NCBI RefSeq assembly: GCF_002240355.1
Contig: NZ_CP016353.1
Coordinates: 4,390,501 to 4,454,500, forward strand
DNA length: 64,000 nt
Direction of reading: 5' to 3'
Origin: Prauserella marina
GTDB taxonomy: Bacteria; Actinomycetota; Actinomycetes; Mycobacteriales; Pseudonocardiaceae
Shown: piece by piece, positions 1 to 64,000 of the stretch
Layout: each line of letters begins with the position of its first letter
Position numbering within the stretch: the stretch's first letter is position 1
Notes under the pieces: model-generated
What the model saw: the letters and a program-made list of their open reading frames with translations, nothing else
Databases searched by the model: none
What the model was told of the DNA's origin: nothing
Translations under genes and position numbers: made by a program

Positions 1-1
1 C

Positions 2-709
2 GACGGGGGCTTCGGATTCGGGCCGGTGCACGGCGACAACTCGGTGCTGCCCCGCGACCCGGAGCAGGCGCTGAAGTCCGGCCGGTTCAACCAGGTTCCT
101 GTCATGCACGGCACCACTCGCGACGAACACCGCACGTTCACCGCCGGACTCGAACTGATGCTCGGCCGGGTGCTCCAACCGGGCGATTATCCCAAGGAAA
201 TCCACGCCAACTTCGGTACCGACGCACATCGTGTACTGGCTGAGTACCCGCTCGGCGGGCAGAACCCGAGCATCGCCCTTTCGAAGGTTGCCACCGACTC
301 CAGCTGGGGTTGTCAGGCCCTGTTCACCGATCGGCTGTTCGCGCGGTATGTACCGACGTACGCCTTCGAGTTCGCCGACCGGAACGCGCCGTGGTTCGCA
401 GGCGTCGACCGGCCGAGCTTCCCGACCGGAGCCTTCCATGGCGGCGAATTGCAGTACCTGTTCGACGGCGCTTACGGCACCGGCGCACTGACGGCCGACC
501 AGCGACGACTGTCGGATCGGATGGTGCGGTACTGGTCCGGATTCGCCCGCAACGGCCACCCCAACAACCCCGGCATGCCGTGGTGGCCCAGGTTCCACCG
601 CACCAGCGAGCCTGTCCTTTCCTTGAACACCGGGGCCGGCGGGATTCGGCCGGTCGATTTCGACCGCGAGCACCGCTGCCAATTCTGGCGCGAGGTCGGT
701 CAGGATTGA
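2..709 (+). CDS. Type B carboxylesterase, C-terminal part (partial, 5' end outside window)
   Basis: The frame is open from base 2, so the N-terminal half, with the nucleophilic Ser, lies left of the window. What remains matches the C-terminal third of carboxylesterase/lipase type B proteins (alpha/beta hydrolases that cleave carboxylic esters). GTTRDEH carries the position of the catalytic Glu, as in the family motif GxNxDEG. FHGGELQYLF holds the catalytic His. The tail RMVRYWSGFARNGHPN is the usual family end. The first GTG in frame (position 26) is internal to the conserved PVHGD segment and is not a real start. The 3' end overlaps the convergent methyltransferase stop by about 10 bases. 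Substrate unknown. Family call is firm; the specific function is not. Confidence 0.85.
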   Translation, partial: DGGFGFGPVHGDNSVLPRDPEQALKSGRFNQVPVMHGTTRDEHRTFTAGLELMLGRVLQPGDYPKEIHANFGTDAHRVLAEYPLGGQNPSIALSKVATDSSWGCQALFTDRLFARYVPTYAFEFADRNAPWFAGVDRPSFPTGAFHGGELQYLFDGAYGTGALTADQRRLSDRMVRYWSGFARNGHPNNPGMPWWPRFHRTSEPVLSLNTGAGGIRPVDFDREHRCQFWREVGQD

Positions 710-1848
710 CCGGAGCTGCCCCCTTGAGCCAGTCGCCATAGGACCGTTCGTTCGCGCGACCTGGCAGCGTGGAGCGGATCAGTGCTGTCGGTGCTGCGTG
801 AGTGGCGAGGGGACGTTTCGTGTCTGCCCGCGACTACGAGACCGGCGTCGCCGATGCGTGCGAGAAGCTCGTCACGGGTCCGGAGACCGAGGTGTTCGGC
901 GAGGTCCGACAGGATCAGCCAGCCTTCGCCCCTCGGCGTCAGATGCTGTGGAAGTTCGCTGAGAAAGCGGTTCAGCACATCGGAGGCGGGGTCGTAGATC
1001 CCGAGTTCCAAGGGAGACGTCGGGTGTCCGGGCAGCCAGGGCGGATTGCACACGATCAGGTCGGCACGCTGTTGACTGCCAGGCCAGAGGTCGGCCTCGG
1101 CAACTCGGCCCCGGTCGGAAAACCCAAGTCGCCGCATGTTCTCGCGGGCACACCGCACCGCACGAGGATTGATGTCGGTCGCCACTACTTCGCGGGCACC
1201 GCGCTTTGCCAGGATGGCGGCGAGCACGCCGGTTCCGGTGCCGATGTCGAACACGACGGGATGATCGACGCCCTGCGGGAAGGCGACGCCCGCGACAAGA
1301 TCGACGTACTCGTCGCGGGTGGGAGCGAAGACGCCGTACGAGGGGTGGATCCGGGCGCCCAGTGCGGCGATGTCGATCCCTTTACGATGCCACTCGTGGG
1401 CTCCGATGACGCCGACAAGTTCGGGCAGCGAGACAAGCGAGACTCGATCGTCGGCCGGTTGCCCGAAGGCGTGCTCGCACGCTGCCGTCACGTCCGGTGC
1501 TCGGGGCAGTCGAATCGAGTAATCGTGCTCCAGAGCGATCAGGACTTTCCCCAGTAGCGCCGCTCGCTCCGAGCGGGCCTGCCTGTGGGCGCGAAAGACT
1601 TCGGCGGGTTCGGATTCTTGCGATACTCGTTGAGGGAGGCGACGGGACATGGCATTCATGAGCTGCCGTGCGTTGGGAAAGTCACCCCGCCAGAGCAGGC
1701 CCGAGCCTGACCGGGCGAGCCGCAGGGCAGCGGATGCGGCAAGCCGATCGTCGACGACGACGATGCCAGGTGGCACTGGAGCGCCGTTTCCCGCACGCCA
1801 GAGCGCGGTTCTTCGGGTTCCGTTTTCGGTCCAGTTCACCGTAGTCAT
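700..1848 (-). CDS. Class I SAM-dependent methyltransferase (NPPW type)
   Basis: 382 residues, ATG start with GGGAG seven bases upstream. The C-terminal half is a Rossmann methyltransferase: motif I VFDIGTGTGVLA, an acidic ribose-binding position in VVATDINP, and the catalytic NPPW in DLIVCNPPWLPG. NPPY/NPPW methyltransferases modify amino groups of adenine, guanine or glutamine (the HemK/PrmC and RsmC/RlmG groups). The N-terminal ~180 residues look like the degenerate domain seen in RsmC/RlmG-like enzymes, so an rRNA or protein target is possible, but the substrate cannot be read from sequence. Monocistronic. It is convergent with the esterase and overlaps its 3' end. Confidence 0.8.
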   Translation of the reverse strand: MTTVNWTENGTRRTALWRAGNGAPVPPGIVVVDDRLAASAALRLARSGSGLLWRGDFPNARQLMNAMSRRLPQRVSQESEPAEVFRAHRQARSERAALLGKVLIALEHDYSIRLPRAPDVTAACEHAFGQPADDRVSLVSLPELVGVIGAHEWHRKGIDIAALGARIHPSYGVFAPTRDEYVDLVAGVAFPQGVDHPVVFDIGTGTGVLAAILAKRGAREVVATDINPRAVRCARENMRRLGFSDRGRVAEADLWPGSQQRADLIVCNPPWLPGHPTSPLELGIYDPASDVLNRFLSELPQHLTPRGEGWLILSDLAEHLGLRTRDELLARIGDAGLVVAGRHETSPRHSRSTDSTDPLHAARSRERTVLWRLAQGGSSGQS

Positions 1849-1990
1849 GTGATGCTCCCGTGAAGGTCGAAGGTGTCACCAGCAGGCTGGACGATGCCAC
1901 GGTCCGAAACAGGGGCGGCGCCCGCATCACGGTGTTCGGGCGCCCGCCGCGCGCCCTCGGGCTTTCACCGTTCGTACGCCGCCAGCCAGG

Positions 1991-3385
1991 TCACGGCTTC
2001 GTCGGCTGATTTCGCGAGTCGTCGGCACCCTCGCGGCCCGCCAGGTGCGCGGCCCTGCCGATCAGCATGGCACCCGCGCCGAGGAACACGACTCCCAGCG
2101 CGAGCGCCCCCGCCGCGATCCACGGTAGCGCGGGAATGGTCGCACCCGCCTCCGCGTCCACACTCACCCCTCTGGCGAGATCGGCGTTGAGCACGACGAC
2201 CGTCCGCTCTCCCCCGGCAGGCCGAATCGTCACCGTCCGTGTTCCTGGACCACTGGATTGGACCACCCAGATTCCGGCCTGTTCGGGTCTTTCCGATGGC
2301 GCTCCTCCATTGTGGACGATAGGGGCCGAGTCGCCGGTGAGGTTCCGCACCGTGGAGTATCCGGTACCCGCGAGATAGCGGGCCGCGTCGCCGGGCGCGG
2401 CGATACCCAGAAACACCGGCTCGGCGGGATCCGTCGCGGTCACCCGTATGCGCACGTCTCCGAGTCCTGCTCCGAGCCATCCGGCTGGATTGTCGCCGAA
2501 CGCGACGCGTTCGGCCGTCAGCGCGTAACCGGGCGCACTGAACGTCCCCGACGCGGAAAGATAGCCCGCCGGGTCGCGTTGAGCCCTGTCCGCCCACAGC
2601 GCGACGCCTCCGCCGGTCAACAATCCCATCGATGTCAACACCAGCAGGGCACCCACCACGACCGCGGCGATTCTTCCCCCGGTCCACCGCGCTGCCGGTG
2701 CGGGCTCCGGGACGGTGTCCGGCGACTCGGCCTCACCGCCCATCTCCAGCCGGAAGGGCGGATACTCGTCGGTCATCAGCGCCGCGTACGCTCCGACCCG
2801 CACGACCCAGCGGTCGAGCCCGAGCACGAAGTCGTACAACGGCTTCGGATACCTCCCCTTCACCAGCAGTACGACTCCGGCGACGAGCACCAGAATTCCG
2901 ATGAGGCCCCCACCCGCCCAGGTGGAGTCGTTGGTTTGGCGCCATCCCAGCAACCACAGGCCGCCACCGGCGAACAGGCCGACGATGAGGAAATGCGGAA
3001 TCGCCAGCAGCCACTTCACCAGTACAAGCCCACGCGAAAGCCGCGCCGGGTAGTCCACCGTGAGCCGTGCGGGGTACCAGGGGACATCGGCGATCGTGAA
3101 CGGCGGATACCGATCGGTTCCCAGCGCGGCGTAGGCGTAATAGTGAACGCGCCACGACCACCTCATTATCCCTACGTTGAACTCGAAAAGCCCGCGGAGA
3201 TAACGGCCGGTGAGCAGAATGGCGACGAACGCGACAACGGTGAGCAGACAGAAAACCGGCCACAACACCGCGAGCACCAGGTAGTGCGGGAGCACGAGCA
3301 ACCATTTCACCAACCACAACCACCGGGACAGGTCGGCGTCCAACGACGCCTCGACGGTCACGGGATAGCGATGCGGAGTCGTCAC
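1991..3385 (-). CDS. DUF4389-type membrane protein
   Basis: 464 residues, GTG start with GGAGG seven bases upstream. Two copies of a DUF4389-like unit can be seen. Each has two hydrophobic helices preceded by RxxxLVKWLLxxPHxL (WLWLVKWLLVLPHYLVL and GLVLVKWLLAIPHFLIV), and each ends in an aromatic YPPF segment (DRYPPFTI, DEYPPFRL). Further helices occur near residues 245-270 and close to the C-terminus (residues ~425-450). The region between them (~270-420) is probably extracytoplasmic and beta-rich. The family is common in actinomycetes and has no known function. No clear operon partner; the neighbour downstream on the same strand is the methyltransferase 143 bases away. Confidence 0.75.
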   Translation of the reverse strand: MTTPHRYPVTVEASLDADLSRWLWLVKWLLVLPHYLVLAVLWPVFCLLTVVAFVAILLTGRYLRGLFEFNVGIMRWSWRVHYYAYAALGTDRYPPFTIADVPWYPARLTVDYPARLSRGLVLVKWLLAIPHFLIVGLFAGGGLWLLGWRQTNDSTWAGGGLIGILVLVAGVVLLVKGRYPKPLYDFVLGLDRWVVRVGAYAALMTDEYPPFRLEMGGEAESPDTVPEPAPAARWTGGRIAAVVVGALLVLTSMGLLTGGGVALWADRAQRDPAGYLSASGTFSAPGYALTAERVAFGDNPAGWLGAGLGDVRIRVTATDPAEPVFLGIAAPGDAARYLAGTGYSTVRNLTGDSAPIVHNGGAPSERPEQAGIWVVQSSGPGTRTVTIRPAGGERTVVVLNADLARGVSVDAEAGATIPALPWIAAGALALGVVFLGAGAMLIGRAAHLAGREGADDSRNQPTKP

Positions 3386-3563
3386 GGTCGGGCCTCCTCA
3401 CGGCGTCACCTCACCGCACGACACTGCGACCATCCCGCGCCCGATGACAGGAACGAAAGTCCCTACCCTGCCAAGGCTTCCGGCCCCAGGTATTCACACC
3501 ACTCCGCGTCGCGGGGACAAGAGGCAGGGTGCCCACGCCCGAAGCACGACGGTGCCGTTGTGC

Positions 3564-4805
3564 TCAGCAGGCCAAGTCGCGGCGTTCGTAGGCCACCGCC
3601 CCCAGCGTGACAAGAATCGCCGCTGTCACCGAGAACACGGTGAGTGCGGTCCAGTCGGCCGGTGCCTGTGGTACCGGTGTCAGGTAGGTGAACGGGGACA
3701 ACGCGGCCAGCCACCCGGGCAACCCCAGACTGGGCGCGGCGGCGGCGAGGACGAAACCGCCGACCGTCGGCACGGCACCGATGAGGCTTACCAGGCGCGG
3801 CAGACCGCCAAGGGCGAGCGTCGCGGCGGCCAGGGAAAGAACAGAAACCGGAGCAACGTTGAGTGCGCCCGCGACGGTCTCCGGCAGCGGCAAGTGCTCT
3901 CCGGCGATGAAAGTGCCGCACCACATGGCCGCGGCCGCGGTGCTCAGCATCAGTACGATCCCCGACGCGCCGACCACGACCTCAGCCAGCACAAGCCGTC
4001 GCCGGGTCAGCGGCAACGCGAACAAGTGCACGGCACGCCCCGTGAATTCAGCGGTCGCGACGGCTTTCATCCGGCTGACGGCGTAGAAGCCGGCCACGAC
4101 CGCGAGCACGCTGAAGATCACGGCAGCGAACCCGGAAATCGTGTCAAGGCCGGAGAAACCGGCATCGGCGGCCAGCGCCGCGAACCGCGGCTGCGCCGCC
4201 AGGAAATCGATGACCGATCCCGACACTCCTCCCAGGAACATCGCAAAGGAGCTCACCGCGAAGGTCCACATCAGACAGGGCCGCACGGAACGGAACACGG
4301 CGAAAGCCATCGCCGATCCGAGCAACCAGCGGCGCGGCGCCCTGCGTGACCGGTGTCGGCGCAAGAGACCGGCGCCGAGATCTCGCCGGTCGGCGACGAA
4401 CGCGGCCAGCGCCACCAGAGTCAACACGGCCGGGACACCGGCGGCAAGTGGCAGCACCGTGTTCGCCGCGAAGGGCGCCGAGTTGGTGACGAGGCCGAAC
4501 GGCGTGAGCCACCGCAACCACTCCAGGCCCGCGCCGGCGTCGCCGGCTACGCGTAACACCAAGGCGATCCCGAGCACCACCGCGGCGAACTCCCTTGCCG
4601 CGGTGGTGCTCGGCGCCAGCTGGGCGGTGAGCAGGCCAAGTGCCGTGAAGGTCAGTCCGATCAGTGCCAGCCCCGCCCCGTGCACGAGCGATCCCGTGAA
4701 AGTCGCGCCCGCGAGCACGAGACCGAGCACGGTCATACCACCGATGCCCACCGCCGCGCCCGCGAGCACGACGGTGTAGCGGACGACGACGTCGCTACGG
4801 TGCAC
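3564..4805 (-). pseudogene. ABC-2 type permease lacking its N-terminus
   Basis: 413 residues from a GTG at 4805, largely hydrophobic with about ten membrane helices. It resembles the actinomycete ABC-2 permeases annotated as 'exporters of polyketide antibiotics' (~530 residues). Our protein starts in what should be the region after the first membrane helices (HRSDVVVRYTVVLAG...), so roughly the first 100-120 residues are missing. The frame stays open upstream of the GTG but runs directly through a perfect 21-bp hairpin and has no ribosome site. No ATPase partner is adjacent. I infer a 5'-truncated gene; a shortened functional protein cannot be excluded. Confidence 0.6.
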
Positions 4806-4823
4806 ACATCCGGCAAGCAGTAA

Positions 4824-4868
4824 CGACCACCGTCCCTTCCCGACGAAGTCGGGAAGGGACGGTGGTCG
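4824..4868. terminator. Perfect 21-bp hairpin at the breakpoint between two permease fragments
   Basis: Arms 4824-4844 and 4848-4868 are perfectly complementary, with a 3-base GAA loop. The element lies between the head of the truncated minus-strand permease and a plus-strand permease tail. It has the look of the strong bidirectional terminators seen elsewhere in this window, but here it sits at the 5' side of both remnants, which is not a normal place for a terminator. Confidence 0.6.
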
Positions 4869-4999
4869 AGCACATCGGGGACTACCCGCGCGACGACCTT
4901 TCCTTCGCGGCCTTGCTCATTCTCACCGTGCTCGCCGTCGCGGCGGCAACCGCCGCCATCACCCGGTTCGGACGGCGAGACCTGACGACGACAACGTGA
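4865..4999 (+). pseudogene. C-terminal remnant of another ABC-2 permease
   Basis: Reading 4865-4999 gives about 44 residues ending at TGA (4997-4999). They contain an acidic linker GDYPRDDL, one hydrophobic helix FAALLILTVLAVAAATAAI and the tail TRFGRRDLTT. The helix followed by RRDL is the usual C-terminus of ABC-2 permeases. No start codon or upstream gene body is present; the segment begins directly at the edge of the hairpin. A strong terminator follows at 5045-5088, as expected for a real 3' end. I infer the surviving tail of a deleted or rearranged transporter gene. Confidence 0.5.
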
Positions 5000-5044
5000 C
5001 CCGGCGGGCCGCCCGAACCGACTGCAGGACTGTCCACACGCGAA

Positions 5045-5088
5045 CACCACGAGACCGCGCGGCGTCGACGCCGCGCGGTCTCGTGGTG
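5045..5088. terminator. 44-bp perfect palindrome, terminator
   Basis: 5045-5088 is a perfect inverted repeat (22-bp arms centred on GTCGAC), 45 bases after the stop of the permease tail. Extremely GC-rich stem without a T-tract, typical of actinomycete terminators. Confidence 0.65.
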
Positions 5089-5371
5089 CACAAATAGCGA
5101 CGAATAGTCCACAATGCACCCGATGACGCGTACTGTCGCATCGCGATAAAATCCGCAAGCCAGCTCCCTGCCCGGGCAGCTCAACGATCTGTCGGCGCCA
5201 CGAGATCGCGCATCTCAAAGTCGGTGGCTTCCACTGCACTGTCGGTGCAGGACTCAGAACGATCACGACCAGGGCGGCCACCGCCCCGAACACCAACCTC
5301 ACCGTCCAGTCGCTCCGGAACGCAGCCCCCTCAACCTTTACGTCTCCTCGACAATAAGCTACGGTGCGAGT
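5089..5371. other. Intergenic region upstream of the Nudix-led operon
   Basis: No supported gene. A minus-strand frame encodes one hydrophobic stretch (VRLVFGAVAALVVIVLS) but has no start codon or ribosome site in place and runs through the palindrome at 5045-5088. The promoter of the operon that begins at 5372 should lie here; the last ~40 bases are noticeably AT-richer. Confidence 0.4.
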
Positions 5372-6103
5372 ATGCCGACTCACTCCTGGTCGCCACCTCC
5401 GGTTCTGCTGGCGGTGGATCTGGTCATCCTGACCCTGCGCGGCGGCGAACTCCATGTGTTGCTGGTGGAGCGGGGCATCGAACCATTCGCGGGACATCAG
5501 GCTCTGCCTGGCGGATTTCTGAACAACGCGAGCGAAGACATCGTGGCCGCGGCACACCGGGAGCTATACGAAGAAGCCGGCCTGGATGCAGGACGACTCT
5601 ATCTGGAGCAGCTCGGCGCCTACGGTGCGCCAGGGCGCGATCCTCGCGGCCGCGTTGTATCGGTGGCCTATCTGGCGATCGCACCCGGCTTGCCAGAGCC
5701 GGAGCCTGGGACCGACGCTGCCGATGCCGATTGGGCGCCAGTCGCCGCCGTGATGTGCGGCGATCTCTCGGTCGCCTTCGATCATAGACAAATCGTGGCC
5801 GACGGACTGGAACGTGCGCGCGACAAGCTGGAGCGTTTCCCGTTGGCGACGGCATTCTGCCCCGAGCGGTTCACAATCACGGACCTGCAACAAGTATACG
5901 AGGCGGTATGGGGAACCCGATTGGATGCGCGCAACTTCGCTCGCAAAGTCCACGCGCTGCCCGGTTTCATCGTCGCTGAACCATCGACTCGTCGGATGAC
6001 GAGGGGTCGCCCGGCGCAGTTGTTTCGTGCTGGACCGAACACGGTTCTGTCACCTCCGTTGGCCAGGCCCGCGGGATCGATGACCCATGAGGGGGATGTG
6101 TGA
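5372..6103 (+). CDS. NrtR-like protein: Nudix domain plus C-terminal winged helix
   Basis: 243 residues. Residues 10-130 form a Nudix fold with the box at about 48-71 (GFLNNASEDIVAAAHREL then YEEAGL). The E-x7-REL-x-EE-x-GL part is canonical, but one extra residue lies between the leading Gly and the first Glu compared with GX5E. Residues ~165-222 (CPERFTITDLQQVYEAVWG ... RNFARKV ... GRPAQLFR) match the winged-helix tail of the NrtR family, which senses ADP-ribose or related nucleotides and represses NAD-salvage genes. It is the first gene of a three-gene operon; its TGA overlaps the GTG of the next gene by 4 bases. I infer the nucleotide-sensing regulator of that operon; an active ADP-ribose hydrolase is the alternative. 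Confidence 0.8.
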   Translation: MPTHSWSPPPVLLAVDLVILTLRGGELHVLLVERGIEPFAGHQALPGGFLNNASEDIVAAAHRELYEEAGLDAGRLYLEQLGAYGAPGRDPRGRVVSVAYLAIAPGLPEPEPGTDAADADWAPVAAVMCGDLSVAFDHRQIVADGLERARDKLERFPLATAFCPERFTITDLQQVYEAVWGTRLDARNFARKVHALPGFIVAEPSTRRMTRGRPAQLFRAGPNTVLSPPLARPAGSMTHEGDV

Positions 6104-7251
6104 GCCGAGGTACGGTGGTCGTTCTCACCGCGTTGGACTCCGAATATGTCGCGGTCCGCCGTCGGTTGTCGGAACTGCGGGTACACCGTCATGAACGTGG
6201 TACACGATTCGAAATCGGAACCCTAGCTGAGATTTCTGGCCGGATCGTGCTGGCGCAAGTTGGTAAAGGCAATCAAGCAACAGCAGTCTTGACAGAGCGA
6301 GCGATTCAGCGATTCGATCCGGCAGCAGTGCTGTTCGTCGGAGTGGCCGGAGCATTGTGGGACTCCACTCAGCTCGGTGACATCGTCGTGGCGACCCACG
6401 TGTACGCCTACCACGGCGGGACCAGCGAGGATGACGGACTCAAGGCTCGACCTCGCGCGTGGGAAGCTCCACACGGACTCAGCCAGCTGGCCACGCACCT
6501 CAGTCGCACCGGCTGCTGGGCAAAGAACCTGCCAACGGACAGACCAGCACCGCGCGTGCACTTCGGCCCCATCGCGGCAGGGGAAGTCGTGCAGAACTCC
6601 CGCCTCTCAGCCGAAGCCGCATGGATACGCCAGCACTACAACGACGCGATCGCCATCGAAATGGAAGCAGCCGGCCTGGCTCAAGCCGGACACCTCAATA
6701 ACGCACCGGTCGCCGTCGTGCGCGGCATCAGCGACTTCGCCGACGGCGGCAAGACATCCGAAGCCGACGCACGCTGGCAACCTCACGCGGTCGACAACGC
6801 GGCCGCCTTCGCCCTGCACCTCGCTCAGGAATTAATCACCGAACGGGAGCAGCCCACGATGAACGATCCCGAACCCTCACTACCCCGCGGCAGCACGCAC
6901 AACACCGGGACCGGGCAAGTCGGTATCCAAGCCAACCAAGTCTTCGGCAGCACTGTCTATTTCGGAGGAGGCCCGCCGTCGATCACGCCTGCAGATCTGA
7001 GCAGCGAGTTGCGTGAGCTCCGCAGCAGCGTGGACCGTAGCCACGCCAACGGCACGCTCGACGACCCCACATACAAGGACGCGCGAACTCAACTGGATAC
7101 AGCCACGTCTGCACTTGAATCCACCAGCACACCGGAGGGAGCAAGCACATTCGTACTCGCCCTCAAACGCTTGCGCGGACTGACCTCCGATATCGGTGAG
7201 ATCGTCACCAAGATCGCCGCGATCATCGCGGCTGTGAACGGGCTATCGTGA
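6100..7251 (+). CDS. MTAN/purine nucleosidase fused to an amyloid-like motif and helical tail
   Basis: 383 residues in three parts. Residues 1-245 are a nucleoside phosphorylase-fold domain of the MTA/SAH nucleosidase kind. They show the glycine motif FVGVAGAL near 79-86, Met188-Glu189 in IAIEMEAAGLA matching the ribose-binding ME of MTAN, and Asp212 in VVRGISDFAD at the catalytic-acid position. Residues ~268-290 hold a short motif, TGQVGIQANQVFGSTVYF, that recurs near the N-terminus of the next protein. Residues 297-383 are a predicted all-helical tail (ADLSSELRELRSSVDR...). Stand-alone MTANs are ~230 residues and lack the extensions. Translational coupling (4-base GTGA overlaps) links it to both neighbours. 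By analogy with effector/adaptor pairs in bacterial conflict systems, I infer a nucleotide- or nucleoside-cleaving effector. Confidence 0.75.
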   Translation: MSRGTVVVLTALDSEYVAVRRRLSELRVHRHERGTRFEIGTLAEISGRIVLAQVGKGNQATAVLTERAIQRFDPAAVLFVGVAGALWDSTQLGDIVVATHVYAYHGGTSEDDGLKARPRAWEAPHGLSQLATHLSRTGCWAKNLPTDRPAPRVHFGPIAAGEVVQNSRLSAEAAWIRQHYNDAIAIEMEAAGLAQAGHLNNAPVAVVRGISDFADGGKTSEADARWQPHAVDNAAAFALHLAQELITEREQPTMNDPEPSLPRGSTHNTGTGQVGIQANQVFGSTVYFGGGPPSITPADLSSELRELRSSVDRSHANGTLDDPTYKDARTQLDTATSALESTSTPEGASTFVLALKRLRGLTSDIGEIVTKIAAIIAAVNGLS

Positions 7252-9230
7252 CTACCCCCGGCGACACACCATGGAAAGAACTAGATCCATCGCCCACTAC
7301 TAACACGGCTGAATCCGGCTCGGTAGTCGGTATGCAAGCCGAACAAATACACAACTCAACCGTCAATATAAACGCTGCCACTCCTCCCGAGGTCAAGTTC
7401 GGTTACGCTCGGCAGCTCCTCCATGAGGGCAACGCCTACCTAGCGCGCGAACTCATCCGTGACGTGTTGAAGGCCGGTTTCACCACAGGCATCGTGCAGT
7501 TTCACTGGGTTCTCGCCACGCTCAGCACACGATCCTTGCGCGACCTCGAACCACATGAGCAACGCGACCTCAACCGTCTCCTGGCCAACCAGAACACGAC
7601 CGGCGACGACTGGGCGCGCGCGCTCCAAGCTATCCAAGCTCTGCTGGAGGTACAAAGGAAGCCCGGATATGACCCCTCCCCCGCGATGGCCAAGCTTGAC
7701 GCGCTCGACGAGCGACTCCAGGCACAGATCAGAAAGCACCTGCAAGTCGTACTCACCGGCGCGGTGAAGGAGGAGATCTGGACTCGCATGCGCGCAGACG
7801 CGGAGCGCGAACAGTTCGCGAACAACCGCGAAAATCGCGTCTGGGCTTATTTTTACCCCCAACCCGCGGCAGCTCGTGTGAGAACACCAGATGAACCAGA
7901 CGTCACTACTCGCGACCGCCTCCATGCCATCGCTATGTCGAGCTTGGCCGTCCTGGCAGTGACCTACCTCGGCTGGCTGGTACTGGAACAGCCAGCACTC
8001 TTGGCGGCTTTCGTCGCCACCATCGCTGCCGGATATGTCGCCGTAGCCAACGGCCTGGAATGGTGCCGCCGCGTCCGGCTCTGCAACCTCCGAGATCGCG
8101 ACTATCACACTCAACGCGGCGTGAAATGGTTGCCCGATAAAGGGTTCGCCAGCGAAATCGACTCGGCATTCGAATACTACGCACACAAATACACGCACGG
8201 CGACTCCCATCAAGAACAGTGGCTCGCCTCCACGCGAGGAATCCGCACTATGCGGCGCAACGAAATTGTCGAGCTATACCGGGAAGAGCGCATCTCCGCC
8301 GAACAAGTCAAATGGCTTATCAGATACATCGTCGGCGACCTTCGCGACCGATGGAAGCGCGGCGCCCTCATGGAACATCGCGAACGCTACCGCGTTGCGC
8401 GCTTCACCAAGATATGGTTCGCAGCCGCGGTCACCGTATTTCTTGGCACGGGGGGCGTGGTTATCACCGCTGCCGCCCACATACAGCCCGTCTTCGCCGC
8501 ATTCGCTGCCGTGATCACCGTGGTCAGCGGATCCTTCGCGCTGAAACAGTGGCTGCACATCACCTGCGAACACTTGCGCTTCGCCGAAGATACAGAAGAG
8601 TTCGCCCGGGTGAAGGCCGAGCGAATCGCTGCTCATGACCGGTGGAGAAACAAGCTCAAGAAGGCACGCCCTGCCGAGAAGGAAATGGAGACCTGGCTCA
8701 ACGCCGACACCACCTTGCTCCTCGATGAGACTCTTCGCCACTACTCTCTGAGCTGGAACGACATCATCACCTACTCCTACCTGCGCACTCCGAAAACCGG
8801 CAGCAAACGATCGAGGAGACACAGAGGCCCCTCGCGCGCATCACAATATGACGTCCGGATCTGGCTCATCACCGTCGATGGCGTCCGTGAAGTCCACAGC
8901 GACCTCAACTTCGAGAAAGCCAGCTTCATGGGGCGCAGCCGCACCAACTTCCGGTTCGATACAGTTTCCTCCGTCGGTGTCAAAACTCCCGACCAACTCA
9001 GCTACACCCTCGAACTGACCCTCAACAACGGCCCCGCACGACCGATCACCATCACCGACACCGGACAGCAACACCACCGCCCCGACGAGAATCCCACCGA
9101 ACTCAGCAGAACCAATCTCGCCGCAACCGGGTTCACACATACCCTTCGCGTACTCGAAGGCATCGCCGCCGAAGGAAAAGGGTGGATCTCACGCCACGCC
9201 AATACCACCGGCGACCGCGCCACACTCTGA
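7248..9230 (+). CDS. 4-TM protein with N-terminal amyloid-like motif and helical-repeat domain
   Basis: 660 residues, not a named family I recognise. Residues 20-42 contain SVVGMQAEQIHNSTVNI, matching the motif in the preceding nucleosidase (common core VGxQAxQxxxSTVx[FI]). Residues ~47-185 are helical and TPR-like (KFGYARQLLHEGNAYLARELI...). Two membrane hairpins follow: ~227-268 and ~388-438, each a helix pair. The second, with the following charged helix (LRFAEDTEEFARVKAERIAAHDRW), resembles SLATT-type 2-TM effector modules. Residues ~525-640 are soluble and strand-rich. The start overlaps the upstream stop (GTGA). I infer the membrane partner, possibly pore-forming or sensing, of the nucleosidase. 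Base composition is visibly lower in GC than in neighbouring genes, which suggests horizontal acquisition. Confidence 0.65.
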   Translation: MTTPGDTPWKELDPSPTTNTAESGSVVGMQAEQIHNSTVNINAATPPEVKFGYARQLLHEGNAYLARELIRDVLKAGFTTGIVQFHWVLATLSTRSLRDLEPHEQRDLNRLLANQNTTGDDWARALQAIQALLEVQRKPGYDPSPAMAKLDALDERLQAQIRKHLQVVLTGAVKEEIWTRMRADAEREQFANNRENRVWAYFYPQPAAARVRTPDEPDVTTRDRLHAIAMSSLAVLAVTYLGWLVLEQPALLAAFVATIAAGYVAVANGLEWCRRVRLCNLRDRDYHTQRGVKWLPDKGFASEIDSAFEYYAHKYTHGDSHQEQWLASTRGIRTMRRNEIVELYREERISAEQVKWLIRYIVGDLRDRWKRGALMEHRERYRVARFTKIWFAAAVTVFLGTGGVVITAAAHIQPVFAAFAAVITVVSGSFALKQWLHITCEHLRFAEDTEEFARVKAERIAAHDRWRNKLKKARPAEKEMETWLNADTTLLLDETLRHYSLSWNDIITYSYLRTPKTGSKRSRRHRGPSRASQYDVRIWLITVDGVREVHSDLNFEKASFMGRSRTNFRFDTVSSVGVKTPDQLSYTLELTLNNGPARPITITDTGQQHHRPDENPTELSRTNLAATGFTHTLRVLEGIAAEGKGWISRHANTTGDRATL

Positions 9231-9315
9231 CAACAGGTTCGTTGTCCCTCTTAGCGGCACACGGCTTTCCTCGCTCCGCCAGGTGCGGGCCTGCCTCGGG
9301 GCATACAGCCGAACT

Positions 9316-9344
9316 GGCCCGCACCGGCCTCGCCGGTGCGGGCC
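9316..9344. terminator. 13-bp GC hairpin between convergent genes
   Basis: Arms 9316-9328 and 9332-9344 pair perfectly around a CTC loop. It lies between the end of the nucleosidase operon (9230) and the convergent gene ending at 9350, so it can serve both. Confidence 0.7.
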
Positions 9345-9349
9345 CTCGG

Positions 9350-9739
9350 TCAACCGGCGAACGGGCGCACGAAGCCCGCGATCCGTGAGGTGACGACCGC
9401 CGTCCCGTCGTCGATCATGCCGCGCATACCCGCCAGCACCCGCTCGTCCGGCGAGCCATGAACCTGGAAATCCACCACCGTGCAGTGCGCGGAGACGTTG
9501 TCGATCTGGGCTTCGGACACCCGCCAGTGTTCGAGAACCGCGGCCGAATCCGGGTACATCTGGTAGCTGTAGGCCAGCATTCGGTCGGCATCCACAAACG
9601 TCTGCACCATGACCTGTGGCGCGTTGCGTTCCACGAAGTCGACGGCGTCGCGGACAGCCGCGGTGAATTCCTCCAGGTGGCCCTCGGTGATGCGCATGGT
9701 GTTGCGGAACAGGATCATCTCGTCTGCTTGCAGGCTCAT
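9350..9739 (-). CDS. Small ABM-like (dimeric alpha/beta barrel) protein, hypothetical
   Basis: 129 residues beginning MSLQADEMILFRNTMRI. The pattern of a strand with charged residues, the long helix EGHLEEFTAAVRDAVDFVERNAP, the strands VMVQTFVDADRMLAYSYQMYPD, and the helix AAVLEHWRVSEAQ fits the antibiotic-biosynthesis-monooxygenase / ferredoxin-like alpha+beta barrel superfamily (HEHW-type halves). No catalytic residues are diagnostic, so function is open; such proteins range from quinol monooxygenases to ligand-binding dimers. It is on the same strand as, and 34 bases downstream of, the M23-like gene, so they may be co-transcribed. Confidence 0.55.
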   Translation of the reverse strand: MSLQADEMILFRNTMRITEGHLEEFTAAVRDAVDFVERNAPQVMVQTFVDADRMLAYSYQMYPDSAAVLEHWRVSEAQIDNVSAHCTVVDFQVHGSPDERVLAGMRGMIDDGTAVVTSRIAGFVRPFAG

Positions 9740-9772
9740 GGTGCGATTCTGATATCTCCACCATGGTGGAGG

Positions 9773-10399
9773 TCAATGGGCATGGCTTTCGCGGACGACG
9801 ATCTCGCCATTGCGCGGTAGCGATCCGTTGAACGTCAAGCGCACGGCGTCGGCATGCTCGACGTCGCGGCTGTCGACCGCTTGCACGTGAAGGTGCGGCT
9901 CGGTGCTGTTGCCGGAATTCCCGCAGCGGCCGACCACGTCGGCGATTCGCACTCGTTGCCCCGGTCGAACCTCGGCGGTGCCGCGTTGAAGGTGACACAG
10001 GGCGACCACGATGCCGTCGCTCTCGATCAGCACGTGGTTACCGGCGAGCGCTGTCCAGCCGGCCTCGGCTCGGCGGCGCTGGGTCAGCGCGTATCCGATC
10101 GAGGGCAGGCCGCGATACGCCGGATGGTCGGCTTCGCTGTCGTGCACGGCCACGACAATCCCCTCGACAGGCGACGAAACCGGCCACCCGAAGCCGGGGA
10201 ACTTCTCGGGTGCTTCCGGCCGGAGAAGGGAGCCGAGCGTCACCGGCGCCGTGCGTCCGGTGTCGCCGACGGGCACGAAGTCGATCGCGTAGGACGTGGC
10301 GAACAGGGTCGTACCGTGACTGGGCACCCGGTCGGCGGGGCTGTTCCGGACCAGCCAGCTGCCGGAGAACGGGTACTCCATGTCGATGGACGCAGCCAT
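9773..10399 (-). CDS. M23-family (LytM-like) metallopeptidase domain protein
   Basis: 208 residues from the ATG at 10399, chosen because GGGAGGG lies six bases upstream; an upstream GTG at 10492 lacks such a site. The fold is a LytM/M23 beta-sheet: the segment AIDFVP in place of the usual HxGxD, the strand GIVVAVHDSEADH, then VLIESDGIVVALCHLQRGTAEVRPGQRV and GRCGNSGNSTEPHLHVQ. The latter supplies the H(x)H zinc ligands (PHLHVQ) and the GxSGNS turn. No signal peptide is visible, and the first His ligand position looks substituted (ATSYAIDF), so it may be a cytosolic or inactive homologue. It is divergent from the reductase at 10600, sharing a palindrome-bearing promoter region. Confidence 0.7.
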   Translation of the reverse strand: MAASIDMEYPFSGSWLVRNSPADRVPSHGTTLFATSYAIDFVPVGDTGRTAPVTLGSLLRPEAPEKFPGFGWPVSSPVEGIVVAVHDSEADHPAYRGLPSIGYALTQRRRAEAGWTALAGNHVLIESDGIVVALCHLQRGTAEVRPGQRVRIADVVGRCGNSGNSTEPHLHVQAVDSRDVEHADAVRLTFNGSLPRNGEIVVRESHAH

Positions 10400-10533
10400 G
10401 TGGATCCCTCCCGGCAGTCGGCAGACGCACGGGCAGCCGTTCGTTGCCCGGACTCGCATTCTCCCATCGCGCGTGATCGGAATACGGCACAACGCGGCCT
10501 TCCGGCTTCTTGCGACTCCGACTCATGCGTGCC

Positions 10534-10569
10534 ATTATGAACACCTGTTCACGAACAGATGTTCATAAT
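10534..10569. promoter_or_regulatory. 36-bp near-perfect palindrome, TetR-type operator
   Basis: Arms 10534-10550 and 10553-10569 match at 16 of 17 pairs; the core reads TGAACACCTGTTC / GAACAGATGTTCA. It lies in the divergent promoter region between the M23-like gene and the reductase and is strikingly AT-rich for this genome. Length and symmetry fit a TetR/AcrR operator, but no TetR gene is adjacent. Confidence 0.6.
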
Positions 10570-10599
10570 TAATGGAGAGTGACCGAGAAGGGGTCCGGC

Positions 10600-11514
10600 G
10601 TGAGACGGGTGGTGATTCTGGGCGGCTACGGGGCGGTGGGCCGCGAAGTGGTCGCCGGGTTGCTCGGCCATGTTCCGGACGTCGTCGTCGCGGGCCGCGA
10701 TCTTGCCAAGGCAGGCACGGTGGCCGGAGCGACCCCACTCCGGCTCGACCTGCGGGACGACGACCTGTCCCTGCTCGACGCCGACGCTGTCGTCATGTGC
10801 GCCGATCAGGAGAACGTCCGCGGCGCGCGCGCCTGCCTCGCTCGCGGTGTCCACTACGTCGACGTGTCAGCCGACCACAAGGTGCTCACGGGAATCGGGG
10901 AGCTTCACAATCTTGCCGTCGAGCACGAGGCGACAGCTGTACTGAGTGTCGGTCTCGTGCCTGGCGTCACGAACCTCTTGGCGCGCTCCCTGAATGGCGA
11001 TGACACGGACATCGGAGTGCTGTTGGGCCTCGGCGAACACCATGGCCCCTCAGCGGTGCGATGGACCCTCGACGCGCTCGGCGATGTCGGGGAATCCTGG
11101 CGCATGCGGTTTCCGGCTCCCTACGGAGAGCGTGTCGTTCACGGTTTCCCTTTCTCCGACCAGTTCACGTTGCCCGGCAAGGTACGTACGGGCCTGTGCC
11201 TTGATTCGCGTGCCATGAGCGCGTTTCTCCCCCGCATCGGGAAGTTCCGGCACGCCAAGCCGCTGAGCTGGCTGCTGCGCAATGTCCACTTCGGTCGTGA
11301 CGGGTTCGCGGTTGCCGCCGCTTCCAACGGAAAAGTCATGGCGTTCAGCGGTCGGCGGCAAAGCCGGGCGACCGGTTTGGTCGCGGCGATGGTCGTCCGC
11401 CGACTTGCCGGAATGTCTCCCGGCGTTCAGCACATCGAAAACGCCGTCGGCACCGACTTCCTCCCGGAACTGGCCGACCACGGATTCAACCTCGACGAAT
11501 ACCAAACCCGGTGA
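10600..11514 (+). CDS. Saccharopine dehydrogenase-like NAD(P)-binding reductase
   Basis: About 304 residues from the GTG at 10600, preferred because AAGGGG lies seven bases upstream; a GTG at 10579 has its purine stretch only one base away. The N-terminal Rossmann motif is VVILGGYGAVGREV. The next segments (DADAVVMCADQENVRGARACLARGVHYVDVSAD) match saccharopine-dehydrogenase / trans-acting enoyl reductase-like proteins, where this loop precedes the substrate domain. The reaction is unknown. Its promoter region holds the 36-bp palindrome at 10534-10569, so it is probably repressed by a TetR-type protein encoded elsewhere. Confidence 0.7.
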   Translation: MRRVVILGGYGAVGREVVAGLLGHVPDVVVAGRDLAKAGTVAGATPLRLDLRDDDLSLLDADAVVMCADQENVRGARACLARGVHYVDVSADHKVLTGIGELHNLAVEHEATAVLSVGLVPGVTNLLARSLNGDDTDIGVLLGLGEHHGPSAVRWTLDALGDVGESWRMRFPAPYGERVVHGFPFSDQFTLPGKVRTGLCLDSRAMSAFLPRIGKFRHAKPLSWLLRNVHFGRDGFAVAAASNGKVMAFSGRRQSRATGLVAAMVVRRLAGMSPGVQHIENAVGTDFLPELADHGFNLDEYQTR

Positions 11515-11530
11515 TGGCCGCGTCGGCTAA

Positions 11531-11734
11531 TCATTCCACCGCTTCGCGATCACTCGTCTTTGTCAACCTTCTTCGCGACCACATTCCAATCAGAAACACA
11601 CATTGCGCCGGAAACAGGACGTAAATAAAGTTGACCTCGAATATGAAAGCAGCCAAGGGAGTCAAAAACATCCTGATCGTCCCCACGACCATGAGGGCGA
11701 TACAGAAACCACCGAGAAAACCTGTTTCGTTCAC
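11531..11734 (-). CDS. Small two-helix membrane protein, hypothetical
   Basis: 67 residues from a GTG with GGGAG seven bases upstream. Two hydrophobic helices (GFLGGFCIALMVVGTIRMFL and EVNFIYVLFPAQCVFLIGMW) are followed by a basic, polar tail RRRLTKTSD. Lower GC than its surroundings. No family recognised. The good ribosome site and membrane character support a real gene, but there is no independent evidence. Confidence 0.45.
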   Translation of the reverse strand: MNETGFLGGFCIALMVVGTIRMFLTPLAAFIFEVNFIYVLFPAQCVFLIGMWSRRRLTKTSDREAVE

Positions 11735-11769
11735 CGGTCCACTCCCAGCGCCGTTACCGATCGGTCGGG

Positions 11770-12531
11770 TCAGTCCTGCGTTGTTTCGGAGTTGAACTCG
11801 GGCGGTGCCTGCAAATCACGGGCGCGAAACAGGACGGCGTGCTCGACGCCCATGGCTTTGCCGCTCATCGCGGTGAACATCGGGATGAAGTCAGCGGGAG
11901 CGGGATGCTCCGGCAGCGCGGCCAGGTACGCGGCGTGCGCCTCAAGCGAGGCGACGCCGCGGCGCAGCGGTTCACCCGTGACGTCGACGCCGTGGGTCGC
12001 ACCGGAACCGGCGAGCCCGGGAACGAGGAACCAGCGCACCGAGTGCGGTTCGAGTCCTTCGTCATCGACCTGTTCAGGGAAAACCCACCGGTTGTCCGCG
12101 TCGCGCAGCGCATCGAGCGTCGCCAGCCCGGCCGCACGGTGATCGGCCTGTTCGAAACCGTGTGGCGTGTCGATATCGGTCCCACCGCCGAGCACGACAT
12201 CGGGCTTGAACCGGCGGATCTCCCTGCAAATGTCCCGTCTCAGGTCGAGGCTGTAGACGAGCACACCATCGGGATGTTCGAGCACGGTCAGGTCCTCGAC
12301 CCCGACGGCGGCACAGGCGGCGCGCTGCTCGGCGACGCGCAGACGCGCCGTTTCCTCGGGAGGATTCGGCATACCGGCCTCACCACGGGTGAGCAGGAGA
12401 TAGCCAACCCGAATGCCGCGCGCGGTCCAGCGGGCGACGGCCGCGGACGTGCCGTACTCCATGTCGTCTGGGTGCGCCACGACGCAGAGCACGCGCTGGA
12501 AAGACTCCTCGGGAAGAGCAGACAGTGGCAT
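11770..12531 (-). CDS. PIG-L family N-acetylglucosaminyl deacetylase-like protein
   Basis: 253 residues; the ATG at 12531 is preferred because GGAAGG lies nine bases upstream of it and directly abuts the alternative ATG at 12540. The zinc-site motif AHPDD (VLCVVAHPDDMEYG) and the later HxxH-like segment (FEQADHRAAG) define the PIG-L/LmbE superfamily, which includes MshB (GlcNAc-inositol deacetylase) and Mca (mycothiol S-conjugate amidase). The substrate is not set by sequence alone; isolated PIG-L copies in actinomycetes often act on glycosides of specialised metabolites. No operon partner is evident: a two-helix protein lies 36 bases downstream on the same strand. Confidence 0.8.
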   Translation of the reverse strand: MPLSALPEESFQRVLCVVAHPDDMEYGTSAAVARWTARGIRVGYLLLTRGEAGMPNPPEETARLRVAEQRAACAAVGVEDLTVLEHPDGVLVYSLDLRRDICREIRRFKPDVVLGGGTDIDTPHGFEQADHRAAGLATLDALRDADNRWVFPEQVDDEGLEPHSVRWFLVPGLAGSGATHGVDVTGEPLRRGVASLEAHAAYLAALPEHPAPADFIPMFTAMSGKAMGVEHAVLFRARDLQAPPEFNSETTQD

Positions 12532-12540
12532 AACGACCAT

Positions 12541-12941
12541 CCTTCCGCCTTTCAGGTCCGAAGCTCACACCTCTGACCTGCCGATTGCCGCAGCCGACAA
12601 CGACCGGCAGCGAGCCCCATCAGAGTGCGGCACGCTCACGAATAGGAGAAGCAGCGACTGGCCATGCACGCGCTCTTGCTCGAAAATACCTGCGAAACCG
12701 GAACCGATCCGGGACGAAACGTGAACACGACACCCCGCCCGGTTCGGCGGCCACGCACAAGCTGCCGAGTCGGCGACGAATTACCGAGCCTCGGCGGGCG
12801 ACCGACGCGTGGAGACCGTGCGCGTTGCGAGCTACCGTTTCGACGTCCGGAAGGCGGGACCGCCAGGACCCGGCTGACAACCAGGCGGGCCCGAGCCAAA
12901 CTTTTTCGATCCAGACTCGATATACTCGCAGGTCAAGAAGT
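12541..12941. other. Non-coding stretch including the CRISPR leader
   Basis: No supported gene in about 400 bases. The last ~55 bases before the first repeat are the AT-rich part (AAACTTTTTCGATCC, then GATATACTCGCAGGTCAAGA) and look like a type I-E leader end. Confidence 0.5.
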
Positions 12942-13274
12942 GTCTTCCCCGCACGCGCGGGGGTGGTCCCTGGTCCTGAAGCTGGTCCCCGAGCTGGCCC
13001 CGGTCTTCCCCGCACGCGCGGGGGTGGTCCCGCCCGACCCAACGCAGACGGTCGGACGGAACCGTCTTCCCCGCACGCGCGGGGGTGGTCCGTCGTGGCG
13101 CGAGTGTCGGACCTGGAGGCCCTGGTCTTCCCCGCACGCGCGGGGGTGGTCCCTTCATCCGGAGGGGGAAGTCATGAGCAGGCACGTCTTCCCCGCACGC
13201 GCGGGGGTGGTCCTTACTGAGCGCACCAGCCTGGTCAACCGTGCCTGTCTTCCCCGCACGCGCGGGGGTGGTTT
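12942..13274 (+). CRISPR. Type I-E-like CRISPR array, 6 repeats and 5 spacers, no cas genes in the window
   Basis: Six 28-base repeats start at 12942, 13003, 13064, 13125, 13186 and 13247, exactly 61 bases apart, giving five 33-base spacers. The repeat begins GTCTTCCCCGCACGCG and ends GGGGGTGGTCC, with the inner CCCCGC/GCGGGG palindrome of I-E repeats in actinomycetes. The first five copies are identical; the last ends GGTTT instead of GGTCC, marking it as the trailer end. The AT-rich leader is therefore on the left and transcription is rightward. No cas3, cascade or cas1/cas2 gene occurs in the 64 kb, so the array is remote or orphan. Confidence 0.97.
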
Positions 13275-13335
13275 CCCGGCCGCCGCCGCACCGTCGATGC
13301 AAGTCCCCTGCGCATCTCGCGCCGACCGAGATCGG

Positions 13336-13692
13336 TCAACCCTCGGTGAGCTTGGGATGTCCCACGCTCGCAGCCTCAAGCCACACGGTCCGCGCTTCGG
13401 CATCGATCAGATACCAGACGCGACCCGCTCCGGTGACTTCGATCTGCCACCGGGGCAGGTCGTCCTTGGCCTGAACTGAACCTGTCGCGAGTCCGCCTTT
13501 GAGCTGGTGGTGCCGATTGCTGACGCCCTGGCCGGGACGAGTGCGCAGGATGTCCCACGCCGTACGCAGGTTGTTCCCAGCCGTGTTGGTCAGCTTTTGC
13601 CAGCCCTTGATGGCTTCGGTTTTGGCATAGCGGATCTTCCACTCGTCGCTGACCGTAGGCGGCGCGACGTCATCACCGCGTTTTGGGCTCAT
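13336..13692 (-). CDS. RelE/ParE-like toxin of a type II toxin-antitoxin pair
   Basis: 118 residues. The order helix-helix (EAIKGWQKLTNTAGNNLRTAWDILRTRP) followed by basic and strand-forming segments (RHHQLKGGLATGSV, LPRWQIEVTGAGRVWYLID, TVWLEAASVGHP) fits the RelE/HigB/ParE fold of mRNA interferases or gyrase inhibitors. The final VWLEAASVGHPK corresponds to the C-terminal strand of that family. Its ATG overlaps the stop of the upstream antitoxin by four bases (ATGA), the classic TA coupling with the antitoxin first. It ends 61 bases from the CRISPR array. Target not predicted. Confidence 0.7.
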   Translation of the reverse strand: MSPKRGDDVAPPTVSDEWKIRYAKTEAIKGWQKLTNTAGNNLRTAWDILRTRPGQGVSNRHHQLKGGLATGSVQAKDDLPRWQIEVTGAGRVWYLIDAEARTVWLEAASVGHPKLTEG

Positions 13693-14162
13693 GCGGTCGT
13701 GGAATCAGGGGCGGCGACCTCGCCGAGGTCGTCCCCTCGCTTCTTCAAGACCGCCAGTACCTCGGGGTCGGCGTAGACGCCCGCGGTGTTCTTCCACATG
13801 GCGATCACGTGCGCCACCGGGGCAGGATTGCCCAGCGATTCGGCGGCTTCGAGCACATCCATGAGTTCGACCACGAATGCCTGCACGTCCGGCTTCGGCA
13901 AGAACCGCACCCACGGGAACACGGTCGGCAGGACCTCGGTCGCGAGCGTCCGCACACGGTCGTCCTTCTGCATCATCGCCACGAACAGTTTTGTGGTAGC
14001 TGAGGTCACCTCGGCCTCTTCTGCTGCCCGGCTGGCCGTGCTCAGCACCAGATCCTCGCCGTCGCGACGGCGGACCTGCAAAGCCCGAGCCCCGTGGAGT
14101 TTCTTCACGGTATCGACCGGGCGGTTCACAAGTTCAGAAAAGGTGACTTCAGGTGCAGCCAT
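13689..14162 (-). CDS. Phd/YefM-like antitoxin
   Basis: 157 residues from the ATG at 14162 (MAAPEVTFSELVNRPVDTV). The N-terminus FSELVNRPVDTVKKLHGAR, then LQVRRRDGEDLVLSTASR, matches prevent-host-death-type antitoxins: a small beta-sheet DNA-binding region with the sequence 'RRDGEDLVL'. A longer helical C-terminal part (~60-140) follows, likely for toxin binding. Longer upstream starts read through a low-complexity arginine/serine stretch and are rejected. A split inverted repeat ACTTTC...GAAAGT immediately upstream of the ATG may be the autoregulatory operator. Confidence 0.7.
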   Translation of the reverse strand: MAAPEVTFSELVNRPVDTVKKLHGARALQVRRRDGEDLVLSTASRAAEEAEVTSATTKLFVAMMQKDDRVRTLATEVLPTVFPWVRFLPKPDVQAFVVELMDVLEAAESLGNPAPVAHVIAMWKNTAGVYADPEVLAVLKKRGDDLGEVAAPDSTTA

Positions 14163-14184
14163 ACTTTCAAAGTACCTCGAAAGT
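14163..14184. promoter_or_regulatory. Possible antitoxin operator
   Basis: ACTTTC at 14163-14168 and GAAAGT at 14179-14184 are inverted. The segment AAAGT(A)CCTCGA is also directly repeated here. It abuts the antitoxin start codon, where Phd-type autoregulation is expected. Confidence 0.35.
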
Positions 14185-14338
14185 CCTCGAACTCCAACCC
14201 CTGAGGCCCTCGCAGCGAACACGAAACGATCCACCTTCACCCGTTGCCGTACGGAACGGAACCGATACGGACTGTGGCGTATGCTGACCGGGCTTTGGCG
14301 CGATGAAGAGCTACGGGCGCGACCGGTCAGGGGGGCCG

Positions 14339-15295
14339 ATGACGAACGGGCGCAGGCGGGTTCGCGTTGCCGGACACCACAATGAGCGCGCCGGCCCGCG
14401 ACAACCACCGAAGAAGCGAACGAAACTCGTCGCGATCCTGACTACCGCAGGCGTCGCGGTGGGACTCGCGACCGGGATACTGACCCTGCTAGACCGGACC
14501 GGAGCCACGGTGAACGAGGCGTTCACCGACCCGCTCGCGGTCAACGTCCGCTACACCGGCGCCGACGGTGCGACCGGTTCCGCCGTCGTCGTACCCTCCG
14601 AAATCACGGCGGATCCCCGCAAGGGCGGCGACATCCAGACCGCGATCGAACACTACGCCAACCACGGCGGATACGTACCCAAGCGCACGGTGTTCGACAT
14701 CCGGCTCACCGGGTTGCGCGAGGCCGAAGTCGCGGTCACCCGGATCCGCGCCGTCGAGGTTCGGCACGGACCTCCGGTGAACGGTACGTATCTGCTCAGT
14801 CCAGGACAGGGAACAGGTGACGTGGTCCCCGTACGCCTCGACCTCGACCACGAAGCGACCGAGATCGACGCCCGCAGAATGGTTCCTGCCGAGGGCGAGT
14901 TCGGGGAGCCCGTCGACGCGGGCCCCTACCCGGGGCAGGACAGAGGCGACCTCACGCTCGGCAAGAGCGAGAACGCGCGGATCGTCGTGGATACCGTCGC
15001 ACGCCAGCGATCGGCCGAATTCAAGATCGCCATCGACACGATGGTCGACGGCGAACCGCAGAGCCCGATCGTCGTCGGCACGGCGGGCGCGGGGAACACG
15101 GGCGAGCCGTTCCGGATCACCGCGGTATGCGAGGCGGGGACACCGGTGACGTATCGCGACGGTTACATTTGGACCGGTGGAATGGCGCGATCTCCCGAGC
15201 AGACGATCGAACGCATGCCGCCCGAGATACTCGAAGGCCCCGGAGTCGGCAGCCCGGAACACGAGCGCGAACGCTGGTGCGACGGCCTTTCGTAA
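14339..15295 (+). CDS. Membrane-anchored hypothetical protein
   Basis: 318 residues from the ATG at 14339, which follows AGGGGGG by three to four bases. A basic, proline-rich N-terminus (RQPPKKRTK) leads into one membrane helix, LVAILTTAGVAVGLATGILTLL. The remaining ~260 residues are predicted strand-rich and extracytoplasmic (VNVRYTGADGATGSAVVVP... DVVPVRLDLDHEATEIDAR). No family recognised. The topology resembles small actinomycete surface proteins with a beta-sandwich domain. Stands alone between the TA pair and the iron operon. Confidence 0.6.
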   Translation: MTNGRRRVRVAGHHNERAGPRQPPKKRTKLVAILTTAGVAVGLATGILTLLDRTGATVNEAFTDPLAVNVRYTGADGATGSAVVVPSEITADPRKGGDIQTAIEHYANHGGYVPKRTVFDIRLTGLREAEVAVTRIRAVEVRHGPPVNGTYLLSPGQGTGDVVPVRLDLDHEATEIDARRMVPAEGEFGEPVDAGPYPGQDRGDLTLGKSENARIVVDTVARQRSAEFKIAIDTMVDGEPQSPIVVGTAGAGNTGEPFRITAVCEAGTPVTYRDGYIWTGGMARSPEQTIERMPPEILEGPGVGSPEHERERWCDGLS

Positions 15296-15397
15296 ACACC
15301 AGCGTTCGCACCCCTGAGACCACTGTGGACAGAGTGTCCGCTCACGGAAACCGAAGGCCAGGAGGACGCCTCACCTGACGACGTCCCCTGGCGTCCG

Positions 15398-16414
15398 TCA
15401 GGGAAGCTGCGGGTCAACTCCGAAGTGCTCGGCCAGCGTGGTGATGGACGCGTGCGCGCCCTGGATGCTCACGGAGAGCACGAAGGGCTCGTCGTCGACG
15501 GCGAGGACATCACCGGAAAGCCTTCCCCACAGGGGATTCCCTTCGAAGTCGGCCCGCTGATCCTTACTCGCCTCGCCTTCCGCTCCCGGTGGCGTATAGG
15601 CGGAGACCATGATCAGCCTCGCGTCGGCGTTGAGGATCTGCTCTGACGACAGCGGAACGAAGATTTCCTCCTCGGTGTCCGGTGCGCCCTCAGGGCGGGG
15701 AATGCCCATGTCGGCCATGATCTCGCCGATGAAGGAGTTGCTGGAGTACAACCGGGCCGTGTCCTCGCCCGCGAACCGGACGAACGAATACGTGAGATCC
15801 GGTTGCTTGGCAAGGATTTCCTTGCCCACCGCGGCCGCGCGCTGGTGATAACTCTCGACAAGTTCCTCGGCCTTGTCCTTCTTGCCGAGCGCGTCGCCGA
15901 GCAGTACGACGTTTTCCTTCCACGTCGGGCCCGTGCTTTCGGAGAAGACCGTTGGCGCGAACCGGGAAAGCTGGTCGTAGAACGCCTCGTGCCGCACCTT
16001 CGCGGAGATGATGAGGTCGGCGTCGAGTTCGAGTACCTTTTCGAGGTCGGGTTCGGCGGTGGTGCCGACGTTGACCGAATCGGCAACCGCGCCGTCGATG
16101 TCGCCGAGATAGTCAGGGAAGGGATTGTCCGGATCAACGCGATACTGGGCGTAGCCGACGAGATCGGCTTCCAGCAGTAGCGCGGCATCGGCGAAGCTGG
16201 GATCCATCGCGACGACTCGCTGGGGCTTCGTCTCGATCGTCGTGGTTCCCATGGCGTGCTCGATGGTTTTCGGATAGCCCTCGCCGCCACCGCCCGCCGC
16301 GGCATCGGGTGTCGCTTCGTCCTGTCCGCCGCACGCGCCCAGAAGCAATGCCCCGCTTGCCATGATCGCAATGATCGACCGCCGACGTGCCGCTCGGCGA
16401 GATCCGGTTCTCAT
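15398..16414 (-). CDS. Iron-siderophore ABC transporter substrate-binding lipoprotein
   Basis: About 338 residues from the ATG at 16414 (MRTGSRRAARRRS), with AAGG seven bases upstream; an ATG-less extension to 16444 is less likely. A twin-basic start, hydrophobic helix and lipobox LLLGACGG give a lipoprotein signal. The mature part is a FecB/PeriBP fold: TIETKPQRVVAMDPSFADAALLLEADLVGYAQ, DLEKVLELDADLII and the long connecting helix typical of class III binding proteins. It binds ferric siderophores outside the membrane and delivers them to the FecCD permeases encoded divergently at 16536. An iron box lies in the shared promoter. Confidence 0.88.
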   Translation of the reverse strand: MRTGSRRAARRRSIIAIMASGALLLGACGGQDEATPDAAAGGGGEGYPKTIEHAMGTTTIETKPQRVVAMDPSFADAALLLEADLVGYAQYRVDPDNPFPDYLGDIDGAVADSVNVGTTAEPDLEKVLELDADLIISAKVRHEAFYDQLSRFAPTVFSESTGPTWKENVVLLGDALGKKDKAEELVESYHQRAAAVGKEILAKQPDLTYSFVRFAGEDTARLYSSNSFIGEIMADMGIPRPEGAPDTEEEIFVPLSSEQILNADARLIMVSAYTPPGAEGEASKDQRADFEGNPLWGRLSGDVLAVDDEPFVLSVSIQGAHASITTLAEHFGVDPQLP

Positions 16415-16457
16415 GTAGTTACCTTTCAGGTCACGGCGCCACAACCCGGCCAGCCGG

Positions 16458-16476
16458 TAAGGTTAGGCTTCCCAAT
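16458..16476. promoter_or_regulatory. IdeR/DmdR-type iron box
   Basis: The 19 bases at 16458-16476 agree at 14 of 19 positions with the IdeR/DmdR consensus TTAGGTTAGGCTAACCTAA, including the whole TTAGGCT core. The site is between the divergent binding protein (start 16414) and permease (16536), so both arms are probably repressed under iron sufficiency. Confidence 0.65.
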
Positions 16477-16535
16477 ATGGCCTTGACCCTAGCAACGAGA
16501 TCCGCCGGGACCAGTTCGCGCAGTGGAGAAAACAG

Positions 16536-17591
16536 GTGACGCTCGACACCGGGACAGGGCACGACCTCTCCGGCATCGGGAGCACGCGATCGGCGGTCGT
16601 CGGCCGCTCGCCATGGGTCACGGCCGGTATTCCGGCCGCCGCCGTGCTGGCCGCCGTCGTCGCGAGTATCTGCCTCGGCAGCAGTCCTTCGACATTGGCC
16701 GAGGTTTGGCACGCGATCGTCACGCCGACGGGAACCGACATGGATGTGACGATCCGCGAACTCAGGTGGCCTCGCACGCTCACCGGGATCGCGGCCGGAG
16801 CCTGCCTCGGCGTCGCCGGTCTGCTGACCCAGGGCCATACCCGCAACGCGGTGGCCGATCCGGGGCTGCTCGGCATCAATCAGGGCGCCGCGCTCGCGAT
16901 CGTCGCCGCGACGTTCACCTTCGGCGGGCTTTCGGTCTACACGCAAGCGACGCTGGCGTTCTTCGGCGCGCTACTCGCCAGCGTCGTGGTGTTCCTGATC
17001 GGCACCGCGGCCAGGCACGGCGCAACGCCCATCACGCTGGTGTTGTCAGGGGCGGCCGTCACGGCTCTGTGCGGCGGTGTGGTGACCGGATTGACGTTGC
17101 TGGACGAGGCTTCTCTCGACACCTTGCGTTTCTGGCAGGTGGGTTCGCTGGCCGCGCGGTCGAACGTCATCGACTCGCTGTGGCCGTTCGTGCTCGCGGG
17201 TTTGCTGCTCGCGGTACTGAACATCGGCGCGCTGAACACGCTCGCGCTCGGCGAGGACGTCGCCCGCTCGCTGGGCACCTCCGTGCTGGCCGCGAGGAGC
17301 ACGGGCATCGCGGCGATCACGCTGCTCGCCGGATGCGCGGTCACGATGGCGGGCCCGATCGCCTTCGCCGGGCTCGTGGTTCCGCATCTGGCAAGGGCCG
17401 TGGCGGGCGGCGACTATCGCCGTTCGCTACCGGCCGCCGCGGCCATCGGCGTCGGCCTCGTGCTCGTCGCCGACACCGCGGGCAGGCTCATCGCGAGGCC
17501 GGGCGAGTTGTCGGTGGGGGTGGTGCTCGCCGTGATCGGGGCGCCATTCTTCGTGCTTCTCGCACGACGGCGCCGGATGGTGACCGTATGA
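16536..17591 (+). CDS. FecCD-type iron-siderophore ABC permease 1
   Basis: 351 residues, GTG start with GGAG seven bases upstream. Typical BtuC/FecC permease: the N-terminal helix AAVLAAVVASICLG, the conserved RWPRTLTGIAAGACLGVAGLLTQG, then NAVADPGLLGINQGAALAIV and, near the end, GPIAFAGLVVPHLAR. About ten membrane helices. It pairs with the second permease and imports ferric siderophore across the cytoplasmic membrane. Its stop overlaps the start of permease 2 (ATGA), as expected for an obligate heterodimer. Confidence 0.9.
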   Translation: MTLDTGTGHDLSGIGSTRSAVVGRSPWVTAGIPAAAVLAAVVASICLGSSPSTLAEVWHAIVTPTGTDMDVTIRELRWPRTLTGIAAGACLGVAGLLTQGHTRNAVADPGLLGINQGAALAIVAATFTFGGLSVYTQATLAFFGALLASVVVFLIGTAARHGATPITLVLSGAAVTALCGGVVTGLTLLDEASLDTLRFWQVGSLAARSNVIDSLWPFVLAGLLLAVLNIGALNTLALGEDVARSLGTSVLAARSTGIAAITLLAGCAVTMAGPIAFAGLVVPHLARAVAGGDYRRSLPAAAAIGVGLVLVADTAGRLIARPGELSVGVVLAVIGAPFFVLLARRRRMVTV

Positions 17592-18670
17592 GCCCCGGCG
17601 CTGACACTCCCCTCGCACCCGCGCGCGTCCTGCGGGCCGGCCCGGTGTCGATAATGGTCAGACCTCGCGCGGTGGCGGTGGGAGTGTCGCTGGCGGTGCT
17701 GTGCCTGCTGGCCGCCGCCGTCCACCTTGCCAATGGGGGCACGGCGCTACCCGTCGACGCGGTCGCGCGCGCCTTGCTCGGCGACGACTCGAACCGGCTG
17801 GTGTATCTCGCGGTCACGGAACTGCGGGCACCGCGCACGCTGGCCGCGATCATCGCGGGTGCCTGCCTCGCCGCGGCGGGCGCGCTCACCCAGACCGTGG
17901 CGCGCAACCCGCTCGCCAGCCCGGACATCCTTGGCGTGACGGCCGGTTCCTCACTGGGCGCGGTATCGGTGGTCGTGCTCGCCGGAGGCGGCGCGGCTGG
18001 ACTCAGCGGCATGGCCGGCAACGTCAGCCTTCCGGTGGCGGCGTTCGCGGGTGGTGTCCTCGCCGGAGCACTCGTCTACCTGCTGGCACTGTCCCGGTCC
18101 ATCGACAGTTACCGGCTCGTGCTGGTGGGCCTCGGCATCAACGGGCTCGCGGTGAGCCTGACGACCTGGATGCTCACCCTCGGCGACGTGACCAACGCGG
18201 CCCAGGCCCTCACCTGGATGTCCGGTTCGCTCAACGGCAAGGATTGGCCGCTGGTCGAACCGATGGCCGTGCTGGGGGCGGTGTTGCTCGCCGCCGCGCT
18301 CGTGCTGGGACGGCGCTCGGCACTGCTCACCCTCGACGACGATGTGACGACCGGTCTCGGTGTCCGGGTCGGCCTGCTGCGGCTCGCGGCTTTCGGGCTG
18401 GCGGCGCTTCTCGCGTCGACGGGCGTGGTCGTCGCGGGTCCGCTGGTGTTCGTCGCGCTGGCCAGCCCGCAGATCGCGAGGCTGATCACCGGATCGGTCA
18501 CTCCCCCGATACTCCCGTCGGCGCTCGTGGGCATCGTGTTCGTCCTGATCGCCGACACGGTCGCGGCCAACGCGCTTCCGGTGTCGCTTCCGGCGGGCGT
18601 GGCCACCGCGGTACTGGGCGGGCCCTATCTCATCTTCCTTGTCCTGCGATACCAAAGGAGACTCGCGTGA
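17588..18670 (+). CDS. FecCD-type iron-siderophore ABC permease 2
   Basis: 360 residues from the ATG at 17588, overlapping the upstream stop by four bases. Family marks include ELRAPRTLAAIIAGACLAAAGALTQ, NPLASPDILGVTAGSSLGAV, GPLVFVALASPQIARL and the C-terminal GGPYLIFLVLRYQRRLA. The extra ~20-residue N-terminus before the first helix is usual for the second subunit. Forms the membrane channel with the preceding subunit. Its stop overlaps the ATPase start (GTGA). Confidence 0.9.
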   Translation: MSPGADTPLAPARVLRAGPVSIMVRPRAVAVGVSLAVLCLLAAAVHLANGGTALPVDAVARALLGDDSNRLVYLAVTELRAPRTLAAIIAGACLAAAGALTQTVARNPLASPDILGVTAGSSLGAVSVVVLAGGGAAGLSGMAGNVSLPVAAFAGGVLAGALVYLLALSRSIDSYRLVLVGLGINGLAVSLTTWMLTLGDVTNAAQALTWMSGSLNGKDWPLVEPMAVLGAVLLAAALVLGRRSALLTLDDDVTTGLGVRVGLLRLAAFGLAALLASTGVVVAGPLVFVALASPQIARLITGSVTPPILPSALVGIVFVLIADTVAANALPVSLPAGVATAVLGGPYLIFLVLRYQRRLA

Positions 18671-19467
18671 GCCGCAACGGCACGACACCGACACTGCGCG
18701 CGGACAACCTGACCCTCGGCTACGACGGCGCCGACATCATCACCGACCTGACCTTCACGGTGCCCGCCGGCCGCGTGACGTCGATCATCGGCCCCAACGG
18801 CTGCGGCAAGTCGACGTTGCTGCGCGGGCTGGGCCGGTTGCTCAGACCGCGTTCCGGCACGGTCGTTCTCGACGGCAAGCCGATCACCGCCCAGTCGACG
18901 AGGCAGGTGGCGCGCCGGATCGGCATCCTGCCCCAGTCTCCGGCTGCCCCTTCGGGACTCACCGTCGCCGATCTGGTTTCCAGGGGCCGCCATCCCCGGC
19001 AGCGCTGGTACGAACAATTCTCGATCCTCGACGAGAAAGCGCTCCGGCACGCGCTGGAAAGCACCGGCATGGCCGAATTGGCAGGTGCTCTGCTTGAGGA
19101 ATTGTCGGGAGGGCAACGGCAACGGGCCTGGATCGCGATGATTCTGGCGCAGGAGACCGACATTCTGTTGCTGGACGAGCCGACGACGTTCCTGGATCTC
19201 GCTCACCAAGTGGACCTGCTGGAACTCGTCGTACGCATGAATCGCGAGCACGACCGGACCATCGTCATGGTGTTGCACGACATTTCGCTTGCCGCCCGCT
19301 ACAGCGACCACCTCGTCGCGATGAAGGCCGGTGCCATCGTGACCCAAGGCGCCCCGGACCAGGTCGTGACGACCGACCTTTTGCACGATGTCTTCGGCCT
19401 GCGTGCCGATGTGGTGACCGAACCGGCCGAGGGCCGCCCTCATGTCATCCCACTGGGTTCTGGCTGA
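18667..19467 (+). CDS. Iron-siderophore ABC transporter ATP-binding protein
   Basis: 266 residues, GTG start coupled to permease 2. Walker A GPNGCGKSTLL, a Q-loop at GILPQSP, signature LSGGQRQRAWIAM, Walker B DILLLDEPTTFLD and the switch His in MVLHDI are all intact. FecE/FepC-class ATPase that powers siderophore import; completes the operon with the two permeases. The only missing piece of a full system is the siderophore synthesis or reductase genes, which are not in this window. Confidence 0.92.
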   Translation: MSRNGTTPTLRADNLTLGYDGADIITDLTFTVPAGRVTSIIGPNGCGKSTLLRGLGRLLRPRSGTVVLDGKPITAQSTRQVARRIGILPQSPAAPSGLTVADLVSRGRHPRQRWYEQFSILDEKALRHALESTGMAELAGALLEELSGGQRQRAWIAMILAQETDILLLDEPTTFLDLAHQVDLLELVVRMNREHDRTIVMVLHDISLAARYSDHLVAMKAGAIVTQGAPDQVVTTDLLHDVFGLRADVVTEPAEGRPHVIPLGSG

Positions 19468-19628
19468 GGCGGTCAGTCCACAGCGGACGACCAAAAGGGA
19501 ACGCAAGGGCGACTGTCTCTCCTTGCCGTATTCAACATATAGCGCACCGGGGGGCTTGCGGCAAGACCCGGTTGGTGCCGCAGAATCGCCGACCTGAACC
19601 GGAAGTCTACGGAAACGGGTGTTGCGAA

Positions 19629-20852
19629 GTGCGCGTGTTGTTGTCGACGTATGGGTCGCGAGGGGACGTCGAGCCATTGGTGGGGCTCGCGGTCCGGCTG
19701 CGGGAACTCGGTGCAAAGGTGCGCGTCTGCGCGCCGCCGGACGAGGATTTCGCGCGGCGGTTGGGAGACGTGGACGTATCGCTGGTGCCCGTCAGCCAGT
19801 CGGCGCGGGCGTGGGCGAAGGCTGCCCCACCCGCGTCCGGCCTGCCTCGCCACGCTGCCGAGGTGATCGCGGGGCAGTTCGAGGCGATCACCCCGGTCGC
19901 CGAGGGGTGCGACGTTCTCATGGCGACCGGAATGATGCCAGCCGCGGCCGGCGCGCTTTCGGTGGCCGAACTGCTGGGTATCCCTTCGGTGTCCGTGACC
20001 TTCCAGCAACTCACCCTGCCTGCGCCGCACCGCGAGCCGCTGGCCTATCCGGGGCGGCCGTTCCCTCCTGAGGTGACCGACAACCGGGTGCTGTGGGACC
20101 TGGACGCCCGCAACATCGACGCGCTGTTCGGTGAAGCGCTCAACACGAACAGGGCCGTGGCGGGCCTTCCCCTGGTGGACAACGTCCGCGACTACGTCGT
20201 CGGCGACCGGCCGTGGCTGGCGACCGATCCGGTACTGGATCCGTGGCGGGAGACGCCTGACCTGGACGTCGTTCAGACCGGCGCGTGGATCCTGCCGGAC
20301 GAACGCCCGCTCCCCTCCGATCTGGTGGCGTTCCTCGACGCGGGCGAGCCTCCGGTGTTCGTCAGCTTCGGCAGCATGCCGATGCACGCCTCGGGCGATG
20401 CCGCCGAGGTGGCCGTCGAGGCGGTCCGCGAGCAGGGCCGCCGCATCGTCATCGGGCGCGGCTGGGCCGACCTCACCCCGGTCGACGGCGACGACGACTG
20501 CTTCATCGTCGGCGAGGTCAACCATCAGGCGCTCTTCGCCAGGGTGGCCGCCGTCGTGCACCACGGCGGCGCGGGCACCACGACCACCGCCACCCACGCC
20601 GGTGCCCCCCAGGTGGTGGTTCCCCAGTTGGCTGACCAGCCTTACTGGGCCGGTCGCGTCGCCGAGCTCGGCATCGGCGTGGCGCACGACGGCCCCGTCC
20701 CTGCCCGCGAATCCCTTGCCGCCGCGCTCAAGACGGCCCTGAGCCCCGAGACCCGAGCCCGTGCGACCACCGTCGCCGCCACGATCCGTGACGACGGAGC
20801 GACGGTTGCCGCGAAGCTGCTGCTCGACGCGGCCGAGAACCACATTGGTTGA
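19629..20852 (+). CDS. GT1-family glycosyltransferase (vancomycin/macrolide Gtf-like)
   Basis: 407 residues from the GTG at 19629 (MRVLLSTYGSRGDVEPLVGL), which is exactly the usual start of this family. GT-B fold: the N-terminal acceptor domain begins with the STYGSRGDVEP motif. The C-terminal donor domain has PPVFVSFGSMP and the nucleotide-sugar motif HHGGAGTTTTATHAGAPQVVVP, as in GtfA-E and EryCIII-type enzymes, and DQPYWAGRVAELGIG. Transfers a sugar from an NDP-sugar to a lipid, glycopeptide or macrolide-like acceptor. No specialised-metabolite genes are adjacent, so it may act in self-resistance or glycolipid formation. Confidence 0.85.
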   Translation: MRVLLSTYGSRGDVEPLVGLAVRLRELGAKVRVCAPPDEDFARRLGDVDVSLVPVSQSARAWAKAAPPASGLPRHAAEVIAGQFEAITPVAEGCDVLMATGMMPAAAGALSVAELLGIPSVSVTFQQLTLPAPHREPLAYPGRPFPPEVTDNRVLWDLDARNIDALFGEALNTNRAVAGLPLVDNVRDYVVGDRPWLATDPVLDPWRETPDLDVVQTGAWILPDERPLPSDLVAFLDAGEPPVFVSFGSMPMHASGDAAEVAVEAVREQGRRIVIGRGWADLTPVDGDDDCFIVGEVNHQALFARVAAVVHHGGAGTTTTATHAGAPQVVVPQLADQPYWAGRVAELGIGVAHDGPVPARESLAAALKTALSPETRARATTVAATIRDDGATVAAKLLLDAAENHIG

Positions 20853-20984
20853 CGATTCTCGATGACGGCACCGAACTCGTGAAGCCGGAACACGATGACG
20901 GCTTCCGAGTTCGGCCTCGCGACAAGGGCGATTCCGCCGCGACGTCCGCTCACCGGAAACCTCCTCGATATCGAATGAAGGACG

Positions 20985-21001
20985 GTTCCGAGGGCTAGAA
21001 C
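20985..21001. promoter_or_regulatory. Weak GTTC-N9-GAAC palindrome upstream of the MHS transporter
   Basis: GTTCCGAGGGCTAGAAC agrees at 11 of 14 arm positions with the GTTCCGG-N3-CCGGAAC palindromes found in the catabolic cluster. It lies 92 bases upstream of the transporter start. Weak on its own. Confidence 0.3.
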
Positions 21002-21092
21002 GACTTGGTGCCCGCTGGGTGGGATCGTCCTAGGTTCCTCCGTTATCACCCACGGGGCGCAACGCTCGCCCCTGGATCGCGAGAGGTGCACG

Positions 21093-22436
21093 ATGTCGCA
21101 AGCATCTGAACAACCCAAGGGCATGGGGCGAGTGGTCGCGGCCTCGTTCATGGGAACAACGATCGAGTACTACGACTTCTTCATCTACGGGACAGCGGCC
21201 GCCCTCGTTTTTCCGCAGATCTTCTTTCCCGCGCTCGGGCCGGCGGCGGGGACCGCGGCATCGTTCGCCACCTTCGGGGTCGCGTTCCTCGCCCGCCCCC
21301 TCGGCGGCCTGGTCTTCGGGCAGATGGGCGACCGGATCGGACGCAAGACGACCCTGGTCACCACGATGCTCGTGATGGGCATCGCGACCGTGCTGATCGG
21401 TCTCCTGCCCTCCGGCGACACCATCGGCCTTTTCGCCCCCATCGCGCTGATCGTGCTGCGCTTCCTTCAGGGGCTCGCCGTCGGCGGTGAATGGAGCAGT
21501 GCCGCGCTCTTCGTCGTCGAACACGCGCCTCAGGGCAAGCGGGGCTGGTACTCACTCGCCCAGACGCTCGGGACCACCTTCGGCCTGCTGCTGGCCACGC
21601 TCACCTTCCTCATCACCGGGCTCACCATGTCCGACGCGTCGTTCCTCTCCTGGGGCTGGCGAGTGCCCTTCGTGCTGAGCGCGTTACTGGTCGCGGTCGG
21701 CCTATGGGTCCGGCTCGGCGTCACGGACACACCCGTCTTCAAGGACGCCATGGCCAAGGCCCGCGACGCCAAGGCAACCAAGGCCCCGGTCCGCGAACTG
21801 TTCGCCAAGCAGGGCCGCGAGGTTTTCCTCGCCTCGGGCTCCGTCCTCATGTGGCTGTCGTTCTTCTACATGGGCGCGGTCTACCTGACGAACTACGGCA
21901 CCGCCGTGCTGGGGCTTTCCAAGAACAGCATGCTCACCATCCAGTTCATCGCGATCGCCGGATGCATCGCGGGCCAGGTCATCGGCGCGCGCCTCTCGGA
22001 CAAGATCGGCCGCAGAAGGATCCTCATGCTCGGCAACGGATCCGCCGTCGTGTGGGCATTCGTGCTGTTCCCTCTGGTCGACTCCGCCGTGGTGTGGCTC
22101 GTCGGCGTCGCCCTGACGGTGACTCTCTTCGTCGTCGGGCTGTCGAACGGCTCGACGACGGTGTTCCTGCCCGAGACCTTCCGCACCTCCTACCGCAGCA
22201 CCGGCACCGGGGTGTCCTTCAACATCGGCAGCGTCGTCGCGGGAGCGATCCCGCCGATCATCGCGGCCCCGATTCTCGCCAGCCACGGGAGTATCGGGCT
22301 GTCGATCATGCTCGCCGTGCTCGCGGCCGTCGCACTCGTTTCCGTGATCTTCATGCGCGAGACGAGCAAGAATTCGCTGTACGAGGCGCACGACGAGGCC
22401 AAGGCACCGGCGGCGACGCCTCCCGTCACGAACTGA
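21093..22436 (+). CDS. MHS-family MFS transporter (aromatic acid / metabolite:H+ symporter)
   Basis: 447 residues, ATG with GAGAGG six bases upstream. The N-terminus SFMGTTIEYYDFFIYGTAAALVFP is the hallmark of the metabolite:H+ symporter family (ShiA, ProP, KgtP). The loop 2-3 motif GQMGDRIGRKTTL, its repeat ARLSDKIGRRRIL between helices 8 and 9, and the PETFRTSYRSTGTG segment complete the assignment. Twelve membrane helices. MHS members import shikimate, dicarboxylates or aromatic acids. Position beside the aromatic catabolic cluster and a weak copy of its palindrome suggest uptake of the pathway substrate (inference). Confidence 0.87.
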   Translation: MSQASEQPKGMGRVVAASFMGTTIEYYDFFIYGTAAALVFPQIFFPALGPAAGTAASFATFGVAFLARPLGGLVFGQMGDRIGRKTTLVTTMLVMGIATVLIGLLPSGDTIGLFAPIALIVLRFLQGLAVGGEWSSAALFVVEHAPQGKRGWYSLAQTLGTTFGLLLATLTFLITGLTMSDASFLSWGWRVPFVLSALLVAVGLWVRLGVTDTPVFKDAMAKARDAKATKAPVRELFAKQGREVFLASGSVLMWLSFFYMGAVYLTNYGTAVLGLSKNSMLTIQFIAIAGCIAGQVIGARLSDKIGRRRILMLGNGSAVVWAFVLFPLVDSAVVWLVGVALTVTLFVVGLSNGSTTVFLPETFRTSYRSTGTGVSFNIGSVVAGAIPPIIAAPILASHGSIGLSIMLAVLAAVALVSVIFMRETSKNSLYEAHDEAKAPAATPPVTN

Positions 22437-22447
22437 ACCGAACCGAC

Positions 22448-22495
22448 CGAGACGCCCTTGGTGGTGACCGTGTGGTCACCACCAAGGGCGTCTCG
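22448..22495. terminator. 22-bp perfect hairpin, bidirectional terminator
   Basis: Arms 22448-22469 and 22474-22495 pair perfectly around a GTGT loop. It separates the convergent transporter and flavin monooxygenase genes. Confidence 0.8.
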
Positions 22496-22500
22496 ATTCG

Positions 22501-23718
22501 TCAGAGGTCGCCGAGTCCGGGCGAGGCCCCGACCGTCTCCCACACGTTCATCGTCCCCAACAGCGAGGGGGTCGCCAGTGCGACCCCACTCAGCAAATAG
22601 CGGCGGGTCTTGTCGGGATCGGCCGCCACGGTTCTGAAAGTTTCGAGGCGCTCCCGCGTCGGCTCGAAAACCAGCCGCTTGCTGTCGCTCGAAATCGGGG
22701 TCGTGTAGTCCCAGAAGACTCGCCGCCGAGCCTCGGAGTACGCGTCGAGCAGAGCGTCGTCGCCACCGTCGCGCAGGATGGCGCCCAGCGCCTCGGTGAG
22801 CGTGAACGCGTCGAACATGCCACCGACGAGCCCGAAGCCGCGAGTCGGGTTGGTGACATGGGCGGCGTCACCGGCGAGCAGCACCCTGCCGACGCGATAG
22901 GTCTCGGCGGAGCGCTGGTGCATCCGGTAGTGCCGCCAGCGGAGGATCTCGTGCTCGAAGTCCGTCCCAGGCAGCACCGCCCGGAAGTAGTCCGCCATCC
23001 GCTTTTCGATGCCTTCCTCCGGCAGCTCAAGCGACTCGGCGAACGTGTGGCGCCACAACCCTTCGGTGGTGATCTGGTGCACGACCGCGCCGTATTCGGA
23101 GTCGATGAGATATCCCGAGACGAAGTGGTCCTCGTAGCGGCCACGGCAGTTGGTGGCGACGAAACGTTCGCCCCACGTCATGCCCTCGAAGCCGAGCCCA
23201 AGCCCGCTTCGCACGATGCTGCGGGCACCGTCGGCGCCGACGAGCCACCGCGCGCGCCATTCCCTCGTCCCCGAGCCGGTCTCGACCCGCACGGTGACGC
23301 CAGTGTCGTCCTGGTCGAAACCGGTGACGGCATGCCCCCACCTGATGTCGGCGCAGGCGTGCTTCGCGAGGTGCCGCATGACGACGCGGCCGAGCGCGTC
23401 CTGACCGAGAACGAGGCTGTATGGATGGCGAACGTCGTCCTTGAGCAGCCCGATGTCCATCGACAGTCGCTCGCCGGTGCGGAAGACCTGCGCGCTCCAG
23501 TCGTGCTTGAGATACCCGATCTCCATGGCGTCGGCGAGTACGCCGAGCCGTTCGAGACCGGCAAGCGCCGCCCAGTGGTAGGTCATGCCGCGGGGCTCGT
23601 CGAGGATGTCGCCAGCCGCGTCGAGCACGGTCACACCGATCCCCCGCTTGGCAAGACCGAGAGCGGCGATGAGCCCGACAGGCCCCGCTCCCACGATGAT
23701 CACTTCGTTGTCGATCAT
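22501..23718 (-). CDS. FAD-dependent aromatic hydroxylase (MhpA/PheA-like)
   Basis: 405 residues from the ATG at 23718 (MIDNEVIIVGAGPVGLIAAL), preceded by GAGAGGAAAAGCC. Group A flavoprotein monooxygenase: GxGxxG dinucleotide motif VGAGPVGL, DG motif VGADGARSIVR, and GD motif VLLAGDAAHVTNPTRGFGLVGG for FAD. These enzymes use NAD(P)H and O2 to hydroxylate phenolic rings, for example 3-(3-hydroxyphenyl)propionate hydroxylase. The protein is shorter than MhpA (~550) and lacks its thioredoxin-like tail, so the exact substrate is open. First gene of the left arm of the catabolic cluster; a variant of the cluster palindrome lies upstream at 23802-23818. Confidence 0.82.
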   Translation of the reverse strand: MIDNEVIIVGAGPVGLIAALGLAKRGIGVTVLDAAGDILDEPRGMTYHWAALAGLERLGVLADAMEIGYLKHDWSAQVFRTGERLSMDIGLLKDDVRHPYSLVLGQDALGRVVMRHLAKHACADIRWGHAVTGFDQDDTGVTVRVETGSGTREWRARWLVGADGARSIVRSGLGLGFEGMTWGERFVATNCRGRYEDHFVSGYLIDSEYGAVVHQITTEGLWRHTFAESLELPEEGIEKRMADYFRAVLPGTDFEHEILRWRHYRMHQRSAETYRVGRVLLAGDAAHVTNPTRGFGLVGGMFDAFTLTEALGAILRDGGDDALLDAYSEARRRVFWDYTTPISSDSKRLVFEPTRERLETFRTVAADPDKTRRYLLSGVALATPSLLGTMNVWETVGASPGLGDL

Positions 23719-23801
23719 GGCTTTTCCTCTCCTCGGCACGGCCGTTTGGTCAACGTGTTCGCCGCATCCTCACGGGCCCGCGCCCGATTTCCGCGCCGTC
23801 T

Positions 23802-23818
23802 TTTCCGTGCCCCGGAAC
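23802..23818. promoter_or_regulatory. Variant IclR-type palindrome
   Basis: TTTCCGTGCCCCGGAAC matches GTTCCGG-N3-CCGGAAC at 12 of 14 arm positions. It lies 84 bases upstream of the flavin hydroxylase start. Confidence 0.4.
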
Positions 23819-23843
23819 CGGACCGGCATCCTCGGCGACGCGG

Positions 23844-24878
23844 TCAGGGGCGGTCAGGGCGCGAGAAGAACGCGCGGCCGTTCGAACCCGCGATGGCTTC
23901 GATGTCGGTCCGGCTCAATCCGTGCTCGATGCCGCCCGCGAGCAACCCGGCAAGCCCGGCGAGCTGACCGGGAATGAAGGGGGCGTCCGTCCCGACCATG
24001 ACGTGGCCGCGGCCGAAGCGGTGCACGAGCAGCGGAAGGTGCGCGGGATCGAGCACGAGGGTGTCGGCCCACAGGTGGCGCAACAGGTCGTCGAAAGCGG
24101 CGCTGCGGCCTTCCTCGCCCCATACCGACAACGCGAGGCCCACCCTCGGCGCCGCCCAGGCGAGGACCCCGCACCCGTGCGCGAAGCCGAACCGCAGCCC
24201 TGGATGGCGGTCCAGGATCCCACCGGTGAGCAGGGCCGTCGCCGCGAGCGCGGTGTCGGTGAGCATGCCGAGACCGAAGTCGTAGGGCTGACCGGATCGC
24301 CGGACCGCGCCGGCGCCGCCGTCCATCGGGTGCACGAAGATCGCCGCACCGAGGTCGGCCGCGGCGGCGAAGAACGGAGCCAGCTCGGCGTCGTCCAGCT
24401 CGCGGTCCCCGATCCGGGTGCCGATCTCGACGCCGGCGAGACCGAGCTGGGTCACGGCGCGCTCAAGTTCGGCGATCGCGGCCTCGACGTCCTGCAACGG
24501 GACGCAGGCCAGGCCGACGAGCCGACCGGCGGAGGCACCCGCCGCGGCGGCGATACCGTCGTTGACCTCTTTTGCGAACGCCGCGGCGGGGGCCGCGTCT
24601 GCCCACGTCGTGAGCATGACGGGGACCGGCGAGATCAGTTGCTGCCCGATGCCGCAGGCCGTCATCGAAGCCAATCGGTCCCCGACGTCCCACAACCGGC
24701 TGTCGACCCGCCGGAACAGCAGCTCACCTCGGTGGATACCGCCACTCTTCGGGTCACCGGGGTCGGGTCGCAGCACCGGCCAGCGAGGGTCGGTGCCCCT
24801 CGACGGGTCACCGAGGCCCCTGGGGAAGAAGTGGGCATGGGTGTCGACGACCGCACCTGGCAAAACGGGCTGGATCAC
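23844..24878 (-). CDS. Amidohydrolase family 2 (ACMSD-like) hydrolase/decarboxylase
   Basis: 344 residues, GTG with GGAG five bases upstream. The TIM-barrel metal motif VDTHAHFFP (HxH) is at the N-terminus. Later ligands are the His in AIFVHPMDGG, the His in FGFAHGCG and the Asp in HVMVGTDAPFIPG. This is the amidohydrolase-2 branch that contains alpha-amino-beta-carboxymuconate semialdehyde decarboxylase and gamma-resorcylate, 5-carboxyvanillate and 4-oxalomesaconate-type enzymes. In an aromatic cluster, a non-oxidative decarboxylase or ring-fission-product hydrolase is the natural reading. Divergent from the first IclR gene. Confidence 0.82.
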   Translation of the reverse strand: MIQPVLPGAVVDTHAHFFPRGLGDPSRGTDPRWPVLRPDPGDPKSGGIHRGELLFRRVDSRLWDVGDRLASMTACGIGQQLISPVPVMLTTWADAAPAAAFAKEVNDGIAAAAGASAGRLVGLACVPLQDVEAAIAELERAVTQLGLAGVEIGTRIGDRELDDAELAPFFAAAADLGAAIFVHPMDGGAGAVRRSGQPYDFGLGMLTDTALAATALLTGGILDRHPGLRFGFAHGCGVLAWAAPRVGLALSVWGEEGRSAAFDDLLRHLWADTLVLDPAHLPLLVHRFGRGHVMVGTDAPFIPGQLAGLAGLLAGGIEHGLSRTDIEAIAGSNGRAFFSRPDRP

Positions 24879-24906
24879 GCCGTCTCCTTCTCGTCACAAC
24901 CGGCAA

Positions 24907-24929
24907 CGGGAATGAAACGTCCATTCCCG
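24907..24929. promoter_or_regulatory. Palindrome in the divergent amidohydrolase/IclR promoter
   Basis: CGGGAATG (24907-24914) and CATTCCCG (24922-24929) are perfect 8-bp arms, 7 bases apart. Different from the GTTCCGG palindromes; a candidate operator for the IclR protein encoded from 24995. Confidence 0.45.
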
Positions 24930-24994
24930 CCACACTGGCGAGTGGGTAGTGTGGATGTCCTGCACACCTGTGCCCGCGGACGAGGAGGTCCGTC

Positions 24995-25840
24995 ATCACG
25001 AACAACGGTTCCCCTCGGGGCGAGTCGCCTTCGATACTGGCCAAAGCCTTCGACCTGCTCTGGGCTTTCGACGCGTCGCACAGGGTGATGACGCTGACCG
25101 AGCTGGCCAGGGCCGCCGACCTGCCGAAGTCGACCGTGCACCGGCTGCTCACGCGGCTCGTGGAACTCGACGTCGTCGAGCACATCGACGAGGGCTACCG
25201 GGTGAGCGTCCGCCTCGCCCGGCTGGCCTCCTTCGCCCCCGCCAACCTGATGCGGGAGCTGGCCCTGCCCCACATGGCCCGCCTGCACCAGTGGTTCGGC
25301 CAGACCGTCGCGCTGGGTGTGCTCCGCAATTTCGACGTCGTCGTGCTCGATCAGGTCGGCTCCCTCGAGTGGCACGCCGAGCGCGTCCTGGTCGGCGCGC
25401 GAGTACCGGCCACGAGCGCGGCACTCGGCAAGGTGCTGCTCGCGTGGGATCCGCGCGACGCCCTGGAAACGGCGCTGCCCCGCCCGCTGCCCGCCATGAC
25501 CCCGGCTTCGATCACCGACCCGGCGGTGCTCCTCGAACAGTTGCGCCAGGTTCGCGCCGACAACCTCGCCCGGCAGTTCGACGAGACCCGCGCGGGGATC
25601 GCGGGAATGGCCTCGGCGATCATCATCCAGGGCGAGGCGGTCGGCGCGCTCGGCCTGATCTACCCCTCCTCTACCCGGCTGCACCCTCAGGCGGCGCACG
25701 CCTTGCGCACCACGGCCGCCCGCCTCGCGGTCGAGATCAGGGATACGCTCGCGGCCTCCGGTCACGAACGGCGGTGGATGCCGGGACGGGAGGTCGGTCT
25801 TCCCGGCCGGGCCGACGCGGAGCGGCACGAGATCACCTGA
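24995..25840 (+). CDS. IclR-family regulator, apparent non-canonical ATC start
   Basis: Starting at ATC 24995 gives 281 residues: TNNGSPRGESPSILAKAFDL then LWAFDASHRVMTLTELARAA. The conserved first helix of IclR proteins (SILAKAFDLLWAF) precedes the HTH (MTLTELARAADLPKSTVHRLL), so initiation at the in-frame GTG 25085 would cut off part of the DNA-binding domain. GAGGAGG at 24982-24988 lies six bases before the ATC. No ATG, GTG or TTG occurs in frame between the upstream TAG (24947) and 25085. The effector domain follows (LGKVLLAWDPRD, FDETRAGIAGMASAII). Divergent from the amidohydrolase, convergent with the LigB gene (8-base overlap); presumably controls the cluster. Confidence 0.8.
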   Translation: MTNNGSPRGESPSILAKAFDLLWAFDASHRVMTLTELARAADLPKSTVHRLLTRLVELDVVEHIDEGYRVSVRLARLASFAPANLMRELALPHMARLHQWFGQTVALGVLRNFDVVVLDQVGSLEWHAERVLVGARVPATSAALGKVLLAWDPRDALETALPRPLPAMTPASITDPAVLLEQLRQVRADNLARQFDETRAGIAGMASAIIIQGEAVGALGLIYPSSTRLHPQAAHALRTTAARLAVEIRDTLAASGHERRWMPGREVGLPGRADAERHEIT

Positions 25841-26897
25841 AGACCGCGAAAGCCTTGTTGGAGTTGAAGATCTCGGTCTCGACGAGGTCGCTCCACGCGA
25901 GTTTCATGCCCAGTTCACGAGTAGCCCCGAGCAGGCAGTGCCAGTTGAGGATTTCGTGCTGGCCCGAGTGGACGACTTCCTGGCTCGTGCGTTCGATCCA
26001 CGGTTCGTGGTCGCCTGCCACCATGGCCTCGTAGAGCGCGCGATCGGCGTCGGTGTCCGGGCGCAGGTGCCATCCCTCGTCGTAGAGGAAGGCGTGCGAC
26101 CAGCTCGACGAGGCCACGAGCGCGACCCTGAGGTCGCTGCCACCGACGACCTTGCCGATGGCCCTGCCGAGCTCATAGCACCGGCGAGGGGTGGGCCCGG
26201 GCGGATCGAGGTCCTCCCCCGCGTTGATCTCGGCGAACCGCGCGATTCCACCCCTGCGCGCGATGACGTGCTCGCCGTAGCAGTTCACGGCGATGGGCAG
26301 GATCGGGTAGGGGAACTCTTTCCCGACGTTGTCGTAGTCGAGGAAGATCTGCGTGTTCGCGAAGGCGTGCGGGAAATTCGTGCCAGGCCGTGGCACGTAC
26401 GAGTACGCGATGTCGATGCCCGAGTCGAGAACTTCCCTTGCCACGTGCTTCCCGAAGTCCGGTAGGCCCTTCATCGTGAACGAATGTGAGTCGGGCAGTC
26501 CCCACGCGTTGGGCAGGCCGAGTTTCTTGATGACCCCGAAGGGGTCGACTTCCGTGTCGTCGTAGGCCAGCACGCAGAAACTCGGGATGACCTCCTCCCG
26601 GAAGTTCTCGTACTGGTCGTCCCCCCACACGAGAACGACATCCGGTTCGAACGCGTCGAGTTCGGCCCGGATGCGGCCGAGGTGAGCACGCAGCTCGGCC
26701 CGGTGCCTCGACGCGGCGGCCGTGCCGCCGTCGTCGGACCACTCCTGCCGCGCGAACTCGGACCAATTGGCGGGGTCCTTCTCCTTCTCCGGGATGTCGG
26801 GGTCCTTGAGGGTCGAGCGCAGCAGCGCGGCCATCGACTCGTCCGGTCCCAGCAGCAGCGGGTAATGGGTCATGCCCAGCCCGATGACCTCTCCCAT
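25833..26897 (-). CDS. LigB-family extradiol ring-cleavage dioxygenase
   Basis: 354 residues, ATG with GGAG six bases upstream. Class III extradiol dioxygenases of the LigB/MhpB superfamily start with a metal-binding His in a GMTHxP-like motif, here GLGMTHYPLL (His11). Later positions show DVVLVWGDDQYENF, the SYVPRPGTNFPHAFAN stretch and LRVALVASSSWSHAFL with further candidate His ligands. Protein length fits the branch seen with 2,3-dihydroxyphenyl-type and protocatechuate 4,5-type substrates. Cleaves a catecholic ring next to the diol with Fe(II) and O2 (meta-cleavage), consistent with the C-C hydrolase at 33112. Confidence 0.8.
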   Translation of the reverse strand: MGEVIGLGMTHYPLLLGPDESMAALLRSTLKDPDIPEKEKDPANWSEFARQEWSDDGGTAAASRHRAELRAHLGRIRAELDAFEPDVVLVWGDDQYENFREEVIPSFCVLAYDDTEVDPFGVIKKLGLPNAWGLPDSHSFTMKGLPDFGKHVAREVLDSGIDIAYSYVPRPGTNFPHAFANTQIFLDYDNVGKEFPYPILPIAVNCYGEHVIARRGGIARFAEINAGEDLDPPGPTPRRCYELGRAIGKVVGGSDLRVALVASSSWSHAFLYDEGWHLRPDTDADRALYEAMVAGDHEPWIERTSQEVVHSGQHEILNWHCLLGATRELGMKLAWSDLVETEIFNSNKAFAVFR

Positions 26898-26929
26898 GGT
26901 GTTCTCCTCGGTCTCGTCGTGCCGGCGGG

Positions 26930-28255
26930 TCAGAAACTGGTGACGGGCGTGTCCGCCTCAAGGTCGAGCCGGGGCGCCGTCCAGTACCCGGGCAACGGGT
27001 CGTACTCCTCGGGAGGGAGGACTTCGCCGGTGATGATTTCGTTCCACCGCCGCCAGAACGTGCGCATCTGGTATTCGTCGGACTGGATGGGCACGTTCGA
27101 GTGCATGCCTCGGGAGATGTCGGACCACTCCAGTTCGGCGACGGAGGCGTAGGCGCTCTGCGCGCTTTCCAGCATCTCGACGTCGTCGGGTGAGGCAAGG
27201 CCGCCCGGCCCCCAGAAGGTGAGGAAGTTGTCCAGCCGCTGGCGTTTGAGCTCAGGGCCCTCCTCCGGCGGGGCGAGTTCCCATGCCGTCACCTCCATGT
27301 AGTCGGGGGCGATCGGGTCGATCTTGCGGATGACCACGCCCATGACGAGGTCGATCACCACGAGGTTGGGGAAAATCACCATGTTGCGGATGCCGTTGAG
27401 GCGCTCGACCCACCCTTCGCCGTACTTGGCACGCAACCGCTCGTAACGCGCCTCGCGCTCGGCCCTGGCCTCGGCCGAGAGCGCGCGCCCGAAGATGTCA
27501 CCGCTGCCTGATGCGCCCACGGTCACGGCGTGACCGTTGCCGAGGTTGATCGAACGTGAATTGGCGAGTGAGCTTCCGGCGTCGATGGGCCCCCTCGCCG
27601 CGACGATCATCTCGAAGTAGCGCTGGTGGGTCGACATGGCGTGGTAACCGTCGAAACTGTTCTCCACGAGCAGCTTCCAGTTCGCTCGCGCCGAATAGTG
27701 ATGCGTTCCTTCGAGGGCTTCCATTCCCTCGACCGACATGTCGGACACGAGATCGAGGTATTCGGCCGCACCGGCGAGATAGGTCTTGAGGTCGACGATC
27801 TCCGGGTCGAAACTGACGAAGACGAAACCCCGGTAGGAGTCCACTTTGGCCGGTGCGGCGAGACCGGGGCGCTCGAAGCCGGGGCCGTAGGCCGTGTCTC
27901 CAGGCATCGAAACGAGGTCACCGCTCGTGCTGAAACTCCACCCGTGGTAGGCGCACGTCATGAAGCGCGCGTTGCCGGAGCCCTCCCTGCACAGCATCGC
28001 CCCCCTGTGTGGGCAGGAGTTCACCCACACCCTGATCCGGCCCTTCTTGTCGCGAGTGAAGATGAGCGGGCGGCCACCCACGTTCCTCGTCTTGAAGTCG
28101 TTGGGCTTCCTCAGTTCCGTCTCGTGACCGAGATACAGCCACGTCTTGTCGAAGATCTTTTCCTTCTCCCTCGCGAAAACGTCGGGATCGGTCATGACCT
28201 TCCGGTTCACCCGGAACCGGGGCATCCGACGGTCGTCGTCGATGTACTGCGACAT
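26930..28255 (-). CDS. Rieske non-heme iron aromatic ring-hydroxylating dioxygenase, alpha subunit
   Basis: 441 residues from the ATG at 28255 (MSQYIDDDRRMPRFRV); another ATG is four codons upstream. The Rieske centre is Cys81-x-His83 (CPHRGAMLC) and Cys101-xx-His104 (CAYHGW). The mononuclear iron site is ENSFDGYHAMSTH, with Asp202 bridging and His205/His210 as ligands. Catalyses cis-dihydroxylation (or O-demethylation/oxygenation) of an aromatic acid, taking electrons from the ferredoxin and reductase encoded at 30168-31723. Its beta subunit is at 32591. It lies 32 bases upstream of the LigB gene on the same strand, so ring activation and cleavage are likely co-expressed. Confidence 0.93.
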   Translation of the reverse strand: MSQYIDDDRRMPRFRVNRKVMTDPDVFAREKEKIFDKTWLYLGHETELRKPNDFKTRNVGGRPLIFTRDKKGRIRVWVNSCPHRGAMLCREGSGNARFMTCAYHGWSFSTSGDLVSMPGDTAYGPGFERPGLAAPAKVDSYRGFVFVSFDPEIVDLKTYLAGAAEYLDLVSDMSVEGMEALEGTHHYSARANWKLLVENSFDGYHAMSTHQRYFEMIVAARGPIDAGSSLANSRSINLGNGHAVTVGASGSGDIFGRALSAEARAEREARYERLRAKYGEGWVERLNGIRNMVIFPNLVVIDLVMGVVIRKIDPIAPDYMEVTAWELAPPEEGPELKRQRLDNFLTFWGPGGLASPDDVEMLESAQSAYASVAELEWSDISRGMHSNVPIQSDEYQMRTFWRRWNEIITGEVLPPEEYDPLPGYWTAPRLDLEADTPVTSF

Positions 28256-28288
28256 GGGCAACACCATTTCTTCGGAGTGGGAAGGGAT

Positions 28289-29011
28289 TCAGCCGGGATC
28301 GGACAGGGTGGCCTCGCGGCGTTGCCGCCAGGCATCGGCCAACGGGGTGGGCCTGGGAACGACGTGGGCGTTGAGCCATTCCGCCGTGCGCTGCCACGAG
28401 TCGAAGACGGCGGCGTGGACGAGAGCGTCGGTCGAGTCGTGGAGGCAGTGCGTCACTCCCGGGTAGCCGACGACCGAGGTGTGCTCGGCCGACCGGTTCG
28501 TGACCTCCTCGCGGTAGGAACTCAACTCCCCCGTCAGCTCGCCGCGTGACCCGAGACCGGCCATGGCGAGCCACGGTGTCCGCAGGCTCGTGACGCGGCC
28601 TGGCCCGGTCAGCGTCCGTGCGTCACGCGGAACGCTGATGGCCGCGCCGAAGGTCGTTTCGGAGCCGGCGATCAGGGCGGCACGGGCACCCTGCCCGTAG
28701 CCGATGACTCCCACCTGTTCCGGTGGCCACCCTCGCGCGTCGACTCGATCCACCAGGTGGCCGACGAGGGCACGAGCGACGTCGTCGTCCGTTCCGCGAC
28801 CGCAAGGTGTGGCGAGGACCGACTCGTAACCGTGCCGCGCCAAGGCATTCATCAGCTCGGTGGATTCGGCGGAGTCCAGTCCGTCGGGGCCGGCGACGAT
28901 CACCGTCGCGCCACGGGGAACACCGCCAAGCAGCACAGTGGACACCGCCACCTTCGCGCCCGCGACGATGGCCGTCGACACCTCGGGCTCAATGCGTACG
29001 TCAATGGACAA
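28289..29011 (-). CDS. Dienelactone-hydrolase-like protein without a nucleophile
   Basis: 240 residues from a TTG at 29011 chosen by GGAG seven bases upstream; longer forms run into an arginine/tryptophan-rich stretch that is the antisense of the IclR gene. The alpha/beta hydrolase core is clear: LLGGVPRGATVIVAGPDGLDS, a helix, QVGVIGYGQGARAALIAG, and YPGVTHCLHD with the usual C-terminal His. At the nucleophile elbow the family has G-x-C/S-x-G, but here it is GYGQG with Gly at the nucleophile position, and no Asp is evident in TPWLAMAGLGSRGE. So a binding or scaffolding role, or a different chemistry, is more likely than hydrolysis. The start overlaps the IclR stop. Confidence 0.65.
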   Translation of the reverse strand: MSIDVRIEPEVSTAIVAGAKVAVSTVLLGGVPRGATVIVAGPDGLDSAESTELMNALARHGYESVLATPCGRGTDDDVARALVGHLVDRVDARGWPPEQVGVIGYGQGARAALIAGSETTFGAAISVPRDARTLTGPGRVTSLRTPWLAMAGLGSRGELTGELSSYREEVTNRSAEHTSVVGYPGVTHCLHDSTDALVHAAVFDSWQRTAEWLNAHVVPRPTPLADAWRQRREATLSDPG

Positions 29012-29918
29012 CCGACCGCTCCAGGCTCTTCGGGCTGGCTGCCGCCGAGTCAACCCGGGCCCGCTCCAGGAGGGAATGCGTCGTCCCGGCCGCCGGAACT
29101 CCTGGCCTGACCATCGACGGCACCATCGCGGCACCAATGCTTTCCGCCGTCGCCGACACGAGACGGCCGAGTTCGGCAGTCTTGCCGCCCGGCGAGCGGC
29201 CCAGCGCCACGGTGGCCACCGCCATCGACAGCGCCGCGATCGGCTCGCCACCGGAGAGGATCGGCGCTGCGACGCAGACGAAACCGTGGCACGCTTCCTC
29301 CCGCTCCACGACGAACCCGTCGTCCCTGACGTGCCGAAGCTGGCTGAGCAGCCGCCCGTGCGCGGTCACCGAGTGCGGCGTGGCGCGGGGAAGCGGGCCG
29401 ACGAGCACGTCTTCGAGCACCTCGGGAGGGCCGACGGCGAGCATGGCCTTGCCAAGGCCGGTGCACGCCGCGGGAAAGCGGCCCCCGACCCTGGTCGGCA
29501 GCCGGACGCCCTCGGGGCGCATCAGCTTGTCGACGTACTGGATGGAGCGGCCACGGAGCACCGCGAGGTGAACGGCGACCGCACCGGAACGCTCGAAGAG
29601 ACCGGCGAGTCGCGGGTAGGCGGCATCCCGTAGGTCGGCGAAGGGAGACCAGCGCGCTGTCTCGCTGAGGTCGAGAAAGCTGTCGCCGAGGCGGTAGAGA
29701 CAGCCATCCCTGTCCACGAAACCGTGGTCCTCAAGAGTCCCCAGCAGCCGATGGGCCGTGCTCTTGGGCAGACCGGCCGCGAGCGCCACCTCGGTCAGGC
29801 TCACGGCGGCCCGGCCACTGTTGAGCATCGTCGTCAGCAACACGAGCACCTTGGCCGCGGAAGAGGACGTCTGGTCCACATTGGATCTGAGCTCGCGGAT
29901 CAGGGGTTGAGCGGTCAT
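29001..29918 (-). CDS. IclR-family transcriptional regulator
   Basis: 305 residues; ATG at 29918 with AAGGAGG upstream. The HTH is SLTEVALAAGLPKSTAHRLLGTLEDHGFVDRDG. The effector domain has the standard GGRFPAACTGLGKAMLAV and the later VEREEACHGFVCVAAPIL and GGEPIAALSMAVA, with a Cys in the ligand pocket region. A C-terminal extension of ~45 residues is unusual. Divergent from the ferredoxin/reductase pair; two copies of GTTCCGG-N3-CCGGAAC lie in the shared promoter, so it probably autoregulates and controls the right arm of the cluster in response to a ring-derived acid. Confidence 0.88.
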   Translation of the reverse strand: MTAQPLIRELRSNVDQTSSSAAKVLVLLTTMLNSGRAAVSLTEVALAAGLPKSTAHRLLGTLEDHGFVDRDGCLYRLGDSFLDLSETARWSPFADLRDAAYPRLAGLFERSGAVAVHLAVLRGRSIQYVDKLMRPEGVRLPTRVGGRFPAACTGLGKAMLAVGPPEVLEDVLVGPLPRATPHSVTAHGRLLSQLRHVRDDGFVVEREEACHGFVCVAAPILSGGEPIAALSMAVATVALGRSPGGKTAELGRLVSATAESIGAAMVPSMVRPGVPAAGTTHSLLERARVDSAAASPKSLERSVVH

Positions 29919-30004
29919 CAAACCTCCTTGTTCGAAACCAGCCGCTCACCGATGGCGTCGGCTGCCCTCACTGTCAGGAGGCGGCGAGGTCGGCGATAGG
30001 GCGT

Positions 30005-30021
30005 GTTCCGGTCGCCGGAAC
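30005..30021. promoter_or_regulatory. IclR-type operator copy 1
   Basis: GTTCCGGTCGCCGGAAC, a perfect 7-bp palindrome with a 3-base centre, between the divergent IclR (29918) and ferredoxin (30168) starts. Confidence 0.65.
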
Positions 30022-30055
30022 CGGGCCCCGGGATGGCGGCTCGCGGCGGCGAGCG

Positions 30056-30072
30056 GTTCCGGTGGCCGAAAC
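30056..30072. promoter_or_regulatory. IclR-type operator copy 2
   Basis: GTTCCGGTGGCCGAAAC, one mismatch from the perfect palindrome; 51 bases centre to centre from copy 1, close to five helical turns. Confidence 0.6.
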
Positions 30073-30167
30073 ATCCCCTGGAGCGGGCCGCGAGACGACC
30101 GCACACTCGGTCCGACAGCCGCGCGGAACCGGTCCCGCGCGCCCTCACCGTCCAGAAAGGACATGCG

Positions 30168-30530
30168 ATGGCGCGAATCTTCGCCTGCAAGGTCGACGAG
30201 ATCGAGCCGGGAGGCACCCTGACGGTCGAGGGGGCGACCCCGGTCGCGGTGTACCTGACCGAGGACGGCGACTGGTTCGCCAGCGACGATTCCTGCACGC
30301 ACGAACAGTTCTCGCTCGGGACCGAGGGCGACCTCGACGGCGACGAGGTCGTCTGCCCCCTGCACATGGCCCGCTTCGACCTCAGAACGGGGAAGCCGAT
30401 GTGCTTTCCGGCCACGATCGCCTTGCGCATGCACGAGGTCGTCGTCGAAGGCGACGAGGTACACGTCGTGCTCACCGGCTCGGACGAGTCGTCGGCCGAT
30501 GCCTCAGGTCCGGCAGCGATGGGGGCCTGA
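30168..30530 (+). CDS. Rieske [2Fe-2S] ferredoxin
   Basis: 120 residues, ATG with AAAGGA seven bases upstream. The cluster ligands are Cys43/His45 (SCTHEQFSL) and Cys63/His66 (VCPLHMARFD), the pattern of bacterial dioxygenase ferredoxins (BphF/HcaC/CarAc type, ~105 residues). The ~15-residue acidic/Ala tail is extra. Carries single electrons from the reductase at 30533 to the dioxygenase alpha subunit in the cytoplasm. The next gene follows two bases after the stop. Confidence 0.92.
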   Translation: MARIFACKVDEIEPGGTLTVEGATPVAVYLTEDGDWFASDDSCTHEQFSLGTEGDLDGDEVVCPLHMARFDLRTGKPMCFPATIALRMHEVVVEGDEVHVVLTGSDESSADASGPAAMGA

Positions 30531-30532
30531 GC

Positions 30533-31723
30533 GTGGCGCGCGTGGTCATCGTCGGTGCCTCCGTGGCCGGTGTCCGCACCGCCCAGGCACTGCGCATGCG
30601 GGGTTTCGAAGGGACGATCACTCTGATCGGCGAGGAGCCCCACCACCCTTACGACAAACCGCCTCTTTCCAAGCAACAGCTGGCCGCCGACGCGCCCGCC
30701 GCGCCGCCACCGCTGTTGTCGGAGGACGAGCTGGCCCACGCGCGGGTCGAACTGCGCCTCGGGGTGCGCGCGACCGGCCTCGATCCCGCGAGCCAGGTGC
30801 TGCGCACCAGCGCCGGAGACCACGCCTACGACCATCTCGTCATCGCCACCGGCGTGTCGCCCCGCACCCTCCCCGGCTCGGAACGCGCGGGGGTGCACAC
30901 CGTGCGCACCGCGGACGACGCGAGCTTCTTGCGCTCCCGGCTGGCTGCCCTGCCCCGCGTCGTCGTCATCGGCGCCGGCTTCATCGGCGCCGAGTTCGCC
31001 GCCGCCGCGAACGCCCGCGGCTGCCAGGTGACCGTCGTCGAAGCGCGGGAGACACCGATGTCGCACCTCCTCGGCGACCGGGTAGGCGCCCGGCTCGCCG
31101 AACTGCACACCCGGCACGGGGTCACGGTCCGCACCGGCGTCCGCTTCGCGGGCTTCACGGGCGACACCTCCGTCGAGGGCGTGGCTCTCGCCGACGGCGA
31201 AGTCCTTCCCGCCGATCTCGTCGTCGTCGGAATCGGAGCCAGCCCCGCCACCGGGTGGCTGGCCGGTTCGGGACTGCCGGTCGGCGACGGTGTCGAGTGC
31301 GGCGAAGACCTGCGCGTCATCGGCCATCCCTCGGTGTTCGCGGCCGGCGACGTCGCCCGCTGGCCGCATCCTCACTACGCCGAGCCGGTCCGGATCGAGC
31401 ACTGGACCAACGCCAACGAACACGGCGCCATGGTCGCCGCGGCGATCACCGGAACGCCCGCGCCCCGCGCGCAGGCGCCTTACGTGTGGTCCGACCAGTA
31501 CGGCCACCGCGTGCAGATCGCGGGCCTTCCCGCACGCGGCACGCTGGCGCGCCTCGCGGGCGACGGGCCGGACGACCTCGTCGCGGTGTACGCCGACGAG
31601 GTGGGAAAGGTCGTCGGCGGTGTCGTCGTCGACGACGCCCGCGCCTTCATGAGGCTGCGCAAAGCGGTCGCCAAGCGCTGCGGCATCGAGGACCTGGAGC
31701 CACCACTGGCCCAGCCCGCCTGA
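30533..31723 (+). CDS. FAD/NAD(P)H-dependent ferredoxin reductase
   Basis: 396 residues, GTG start two bases after the ferredoxin stop. Two dinucleotide-binding motifs: FAD VVIVGASVAGVRTA at the N-terminus and NAD VVVIGAGFIGAEFAAAA in the middle. Other hallmarks are YDKPPLSK and the FAD motif VFAAGDVARWP. This is the oxygenase-coupled ferredoxin reductase class (BphA4/HcaD/ThcD). It moves electrons from NAD(P)H to the Rieske ferredoxin, completing a three-component class II-type dioxygenase system whose alpha and beta subunits are on the opposite strand. Confidence 0.92.
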   Translation: MARVVIVGASVAGVRTAQALRMRGFEGTITLIGEEPHHPYDKPPLSKQQLAADAPAAPPPLLSEDELAHARVELRLGVRATGLDPASQVLRTSAGDHAYDHLVIATGVSPRTLPGSERAGVHTVRTADDASFLRSRLAALPRVVVIGAGFIGAEFAAAANARGCQVTVVEARETPMSHLLGDRVGARLAELHTRHGVTVRTGVRFAGFTGDTSVEGVALADGEVLPADLVVVGIGASPATGWLAGSGLPVGDGVECGEDLRVIGHPSVFAAGDVARWPHPHYAEPVRIEHWTNANEHGAMVAAAITGTPAPRAQAPYVWSDQYGHRVQIAGLPARGTLARLAGDGPDDLVAVYADEVGKVVGGVVVDDARAFMRLRKAVAKRCGIEDLEPPLAQPA

Positions 31724-31729
31724 CAACGG

Positions 31730-31775
31730 CACGCCGAAGGGACCCGCCTGGTTACCGGCGGGTCCCTTCGGCGTG
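31730..31775. terminator. 19-bp perfect hairpin, bidirectional terminator
   Basis: Arms 31730-31748 and 31757-31775 pair perfectly; the loop can itself pair GGT/ACC. Between the convergent reductase and SDR genes. Confidence 0.8.
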
Positions 31776-31790
31776 TCTGACAGACCTGGC

Positions 31791-32594
31791 TCAGGCGTGA
31801 CCCGGCTGCCATGGCCAGTACTTCGCGGTGGCACCGGCATCCACCGTGATGTTGCTGCCGGTGATCATCGCGGAGTCGGGCCCCGCGAGGAAGACCACGG
31901 CGCCCACGTAGTCATCCGGCGTCGGGAGGCGGCGCATCGGCAACTGTCCCGCGAAGTCCATCGGGAACTTGCCTTCGGCCCGTCCCAGCCTGCCGACCTG
32001 CCGCACCAGTTCCGGGTCCTGGGGCTGGGTGGCCGTCGGAGTGAAGCCGTTGACGCGGATGCCGTGCTCGGCGAGTTCCATCGCCACGGAGCGAGTGAAG
32101 TTGATCAGACCGCTTTTCGCCGTCGAGTAGCCGATGTTGCCAGGCTGGCCCTGCCACGCGGCCGTCGAAAGCACGTTGACGATACTGCCGCCCCTGCCGC
32201 CGGAGATCATCGCTCGCGCGGCGGCGCGGGAGAACAGAAAGGCCCCGCCGAGGATGATGTCGACCTGACGACGGTAGGCGTCGACCGGCATGTCGAGCAG
32301 CCCGCGCTGGTCGAAGTAGACCGCGTTGTTGACGAGCACGTCGACCCGCCCCCAACGGTCGAGCGCGATCCGCATGACCTCGTCGGCGTGGCCGGGGTCG
32401 GTGACGTCGCCGACGACGGCGACGGCCTCACCGCCCTCGGCACCGATCCGCTCGGCAGCCGCGCGCGCGACGGTCTCCGAGATGTCCGTGCACACCACGC
32501 GCGCACCCTGTGCGGCCAGTCCCGCGGCGAGGGCACCGCCGATGTTGGGACTCGCCCCGGTGACCACGGCGACCTGGTCTTCGAGGCGGCTCAC
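31791..32594 (-). CDS. SDR dehydrogenase, candidate cis-dihydrodiol dehydrogenase
   Basis: 267 residues, GTG start overlapping the beta-subunit stop by four bases. Classical SDR: cofactor motif VVTGASPNIGGALA (the usual TGxxxGIG with a substituted end), NNA (VDVLVNNAVYF), and catalytic Tyr/Lys in GYSTAKSG, with Ser in VLSTAAWQG two to three residues earlier than expected. Asp in VCTDISE indicates NAD preference. Being coupled to the dioxygenase beta subunit, it probably rearomatises the cis-dihydrodiol to a catechol. The C-terminus has an insertion before VDAGATAKY. Confidence 0.85.
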   Translation of the reverse strand: MSRLEDQVAVVTGASPNIGGALAAGLAAQGARVVCTDISETVARAAAERIGAEGGEAVAVVGDVTDPGHADEVMRIALDRWGRVDVLVNNAVYFDQRGLLDMPVDAYRRQVDIILGGAFLFSRAAARAMISGGRGGSIVNVLSTAAWQGQPGNIGYSTAKSGLINFTRSVAMELAEHGIRVNGFTPTATQPQDPELVRQVGRLGRAEGKFPMDFAGQLPMRRLPTPDDYVGAVVFLAGPDSAMITGSNITVDAGATAKYWPWQPGHA

Positions 32595-33097
32595 AGGATG
32601 ATGCTGACCTTGCCGTGCGGACGAAGGGCGTCGAGGTCCAAAATGGACTTACGAGTGACGAAGCGAAACTCCTCACCCGAACGCTCAAGCACGTGCTCGT
32701 ACCGGCCGAAGTAGGTGTCCACGACGCCGTTGCGAGCGCGGAAGACGGCGAAGTTGGCGCGCACGCCGACGTGTCCGTCCTCGCTGCTTGCTCTGACGTT
32801 CGTGACGAGCCTGCGGGTCCGCGAGTGCGGGTACTCCGCGTGCGCTGCCCTCGTCTGTAGTGAGTTCACCCGCTGTTCGAGGAGGAACCGGTCGTCCTGG
32901 ACGAGGAAGAGGTCTCTGGCCGGGTCGCCGTCCGGTTTGTCCGTGGAAGGGATGAGGTAGCGGCCCGATTCACTGAACAGCGCGAGCCATTCGTGCAGGC
33001 GCCACTCGTCGAGCAGTTCGGCTTCGAAGTAGAGGAAGTCCTCCACCGACCTGAGGAGTTCGGCGTCCTGCCGAACCCGCGGCGTCACCATGGTCAT
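32591..33097 (-). CDS. Aromatic ring-hydroxylating dioxygenase, beta subunit
   Basis: 168 residues from the ATG at 33097 (MTMVTPRVRQDAELLRSVE), with GGGAGG six bases upstream. SnoaL/NTF2-like cone fold typical of RHO beta subunits: the N-terminal helix, then EAELLDEWRLHEWLALFSESGRYLIPS, the arginine-rich SRTRRLVTNVRASSED, and the C-terminal FVTRKSILDLDALRPHGKVSIIL. Structural partner of the alpha subunit in an alpha3beta3 hexamer. It is unusual that alpha (26930) and beta lie about 4.3 kb apart, separated by the regulator and the electron-transfer genes. Confidence 0.9.
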   Translation of the reverse strand: MTMVTPRVRQDAELLRSVEDFLYFEAELLDEWRLHEWLALFSESGRYLIPSTDKPDGDPARDLFLVQDDRFLLEQRVNSLQTRAAHAEYPHSRTRRLVTNVRASSEDGHVGVRANFAVFRARNGVVDTYFGRYEHVLERSGEEFRFVTRKSILDLDALRPHGKVSIIL

Positions 33098-33111
33098 GAA
33101 GGGCCTCCCGC

Positions 33112-33987
33112 TCAGTTGTTCCGGATGAATTCGCCGACCACGCGGTTGAATTCGTCCGCGTGCTCGATCTGCGCCCAGTGACCGCACTGGTTGATCAGCA
33201 GCAACCGGGAATCGTCGACGGCACTCACCAGGCGCAGGCTCTGCTCGTAGCTGACCACCCGGTCGTCACGGCCGTGGATGGCCAGCGTCGGCGCGGTGAT
33301 CTCGGCAAGGCGCGGCCCGTAGGTGAAGTACTCGGTACTCAGCGGCGTACCACCGGGGGCCTCGTTCCAGCTCGCCAGGTGCTCGGGGTGCGCGAGCGCG
33401 GCGTCGAGCCGCAGCGCGGCCAGGTCGTCGCCGACCGAGGACGAGTCGAAGGTCATGATCTCGGTGACCTGCCTCATGTTCTCGATCGTGGGTTCCAGGT
33501 AGGTCCGGAAGAGGATCTTCAGGCCCTCGCTCAAACCGTTGGCCGCCCACGTGTTCTGGCCGGGGACGGGAGCACCCATGGAAACCAGGTGACTCACGCG
33601 TCCCGGATGGAGGATCGCGGTGGAGATGGAGGTGATGCCACCCATCGAGTTGCCGACGAGCGCTGCCTTCTCGATGCCCAGTTCGTCCATGAAGGCGACG
33701 AGGGCGGCGACGTGGTCGTAGCCCGTCTCCGGGGTCTGGGTGTCGCTGCGGCCCCACCCCGGCATGTCCACCGCGTACACGTGGAACGACTCGGCGAGAT
33801 AGGCGATGTTGGCGCGGAAGTTGCTCCAGCCGGTGGAACCGGGCCCGCTGCCGTGCAGGAGGATCACCGGGTGTCCTGAGCCGGCTTCGTTGTAGTGGAC
33901 GCGGTGCGTGGCTGTCTGGACGAACCGGCTGGTTCCCTCGTCCGTGAGCATGGCGCTGCCGCGCTCGACGGTGAGTTCTGCGCTCAT
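33112..33987 (-). CDS. Meta-cleavage product C-C hydrolase (MhpC/BphD/HsaD-like)
   Basis: 291 residues from the ATG at 33987 (MSAELTVERGSAML), with AGGAGG four bases upstream. Alpha/beta hydrolase with the HGSGPG oxyanion segment (VILLHGSGPGSTGWSNF) that marks the meta-cleavage hydrolases, nucleophile Ser114 in VGNSMGG, Asp in HGRDDRVV and His270 in NQCGHWAQIEH. It hydrolyses the C-C bond of 2-hydroxy-6-oxo-hexa-2,4-dienoate products made by extradiol dioxygenases. It leads the operon hydrolase, beta subunit, SDR; a perfect GTTCCGG palindrome lies 76 bases upstream. Confidence 0.88.
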   Translation of the reverse strand: MSAELTVERGSAMLTDEGTSRFVQTATHRVHYNEAGSGHPVILLHGSGPGSTGWSNFRANIAYLAESFHVYAVDMPGWGRSDTQTPETGYDHVAALVAFMDELGIEKAALVGNSMGGITSISTAILHPGRVSHLVSMGAPVPGQNTWAANGLSEGLKILFRTYLEPTIENMRQVTEIMTFDSSSVGDDLAALRLDAALAHPEHLASWNEAPGGTPLSTEYFTYGPRLAEITAPTLAIHGRDDRVVSYEQSLRLVSAVDDSRLLLINQCGHWAQIEHADEFNRVVGEFIRNN

Positions 33988-34062
33988 CGTGCCTCCTGGG
34001 CGGTCGGTGTGACCGGATGTCGTGGCGACGCTAGCCACGTCGTCACGCCGGACACAGCGCTC

Positions 34063-34079
34063 GTTCCGGCGCCCGGAAC
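34063..34079. promoter_or_regulatory. IclR-type operator copy 3
   Basis: GTTCCGGCGCCCGGAAC, perfect palindrome with the same arms as the copy at 30005, upstream of the C-C hydrolase operon. Confidence 0.65.
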
Positions 34080-34118
34080 TCGCGTTCGAGCGGCCTTGAC
34101 AGCAGGCACCCGCCAGAT

Positions 34119-34152
34119 GCACCCTTTCACTATCTAATTAGTGAAAGGGTGC
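34119..34152. promoter_or_regulatory. GntR operator overlapping the ribosome site
   Basis: Perfect 14-bp arms (34119-34132 and 34139-34152) with a 6-base AT centre; sequence GCACCCTTTCACTA / TAGTGAAAGGGTGC. The right arm contains the AGGGTG ribosome site of the GntR gene (GTG at 34157), so binding or hairpin formation would block expression. Likely the autoregulatory site. Confidence 0.7.
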
Positions 34153-34156
34153 TTAG

Positions 34157-34555
34157 GTGATCGACTTTCGCCTCGACCGAGGCTCGGGCGTCGCGACCTA
34201 CCTCCAGCTCGTGCACCAGGTCAAGAGCGCGCTTCGGCTCGGCACGCTGTCGCGGGGAGACCGGCTGCCCACGGCGAAGGAAGTCGTGGAGAAGCTGGCG
34301 ATCAACCCCAACACGGTCCTCAAGGCCTACCGGGAACTGGAACGGGAAGGGCTGGTGAGCGGAAAGCCGGGACTGGGCACCTTCGTTGAACGCACCCTGG
34401 GCGGCGCCGCGTTCACCGACCATGCCCGGCTGCGCAAGGAACTGACCCGCTGGCTCAGGTCGGCGCACACGGCCGGGCTCGACGACGAGGACGTTCGCGC
34501 GCTGTTCGAATCCGTCGTCGGCGCGGCGGGCGAGGTCAAGGGGGCCACCGGATGA
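34157..34555 (+). CDS. GntR-family regulator, YtrA type
   Basis: 132 residues, GTG start just after the palindrome at 34119-34152. Winged helix of the GntR family: PTAKEVVEKLAINPNTVLKAYRELEREGLVSGKPGLGTFV. The short C-terminal helix pair of ~60 residues (no ligand domain) identifies the YtrA subfamily, which controls linked ABC transporters. Its stop overlaps the ATPase start by four bases (ATGA). It likely represses the operon and itself, as in ytrA loci that respond to cell-wall antibiotics. Confidence 0.88.
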   Translation: MIDFRLDRGSGVATYLQLVHQVKSALRLGTLSRGDRLPTAKEVVEKLAINPNTVLKAYRELEREGLVSGKPGLGTFVERTLGGAAFTDHARLRKELTRWLRSAHTAGLDDEDVRALFESVVGAAGEVKGATG

Positions 34556-35445
34556 CGGAACGGGACATGGTGACGGCGACCGCGCTCGCCAAGCGCTACC
34601 ACGGGGACTGGGCCCTGCGCGACTGCTCGCTGAGCATCCCCCAGGGAAGGGTCGTCGCGCTCGTCGGCCCGAACGGCGCGGGAAAGACGACCCTCCTGCA
34701 CCTCGCGGTCGGCCTGCTGGAGCCGACGAGAGGGCACATCAGGGTGCTCGGCGAACCGGCTGGAAAGGCGCTGCCGAACGTGGCCTTCCTGGCGCAGGAG
34801 AAACCGCTGTACCCCGGTTTCACCGTCGCCGACATGTTGCGGTTCGGGCGGCACCTGAATCCCCGCTGGGACAAGGCTTTCGCGGAACGACGGCTGGCCG
34901 ATCTGGGCATCTCGGCCAAGCGCAAGACCGGACGGCTCTCCGGCGGTCAGCAGGCGCAGGTCGCGTTGACCATGGCGATCGCCAAACGTCCCGAACTGCT
35001 GGTGCTGGACGAACCTCTGGCCAACCTCGACCCGCTGGCCCGGCACGAGGTGATGACGAGCCTCATGGCCGCTGTCGCCGAAAGGGAACTCTCGGTCGTC
35101 CTGTCCTCCCACGTCGTCGCCGACCTGACCGACACCTGCGACTGGCTCATCGTGCTCAACCGCGGGGCCGTGCAGGTGAACGGCGACATCGACGACCTGA
35201 CCGACCGGCACCGGGTGCTGTCCTGCCCAGCCGGGTCCGTTCCCGCGATCGCCGACCGGTTCACGGTCGTGGAACAGGGCGCGGGCGAAGGACAGACCTC
35301 CCTGCTCGTCCGCGCGGAGGGACAGGCCGTGTTCGATCCACAATGGCCGGTTCGCTCCCCCTGCCTCGAAGAGCTCGTCCTGGCTTACCTCCGCAGACCG
35401 GAAGCAGCCGTTTTGCCAAGGCCGACACTGACCTCGGCCACCTGA
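34552..35445 (+). CDS. ABC transporter ATP-binding protein (YtrB/EcsA-like)
   Basis: 297 residues coupled to the GntR gene. Walker A GPNGAGKTTLLHLA, Q-loop AFLAQEKPLYPG, signature LSGGQQAQVALTMA, Walker B ELLVLDEPLANLD, and His in SSHVVADL. The ~90-residue C-terminal extension is common in ABC-2 type exporters. Energises the permease that follows at 35474. The substrate is unknown; YtrA-type regulation suggests a role in envelope stress or antibiotic response. Confidence 0.9.
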   Translation: MTERDMVTATALAKRYHGDWALRDCSLSIPQGRVVALVGPNGAGKTTLLHLAVGLLEPTRGHIRVLGEPAGKALPNVAFLAQEKPLYPGFTVADMLRFGRHLNPRWDKAFAERRLADLGISAKRKTGRLSGGQQAQVALTMAIAKRPELLVLDEPLANLDPLARHEVMTSLMAAVAERELSVVLSSHVVADLTDTCDWLIVLNRGAVQVNGDIDDLTDRHRVLSCPAGSVPAIADRFTVVEQGAGEGQTSLLVRAEGQAVFDPQWPVRSPCLEELVLAYLRRPEAAVLPRPTLTSAT

Positions 35446-35473
35446 TGACCCGCGAACCGAAGGACGATGTCTC

Positions 35474-36394
35474 GTGTTGTGGATGACCTGGCGCCAGCAC
35501 CGGGTGCAGATTCTGGTGACGGCCGCCTTCCTCGCCGCGCTGGGCATCGCGTTGCTGGTGCACGGAATCAGCGTGTCCGGCGCCCTCGGCGACGACCCCT
35601 CCGGCGCGCGGGCACGCGACCGGTTCACCGAAGTTTCGACGGTGCTCGGCTGGTTCCCTCTGGTACCACTGCTGATCGGCATATTCTGGGGTGTTCCCGT
35701 ACTGGCGGGGGAATACGAGCGCGCGACCCACAAGCTGGCCTGGACGCAATCGGTCTCCCGGGGCAGGTGGCTGCTCGCCAAACTGGGCGGGCTCGCGGCG
35801 GTCGTCGTGATCACCGGGCTCGCGTTCGGCGCGATGATCAGCGCGTGGCTCGGCGTGTTCGACGGCACCGGTCTCGCCGGGCACCGCTTCGCCGATCCCG
35901 GTCTGTTCACGGTGTCCGGTGTCGTACCCGCGGCGTGGTGGCTGTTCGCTTTCACGCTGGGCGTCGCCGCGGGAGCCGTGGCACAGCGGGTACTGCCAGC
36001 GCTGGCCATCACGGTCGGCGTCTTCGCCGTAGCGCTCTTCCTGTTCATGACCAACCGCGACGGGTTCGCCGCGCCTCGGCAACTGGAGGTGACCGCCGCC
36101 GATCAGGGAGTGGGGCCCGACACCTATCTCGTCGGTAGCCGGTGGCTGGACGGGCAAGGCAGGGAGATCGACGGCGACGCGGTCGACCGGGTCTGTGTTC
36201 CGGCCGGGGCCCCGCTCACCGAGAGCGCGTACTACCAGGGCGGTTGCCGCCAGCTCATCGAGTACCAGCCTGCCGACCGATACTGGCTGTTCCAGTTGAT
36301 CGAGGCGGGCATCCTGCTCACCGTCACGGCCGCCTTCGTGGTGACGACGGTGCTGCGGGTGCACCGCAGAACACCGACGGCGCGGGTCGGATGA
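35474..36394 (+). CDS. ABC-2 type permease
   Basis: 306 residues, GTG start. The N-terminus WMTWRQHRVQILVTAAFLAAL (WRQHR motif) is the standard beginning of the YtrC/ABC-2 permease family of actinomycetes. About six helices: after the N-terminal one, LVPLLIGIFWGVPVLAGEYERATHKLAWTQSVSR, then AAVVVITGLAFGAMISAWL and two central helices, ending with FQLIEAGILLTVTAAFVVTTVL. One large extracellular loop (~185-265) contains two Cys. Works with the ATPase at 34552. Convergent with the GNAT gene 40 bases away. Confidence 0.88.
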   Translation: MLWMTWRQHRVQILVTAAFLAALGIALLVHGISVSGALGDDPSGARARDRFTEVSTVLGWFPLVPLLIGIFWGVPVLAGEYERATHKLAWTQSVSRGRWLLAKLGGLAAVVVITGLAFGAMISAWLGVFDGTGLAGHRFADPGLFTVSGVVPAAWWLFAFTLGVAAGAVAQRVLPALAITVGVFAVALFLFMTNRDGFAAPRQLEVTAADQGVGPDTYLVGSRWLDGQGREIDGDAVDRVCVPAGAPLTESAYYQGGCRQLIEYQPADRYWLFQLIEAGILLTVTAAFVVTTVLRVHRRTPTARVG

Positions 36395-36434
36395 GCGGTT
36401 CTCGGACCACTCGGCCGAATCACGCCCGGTCCCG

Positions 36435-37004
36435 TCAGTGGATCAGGTCGTGGTGGAGTCGCCGTTCGGGCAACTCGGCGCCGCCGGGTCCCCGGTCGAG
36501 CCGGGAGCGTCCGGTGTCGGTCCAGCCGTGGCGGTGATAGAAGCGCAGCGCGCGTTCGTTGGTGTCGAGAACCCACAGTCCCGCGTGCGTGAAGCCGCAG
36601 GACCGGAGCCGGTCGAGGGCGACGGCGTGCACGCGCGAGCCGATCCCCCTGCCCCACGCGCCGGGAACGAGGTAGAGCACATAGAGGTCACCGAGCGCGG
36701 GATCGGCGCGGTCGGCCGACACGAGCGGTGGGCCGGTCGCGGCGAAACCGACGACGGCACCGGCTGTCGTGGCGACGACCGCGCGGGTGCGCGGCGGCCG
36801 GACGGTCAGCAGATTCGCCCAGAACCGCTGCCGCTCGGCGACGGAAAGCCCGGCCAGCACCACGTCCGGAAGCAGACCACGGTAAGCGGCTCGCCACGAT
36901 CGCACCAGCACGACGGCGATCGCGTGCGCGTCCGCGGGTGTCGCGTCCCTGACCTCGACCACGCTGCCGATTTTCCCACGCCGGACGCCGCACCACCTGG
37001 TCAC
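36435..37004 (-). CDS. GNAT-family N-acetyltransferase
   Basis: 189 residues from the GTG at 37004, which overlaps the histidine kinase stop by four bases (GTGA); a GTG at 36962 (175 residues, directly at VVEVRDATPADA) is an alternative. GNAT motifs: DATPADAHAIAVVLVRSWRAAYRGLLP at the front, the acetyl-CoA loop LYLVPGAWGRGIGSRVHAVAL (R/QxxGxG/A), and VLDTNERALRFYHRHGWTDTG at the end. Acetylates an unknown amine. The overlap implies co-transcription with the two-component system. Confidence 0.83.
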   Translation of the reverse strand: MTRWCGVRRGKIGSVVEVRDATPADAHAIAVVLVRSWRAAYRGLLPDVVLAGLSVAERQRFWANLLTVRPPRTRAVVATTAGAVVGFAATGPPLVSADRADPALGDLYVLYLVPGAWGRGIGSRVHAVALDRLRSCGFTHAGLWVLDTNERALRFYHRHGWTDTGRSRLDRGPGGAELPERRLHHDLIH

Positions 37005-38816
37005 GAACCCGGATTCCGGTCCGCGCGCAGGCGGATGGTGAAGGTCGTGCCCTCGCCGAGCGTGCTGCGCACCTCGATGTGCCCGCCGTGGACGTCCACG
37101 AGGTGATGGGTGATCGCCAGTCCCAGCCCGCTTCCCCCGCCTGCCCTGCCGCGCGACTTCTCCGCGCGCCAGAAGCGATCGAAGATGTGCGGCAGCGACT
37201 CGGCGTCGATGCCGGTTCCGGTGTCGGACACGTCGATCAGCACCTCCTCGCCTTCGCGCCGCGCCCACAACGTGACCCTGCCGCCCTCAGGGGAGTGCCG
37301 AAGCGCGTTGGACACCAGGTTTCCCAATGCCTGGCGCAACCGCGCCGGATCAGCGGAAAGATCGGGATCACCGTCGACGATCACGGCCAGTTCGACGCCA
37401 TCCGCCTCCGCCCTTCCCCGGTGGGCCGCGGCGACCTGGTCGAGAATCGCACCGGTGTGCAGGGGTTCGGTGTGCACGCGCAGCTTTCCGGCGTCGGCGA
37501 GCGCGAGGTCTTGCAGGTCGTCGATGAGGTGCTGCAACAGCAATGTCTCCTCAAGCAGCGAGGCGACCAGGGGCTGGTCAAGCGTCGCGACGCCGTCCTG
37601 CGCGGCCTCAAGCCAGCCGCGCACGTTCACCAGCGGTGTGCGCAGTTCATGCGCGACATCGCTGACCAGTGTCTTGCGTTGCCTTTCCGTGCGCTCGATC
37701 TGGGCGGACATCGTGTTGAACGCCGTGGCCAGCTCCCCGATCTCGCCTCGGGCCCTCGTGTCGACGCGCGCCGACCGGTCGCCGTCGCCCATCTTGCGCG
37801 CGGCCGAGGTGACCGCGTGAATGGGGCGGACGAGCTTGCTCGCGGCGAGTGCCGTCACGCCGATCGTCAGGACCAGCACGGCAGCCGCCGTCCACACGAT
37901 CCGCGATATGCCCACAGTGGACAGAGCGGCAGGTTCGTCCCCTCCCGGTTTGGTGATGTAGAGCTGCGCCGGTCCGGAAACATAGGACGCGAGCTGTTCC
38001 CGGTGTGCCGAGTCCACGCAGCGCTGCGCCTCAGGCCCCGCGGGTAGTTCCTCCGGTGAGGTGATGCTCGCGGGATCGACGGCCAGCGCGCCGAGCCCCT
38101 GCCGGTCGAGGCAGGCATCGACCAAGGCCAGCAGCGCGGTGGTCGCCTCTCGTTCCGTCGCCGTCGGGACCGCCGGTTCGGCACAGATCGCGGCCTCTTC
38201 GACCGGTACCGCGGACGGCGGCTCGGTCGGCCGGGGTGCCTGCTCGCGAGCCGGCACCTGGGCGACGGTGCTCTCCGGCACATCGTCCACCACCCGCACC
38301 ACCGAGCGCCCGTTGGGCCGCTCGACGATCTCGCCCCGCTCCCCCGACCCGCGCATGCACTCCAGTTGCCGCCGCGCCAGCGCACGCGACGTATCGCGCT
38401 CCTCGGGCGTGAGCAGGTAAGGGCCGACCGCGCGCTGGTCGATACCGGAGGCAGCGGCGTCCGGTTTGAGGACCGCGTCGACGGCGAGCGGGTCGACGAC
38501 GGCCGACGGCGTTTGCGGAAGCGGCGGATCCTGCGGCCCGCCGGAGTCCGCGATCGGCGCCCTTGCCGTCGTGGTCAGCGTGATCCGGCGGCCGGTCTGC
38601 TCGGAAAGGTCGGTGACCAGGCGCTGAACCCCCGACCACCGAGGGTGTGTTGCCGCGTGCCCCAGCAGCGAGTCGTAGATCTTCGCGTCGGTTGCCAGCG
38701 TTTCGCCGATCTCCCTGGTGATCGCTCCGCTGGTGCTCTGCGCGGCCAGCCACGCCGTCGCGCCGATCGAACACCCCGCCACCACCACCGACATCGCCAG
38801 CAACCGGGTGAGCAGA

Positions 38817-38833
<17 letters not shown>
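37001..38833 (-). CDS. Sensor histidine kinase, HAMP-HisKA-HATPase
   Basis: 610 residues. Topology: TM1 ~11-31, a large extracytoplasmic sensor domain ~32-311 with four Cys (159, 218, 241, 272), TM2 ~312-330, HAMP ~331-385, and HisKA with phospho-His395 in DVAHELRTPLVNV. The HATPase has the N box LGNLVSNALRHSPEGG, G1 DTGTGI and G2 GGSGLGLAI. The sensor domain is much longer than in most orthodox kinases and has no named fold. It overlaps the upstream response regulator by 17 bases and is coupled to GNAT downstream. The closeness to the divergent sortase pair suggests control of cell-surface genes. Confidence 0.92.
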
Positions 38834-39521
<688 letters not shown>

Positions 39522-39593
39522 CCCGCGGATTATCGCCTGCCCTTGGCTGAAAAGGCCGCCGCGCCATGGTCCCGGCCCAGCCATCGAACAGGA

Positions 39594-39638
39594 TCTTCAC
39601 AATTCGCGGTCCGTGCGCGATCGAACGACTTCTTCACA
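39594..39638. promoter_or_regulatory. Direct repeats, possible response-regulator sites
   Basis: TCTTCACA occurs at 39594-39601 and 39631-39638 in the same orientation, 37 bases apart, each near an ATCGAAC word. OmpR-type regulators bind direct repeats, though usually at ~11-base spacing, so this is tentative. Confidence 0.3.
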
Positions 39639-39725
39639 TCGAACGGACAGGATCCTGACAACCCCGGCCCATGCTGGTCCTCGTCCGTCACCTGACGACG
39701 GGCGCCGAACGAAAGGACCACATCG

Positions 39726-40139
39726 ATGAAGCTTGGGCGAACGTGCGCGGCTGTGGCCGTGCTGGCCGCCACAACCCTCCCGCTGACCGCCGCGGTGGGC
39801 TGGGCCGACGAAGCGGGCCAGCCCAGCGGGCCCGCCCCCGCCACGGAATCCGCGCGGCCCGAACCCACGGCGCGGCCCGAACCCACCGAGCCATCGGTGT
39901 CCGAAGTACCCGCCGAGGAGCGGGCCGCGGAGGCGGAGCGAGCGGAACAGGTACCTCCCGAGGCGCGGCCGGTACCCGAGGACCAGGTGTCCCAGCGTCC
40001 CGAGGGCGCGCCGGAAACCGGCGGCGGACCCGAGCAGGGCACCGCCGCGGCAGCCATCGGGGGTGCTGCCGCGGCGGTGGCCGTCGCCGGTGGCGGAACC
40101 GTGCTGGTGTTGCGTCGCAGGCACACCGGCACGCGTTGA
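39726..40139 (+). CDS. Secreted Pro/Glu-rich surface protein with an APETG sorting signal
   Basis: 137 residues. A signal peptide MKLGRTCAAVAVLAATTLPL with an AVGWADE cleavage region is followed by a Pro-, Glu- and Ala-rich stalk of ~65 residues. The C-terminus has the three parts of a sortase signal: APETG (95-99), the hydrophobic helix ~107-129 (AAIGGAAAAVAVAGGGTVLV) and the basic tail RRRHTGTR. APETG departs from canonical LPXTG at the first position. The sortase gene starts ten bases downstream, so this is most simply its dedicated substrate. No folded domain is visible, so it may be a spacer or stalk displayed on the envelope. Confidence 0.75.
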   Translation: MKLGRTCAAVAVLAATTLPLTAAVGWADEAGQPSGPAPATESARPEPTARPEPTEPSVSEVPAEERAAEAERAEQVPPEARPVPEDQVSQRPEGAPETGGGPEQGTAAAAIGGAAAAVAVAGGGTVLVLRRRHTGTR

Positions 40140-40149
40140 GGAACCTCGG

Positions 40150-40800
40150 ATGAACCCGCGTTCCCACTCGTGGGGAAACCGGGGCGGTCGCGGCACGCTC
40201 GCCGCCGCCCTGGCGCTGATCGCCGTGGTGCTGTCCGGCTGCTCTGCCGAGCGGCCGGACGGCCTCGGCTCCCCGCCCCCATCGTCGGTCTCGACGGTGG
40301 AAACCCCGGCGGCACAGGCATTACCGCGATCGGTTCCGGCGTGGGTGGACGTGCCGAGGATCGGCGCGCGCTCGTCACTCGTGCCGCTGGGACTCAACCC
40401 GGACCGGACGGTCGCCGTCCCGCCCGTCGACGAACCGATGCAGGCAGGCTGGTACGAATACAGCCCAACGCCGGGCGAGACCGGACCGGCCGTGATCCTC
40501 GGGCACGTCGACGGTGCCGGTGAGGACGGCATCTTCGCGCGTCTGCACGAACTGGAAGCCGGTGACGAAATCCGGGTCGGGAGAAGCGACGGGAGCGTCG
40601 CCCGGTTCGTCGTCGCCCGGATGGCGCGGGAACCCAAATCCGCATTCCCCGCCGACGAGGTGTACGGCAACACCGAAGGCCCGGAACTGCGGCTGATCAC
40701 GTGCGGCGGCGAGTTCGACGCCGCCGCCGACAGCTACCGCGACAACATCATCGCCTTCGCCACCTTCACCGGAACCGTCGGGAAATCCCGCACCGAATGA
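40150..40800 (+). CDS. Class F sortase with a lipobox
   Basis: 216 residues. Sortase beta-barrel with catalytic His119 (VILGHVDG), Cys185 (RLITCGGEFD) and Arg197 (SYRDNIIAF); the spacing fits class F sortases of actinomycetes. The N-terminus is a hydrophobic helix LAAALALIAVVLSGC with a plausible lipobox (LSGC31), where class F enzymes more often keep an uncleaved membrane helix. A lipid-anchored sortase would be unusual. It follows the APETG protein by ten bases in the same operon and faces the two-component system, so the three units probably form one surface-display module. Confidence 0.88.
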   Translation: MNPRSHSWGNRGGRGTLAAALALIAVVLSGCSAERPDGLGSPPPSSVSTVETPAAQALPRSVPAWVDVPRIGARSSLVPLGLNPDRTVAVPPVDEPMQAGWYEYSPTPGETGPAVILGHVDGAGEDGIFARLHELEAGDEIRVGRSDGSVARFVVARMAREPKSAFPADEVYGNTEGPELRLITCGGEFDAAADSYRDNIIAFATFTGTVGKSRTE

Positions 40801-40807
40801 CCTTTGC

Positions 40808-41440
40808 CTAGATCGTGACCAGCAGGTCGAGCACGCGGTCGAATTCCTTCTCCAGCCGCGCCACTGATTCGTCCATTCCGGACAGTGAGTGCAGCAGTGC
40901 GCGCTGAAAAACGCCGTCCAGCACGAGATACGCCGTGGCCGGCGACGTGGCGGGCTCACCGCCGGAAAGTTCGGCGTACCGGCTGATCACCCGCCAGATC
41001 ATGGCCTCGCGGTGCTCGTCGATCTCCAGTACGTCCTCGCGGAACGACTCTTCGAACAGGCTCTGGTTGCGCAGGTCGTACCAGAGGCGATGCAACGCGG
41101 CGTCGGCTTTCAGCGTGCCGAAGAAGGTTCCCGCGAACTCGCTCTTGAGTTCCGCCGCCGTGGTCGCACTGGCCACCGCCTCGTCGTAGCGCGTCACGCA
41201 CACCGCCTCGTACTGGCGCACGGCGTGCGTGATGAGGTCGCGCTTGTCCGCGAAGTAGTAGTGCAGGACGCCGTGCGAGAACTCCGAGTTCTGCGCGATC
41301 TCCCGCAGGCTCGTCCGCGCGTAACCGAGTTCGGCGAGCGTGTGCAGGGTGGCGACCGCGAGTTCCGTCCGCCGCCCCTCGAACTTGTCGACCTGGCGGC
41401 GGGCGATTTTGTCCTGCTTGGTTTCGGCGACCTCGGTCAC
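40808..41440 (-). CDS. TetR-family repressor
   Basis: 210 residues, GTG start. HTH with GYARTSLREIAQNSEFSHGVLHYYFADKRDLITHAV; the C-terminal ligand domain has the helix-rich pattern of BetI/AcrR-like regulators. Divergent from the SDR operon at 41649; a 38-bp palindrome at 41518-41555 overlaps the SDR promoter and is the likely operator. It presumably senses a substrate or acyl-CoA intermediate of that operon. Confidence 0.88.
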   Translation of the reverse strand: MTEVAETKQDKIARRQVDKFEGRRTELAVATLHTLAELGYARTSLREIAQNSEFSHGVLHYYFADKRDLITHAVRQYEAVCVTRYDEAVASATTAAELKSEFAGTFFGTLKADAALHRLWYDLRNQSLFEESFREDVLEIDEHREAMIWRVISRYAELSGGEPATSPATAYLVLDGVFQRALLHSLSGMDESVARLEKEFDRVLDLLVTI

Positions 41441-41517
41441 GTGTTCGTCCCGTCGGGTGGCTGTGGTCCGCGGGCTGCGGCCGCTCCGAGTCTATCGTCC
41501 CGTCGCCGACATTGACC

Positions 41518-41555
41518 TTGGACAGTTGTCATAGAAATTCTTGACGACTGTCCAA
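41518..41555. promoter_or_regulatory. TetR operator overlapping a promoter
   Basis: Arms 41518-41531 (TTGGACAGTTGTCA) and 41542-41555 (TGACGACTGTCCAA) match at 13 of 14 pairs. Each arm is itself nearly palindromic (GACAGTTGTC), suggesting two dimers. The right arm covers a TTGACG -35 element (41541-41546), with TACTCT (41563-41568) 16 bases downstream as -10. Confidence 0.65.
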
Positions 41556-41648
41556 ACATCGCTACTCTGTGACCCACGGCGCACCCTCCGTTCTCGCCCA
41601 CGAGCGAGGAAGGGCGGCGGCTCAGCGATCTCAAGGAGGAGATTCCGA

Positions 41649-42452
41649 ATGACGAGTTACGACCTGACCGGCAGGAAAGCGCTGGTCACCGGAGGGGCGC
41701 GAGGGCTGGGCGCCGGAATGGCCGAGGCGCTGGCCACGGCGGGAGCGGCCGTCGCCGTCGGCGACGTGCTCGACGACGTCGGCAAGGAGACCGCCCAGTC
41801 GCTGCGCGACGCGGGAGCCACCGCCGAGTTCGTGTCACTGGACGTGACCGACGAGGCGAGCTGGGCACAGGCGATCCCGAACGTCCTCGACGCGCTCGGC
41901 GGATTCGACCTGCTCGTCAACAACGCCGGAGTGGAGATCACCAGCCTCATCGCCGACCTCGACCCCGAGGGGCTTCGCCGCATGCTCGACGTGAACGTCG
42001 TCGGCACCGCGCTCGGCCTCAAGTACGCGTTCCGGGCCATGCGGCCCGGAGGCAGCGCGGGCAACGGGGGCTCGGTCGTCAACATCGCGTCCGTCGCCGC
42101 GACCATCGCCTTTCCCGGCATCGCGGGGTACTCGGCGACGAAATCCGCCATCGACCGGCTCACCAGGGTCGCCGCGGCCGAGTCGGGCAAGCTCGGCTAC
42201 GGGGTCAGGGTCAACTGCGTCTACCCGGGCCTGACGCCGACGGCGATGGGCAACCAGCTCGCCGTGGACTGCGCCGAGATCGGCCTCTTCCCCTCGCCGA
42301 AGGACGCCGTGAAGACCGTCGTGGAGCTGACCCCGCAGGGGCGGCTCGGGCAGGTCGACGACATGGCCGATGCCGTGGTGTTCCTCGCCTCCGACGCCGC
42401 CAAGTTCGTCACCGGCGCGGGCCTTCCCGTCGACGGCGGCATGGGTATGTGA
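41649..42452 (+). CDS. SDR-family oxidoreductase
   Basis: 267 residues from the ATG at 41649, with AAGGAGG nine bases upstream. Classical SDR: VTGGARGLGAGMA cofactor motif, DVTDEASW, VNNAGVE, and catalytic Ser in VNIASVAAT with Tyr/Lys in GYSATKSA. Asp at VGDVLDD favours NAD(H). It is first in a TetR-controlled operon with a saccharopine-dehydrogenase-like protein and an acyl-CoA ligase; a catabolic alcohol/ketone dehydrogenase step is likely. Substrate unknown. Confidence 0.88.
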   Translation: MTSYDLTGRKALVTGGARGLGAGMAEALATAGAAVAVGDVLDDVGKETAQSLRDAGATAEFVSLDVTDEASWAQAIPNVLDALGGFDLLVNNAGVEITSLIADLDPEGLRRMLDVNVVGTALGLKYAFRAMRPGGSAGNGGSVVNIASVAATIAFPGIAGYSATKSAIDRLTRVAAAESGKLGYGVRVNCVYPGLTPTAMGNQLAVDCAEIGLFPSPKDAVKTVVELTPQGRLGQVDDMADAVVFLASDAAKFVTGAGLPVDGGMGM

Positions 42453-42484
42453 CCGGTTTTCCCTGGAACGAAAGGACAACATCC

Positions 42485-43612
42485 GTGCCTACTGACAAGC
42501 CCGTCGTCGTTTACGGAGCCTCCGGTTACACGGGCAGGCTCATCTGCGAATACCTGCGCGAGTACAACATCCCGTTCCTCGCGGCAGGCCGGGACCTGAA
42601 ACGGGTCGAAGAGGCGGTCGCCGCGGTGCCGGGGGTGGAGACGGTCGAGCACGAGATCGTCGAGGTCGAACACGACACGGCCGCGCTGACCGAGCAGTTC
42701 CGCGGCGCGAAGGTCGTGCTCAACACCGTGGGGCCGTTCGCGAGGTACGGCCACGAGGTGGTGCGAGCCTGCCTCGACATCGGCGCGCACTACACCGACA
42801 CCAACGGCGAGCAGAACTGGATGATCGAAGCCGAGGAGCGCTACGGCGCCGACTTCGCGGAGCGGGGCCTGCTGCTGTCACCGGGAATCGCCCAGATGTA
42901 CACCATCGGTGAGATCGCGGCCAACATCTGCCTTGAGACGCCGGGCCTCGACACCCTCGACATCCAGGTGTTCTGGAAGGGCTACCCGACGGTCGCCTCC
43001 ACGAACACGATCCTGACCAACGCCGCCTTCTCCTCGGCCTACTACCTGGAACAGAACGAGTACGTGGAATGGCCCCCTGACGGCGGGCTCTACGAACTGG
43101 TGGTGCCAGGACAGCACGAGCTCGGCCTCGCGCTGCCATGGGGCGGTACGTCGCACCCGTTGTGGTTCAAGAAAGATCCCCGCGTGGCCAACGTGCGGGC
43201 ACTCGGCGGAGTGTTCAACCGGCCGCTGATGCTCGGGGTGCCGCAGATCGTGGAGGGCGCGCTCAAGCAGATGGAGGGCGCCTCGCTCGACGAGAAGTAC
43301 CGGATCATCGACGAACTGTCCGCGCAGGTGCGCAACGAGATGCCGCCGAGAGAGAACCCGCGCGTCAACACCTCGCTCGACTCGGTGTACGCGTCGGGGC
43401 CGCTCGGCCGCGCGCACTGCGTCATCCACGGCAACTGCAACTACAAACAGACCGCCCTGCTCAACGCGCACGCGGCGGCTCATCTGTTGCAGGAACAGCC
43501 GAGGAGGGCCGGCTTCGCCTCCGGTTGCCAGGCGTTCGGGCACCGCGAACTGCTCGGCACTCTGCGGGCCTTCGGACTCGTGCTCGAACCGATACTGGAC
43601 GTCCACAACTGA
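42485..43612 (+). CDS. Saccharopine dehydrogenase-like reductase
   Basis: 375 residues from the GTG at 42485, with AAAGGAC six bases upstream. Rossmann motif VVYGASGYTGRLICEYL, then LAAGRDLKRVEEAV, VLNTVGPFARYGHEVVRACLD and GAHYTDTNGEQNWM. This is the large 'saccharopine dehydrogenase NADP-binding' family that includes trans-acting enoyl reductases (Rv2449c-like). The C-terminal domain has unusual aromatic-rich stretches (GLALPWGGTSHPLWFKKDP). It sits between the SDR and the ligase in one operon. The reaction is not predictable. Confidence 0.8.
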   Translation: MPTDKPVVVYGASGYTGRLICEYLREYNIPFLAAGRDLKRVEEAVAAVPGVETVEHEIVEVEHDTAALTEQFRGAKVVLNTVGPFARYGHEVVRACLDIGAHYTDTNGEQNWMIEAEERYGADFAERGLLLSPGIAQMYTIGEIAANICLETPGLDTLDIQVFWKGYPTVASTNTILTNAAFSSAYYLEQNEYVEWPPDGGLYELVVPGQHELGLALPWGGTSHPLWFKKDPRVANVRALGGVFNRPLMLGVPQIVEGALKQMEGASLDEKYRIIDELSAQVRNEMPPRENPRVNTSLDSVYASGPLGRAHCVIHGNCNYKQTALLNAHAAAHLLQEQPRRAGFASGCQAFGHRELLGTLRAFGLVLEPILDVHN

Positions 43613-43615
43613 TTT

Positions 43616-43650
43616 CCGGGCCGGCCGTCGGCGGGGGGCGGCCGGCCCGG
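43616..43650. terminator. 12-bp GC hairpin inside the operon
   Basis: Arms 43616-43627 and 43639-43650 are complementary with an 11-base loop. It lies between the reductase stop and the ligase start; it may attenuate expression of the ligase or protect mRNA ends. Confidence 0.55.
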
Positions 43651-43673
43651 ATCCACGAGACAGCGAGGTCACG

Positions 43674-45248
43674 GTGCGACTCAGTGATTATGTCGACAAG
43701 GGGTTTTCTCTCGGCGGCGATTATCCTTGCCTGACAACGAACGGCTCCTCGGTCAGCTACGCCGGGGTGCGACGGTCGTCCCGCCTGATCGCCGGAGCAC
43801 TGCTCGGTTCCGGAATCGGGAGGGGCGACCGGGTCGCCGTGCTGTCGGCCAACGATCCGCTCGCGCTCACCTGCGTATTCGGCATCTCCCGCGCGGGGGC
43901 GGTGTGGTGCCCTGTCAATCCTCGCAACGTCGCCGAGGAGAACCGGCAGCTGCTCGACCTGTTCGGCTGCCGGTGCCTTTTCTTCCAGAAGCGATTCGAA
44001 CCTCTGGTCATGGAGATCCGCGAGGCACTACCGCGGCTGACCACGTTGGTGTGCCTCGACGGCGAGGCCGAGGGCGCGGTCGGCTTCACCGAATGGATCG
44101 AGCGCCATGGGCGCGAGCCGGAGGAGATCTCGCCTTCCGGTGATGAACTGTGCATGCTCGCGGGAACGGGAGGCACCACCGGTGTCCCGAAGGGGGTGCG
44201 GCTGACCGGGCTCAACATGCAGACGGCGACCGCGCTGACGCTCATGTGCTACCCGTTCGGCGAGCGGCCCCGCTATCTCGCGCTGGCCCCGCTCACCCAC
44301 TCGGCGGGCGTGCTCACGTTTCCGGTGATGGCGCTCGGCGGCGAGGTCGTCATCATGCCGAATCCCGACCTCGGTGAGTTCCTGCGCCTGATCGAACGGC
44401 ACCGCATCACGCACGCGTTCCTGCCGCCGACGGTGATCTACGGTCTGCTCGACCACCCCGACCTGGATTCCACCGATCTCAGTTCGCTGCGCTGCCTCTG
44501 GTACGGCGCCGCTCCGATGTCACCTTCCCGCCTGGAGGAAGCGCTGACCAGGATCGGCCCCGTGCTCGGGCAGTTGTTCGGACAGACCGAAGCCCCGAAC
44601 ATGATCTCCACGCTCGCCCCTGCCGACCACTTCAACGCCGACGGATCCGTTGCCACGGAACGGCTTTCCTCAGCCGGAAAGCCGACACCGCTGACCCAGG
44701 TCGCGGTGATGGACAGCGCGGGGGCGCTGTTGCCGAGAGGTGAACGGGGCGAGATCGTGGTGCGCGGTCCGCTCGTGATGGCCGGTTACCACGAGAACAC
44801 CGAAGCCACCGAGGAGGTGAGCAGGCACGGCTGGCACCACACCGGCGACATCGGCTACCTCGACGAGGACAACTACCTCTTCATCGTCGACCGCGCGAAG
44901 GACATGATCATCACGGGCGGGTTCAACGTGTACTCGGCCGAGGTCGAGCGCGCGCTGCTGGCGCACCCGGACGTCCAGGACAGCGCCGTGTTCGGGTTGC
45001 CGGACGAGAAATGGGGAGAGCGGGTCACCGCCGTGGTCCAGCTTCGCACGGGACGGCGGCCGGAGCCGGGCGAACTGGCCGCGTTCGCCAGAAAGCGGCT
45101 CGGCGGCGTGAAGGCACCGAAGCAGATCGAGATCTGGCCGGACCTGCCGCGCTCGAAGATCGGCAAGGTACTCAAGACCGAGATCAGGGCCCGGCTGACC
45201 GGAACTCCCGACGCCGCTGGCACATCTGATTCGTCCACTTCGGACTGA
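43674..45248 (+). CDS. AMP-dependent acyl-CoA synthetase/ligase
   Basis: 524 residues, GTG with GAGG five bases upstream. ANL superfamily: the P-loop-like motif LAGTGGTTGVPKGVRLTG, A5 FGQTEAPN, the A7 ATP motif HHTGDIGYLDEDNYLFIVDRAKDMI, and the catalytic Lys in PRSKIGKVLKTEIR. The hinge Asp (DRAKD) is intact. It activates a carboxylic acid to its CoA thioester via an acyl-adenylate. The fold lacks features that fix chain length; long-chain, aromatic or terpenoid acids are all possible. Final gene of the TetR-regulated operon. Confidence 0.9.
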   Translation: MRLSDYVDKGFSLGGDYPCLTTNGSSVSYAGVRRSSRLIAGALLGSGIGRGDRVAVLSANDPLALTCVFGISRAGAVWCPVNPRNVAEENRQLLDLFGCRCLFFQKRFEPLVMEIREALPRLTTLVCLDGEAEGAVGFTEWIERHGREPEEISPSGDELCMLAGTGGTTGVPKGVRLTGLNMQTATALTLMCYPFGERPRYLALAPLTHSAGVLTFPVMALGGEVVIMPNPDLGEFLRLIERHRITHAFLPPTVIYGLLDHPDLDSTDLSSLRCLWYGAAPMSPSRLEEALTRIGPVLGQLFGQTEAPNMISTLAPADHFNADGSVATERLSSAGKPTPLTQVAVMDSAGALLPRGERGEIVVRGPLVMAGYHENTEATEEVSRHGWHHTGDIGYLDEDNYLFIVDRAKDMIITGGFNVYSAEVERALLAHPDVQDSAVFGLPDEKWGERVTAVVQLRTGRRPEPGELAAFARKRLGGVKAPKQIEIWPDLPRSKIGKVLKTEIRARLTGTPDAAGTSDSSTSD

Positions 45249-46013
45249 ACTGGGACAGCGCTCGCGGCCGAGGGCGCCGGGCCGAGGGCGCGGCGTGACG
45301 CGCCGATCCCGCTCGTCGTCCCGCGCCGACCGCCGTGGCCGGTGACTCCCGGCACACCAGCGTCCTGACCTCGCCGAGCGCCTGGTCCGCGCCCACGGCC
45401 ACCGGCCGCTCCAGCCTCTTTCGCGCTCTACGGCCTTCGCGACCTCGTCCGGCACCGGCGCCCGTTCACAAGGACTTCACCGTCCGTAAAGGACAGACCC
45501 GACCAGGCCGTGAACCGCTCGCTCGGCACGACCTCGTGGCCGGTACGCCGCCATCCGGAGCAAGCCGCCCCCGACACCCGTGGCCACTCCATGCCCGCAA
45601 CCCGCATCACTTACTGTAGGCAGCGCACCGACAGGTCTTGACCAAACAGCAAGGTAATGGTCAACACTGGAAGCCGTGTCGACGAGACGGATTTCGCGAG
45701 GAGTGGACGTGATGGCGAGAGGCGCCCAACGGATCACCGAGCCGGGCGGAACCGCGACCCCGGCACCGCCGGAACCTCGCCGGAGTCCCGAATACCCACC
45801 ATGACAGTCCGTCGGGTGTTCGCATGACGCAGTGTCACTGGTGCCACCGCGCAGCCGGAACAACACTAATCGCAGACGCTCTGCGCGACCTCGGGGAGTA
45901 ACAATGAGGGCCTGGACCCTGCTCCATTCCGGTGACGACTGGCCGCCCCCTGCGGAAAAGCCAGGCGTAACCACTGATCGCACCGCGACGGAACGGACAA
46001 GGGAGGTTTCGTC
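45249..46013. other. 765-base stretch without a supported gene
   Basis: Several overlapping frames are open on both strands, but none has a ribosome site with plausible composition or family. An inverted repeat TTGACCA (45638-45644) / TGGTCAA (45658-45664) may be an operator or part of a promoter with the -35-like TTGACC. The last part carries the promoter and GGGAGG site of the Hsp70-like gene. Confidence 0.4.
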
Positions 46014-47867
46014 GTGCGCTACGCGGTCGGCATAGACCTGGGCACCACGTTCACCTCCGCCGCGATCGGCGACCACACCGGCTCCCGGATGGCCCCCCTT
46101 TCCCAAGGGTTCGTCATCCCTTCACTGGCCTACCACGCGCCGGACGGCAGTCTGCTGACCGGAGTGGCGGCCGAGCAGGCCGCGTCGGATCCCACGCGGC
46201 TGGCGCGCGGTTTCAAGCGACGGCTCGGCGATCCGACGCCGCTGCTGCTCGGCGGCGCGGCCTATTCACCGACGGCACTGATGGCGGCGCAGCTTCGCGG
46301 CGTCCTCGACCAGATCACCGCGTCGATGGGCGCCGCGCCGACGTCGGTCGCGCTGACCTGCCCCGCGATCTGGGGGCCCTACCGGCGTGAGCAGTTCGCC
46401 GACGTGCCACGGCTTGCCGGTCTCGACGACATCCAGGTGATCACCGAGCCGGAGGCAGCGGCCGCGCACTACACCCGGGAGCGCACCCTTGGCGAGGGCG
46501 AGGTCGTCGCCGTGTACGACCTCGGCGGCGGCACGCTCGACACCACGATCCTGCGGATGCGCGCCGAGGGGATGGAAATCCTCGGGACCCCCGAAGGCAT
46601 CGAACATCTCGGCGGCATGGACTTCGACGACGCGCTGCTCTCCCACCTCGACTCCCGGCTGGACGGCGCGATCGGCGGGCTCGACCCGGCCGGCCCGGCC
46701 GATCGCGCCGCGCTGGCCGCCATCCGCGCGCTGTGTGTGCGCACCAAGGTCGAGTTGTCGACCGAGCCGGACGTGACGATGACCGTGCCGCTGCCGTCGG
46801 GACCGCGCGAACTGACGGTCACCAGGCTGGAATTCAACGCGGTGATCCGGCCTTCCGTCGAGCTCACGGTGGGCGCGTTGCGGCGTACCGTCTCCTCGGC
46901 GGGCCTGCGGGCCGAGGACCTGTCCTCGGTATTGCTTGCCGGCGGATCGTCGCGGATCCCGCTGGTGACCCAGATGGTGTTCGAGGAGTTCGGCAAGCCG
47001 GTGCGGGTGACCCAGCACCCGAAGTTCACCGTCGCGCTCGGTGCCGCCGCGATCGCCACCCGCGCGCTGTCCGGCACCCCCGTCGCGAAGCCCTCGCCGG
47101 AACCCGGCGGCGCGCCGGTTCCCGAACCGGCCCTTGAACCCCCGACGAAGGCGCGGCGCGGAGGGCGGTGGAAGGCGCTGGTGGCCGCGGCCGCGGTCGC
47201 CGCGGTCGCGGTACTGGTCACCGCGCTGATCGTGAACGGCCCCGACACGCAGTCAGCGGGCGCCCCCACGGGTGGCACGCTCAGCGAGTCGGCCGGTCAA
47301 GGGGACGGATGGCCCGACCCCGACACCCCACTGGTGATGTTCGACGACACGATCGCCGAGAAGTACCACGTGTTCATCGGCTCGAACCAGAACTGGGGAG
47401 GCAGCGAGATCGTCGGCGACTCCGTCAGCCACCAGTCGATCGAGGCGAACATCGAGGACGGCCTTCGGGTGACGTGGAAGGGAGACGGGCCGGGACAGGT
47501 CTACCTCCAGTCGGTCAACGAGTACCCCGACCTTTCCGGTTACTCGAAGCGAGACGGCGCGCTGGTTTTCGACGTGCTCGCGCACCAGGCGGCAAACGGG
47601 CCGACGTCCGTCGGAGCGCACTGCCGCTACCCCTGTGGCGGCACGGTGGACACCACGAAGCTGTTCCAGGAACTTCCGGTCGGCGAACAGCGCACGGTCA
47701 CGATTCCGCTGCGGTGCTTCGTCGACGAAGGTCTCGACCCGGCACGGGTCGACACCCCGTTCGTCGTGTACTCGGAGGGCGAGTTCGAGGCGACCTTCCG
47801 CAACGTCCGCTGGGAAGCCGACGCGGCCGCCGATTCCGAAGCCACCTCGTGCTCGGCGACGTCCTGA
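46014..47867 (+). CDS. Membrane-anchored Hsp70-like protein with an extracytoplasmic sugar-binding-like domain
   Basis: 617 residues, GTG with GGGAGG upstream. Residues 1-355 are an Hsp70/actin-type ATPase with phosphate 1 motif GIDLGTTFTS (8-12), phosphate 2 VYDLGGGTLDTT (169-174) and adenosine motif LAGGSSRIPLV (310-316). There is no Hsp70 peptide-binding domain. A Pro-rich linker leads to one membrane helix (~387-408). The outside part (~440-617; LVMFDDTIAEKYHVFIGSNQ...) resembles the galactose-binding-like ExoP-type module at the end of some glucosidases and has two Cys pairs, likely oxidised. Such fusions occur in actinomycetes and have no known role. A terminator-like hairpin follows at 47936. 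Confidence 0.8.
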   Translation: MRYAVGIDLGTTFTSAAIGDHTGSRMAPLSQGFVIPSLAYHAPDGSLLTGVAAEQAASDPTRLARGFKRRLGDPTPLLLGGAAYSPTALMAAQLRGVLDQITASMGAAPTSVALTCPAIWGPYRREQFADVPRLAGLDDIQVITEPEAAAAHYTRERTLGEGEVVAVYDLGGGTLDTTILRMRAEGMEILGTPEGIEHLGGMDFDDALLSHLDSRLDGAIGGLDPAGPADRAALAAIRALCVRTKVELSTEPDVTMTVPLPSGPRELTVTRLEFNAVIRPSVELTVGALRRTVSSAGLRAEDLSSVLLAGGSSRIPLVTQMVFEEFGKPVRVTQHPKFTVALGAAAIATRALSGTPVAKPSPEPGGAPVPEPALEPPTKARRGGRWKALVAAAAVAAVAVLVTALIVNGPDTQSAGAPTGGTLSESAGQGDGWPDPDTPLVMFDDTIAEKYHVFIGSNQNWGGSEIVGDSVSHQSIEANIEDGLRVTWKGDGPGQVYLQSVNEYPDLSGYSKRDGALVFDVLAHQAANGPTSVGAHCRYPCGGTVDTTKLFQELPVGEQRTVTIPLRCFVDEGLDPARVDTPFVVYSEGEFEATFRNVRWEADAAADSEATSCSATS

Positions 47868-47935
47868 CCTCACATTGACACCACTGTGGATGGTGCGGGA
47901 GTGTTGATCTCCGGCATCGGCCGCTCGTGACCTCG

Positions 47936-47975
47936 CCGCTTCGCCGGGTGGGGATATCCCTACCCGGCGAAGCGG
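47936..47975. terminator. 18-bp hairpin after the Hsp70-like gene
   Basis: Arms 47936-47953 and 47958-47975 pair (one G-U) around ATAT. It lies between the Hsp70-like stop and the sigma gene; probably a terminator. Confidence 0.65.
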
Positions 47976-48073
47976 GTCAGCTCCCCCGGGTGGAGGGACA
48001 GACCCAGCGACTTCACCCCGCTCCGGCGGAAAGCTTTGTCCCACAGGGCAACGCGAAACGGGTGAGGTCAAAA

Positions 48074-48577
48074 ATGGTCAGCATCGACGACATCGTGCGA
48101 GCTCACGGCGCCGCTCTACAGGCATACGCCACGCGCCTCACCGGCGGAGACCGGTACGCGGCCGAGGACGTCGTCCAGGAAACCTGGGTTCGGGCGTGGC
48201 GCAAACTCGACCGGCTCACCGAGGACCGCGGCTCGGTCCGCGGCTGGCTGATGCGGGTCGCCCACAACATCGCCATCGACCAGCATCGCGTCCGCCGCGC
48301 CCGGCCGTCCGAGGTCGAATTTCCCGACCAGGGCATCGAGTCGACAGCCGTCCAGCAGGCGGGCGACGAGGTGGAAACGCGCATGGTCGTCGGGGACATC
48401 CTCGACGGTCTTTCGCCGGTGCACAGGGACACGCTGGTCGAGGTGTACTACGCCGACCGGACCACGACCTCGGCCGCCAAGGTGCTGGGAATCCCCGCCG
48501 GAACCGTGAAAAGCAGGCTGCACAACGCGTTGCGGACGCTGCGTTCCACGGCCGGGCTGCAACTGGAAGCCGCCTGA
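48074..48577 (+). CDS. ECF RNA polymerase sigma factor (SigL-like)
   Basis: 167 residues from the ATG at 48074, preceded by GGTGAGG. Sigma2 region: HGAALQAYATRLTGGDRYAAEDVVQETWVRAWR and VRGWLMRVAHNIAIDQHR. Sigma4: LSPVHRDTLVEVYYADRTTTSAAKVLGIPAGTVKSRLHNALRTLR. Most SigL/SigK-type ECF genes are followed by a zinc-finger anti-sigma gene; here the next gene is convergent and no anti-sigma is adjacent. Control must be by other means, or the anti-sigma factor is elsewhere. It may serve the toxin-like locus that begins 30 bases away on the other strand (inference only). Confidence 0.9.
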   Translation: MVSIDDIVRAHGAALQAYATRLTGGDRYAAEDVVQETWVRAWRKLDRLTEDRGSVRGWLMRVAHNIAIDQHRVRRARPSEVEFPDQGIESTAVQQAGDEVETRMVVGDILDGLSPVHRDTLVEVYYADRTTTSAAKVLGIPAGTVKSRLHNALRTLRSTAGLQLEAA

Positions 48578-48585
48578 ACCAGCTC

Positions 48586-48630
48586 GTTCCTGCCCCACCG
48601 CGCCTACTCGGGCCTCGGTGGGGCAGGAAC
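48586..48630. terminator. 15-bp perfect hairpin between convergent genes
   Basis: Arms 48586-48600 and 48616-48630 are perfectly complementary. The loop contains the stop codon of the minus-strand AAA gene, so the right arm lies within its last codons. Confidence 0.75.
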
Positions 48631-51609
48631 GTCTTCAGGGTGCAGCACGCACAGGTCGTCCATCGTCGGATCCGTCAGTGACCGGGTGCGGCGCGCGTGG
48701 TGGGCGACCGTCTCGTCGAGCACCTGCCTCGCGTAGCGGCCGTTGCCGAACGAGTCGCCCCTGTGCATGTTGGCGAAGTGGGTGCGCAGGGCCGCCACCG
48801 TCGGGCCGGTGCATTCGTAGCCGGTTTCCGTCGCGTGCTGATTGACGATCGTGACCAGTTCGTCCGCCGTGTAGTCGGCGAAGCGGACCCGGTGGCTGAA
48901 CCGGGAGGACAGCCCGGGGTTGGCGTCGAGGAAGCCGGCCATCTCCCTTTCGTACCCCGCCGCGATCACCACCACCTCGTCGCGGTGGTCCTCCATCAGC
49001 TTCACGAGCGTGTCGATGGCCTCGCGGCCGAAGTCGGTGCCCGACCCGCGACTCGCCGACAGCGTGTACGCCTCGTCGATGAACAGGACCCCGCCACGGG
49101 CGCGGTCGAACGCCTCGGTGGTGCGGCGGGCCGTGTGCCCCACGTACTCACCGACCAGATCCGCCCTCGCCACCTCGGTCACCTGGCCCTGCGCGATCAC
49201 GCCGAGCGCGGCGAGCAGCGATCCGTACAGCCGCGCCACGGTCGTCTTGCCGGTCCCCGGCGGGCCCGCGAAGATCAGGTGCCTGCTCACCGACGGCGCC
49301 GGAAGTCCCGCCGCCTGCCGTCGCCTCGCCGACGCGAGCAGGTCGACCATGTCGGACACCTCGGACTTCACCTCGTCCAACCCGACCAAGGCCCGCAGTT
49401 TGCCGAGCAACTGCTCGATCCGTTCCTCGTCAGCCCTTCCCGCGCCCGCGCCGACGGACGAACCGGGCAGCGGTCCGAGATCGACGGGCAGCAGCCGCGT
49501 CAGCGCGACGTGCCCCGCGTCCGGATCGTCGGCCAGCCGGTAGGCCTGCCTGCCCAGCATCTCCTCGAACACCTTGCGCGCGGTGCGGCCGTTGCCGAAC
49601 GCGGAATCACGGGGCAGTTCGGTGAAATAGGTGTGCAGCGCGGCCCTCGTCTCGAATTCCAGCCGGTAGTCGTGGCTGCCGCACAGCCCGTCGACGATGG
49701 TGACGAGCTCGGCCGAGGAGTAGTCGGCGAACTCGATGGTGCGCGAGAACCGGGACGAGAGCCCTGGGTTCGCCGCGAGGAACGAGCGCATGTCGTTGGT
49801 GTAGCCCGCGACGATCACCACGACCTCGTCGCGGTGGTCCTCCATCAGCTTCACGAGCGTGTCGATGGCCTCGCGGCCGAAGTCGGGGCCACCGGAGGAA
49901 CCGTTGCCGGCTGACAGCGTGTACGCCTCGTCGATGAACAGCACTCCGCCGATGGCCTTCGTGAACATCTCGGTGGTCTTGATCGCCGTGCCGCCGACCA
50001 CCGACGCGACCAGATCCGGCCGGGCCACCTCGACGAGCTGCCCCGACCGCAGCACGCCCAGCGCGGCGAGAATCCGGCCGTACAGCCGCGCCACGGTGGT
50101 CTTGCCGGTGCCCGGAGCGCCGGTGAACACCAGGTGCCGCGACAGCGGCGGCGAAGGAAGTCCGGCCGCGGCACGGCGTTCGGACATCTGGTGCAACCGC
50201 ACGAGCGTTTCCACCTCGCGTTTGACGCCGTCGAGGCCGACGAGCGCGGCGAGCTCTTCCAGCAGGCCGTCCAGCTCGTCACCGTCGGCGGGCGAGGCCG
50301 GTAGCGCCCGCTGTTCGGGCTCCCCCGGTTCCTGAAGTCCCGCGCCTGGCAACCTGGTGTCGGTCCCGAGGTTGCGGTCCGTACTACAGCCGGTGACGTC
50401 GACGGCCTGGTCGGTGAGTACCGAGATGCCGTCGCCGAGGTTGTCACGCACGACGGCGCCGGTGACGGAGCCGTCAGCGTGGTCCTGCCAGCTGATCCCG
50501 GTCTGGCACTCGCGGACCTCGCCACGCTCGACGACGAGCCGCGCCTGGTGCCGCGCGGTCAGTCCAGCCGACGCGGCGCCGGTGACCACGCTGTCCCGCA
50601 CGGTCACCCTGGCCTGCTGCTCGGCCACGACGCCGCCCCCTGAGCCACCGGTGATCCGGCAGCCGGCCAGCTTGGCCGTGGCGTCGCCGCCGACGACGAC
50701 GGCGTCGTGACCCGCGCCGGTGACGACGCACTCCGTCAGGTCAGCCGTCGAGGCGTCCAGTACCTGCACCGCGTGCCCTCGCGCGCCCTCGACCGTGACC
50801 CGGTCCAGCTCGGCGAACGCGTCTTGCACCACCACGATCGCCTGTGCCGTGGTGTCGCTGATGCGGCAGTCCCTCAGCACCGGCCGCGATCCTCCGGCCG
50901 ACAGCAGCGCCACACCGTCCACATTGGATACCCGAGTGTCGGTGACGGTCAGCGCGCTGTTCTCCTCGACCACGATCGCGGTGCCTGAGATGTCCTCGAT
51001 GCGGCAGCCACGCAGTTCGCCGAGTCCCTTGTCGGCGGCGAGCACCGCGCCCTTGGCTTCGGTCACGACACAGTTGACCATCGTCGGCGCGCCACCGGAG
51101 CGGGCGACGACGGCGGTCGTGGCGACCGAGGTGAACGTGCATCCGGTGAGTTCGGCCTTCGCCCCGTCGAACACCAGGACTCCGGCCCCGCCGGGATTGC
51201 GCACCGTGGTACCGCCGAGCCGCAGCCGGGAACCCTTGCGCGCGACGACCGCGACCTCGGACTCGGCACTGACCACGCACTCGTCGAGATTCAGCAGTCC
51301 CGAGCGCACATCGACGGCGACCTCGCCGCCGGAGTGCGCGAACTCGATCCCCGACACCTCGGCGTGCTCCGCGGTCGCCCGCAACACCGCCTCACCCGAC
51401 GACTCGACCCGCACGTCACCTGGCTGCCCCGACCCGGACAGCGTCACGTCGCGGTCGAGCGTGATCGACTCCGGATACACCCCGGGCCGCACGGAAATCA
51501 CGTCTCCGTCACGTGCCGAGCTGATCGCGTCCCCGATGGTGCGGAAGCAATCCGCCTCCACCGGTGACACTCCGAGCACGGAGCGAACGCCGGTCATCCT
51601 GCTCGCCAC
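48604..51609 (-). CDS. Right-handed beta-helix protein with two CbbX/EccA-like AAA ATPase domains
   Basis: 1,001 residues, GTG with AGGAGGG six bases upstream. Residues ~15-415 are a parallel beta-helix: repeated ~22-residue rungs such as LTGCTFTSVATTAVVARSGG and LRDCRISDTTAQAIVVVQDA. Two CbxX/CfqX-type AAA domains follow: AAA1 ~450-705 (Walker A GAPGTGKT 497-504, Walker B VLFIDEA ~557-562) and AAA2 ~730-995 (Walker A GPPGTGKT 782-789, FIDEAYTLS ~843-851). AAA2 has the canonical LVGEYVGHTA pore segment; AAA1 has LVASVVGGTA, so its pore loop is altered. EccA of ESX systems is a single CbxX-type ATPase. It ends the toxin-like operon and overlaps the upstream gene by 16 bases. I infer a remodeller or export chaperone. 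Confidence 0.85.
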   Translation of the reverse strand: MASRMTGVRSVLGVSPVEADCFRTIGDAISSARDGDVISVRPGVYPESITLDRDVTLSGSGQPGDVRVESSGEAVLRATAEHAEVSGIEFAHSGGEVAVDVRSGLLNLDECVVSAESEVAVVARKGSRLRLGGTTVRNPGGAGVLVFDGAKAELTGCTFTSVATTAVVARSGGAPTMVNCVVTEAKGAVLAADKGLGELRGCRIEDISGTAIVVEENSALTVTDTRVSNVDGVALLSAGGSRPVLRDCRISDTTAQAIVVVQDAFAELDRVTVEGARGHAVQVLDASTADLTECVVTGAGHDAVVVGGDATAKLAGCRITGGSGGGVVAEQQARVTVRDSVVTGAASAGLTARHQARLVVERGEVRECQTGISWQDHADGSVTGAVVRDNLGDGISVLTDQAVDVTGCSTDRNLGTDTRLPGAGLQEPGEPEQRALPASPADGDELDGLLEELAALVGLDGVKREVETLVRLHQMSERRAAAGLPSPPLSRHLVFTGAPGTGKTTVARLYGRILAALGVLRSGQLVEVARPDLVASVVGGTAIKTTEMFTKAIGGVLFIDEAYTLSAGNGSSGGPDFGREAIDTLVKLMEDHRDEVVVIVAGYTNDMRSFLAANPGLSSRFSRTIEFADYSSAELVTIVDGLCGSHDYRLEFETRAALHTYFTELPRDSAFGNGRTARKVFEEMLGRQAYRLADDPDAGHVALTRLLPVDLGPLPGSSVGAGAGRADEERIEQLLGKLRALVGLDEVKSEVSDMVDLLASARRRQAAGLPAPSVSRHLIFAGPPGTGKTTVARLYGSLLAALGVIAQGQVTEVARADLVGEYVGHTARRTTEAFDRARGGVLFIDEAYTLSASRGSGTDFGREAIDTLVKLMEDHRDEVVVIAAGYEREMAGFLDANPGLSSRFSHRVRFADYTADELVTIVNQHATETGYECTGPTVAALRTHFANMHRGDSFGNGRYARQVLDETVAHHARRTRSLTDPTMDDLCVLHPEDVPAPPRPE

Positions 51610-52433
51610 GATGGGCCCTCCTGATCGATCGGGTTCAGCGCCGCGCGCACGCGGTGCCTGGTGAGCGGGGTCAGCCGGTCGCCCGGCCGGTTCGCCAGCG
51701 CGTGCCCGGTGAGCCCGGGGTCAGGAGCCAGCCGGTAACGATCGAGGTAGTAACGAGAGGCTTCCGACCACACCCAGGTTCCGTCGGAACGCAGATCGGC
51801 CGGAACCACGCCGGGCGAACCGGTGACCACGTCGGTCATCGGCGAGGCGGCGAACACCACCTCGCCCCCGGAAAGGAAGTCAAGCAGCCGCCACCGGATC
51901 GCCGGATCGACGACCAGCTCGTGGTCCGGGGCGAACCACGGTCCCGCCGCGCTCGCACCGTCGAAAGCGCGGGCGAGATGCACGGAGTTGCCGGGAAGGA
52001 CCGACCACAACAGGGTCGAGGCCAGCAGTGCCCGCTCGTGGTAGGAGGGCAGCGGCTGCCCCGGCCCCAGCACCTCGACCCTCGGGGTGTCCACACCGGA
52101 CTCCAGCAACGCCCGCTGCGCCGCGCCAGCGATGGCGGCGTGGCCGGTGTCGGCCTGGACGAGGTAGACGCGGTCGGTGCCGTCGCGCATGGTCGCCCAG
52201 CACGCGGTCGCGGTGTTCCTGATCCGGTTCACGAGCGCGCGGTCGGCGGCCTCGTGTCCCCGTGGTTGCGGGGTGAACCGGTGCTCACGGGGACTGGTCG
52301 GCGCCTTCCCGAGTGCGGCGAGCAGCTCGCCGACCCTGCCGGTGTCACCGGCCGCGAGCGCGTCCCTGGCCACGATGAGCCATCCGTCCGGCGCCGCGCC
52401 CGCCACCCCGAGCAACGTCTGATGCTGGTCCAT
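51594..52433 (-). CDS. Hypothetical protein of a T7SS-like toxin locus
   Basis: 279 residues from the ATG at 52433 (MDQHQTLLGVAGAAPDGWL), with GGAGGGG six bases upstream. No family recognised. It is soluble and alpha/beta in composition: a short helical N-terminus (WLIVARDALAAGDTGRVGELLAAL), a segment with VYLVQADTGHAAIAGAAQRALLESGV, and a Trp/Arg-rich C-terminus (WVWSEASRYYLDRYRLAP). It is coupled on both sides: 25 bases after the 879-aa gene, and overlapping the AAA gene by 16 bases. Could be an adaptor for the AAA protein or a cargo chaperone; that is inference from position. Confidence 0.7.
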   Translation of the reverse strand: MDQHQTLLGVAGAAPDGWLIVARDALAAGDTGRVGELLAALGKAPTSPREHRFTPQPRGHEAADRALVNRIRNTATACWATMRDGTDRVYLVQADTGHAAIAGAAQRALLESGVDTPRVEVLGPGQPLPSYHERALLASTLLWSVLPGNSVHLARAFDGASAAGPWFAPDHELVVDPAIRWRLLDFLSGGEVVFAASPMTDVVTGSPGVVPADLRSDGTWVWSEASRYYLDRYRLAPDPGLTGHALANRPGDRLTPLTRHRVRAALNPIDQEGPSWRAG

Positions 52434-52458
52434 GAATCGCCCCTCCTCTCGAATCCCG

Positions 52459-55098
52459 TCAGGCCGCCGGAAGCGGGCCGAACCACCGGCCACCGGAGAC
52501 CGGTTCGGCGGGGACGCCCCTTTGCTCGGCCGCCGCGCGCAACCGGGTCAGCGCCGCTTCGCTCGCGGAACCGTCCTCGGCGAGCAGCACCCGCCGGACC
52601 GGCTTCGTCTCGACGGCGAGTACCCGCAGCCGGGTGTGACCGGACAACACGACCTCGGCTCCTCCCTCTTCGCGCAACCCGTCGAGCCGCCTGGCCGTGG
52701 TAGTCCAGATGAGCGCTTCCGCCGGACCAGCGCCGCCTGCCGTCAGGGGCGCGGCCACGACGGGCGCCGGAAGGCGCACCACCGTTTCGGGCCGGACATC
52801 GGTGCTCTCCGGGATACCCCGCACCACAACGGTTCTCGCGGTCGGCAGCCTGCGGAGACCGTCGGCGAGGCAGGTGTAGAAGTCGGCGTCGTAGTCACCG
52901 TCCGGCTCGGCCGCGAACACCCTCACGACGGCCAGCTCGGCGAGCAGCGCCGAGCGGTCGCCCGATCCGAAACGCAGGCCGGGGCGCTCGGAGAGCAGCT
53001 GTGCGACGGCGCGGGTCGCGACGTCGTACCGGGAACCCAGCCTTCCCCGCATGGCGCGCCGCTGTTCGACGGTGCTGCGGGCGTTCTCGGGAACCTCGAT
53101 GGGTTCCGCGACGGCGACCTTCGGGGCAGGGCGGTCCGGAAGCAGCCCGGCGAGAGAGTCCGATAGGGACACCGCGGACACTGTGCCGTCGGAGCCTTTC
53201 CCGGCGGCCGTCGCGGTGTCCGTATCAGCCAAACCGTCCATATCGGACTCGGTGCTAATTTCGGCAGCGGGCTCGACGTCCGTGGTTGCCTCGACCGCCA
53301 CGGGTTCGGCGGGATCGGCGGTGTGCCGTGGAGCGGCAGCGGGTGCCGGGCTGGCCCCGACCGTGACGTTCACCGCCGGAGCGGTTCGCGCGGCAGCGGG
53401 TTCCCGCAGGGCTGTCGTCACCCCGGAAGCCACCGCGGCCGCTGCCACCGGGGGCGGTCCCTGCCTCGCGGCGAGCGCGGGCCCGGCACCCTGGCCGAAG
53501 CGCGCGCGAACGGGCACAGGGGGCGCGGGAGGCGCAAGGGGCACAGCGGGGCGCGGCGACACGAGACCGAGCACCGCGGGACTGGGCGCGGCAGGACCCG
53601 GCAGCGGAACCAGCGGCGGTTTCGGCACCACCGACGGTGCGACGGCGGCTGCCGCCACGGCGGGGATGACCGAAACGTGGCCTGCCTGAACGCCTCGCTC
53701 CACGGCACCGCCGACGCCGACCGCACTGTCAGCGCTGTCAGTGCCAACCATGGGCGCCCCCGGCGGGCCGGGGGCGCGGACGGCGCCGTCCGAGGGCGGC
53801 ACCAGAATCGGCGCGGCTGGCACGATGCGGCCATCGGCGGTCACCACGAGTGCTCCGGAGGGGCCTGCCGGTGCCCCGGATGCCACGGCGAACAGCGGCT
53901 GATCCTGTTCGGCTACCGGAATCACCCTGCCCGATTCCTCGATCGAAGCCAGCGCATCCTCGGCGCGGGCATTTACCGGCAGAATGCGCAGGACTTTCCT
54001 GGTGCCGGCCGGAAGTGCGCGCGAGAGCCGGTCGAACGCCGAGACCACCTCGGCCCGCACCGGGCCCTCGGCCGCGAACATCACGTCCACGTGCGGCCCC
54101 GCGTCCTCCAGGAACGTCGCGGAGAGGTCGAGGTTCATCGACTCCGGCCGCACCACGAGACCGCGGGGCACCACGTCGACCCGCCAGCCCTCGGTCAGCC
54201 GGTACGAACCGGGCCCCGCCATCGCCAAGCCGGGTGGCGCGATCCACCGGTCCAGCACGGGCGCCCGCCCGGGCCGGTACACGCTCTCGACCGCGAACGG
54301 GCGCCAGCGCGCCGTCCCGTGTTCGTCTGTGCGGACCAGCCCGCCGTCGCCCGGCACGCCGTGGGCGACCCTGACCGGCGCGCCGAGCGCCTCAGCCACC
54401 TCGTGGCCGGTACCGCCGGTGCCATACCAAGCGAGCACCGCGCGGTCCCTGTTCTCCTCCGGCAGCGACCGCAGCACGGCCACCACCGCGCTCGCCTCCG
54501 GCGGCTCCTCCCCCGGCGCGCCGAGCACCACGTACATGCGGTCGGGGTCGGGAATCCGCCGCGTGAGCGGATCGTGCGGGCGTTCCTCAGCTCCTGGACG
54601 GCGGACCCACAAGCCGACCGGCACGGCGGTGACGTCGCCGGAGGGGACGGGCAGACCGTCCTGCCACCACGGTGCGGGCATCCTGGCGCCGACGCGAGTT
54701 CGCTGCCCTCCCGGCCGGTAGCACACCCAGCCCGCGCTCCGGCCGTGAACGAACACGCTGCCGTCGGCGAGCGCGACCGGGGTGCCTTCCGGCGCGGTGA
54801 CCTCGACACCGAGCCGGTCGGCGAGCAGCCTTGCCGGGGGCAACGTTCCGTCCGGCCCCATCGCGCCGAATCCGGGCGCCACCACGCACAGGTCGCCGCC
54901 CGCCTTGTCGGCGATGTCGGCGAGCACCCACGGGTCGAGCCTGATCATGGCACCGAGGGCGGACTCACCGACGACGACGAACGTCCGGTCTCGCTTGCCT
55001 GGCAGGTTCGCGGCCAGCAACACCGCCGCGCCATCCGCGTCGAGCCTGCCGACGACCAGCGCGTGCCGGACCCGTTCCACGGTGATCGACTCGTCCAC
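52459..55098 (-). CDS. 879-residue Pro/Ala-rich protein of the toxin-like locus
   Basis: 879 residues, GTG with GGAGG four bases upstream. The N-terminal ~430 residues are alpha/beta with repeated GDLCVVAPGFGAMGPDG-like and FVVVGESALGAMIRL strands. Residues ~430-650 are low-complexity Pro/Ala/Val. The C-terminal ~200 residues contain TVVVRGIP, AEALIWTTTARRLDGL and EVVLSGHTRLRVLAVE. That order of Arg, a middle strand and a final sxxxxRVL strand recalls the R-S-E scaffold of ADP-ribosyltransferases, but the Ser and Glu motifs are not convincing, so any such domain is degenerate. It lies 47 bases after the giant protein. Likely a secreted or surface partner; function unknown. Confidence 0.6.
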   Translation of the reverse strand: MDESITVERVRHALVVGRLDADGAAVLLAANLPGKRDRTFVVVGESALGAMIRLDPWVLADIADKAGGDLCVVAPGFGAMGPDGTLPPARLLADRLGVEVTAPEGTPVALADGSVFVHGRSAGWVCYRPGGQRTRVGARMPAPWWQDGLPVPSGDVTAVPVGLWVRRPGAEERPHDPLTRRIPDPDRMYVVLGAPGEEPPEASAVVAVLRSLPEENRDRAVLAWYGTGGTGHEVAEALGAPVRVAHGVPGDGGLVRTDEHGTARWRPFAVESVYRPGRAPVLDRWIAPPGLAMAGPGSYRLTEGWRVDVVPRGLVVRPESMNLDLSATFLEDAGPHVDVMFAAEGPVRAEVVSAFDRLSRALPAGTRKVLRILPVNARAEDALASIEESGRVIPVAEQDQPLFAVASGAPAGPSGALVVTADGRIVPAAPILVPPSDGAVRAPGPPGAPMVGTDSADSAVGVGGAVERGVQAGHVSVIPAVAAAAVAPSVVPKPPLVPLPGPAAPSPAVLGLVSPRPAVPLAPPAPPVPVRARFGQGAGPALAARQGPPPVAAAAVASGVTTALREPAAARTAPAVNVTVGASPAPAAAPRHTADPAEPVAVEATTDVEPAAEISTESDMDGLADTDTATAAGKGSDGTVSAVSLSDSLAGLLPDRPAPKVAVAEPIEVPENARSTVEQRRAMRGRLGSRYDVATRAVAQLLSERPGLRFGSGDRSALLAELAVVRVFAAEPDGDYDADFYTCLADGLRRLPTARTVVVRGIPESTDVRPETVVRLPAPVVAAPLTAGGAGPAEALIWTTTARRLDGLREEGGAEVVLSGHTRLRVLAVETKPVRRVLLAEDGSASEAALTRLRAAAEQRGVPAEPVSGGRWFGPLPAA

Positions 55099-55145
55099 TC
55101 CGCCTCCTCACTCTCCGGGGACACGGCCACGGGCCCCCGGAGGGT

Positions 55146-58100
55146 TCACTGGACGGGTTCCGGGCGGCCCCGGGGAGGAACCATCAGCACGACGTGCTCG
55201 CCGACCGGTTCGTCGTCGCGATCGTCGTCGACCGCGTCGGGGCCGATCACGAGCACGAGCAGCCTGCGGCCGGACAACGCGGCGAGCTCAGCGGCCAGCT
55301 CCACGGAGATGGCGGCGCCGACCAGCCGGAGACCGGCGATCGTCGGCACGAGGCGGCCTCCGGTTCCCGGTACCGGAATGTCCTCGCCGGAGGCCGCGGC
55401 CACGCGCATGCGGTAGGCCGCCTCGGCGCGGGCGTGCTCGGCGACGGTGTAGGCGTCGGCATCGGCAGGTAACACCGGGGGCGGCGCACCGTCGGCGAGG
55501 TAGGTGCCTTCGGCGTCCACCGGGATCGCGTAGACCTGGTCGAGCCAGGCGAAGGCATGCGGGTCGGCAGGGGCGACGGTCTTCGCCTCCGTGTCCGCAA
55601 TGGACACGACACCGTCGCGGTTCACCACGTTCCACGCGTGTTCCGTGCCCTGCTCCGCGCGGCCGAGCAGCACGGCGGCAGCACCGTGGCCGCCGCTGGC
55701 GACCCGGCCGATCACCTCGGCGACTCCTGCGGAACCTCGGCTGAACATTTCCGGCGCGTACGGCAGCGACGGCACCGGCTGCCCAGTGCCCGCCACCACC
55801 GGATTCCCGTGGAAAGTCGCGTGGAAGGCCAGCGCGCGCTCGGCGGGGTCGGATCGCGAGCCCTCGACCAACGCGACGAAGCTCTCCGGGTCGGCGAAGC
55901 GGGTTCCCGGCGGCACCGCGCTGAGCAACGCGGGCGGGACCGGCTGGACGGCCGGACGACCGGCCCCGCCCCTCAACTCCGGGTCGAGCGAACGCCGCAC
56001 CTCGGGACCGGAGGAGTTTCCTTCGGTGACGTCCTTGTCGAACCTCGCCAGCAGCTTGTCGAACTTCTCCTGGTAGCTCTCCTTGTCCTGGCCCGGTTTC
56101 GGGCCGGGGTACTCGAAGTGGCGGCCGTCGGGTGTTCGCAGGAGCGGGCCGTCGTCGCCTTCCTGGGCCACGACCCTCAGCTGCGCGGAACCGGACTCGA
56201 CCTCGTCGTTGTTCGGGTTCACGTACCGCGCCTGGTTGCTGTAAGAGGACGCGTCGGCCTGGTAGTACTGGTGGAACTCTTCGAACAGGTTCCGCACGTC
56301 GGCCGCCGTGACCGGCGCGCCATCGGGCCTGCCGTGCTCGTGCGCCAGCTGCCAGATGAACCGGTACGCCGTGTCGAGGGAATGCTTGCCGCGCAGGTAG
56401 CCGCCGAACGGGTCCGAGTCGACGATCGCCCTTGCCAGCCGGAAGTCGCGCTCGCTCGACCACAGGCCCTCGTGCCGGTTCAGGTAGGTGACCGCGCCCC
56501 GGTGTTCCGGCTCGCGGTCGTGCCGCGCCTGATCGTCGCCGTACTGGTTCTTCGAATTCAGCTTGTCCATGTCGTGGAACAGAATCGCCTTCGCCAGCGC
56601 TTCCCTCGACACGAACCTGGCACCGTCGTCGTCGCCCGCCGTCAATGTCAGGAACTGGTTCAACACCATCTGCGCGTGCTCGTGGTAGATCACCGGATGC
56701 CCGGTTTCCTTGGCCCGGTACTGTTTGTCGCCGCCCTGGACCTTGACGACCTCGTCGAATTTCCGGCGCAGGCTTTCGTCGTAGCCGGACGCGGTCTCGT
56801 CGACCAGGTCGATCAACGTGTCCACGATGTCCTTCGCCGACCGAGGATCGACCTTCCCTTCGCCGACTCTCCCCAACTCGTGCTCGATCGCAAGGCGAAG
56901 CTTGTCGCCGATTTCCCGCTGCCGCCCGAACTCGGCGGGATCACCCTGCTGCGTGTAACCGAGGGTGTGCTGCTCGCGCCACGTCCCGAACTCGTTGCGG
57001 AACGCTCCGCGTTCGCTGTCCCTCGTGTCGAAGTCGACCTTGTTGCGCTGAGCGTCCGCCGCGATCGTCGCGCCGATCTGCGCCATCGTCGCGAAAGGGG
57101 CCACCTTGGTCCGCATGAAGGTGTCGACCTCGCCGTGACTCACCGGTTCGAACGAGACGTTCCCGACTACACCGGCCACGGTGCCGGCCGCACCGGTGCT
57201 GACCTTCTCCGCGAGGTCTTCCAGTGCCGTCCTCTCGACCGCTTCCAGACCGGGCTCGCCATTGATCCTGTCGTGGACCGAGTCCCGGAACGTGTCGCCG
57301 AGCGCGTCGTCGAGCTTGCCGGACTGCTCGGCCGGAGTGAGGCCGATCAGATTCTCCCTGAGGACCGGGTCGATGGTTTCCGCGCGCACGCCGTCCATGA
57401 CGGGTCCCTCGATGACCTTGCGCACCGAGGCGGGGTCGACGGTCAGCGGCGCGGCGCGCACCGCTGACTCCAGCGCGGGGTCGGCCACCGTGTCGGTCCT
57501 GACGCGTTCGAGGAACACCTTGAGCCGTTCGCCGCTGAGCCAGCCCGCCTTCTTGCCGCCGTCCGACAAGGGTTTGAGGTCGTCGACGAGCTTCGAACCC
57601 TCGGCCGTCAGTTCGGTGAAACGCGTCTGGAGCCGCTGTCCGATGCGGTCGGCGAGGATCCGGCGCAGTTCCTCACGGGAGTGCTGATCCAGGATGTCGT
57701 AGCGCTTGTCCGCAGCGGCTCCCTCGGCCAGCTTGTCCGCCATGGGCGCGATCACGGTGTCGGCGAAACTGTCGTGATGCTGGTTGCCGTCACTGATCGA
57801 ATCGGCCAGCCTCGACAGCTGGACGCCGCGCGGCAGCCCTGCCGACTCCGGCCCGTTCATGCCGCGAACGATCGACTCGAACGCACCGAGCTCCTTCGGC
57901 TTCGTGACCGGCTTCAGCGCCGTTTCCAGGTATTCGAGTACCTTGCCGTTGTCGGCCGGAGTCGCCGTCGGCAACGCGTTTTCCGCGACCTCACCCACTC
58001 CGCCACGGATGGCGTCGGTGACCTTGTCGAAGATGTTCGCGAGCGGCCCGTAGGTGGTGTTGACGAACTCGTTGAGCCGCTGCCGGGAATCCCGCGAGTC

Positions 58101-61100
58101 GGCTTCCGCCCGCTTCGCGCCCGGCGGGCCCTCGTTCGGCTCCAGCAGGGCAGAACCGCTCCACCCCGGCGCCCACAGGGCGTAGCCCTCCCTCAGCCGG
58201 TTCGCCAGCTCGGCGAGTCCCCTCGCATCGTTGCGGAACCCGCCGAAGGCGTACTCACCGTTCTTGTCCCGCTTCCACTCGAACCACGGGTCGTTGGCCT
58301 TGCCGAGCTCGGTGGAGCGGAAGTCGGCGGGCAGGCCGAGCCGCTCGTGGAGTTCCGAGATCGCCTCGATCCTGCCGGAGACGCCCTTTCCGGTATGCCC
58401 CTCACTGCCGTCCGGCACGTAGGTGACCAGCGAACCCGCGACGGCGTGCCGCTGTAGCTTCGCCAGGTCCTCACCCCTCATGCCGAACTGGTTGGCATCA
58501 CCGCCCTGGTCGACGTTCATCGTCGTGTCGCCGTCGGCGACCTTCTCCGACCTGGCGTTCTCGCTCGCCGCCAGATACCGCTCCAGCGGAACCAGATAGG
58601 AGCGCACCAACGGCGTATGTCCCTTCTCCCCCTTGGCGATCTGCTGGTTGCGGTACTTCTCGATCCACTGCACCGTCCGCAGTGGACGCCCACCGGAAAC
58701 CCAGGCGACGGCGGCACTGCCGGTGGACACGGTGATCTCGCCGGTGGCGGGGTCCTGATGCACGTCCTTGAACCGCGAACCCGGCCCGGCGGCGTCGTAC
58801 ATCGCGGTGTACATCCGCACGTAGTGCTTCCCCGCCACGGTCTCGACCTCGAACTCACCCCGGTGTTCGAGGTGTTTCGCACCGCCGTCCTCCGTCGTCG
58901 TCGGCCCCGGGTAGCGCACGCCTGGCCTGCCGAGCTGCACGTCCTCTTTCACTCCGAGAAAGCGCCGTTCCCCTCCGATATCGGCGTCGACCACGTGGAC
59001 CGGCCTGCCGTCGGCCGGTCCATGCGAGGTCCAGCTCCCGTCGGGCCGCAACACGTGAACCCGCAGGCCCGCGTCACTGGCGATCCCTTCGATTCCGGCG
59101 TCGTTCCCGTGCTGGGCCACCGCGTCGAGCCGTTCTTCGATTCGCCGGTACAACCCGGGAGCGCTGTGCTCGTCGAAGTTCTTCTTGATGGCCTCAAGCA
59201 GGTTCGCCGCACTCCCGGTGCCGCCGTCGGTGGTGATCGCGTTCGCGCCGTGCGTTTCGAGCTGATCCCGCTGCGGCGCGCTGAGCTGGCCCGGGTCGGC
59301 CACGGTGACCGGTGGGCTCGCGTCACCATCGGTGCGGTCGGAAGCCGCCACCGGCCCCAGTTCGGTCGCCCCTGTCCAGGGCAGCGGCGCGAAACCGGTG
59401 ACGGGCCTTGGCGAATCGAGGTCGGCCATGGACCCGTTTTTCACGTCCACGAAGTTGACGACGCCGCGATCGTCCTTGTGCACAAGGAAGTAGTGCCCTT
59501 GCGCGCCGTCTCCTCCGGTGAAGATGATGCCCTGCGCGCCTGGCCGCTGAGTGCGCATGTGCTCGTGGATCTCCGCGTAGCTCGCCTCCCGGAAATCCGC
59601 GCCGACGAGATCGTTCACGTCACCGATCCGGGTCGGGCCGCTCTGTTCGGCGACGAACGTGTCGTTCTCCATGACGGCGAACGAGCCCTGGATGGTCACC
59701 GGAAGGCAGTTGTCCGCGCTCTGGTCCCGCCCGATCCGCCTCGTGTTGCCGTACCGGCGCGCGAAGTAGCTCTTTTCGTCGGCAACCGATCGGAAGCTGC
59801 CCCTCGACAGCGCGGAGCCGTCCGGCAGGGCCGAAGCCTGGTCGGCATCGAGCATGCCCCTCGGGAAAGCCGGGGCCGCGTTGCCGGCTCCTCCGGTGAG
59901 TCCCGGATCGACCGGCCGTCGCACCGAACCCTCGTGACCTTCGCGCCCGGACGGGGAGTCCACATCGGACTTCGTCGGCTCGGGAAGGCCGTTCACCGAG
60001 GCACCGATCGCCTCCGGCGTGAGCGCCGAGCCCGGTTCGACCGTGTAGCTGCGCGGCCGCATGTCGGCGGGCAGGCCGCCGACGAACTCCCGCAGGCTCT
60101 CCAGCGTCACGTCGTTGCCGACGTGCAGGTTGCGGCCCCTCGGCCGGGCATCGTCCGGGGCGGGGGCCTCCGGCGCCCTCCGGCCGGAGCCGTGGATCGT
60201 CGCGCCGGACCGGTCGGGCGACACGGTGTGGTTTTCCGGCGCGTTCTTGCCCGCGTGCCGGAAGACATCGCCGAGGGTGAGCAAACCCTTGTCCAGCGCC
60301 TCGTTTTCCCACACGCGGACCCGCAGGTCGTCGGTCGAGCCGATCTTCAGCACGTCGTGCCGCTGACCGCCGCGCACCAGATCGGCCATCGCGGTGAACG
60401 GCTGCCGGGTCCAGTTCGACCCGTAGCGCTCGACCGCGACGAAGAAGTCCGCGTCCGCCGTGTAGAGGTAGGAGCGGCCCTCGTACTTGACGCCGCCGGT
60501 GCCGCCGGTCTTGTTCGCCTTCGCCTCGACGGTGTCGTCGACACTGACGCCCTCGGAGACCGGTGGGCCCGTCGTCGCCGTCGTCGGCGCGGGCCCGGCC
60601 GCTTTGCCCGTCTCCCCGGCGAACCAGGGCAGCGCCGGACCGGACGCCGTGCTGACGACCTTTGACTTTCCGCCAGGTTTCCCCGATTCGAAGTCCTTGC
60701 CGAGGTTCATCTCCGTGCCTTCGGGAAGCGCGGCGACGAACCGGAAGCTGTCCTGGCGGAACTCTCCGGTGATGGTCGCGTCGAACAGCGAATCATAGGT
60801 GACGTGCCGGTTGCCGAGAATTCTCCCGAGACGGTAGTCCGGCGACGTGAAGATGGTGTTCATGCCGTGGCGCAGCGACGTGCCCTTCGTGGCGTTGTGG
60901 GCGTGGGTCTCGGAGTTGCCGCCCTGCCTCGTGTAACCGGAGGCCGAGCCCGCGGCGTCCCGGATCCGGCCCGGATCCACCTGGCCGGTGCCGTCCCTCA
61001 GCGGCGAATTCGACAGCAGCGCGTACAGCGCGTCGCGGATCGCGTTCACGGTGCCGAGACCGATCTTCTCGACCCGCCAGCCACCCTTCTTGCCGAACAT

Positions 61101-64000
61101 CGGCTCGTTGCCCGGCACGTCGGCGATGACATCGAACGTGGGCTGGTCCGACGGCCGGGTCAGCGGCGGGGACGTGTCCGCGCCGGGAGAAACGAGGTCG
61201 ACGACGCCGGGAAGGCTCACCGGAGTCGCTGCCGTCTTGTCCCGGTCGACCAGCATCGGCACGTCGAGGAACGGCGTGCTGACCGAGGGCATCGGTGCGC
61301 GCCGCCTGGAGATGTCGAGCTGGAAATCGACGCCGTGCGTGCTGCGGCCGACCTTGTTGACGTCGGTCTGTGAGGTGACCTTCTCGCTGAAGCTTTCCGG
61401 TGCGACCTCGTCGGTCTTGACCGACTTCGAGATACCGAAGACTTGCGGGGTCACCGCGGCGAAGGTCGCGCCGGGTTCCGGCGCCGACTGCCGGATCGTG
61501 CCGTTCTCGTCCGGCTTGCCAGGTGGCACGGCGGGCGTCTCCCGGTAGACCATGCCCGCCTCCAGCGCGGCGGCGCCCGCGACGGTGGTGGAGTTCTTCG
61601 TCTGCTTCGATGAGGTGAGGTAGTCGGCGCTGGTCTGCTTGCCGGGAACCGTGGTCCGCTCACCGGTCACCGCTTCGGGGGTCGGCCTCGCCGTGACCCG
61701 GATGTCCACGACGTCCTCAAGCGCGAACCCGGAGTTCGGCACCGAGATGAGACCGCCGTGACCTTCGGTTCCGGCAAGGACGTCGCGCAGCCACAGGTGC
61801 CCTGCCGGGGTGCTCAGGTGTTTCCTTACCTGGTCGAGAATTTCCCGCTGCCAGTTCTTGTCCGTGACGCCGAGTTCGCCGAGCCGGCCGGTGACCGCCG
61901 TGAGTCCCTGATCGTTCAGCGCGGAGCGCACCACGGCGGTGTCGCTGAACGAGCTGTAGCCGCCGTCTCGCCCCAGCAGGCTGTGCGCGGGGATGATGAC
62001 GTCGCGCGCTTCCGGCACCGACAGCGACAACTCGGGCGGAACGGGAAGCCCCATGCTCCGGAAGAGATCGACGGCGTCGGCGGCGGGCATCTCCTCGATC
62101 GCCCCGTCCGGTACGTCGACGGTGACCTGAACCGGATCGAACGTTCCGGTGCTGAACATGTTGCGCAGATTCATGTCCGCTTGGAAGGCGTAGCGGACGT
62201 CGGTCACCACGAACGCCGTCGGCCCGGTGTACTCACTGGTTTGTTTACCGCCTGGGGTCAGGTCGTTCGTTTCCGTCGTCCCCTTTTTCCAGCCACCGCC
62301 GACGATGCCGCGCAGCGCGGCGCCGACCCTGCCCTCGCGCTGGGGCATGGCGTTGGCGCTCACCCCGAGGTCGACGCCGAACCCGTTGCTCTTCGTCGAG
62401 CCGATCACGCTGTCACCGGCCTGGTTGCGCCGCAGGGTGCCCTCGGGCCGCACGGAAACCACCCTCGGCGAATAGAACGTGGCCGAGCCCTTCAGTTCGC
62501 CGTTGAAATCGGTCAGCCTTCCCGGCTGGGACATCGTTCCCGTCGTGTGCTGCTGCCCGCTGAACCCCTGCGTCGCGGTGCCCCTGCTGCCGACCTGCCC
62601 GATGAATTCGCTCACCGCGTCGCCCGGTGTGCTGCCCGGGGCGGTCAGCGCGGATTCCTTGTACCGGTAGGTCGTGGTGCCGTCCTGCCTGGCTTCGACG
62701 AACTCGCGTTGTCCCGGCGAGGACCAGTTGCCGCTGTAGGCAGGCGGGGTGCGGGTGACCTGGCCTGGCCCTTCCTCCGGTGTGATGCGTTTGGCGAGGG
62801 CGATCTTGACGGCCTCGGTGGTGTCCGGGGTGATCCGCAGGTGCTCCAGCGTGCCGAACTCGCTTGCCCTGCCGGGGCTCACCTTGCTGTCCGGCGCCAG
62901 TTCGGGCGGCGTGCCGAGATAGATGCCCGAGCGCATCCCGCTCGGTGGAACGGGTTTGGTCGACCATGCCAGCTTGTCGGCCGGCGCCGACACGGTGATC
63001 GCGCCCTCGACCCTGCCGGTGTGGACGTGGCGGGAAGCCGTCCCCTCGGTGAAGGCGCTGTCGATCTCGGCCTTGCCGGGGTGCGTGATCCGGTCGGCGG
63101 CGTCACCGCCGAACAGCATCCGGCCACCGAGGAAGAACCGGCGTGCCCAGCCCGGTGTCCTCCTCGAACTCTGCACCACGACGAAGTCGAGCGCGCCCTC
63201 GTAGTCCCTGATGTCGCCGTCGTACTTGCCCGCCCTGCCGTCCTTCCCGGTGTAGCCGGACTTGTTGGAGGTGCCGAATTCCCAGCCGAACGTGAGCCCC
63301 GCCCTCGGCGCGCCGGAGGAGATGGTGGGGCCGCCCTGGTAAGGCTGTGGATTGCCCGCTTCCGGTGTCGTTTTCGGAGCGTCCGGATCCGGGGTGTCCT
63401 TGCCCGTTGGCTGGAAAGCACCGCCGATGCCGCCCTGGAAGGTGCGTTTCCCGTCGTAGGTGCGGCGGAACTGCTCGGCGTTGCCGTCCTCCGTGCCCAT
63501 GCCCGTCTTGCCGGAAGGCGATGTCGTCTCCGGTGCGACCGGCTTCGCGTAGACGACGGCGGTGTGGATACGGCCGTCGCGGTGCCAGCTGAGCTGATCG
63601 CCACCGTGCAGGGCGTTGTAGATCGCCTCCCGCGCACCGGATTCCGAGCCGAACCTGTTCGTGACGGCCTCGTGGCCCCCTGGGTCCGGTTCCCTGCTCG
63701 TGCTCTCGGTCTTCACGAGCTTGTTCGAGAGGAAATCGATGATCGCGCCGGACTTGACCTCGCTGATGCTGTCCCTTCCGAAGCGGTATGGCTGACCGTG
63801 ATCGGTGTTGGCCTTGGCGCCGTCGAGATGGAGCGGTACCGGAAGGCCGAGCGAGCGGGCGAGGGACACCGGCACCCGCACACTGCTGGACACGTTGCCC
63901 GTTACCGCATCGTCCCCTTCCCCGATCCGCATTTCCCGGTCCACCGTGTACACCAGCTCGGTGTCGTTGCCCGTGCGGCTCGTCGACTTCTCGTTCGCCG
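55146..64000 (-). CDS. Giant polymorphic-toxin-like protein with papain-like, HD and deamidase-like domains (partial)
   Basis: At least 2,950 residues; the frame is open to the window edge and no true start is seen. The N-terminal ~1,350 residues are strand-rich and repetitive, of the kind found in type VII-associated giant exoproteins. A papain-like domain follows near 59400-59760, with Cys (codon 59706-59708, DNCLPVTI), His (59493-59495, GHYFLVHK) and Asp (59445-59447, NFVDVKN). Coding 56330-56760 gives an HD-superfamily domain: HEHAQ (56670-56684), FHDMDK (56562-56579) and AIVDSD (Asp codon 56418-56420). The last ~270 residues match toxin glutamine deamidases (PGTRFADPESFVALVEG..., HAWNVVN, IADTE), but the Cys of the usual NCADCA motif is absent. 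I infer a secreted effector with one active and one inactive catalytic domain. Confidence 0.75.
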   Translation of the reverse strand, partial: ANEKSTSRTGNDTELVYTVDREMRIGEGDDAVTGNVSSSVRVPVSLARSLGLPVPLHLDGAKANTDHGQPYRFGRDSISEVKSGAIIDFLSNKLVKTESTSREPDPGGHEAVTNRFGSESGAREAIYNALHGGDQLSWHRDGRIHTAVVYAKPVAPETTSPSGKTGMGTEDGNAEQFRRTYDGKRTFQGGIGGAFQPTGKDTPDPDAPKTTPEAGNPQPYQGGPTISSGAPRAGLTFGWEFGTSNKSGYTGKDGRAGKYDGDIRDYEGALDFVVVQSSRRTPGWARRFFLGGRMLFGGDAADRITHPGKAEIDSAFTEGTASRHVHTGRVEGAITVSAPADKLAWSTKPVPPSGMRSGIYLGTPPELAPDSKVSPGRASEFGTLEHLRITPDTTEAVKIALAKRITPEEGPGQVTRTPPAYSGNWSSPGQREFVEARQDGTTTYRYKESALTAPGSTPGDAVSEFIGQVGSRGTATQGFSGQQHTTGTMSQPGRLTDFNGELKGSATFYSPRVVSVRPEGTLRRNQAGDSVIGSTKSNGFGVDLGVSANAMPQREGRVGAALRGIVGGGWKKGTTETNDLTPGGKQTSEYTGPTAFVVTDVRYAFQADMNLRNMFSTGTFDPVQVTVDVPDGAIEEMPAADAVDLFRSMGLPVPPELSLSVPEARDVIIPAHSLLGRDGGYSSFSDTAVVRSALNDQGLTAVTGRLGELGVTDKNWQREILDQVRKHLSTPAGHLWLRDVLAGTEGHGGLISVPNSGFALEDVVDIRVTARPTPEAVTGERTTVPGKQTSADYLTSSKQTKNSTTVAGAAALEAGMVYRETPAVPPGKPDENGTIRQSAPEPGATFAAVTPQVFGISKSVKTDEVAPESFSEKVTSQTDVNKVGRSTHGVDFQLDISRRRAPMPSVSTPFLDVPMLVDRDKTAATPVSLPGVVDLVSPGADTSPPLTRPSDQPTFDVIADVPGNEPMFGKKGGWRVEKIGLGTVNAIRDALYALLSNSPLRDGTGQVDPGRIRDAAGSASGYTRQGGNSETHAHNATKGTSLRHGMNTIFTSPDYRLGRILGNRHVTYDSLFDATITGEFRQDSFRFVAALPEGTEMNLGKDFESGKPGGKSKVVSTASGPALPWFAGETGKAAGPAPTTATTGPPVSEGVSVDDTVEAKANKTGGTGGVKYEGRSYLYTADADFFVAVERYGSNWTRQPFTAMADLVRGGQRHDVLKIGSTDDLRVRVWENEALDKGLLTLGDVFRHAGKNAPENHTVSPDRSGATIHGSGRRAPEAPAPDDARPRGRNLHVGNDVTLESLREFVGGLPADMRPRSYTVEPGSALTPEAIGASVNGLPEPTKSDVDSPSGREGHEGSVRRPVDPGLTGGAGNAAPAFPRGMLDADQASALPDGSALSRGSFRSVADEKSYFARRYGNTRRIGRDQSADNCLPVTIQGSFAVMENDTFVAEQSGPTRIGDVNDLVGADFREASYAEIHEHMRTQRPGAQGIIFTGGDGAQGHYFLVHKDDRGVVNFVDVKNGSMADLDSPRPVTGFAPLPWTGATELGPVAASDRTDGDASPPVTVADPGQLSAPQRDQLETHGANAITTDGGTGSAANLLEAIKKNFDEHSAPGLYRRIEERLDAVAQHGNDAGIEGIASDAGLRVHVLRPDGSWTSHGPADGRPVHVVDADIGGERRFLGVKEDVQLGRPGVRYPGPTTTEDGGAKHLEHRGEFEVETVAGKHYVRMYTAMYDAAGPGSRFKDVHQDPATGEITVSTGSAAVAWVSGGRPLRTVQWIEKYRNQQIAKGEKGHTPLVRSYLVPLERYLAASENARSEKVADGDTTMNVDQGGDANQFGMRGEDLAKLQRHAVAGSLVTYVPDGSEGHTGKGVSGRIEAISELHERLGLPADFRSTELGKANDPWFEWKRDKNGEYAFGGFRNDARGLAELANRLREGYALWAPGWSGSALLEPNEGPPGAKRAEADSRDSRQRLNEFVNTTYGPLANIFDKVTDAIRGGVGEVAENALPTATPADNGKVLEYLETALKPVTKPKELGAFESIVRGMNGPESAGLPRGVQLSRLADSISDGNQHHDSFADTVIAPMADKLAEGAAADKRYDILDQHSREELRRILADRIGQRLQTRFTELTAEGSKLVDDLKPLSDGGKKAGWLSGERLKVFLERVRTDTVADPALESAVRAAPLTVDPASVRKVIEGPVMDGVRAETIDPVLRENLIGLTPAEQSGKLDDALGDTFRDSVHDRINGEPGLEAVERTALEDLAEKVSTGAAGTVAGVVGNVSFEPVSHGEVDTFMRTKVAPFATMAQIGATIAADAQRNKVDFDTRDSERGAFRNEFGTWREQHTLGYTQQGDPAEFGRQREIGDKLRLAIEHELGRVGEGKVDPRSAKDIVDTLIDLVDETASGYDESLRRKFDEVVKVQGGDKQYRAKETGHPVIYHEHAQMVLNQFLTLTAGDDDGARFVSREALAKAILFHDMDKLNSKNQYGDDQARHDREPEHRGAVTYLNRHEGLWSSERDFRLARAIVDSDPFGGYLRGKHSLDTAYRFIWQLAHEHGRPDGAPVTAADVRNLFEEFHQYYQADASSYSNQARYVNPNNDEVESGSAQLRVVAQEGDDGPLLRTPDGRHFEYPGPKPGQDKESYQEKFDKLLARFDKDVTEGNSSGPEVRRSLDPELRGGAGRPAVQPVPPALLSAVPPGTRFADPESFVALVEGSRSDPAERALAFHATFHGNPVVAGTGQPVPSLPYAPEMFSRGSAGVAEVIGRVASGGHGAAAVLLGRAEQGTEHAWNVVNRDGVVSIADTEAKTVAPADPHAFAWLDQVYAIPVDAEGTYLADGAPPPVLPADADAYTVAEHARAEAAYRMRVAAASGEDIPVPGTGGRLVPTIAGLRLVGAAISVELAAELAALSGRRLLVLVIGPDAVDDDRDDEPVGEHVVLMVPPRGRPEPVQ

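Follow-up and report, generated by a model that had tools for sequence, protein, structure and literature searches.

A cassette of three overlapping genes in Prauserella marina appears to encode a regulated effector-receptor module, a reading to which we give a probability of roughly 55%. The module would consist of an NrtR-type repressor, a nucleosidase as effector (MTAN) and, as receptor, a membrane protein (P3), with matching copies of a short motif on the last two. Its layout is best read as that of an NLR amyloid signalosome in which the NLR has been replaced, and the cassette looks like an immune-type signalling device without the usual receptor family. The more specific proposal is that of an NLR-free bacterial amyloid pathway in which a membrane TPR/PH-type receptor templates a nucleosidase via a private, co-evolving G-x-Q motif, with an NrtR repressor that arms the pathway as a sensor of NAD breakdown, and this we put forward only tentatively.

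In the proposed mechanism the repressor would occupy a palindromic promoter site of 21 bp until released by a NAD-derived nucleotide of the ADP-ribose kind; both repression and ligand are extrapolated from the NrtR family. Upon derepression MTAN and P3 would be made together. P3, held in the membrane by two transmembrane hairpins and equipped with a TPR-like and a PH-like domain, would serve as the receptor, and once clustered its disordered N-terminal motif would template the motif of MTAN into a beta-arch or amyloid-like stack, a physical contact that we infer. Once assembled, MTAN would cleave a nucleotide or nucleoside of adenine, for which the analogy to PNP effectors makes ATP the likeliest candidate, and the cell would presumably be stopped or killed.

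Layout and distribution of the cassette

Positions refer to the window, the whole stretch of 64,000 nucleotides that was analysed. The genes lie on the plus strand in the order Nudix-NrtR (5372-6103), MTAN (6100-7251) and P3 (7248-9230). As the initial annotation had proposed, neighbouring genes overlap, and both junctions are a 4-base GTGA overlap. We found all three genes in the same order in 76 of 80 named loci and the 4-base overlap of MTAN and P3 in 74 of 79; among loci of the order, the three co-occur in 27 of 31. The initial annotation had named two observations that would speak against it, homologues of the three genes that never occur together and a motif missing from the homologues, and neither was made.

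A search of 298 genomes of the order found P3 in 32. The cassette was present in one of four genomes of the genus Prauserella and was not found in the three congeners; one plasmid-borne copy was found. The GC content is 0.59-0.65 across the five 1-kb steps of the operon and mostly 0.65-0.75 in the window. The absence from the congeners and the plasmid copy support the suspected mobility, and the GC content is indeed below that of the surroundings. No relative was found in viral and phage sets, and seven neighbour genes looked ordinary in a Pfam scan; both results count against the module reading. The same type of scan found no NACHT/NB-ARC, MoxR, vWA or STAND core in the three cassette proteins, and all 43 motif hits in the 298 genomes fell on MTAN (22) or P3 (21), in agreement with the earlier statement that no NLR is part of the system. 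We recognised no printed account of the trio or its parts in the literature searched, which lay mostly outside subscription journals.

Two genomes carry P3 and its motif without MTAN, which also counts against the module reading. At one locus of Thermocrispum agreste (L113, the same as L039) P3 and the motif-tail segment are kept while the MTAN enzyme domain and the Nudix gene are absent. These cases bear on the idea that the cassette resembles a toxin-antitoxin unit, with the motif allowing one protein to hold the other in check. The tight gene overlap, an operator of the autoregulation type and the plasmid copy would suit such a unit; however, it is at odds with a P3 that persists alone and with a motif-tail that has no enzyme. 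Usual antitoxins are also smaller than all three cassette proteins, and we give this reading very little credence.

The shared motif and its co-variation

Copy A of the motif (6901..6969, plus strand) covers residues 268-290 of MTAN with the core VGIQA and Q277, and copy B (7305..7373, plus strand) covers residues 20-42 of P3 with the core VGMQA and Q30. Both copies lie where the initial annotation had placed them. In the structure models the MTAN motif sits in a low-confidence linker and residues 1-39 of P3 have pLDDT values below 50; both segments are presumably disordered.

When MTAN and P3 of P. marina were compared, the best ungapped pair of 20-mers was the motif, and 5 of 300 shuffles scored equally high. 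For this single pair the match appears to exceed chance modestly, and it is the family evidence that speaks decisively. Motif models built without P. marina sequences ranked the two sites first and second among 975 ORFs of the window. Since such a model also found just these two sites in the whole 7 Mb genome at E<=10 (97 first-look candidates), we take the motif to be no accident. Of the 32 genomes of the order that have P3, 9 gave no match to the motif model, which counts against the module; the motif therefore drifts.

A check suggested at the outset was whether neighbouring motifs co-vary. In 82 pairs, a set that left out two Prauserella pairs, the motif score with the own partner was 39.4 versus 25.2 with swapped partners (permutation p 5e-5), and the 84-pair set that includes them gave 38.2 versus 24.0 (p 5e-5). 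For 41 representatives with less than 55% identity the co-variation z was 9.2; 277 control window pairs had a mean z of 0.1 (sd 1.1, maximum 4.1). The residue before Q is identical between the copies in 34 of the 41 representatives, versus 12.9 expected, and the own-partner signal is seen in each of three subgroups (n 6, 30 and 46; p 0.006, 1e-4 and 5e-5). At individual loci the two copies have changed together: V in place of Q on both sides (L070), GMVA/GMIA (L085), the same extra residue in both (L065) and AGIQG in both (L112). At the level of sequence, we conclude that the two motif copies co-vary across the family. Several observations count against the module reading. The P3 copy is degenerate and lacks Q at L111 and L115, and at L079 one copy has Q where its counterpart has V. 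The narrowest clade around the P. marina locus (13 representatives) gave a z of 1.1, which is not significant (p 0.16). On the tree, among the positions listed, the residue before Q yielded only 5 independent contrasts, about 4 concordant and 0 discordant (p 0.125), and the residue after Q yielded 6, with 2.0 concordant, 0.3 discordant and 3.6 unchanged (p 0.5).

The same module could operate with the motif as an ordinary docking element, by beta-strand addition or a small oligomer, that holds MTAN at the membrane and templates no amyloid. This would fit a resemblance to BASS3 that is not clearly beyond shuffles: with the motif model, 16 and 17 of 200 shuffles reached the scores of two published BASS3-type peptides, which also counts against the module reading, and with a model of the small Q-Q subgroup 2 of 200 reached that of the archaeal peptide and 39 of 200 that of the Frankia peptide. 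It would also fit the internal position of the MTAN motif in most members, between the enzyme and a four-helix tail; in a distant subgroup (L054, L055, L057, L058, L060, L061) the motif lies at or near the C terminus. Docking is nevertheless rather unlikely, as both sides have the same motif rather than complementary surfaces, both copies are modelled with low confidence around a G-x-Q core, and the receptor copy is N-terminal.

The nucleosidase, the membrane protein and related systems

MTAN, the proposed effector, matches PNP_UDP_1 with 121.1 bits over residues 5-241. E15, E189 and D212, which we take to be catalytic residues, are invariant in 85 of 85 MTANs. The active site thus appears intact as judged from the alignment, the assignment to the MTAN/PNP_UDP nucleosidase superfamily holds, and Asp212, singled out by the initial annotation, is among the invariant residues. 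The PADLOC model for PN-superfamily effectors matches 58 of 58 family members. The four-helix tail (6988..7245, plus strand; residues 297-382 in the model) has pLDDT values of 88-97, falling to 73 at its end. Whole-MTAN scans gave no Pfam or NCBIfam match above cut-off for the tail, and a search of 296 genomes of the class gave 13 tail hits, every one of them beside Nudix, MTAN and P3.

The best NCBIfam match of MTAN is the housekeeping MTAN at 99.2 bits, below the cut-off of 169, which counts against the module. It would favour a metabolic operon, with an MTA/SAH or futalosine nucleosidase for salvage, NAD-linked control and a membrane scaffold. Consistent with this, a search for a second MTAN in the P. 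marina genome found none, and NrtR elsewhere is described as controlling NAD genes (PMC6800001). However, neither equivalog cut-off is reached (63.9 bits versus 124.7 for futalosine hydrolase), the distribution is sporadic and the motif couples MTAN to a membrane protein. A metabolic role is therefore highly improbable.

P3, the proposed receptor, reached the cut-off of no family in either Pfam or NCBIfam. It has four hydrophobic peaks, present in the family average as well, so the earlier description as a 4-TM protein stands. By hydropathy and model helices, the first hairpin (residues 221-287; 7908..8108, plus strand) has peaks at 228-246 and 249-267 (252-270 in the family average), and the second (residues 385-473; 8400..8666, plus strand) at 389-409 and 414-432. 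The structure model adds a TPR-like helical domain at residues 47-201 (7386..7850, plus strand) and a PH-like C-terminal domain at residues 488-642 (8709..9173, plus strand). As modelled, P3 is thus a disordered motif followed by TPR-like helices, two transmembrane hairpins and the PH-like domain. A SLATT-like helix pair, also proposed by the initial annotation, is not supported: SLATT_1 scored 22.4 bits versus the NCBIfam cut-off of 41, and 3 of 60 family members, P. marina P3 among them, matched at E<=0.1.

P3 could itself be the killer, a pore-forming or membrane-disrupting effector gated by a nucleotide signal that MTAN makes or removes. Two transmembrane hairpins, the two genomes with P3 and no MTAN, and the enzyme-less Thermocrispum locus are what this reading would expect. 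We consider it improbable, since TPR-like and PH-like domains with an N-terminal motif form a receptor layout, the MTAN active site is invariant and the SLATT cut-off is not reached.

Like the cassette, BASS and BELL NLR signalosomes have a short motif common to adjacent genes in actinobacteria; there it is N-terminal on the receptor, as on P3, and C-terminal on the effector (PMC7889193, PMC12261475), and the distant MTANs, with the motif at or near the protein end, resemble the effectors described there (PMC12261475). The cassette differs in that it has no NLR, the receptor position being taken by a TPR-TM-PH-like membrane protein, and that its effector is a nucleosidase rather than BELL, in the helical tail that follows the effector motif in most members, and in its dedicated Nudix repressor. 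Fungal PUASM also joins a PNP_UDP enzyme to a partner with the same motif, which is C-terminal on the enzyme with the pattern FxGxGxQxxGxGxF; as described, that partner is a NACHT NLR, whereas the cassette has a membrane protein and often a tail after the motif (PMC9815663). As proposed for the cassette, Detocs has a PNP-superfamily nucleosidase as effector, which cleaves ATP (PMC11249213), but the cassette operon has no two-component pair. In the EAD coupling described for multicellular bacteria, matching adaptors on neighbour genes couple effector and partner, and PNPase effectors and Nudix domains are included (PMC7159879); the cassette instead has a disordered motif of about 20 residues on both partners, and its three genes have no MoxR/vWA/STAND core. 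A 2021 review of amyloid signalling asks whether NLR-independent signalling amyloids exist in fungi and bacteria, and points to a bias of earlier searches toward NLR pairs (PMC7889193). The cassette, found in many actinobacteria, offers a concrete and testable candidate for the bacterial side of that question.

The Nudix protein and its operator

The Nudix protein (5372..6103, plus strand) matches NUDIX with 59.8 bits and NrtR_WHD with 56.6 bits, both above the Pfam cut-offs, and its family profile matches chain 3gz5_A (sequence identical in 3gz6) with E 1.2e-35, which is presumably Shewanella NrtR. It scored 125.7 bits on the NCBIfam equivalog NF050029 versus a cut-off of 400, and is therefore not filed under it.

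Just upstream, a family matrix located the candidate operator (5337..5357, no strand assigned), a 21-bp imperfect inverted repeat and degenerate copy of TTnnTGTCAnnnTGACAnnAA. The P. marina site scored 17.7 bits, or 16.9 with its own locus left out, and 79 of 86 upstream regions of Nudix genes scored 23.3-38.4 bits; its degeneracy counts against the module reading. A -10-like TAnnnT hexamer (TACGGT; 5360..5365, plus strand) precedes the start codon of the Nudix gene by 6 nt, as in promoters of the leaderless type, and in 75 of the 86 regions a TAnnnT stands at a distance of 6 or 7 nt. The palindromic operator at a leaderless-type promoter, an element that the initial annotation had not named, is shown by comparing these sequences. 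The initial annotation had proposed a Nudix/winged-helix sensor; both domains are indeed present, but the operator evidence favours a transcriptional repressor of the operon, and probably of its own gene, over a sensor with a direct action on MTAN and P3. Operator and repressor give a second testable handle, one that predicts when the cassette switches on.

SoNrtR and MsNrtR similarly combine Nudix and winged-helix domains with a palindromic operator at their own promoter, and MsNrtR leaves DNA upon binding ADP-ribose (PMC6800001). The MsNrtR operator is given as GTTTTCGA-N7-TCGAAAAC, which differs from that of the cassette (PMC6800001). The cassette differs further in that its target is not NAD synthesis and its Nudix box is one residue longer (G-x6-E). 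The upstream region of L113, which has no Nudix gene, contains no operator. An operator-like site is present at L122 though that locus has no Nudix gene, which counts against the module reading. At loci with the Nudix gene elsewhere, either separate or 3' of P3 (L061), the operator has stayed with the MTAN-P3 pair and is found 5' of MTAN.

The cassette and its distribution

The cassette consists of a gene for a Nudix protein with an NrtR winged-helix domain (5372-6103), a gene for an MTAN/PNP_UDP nucleosidase (6100-7251) and a gene for a 660-residue membrane protein, P3 (7248-9230). The initial annotation described 4-base overlaps at each junction and a lower GC content than the surroundings; both are present, with GTGA at either junction and a GC content of 0.59-0.65 in the cassette versus mostly 0.65-0.75 for the window. 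Pfam and NCBIfam scans found no curated family above cut-off for P3, and no further MTAN was detected in the genome at E≤0.001.

Of 298 genomes searched in the order, 32 contain P3 relatives. The complete trio was present at 27 of 31 loci of the order (window locus not counted), a count that includes L052, where the MTAN frame is broken, and L062, where the end of the contig truncates P3. The exceptions were L039 (motif and tail without the enzyme or the Nudix gene), L053 (broken, on a small contig), and L056 and L059 (P3 alone). A wider scan of one genome per species (84,980 species) relied on a single conserved peptide pattern and yielded 145 relatives; the best 80 of these 145 were analysed. 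The order Nudix-MTAN-P3 was complete in 76 of these 80, counting MTAN frames of at least 250 aa (L099 has its tail in another frame), and incomplete in L113, L117 (contig end), L122 (Nudix gene not found) and L127. Within the same best 80, the 4-base overlap was seen at 74/79 MTAN-P3 junctions and 44/76 Nudix-MTAN junctions. The three genes co-occur at most loci of both sets.

Hosts include Pseudonocardiales, Actinopolysporales, Streptosporangiales, Glycomycetales, Micromonospora relatives and a Frankia, and Streptomyces sp. M54 carries the same three genes on a plasmid. Within the genus the trio occurs in one of four genomes. No relatives were found in the viral and phage sets searched. In distant relatives the gene order differs, with Nudix divergent in L054 and L055 and the order MTAN-P3-Nudix in L061. 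Since the order is not fixed, function, besides linkage, probably keeps the trio together.

Two strong GC-rich, terminator-like inverted repeats (~4828-4866 and ~5046-5089) were seen by eye between the cassette and the minus-strand gene upstream of it. Four of the seven neighbours scanned at 1994-12540 had Pfam matches (DUF4389, M23 peptidase, saccharopine-dehydrogenase-like, PIG-L). No tRNA was found within the window.

A motif shared by MTAN and P3

Both proteins carry a motif of the kind N-x-A-x-G-x-A-x-V-G-x-Q-A-G-x-V. The window pair alone has only modest likeness, as 5 of 300 shuffles score equally high. We therefore rely on motif models, applied at E≤0.01 to the 92 loci used to build them (12,929 ORFs); the circularity that this brings affects own-side recall, but neither the cross-side matches nor the lack of matches on other genes. 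The MTAN-side model matched 81 MTANs, 29 P3s and one other ORF, which holds the MTAN tail in a different frame (L099). The P3-side model matched 80 P3s, 46 MTANs and one other, which contains a P3 N-terminus (L116). The family thus settles that the match seen by the initial annotation in one pair is more than chance.

When models were built without this genome, the window's two copies ranked first and second of 975 ORFs. They were the only matches in the whole genome (E 7.3e-8 and 2.3e-6), and no other copy was found up to E 10 among the candidates scored. Across the 298 genomes, a model built on the cassette's own family, with a bounded number of candidates scored, gave 43 matches in 23 genomes. 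All fell on these proteins (22 MTAN, 21 P3), so none was on an NLR. Nine of the 32 P3-bearing genomes had no match, indicating that the model misses diverged motifs.

The two copies also co-vary. Motifs scored 39.4 with their own partner versus 25.2 when swapped (82 pairs, p 5e-5), and 38.2 versus 24.0 when two dropped Prauserella pairs were restored (84 pairs). Among 41 representatives z was 9.2, whereas 277 control window pairs had an sd of 1.1 and a maximum of 4.1. Co-variation was also seen inside three subgroups (n=6, 30 and 46; p 0.006, 1e-4 and 5e-5). The near-invariant Gln (Q) is present on both sides in 79/84 pairs. In L070 V replaces it in both copies, in L085 the position is V in one copy and I in the other, both copies of L065 carry an identical additional residue, and L112 has AGIQG in both. 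Against co-variation, L079 has Q on one side and V on the other, and L111 and L115 have Q on MTAN and none on P3. In these last two loci, from Prauserella, the P3 N-terminal motif is degenerate and the MTAN copy clear. Tree-based contrasts were few; for two of the positions listed, the residue before Q gave 5 (about 4 concordant, 0 discordant, p 0.125) and the residue after Q gave 6 (2.0 concordant, 0.3 discordant, p 0.5). The co-variation of neighbours raised by the initial annotation was found in the 82- and 84-pair sets, the 41 representatives and the three subgroups, and was not significant within the 13 closest representatives (z only 1.1, p 0.16).

The operator

A 21-bp inverted repeat, TTnnTGTCA-N3-TGACAnnAA, lies upstream of the Nudix gene. 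Of 86 upstream regions, 79 have a copy that scores 23.3-38.4 bits and whose end is 8-17 nt from the start codon. The window itself has a degenerate copy (5337-5357; 17.7 bits). In 75/86 regions a TAnnnT hexamer precedes the start codon by 6 or 7 nt. From sequence, the promoter would be of the leaderless type, with the operator directly upstream of the -10.

Scanning 1.23 Mb (91 loci and the window, 92 sequences) at a threshold of at least 12 bits gave 89 matches in the 300 bp preceding Nudix or MTAN and two elsewhere. A site was found in 87 of the 89 sequences with operon genes; L113 (no Nudix gene) and L117 (contig ends) were without one. L054 and L055, with Nudix divergent, have weaker intergenic sites (15-18 bits). 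L057, L058, L060 and L061 have no site before the Nudix gene and a 21-26-bit site before MTAN; the Nudix gene of L061 follows P3. Against a strict operator-Nudix link, L122 has a 21-bit site and no Nudix gene at the locus. This locus, from Stackebrandtia albiflava, has MTAN, P3 and the operator-like site (4598-4618).

The exact pattern occurred in 20 of 32 whole genomes, in every one of them at the operon, with positions matched to gene coordinates by hand. Extra places were seen only in G205, which has four palindromes outside the operon; these are of the ATGTC N4 TGACAT type and are perhaps sites of another regulator. A reversed-pattern control matched in one genome of 32. Because of this placement the regulator looks dedicated to this operon. 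The operator differs from the MsNrtR box given in PMC6800001.

Proposed mechanism and variant loci

In published pairs, as described in PMC12261475, the motif is at the effector C terminus and the receptor N terminus. By this rule MTAN, whose active site is conserved on comparison, would be the effector and P3 the receptor. The fit is full in a distant subgroup and partial in the majority, where a helical tail follows the MTAN motif. P3 would take the receptor place held by an NLR in other systems. The NrtR-type control suggests that relief of repression, through a nucleotide ligand, would follow NAD breakdown, which would arm the cassette. On a trigger, P3 would cluster at the membrane and so template MTAN, leading to cell arrest. 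By analogy with the PNP effectors of Detocs, which cleave ATP (PMC11249213), ATP is the foremost candidate substrate. Sequence comparison bears out the cassette, operator, motif pairing and conserved active site, and the remaining steps of the scheme, from repression to cell arrest, are inferred.

The cassette would work like an NLR amyloid signalosome, but we do not class it as one because the defining receptor, the NLR, is missing. It is similar to the fungal PNP_UDP-PUASM pairs as outlined in PMC9815663, but without an NLR. Whether amyloid signalling occurs outside NLR pathways is a question posed in print (PMC7889193). No published account of the Nudix-MTAN-P3 trio was recognised in the literature searched.

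Several loci depart from the common form. L113 (the same locus as L039; 5450-7878), from Thermocrispum agreste, retains only the motif with its helical tail (129 aa) and P3; the locus yielded no enzyme domain, no Nudix gene and no operator. In L056 and L059 (genomes G150 and G083) P3, motif included, stands alone; neither genome has an MTAN at E≤0.001, and in G083 the motif model matched nothing besides P3. Broken frames or misplaced starts in MTAN or P3 of L052, L053, L099 and L116 represent decaying copies or sequencing errors. In L051 an IS110-like transposase gene, named by appearance (4422-5666), separates MTAN from P3.
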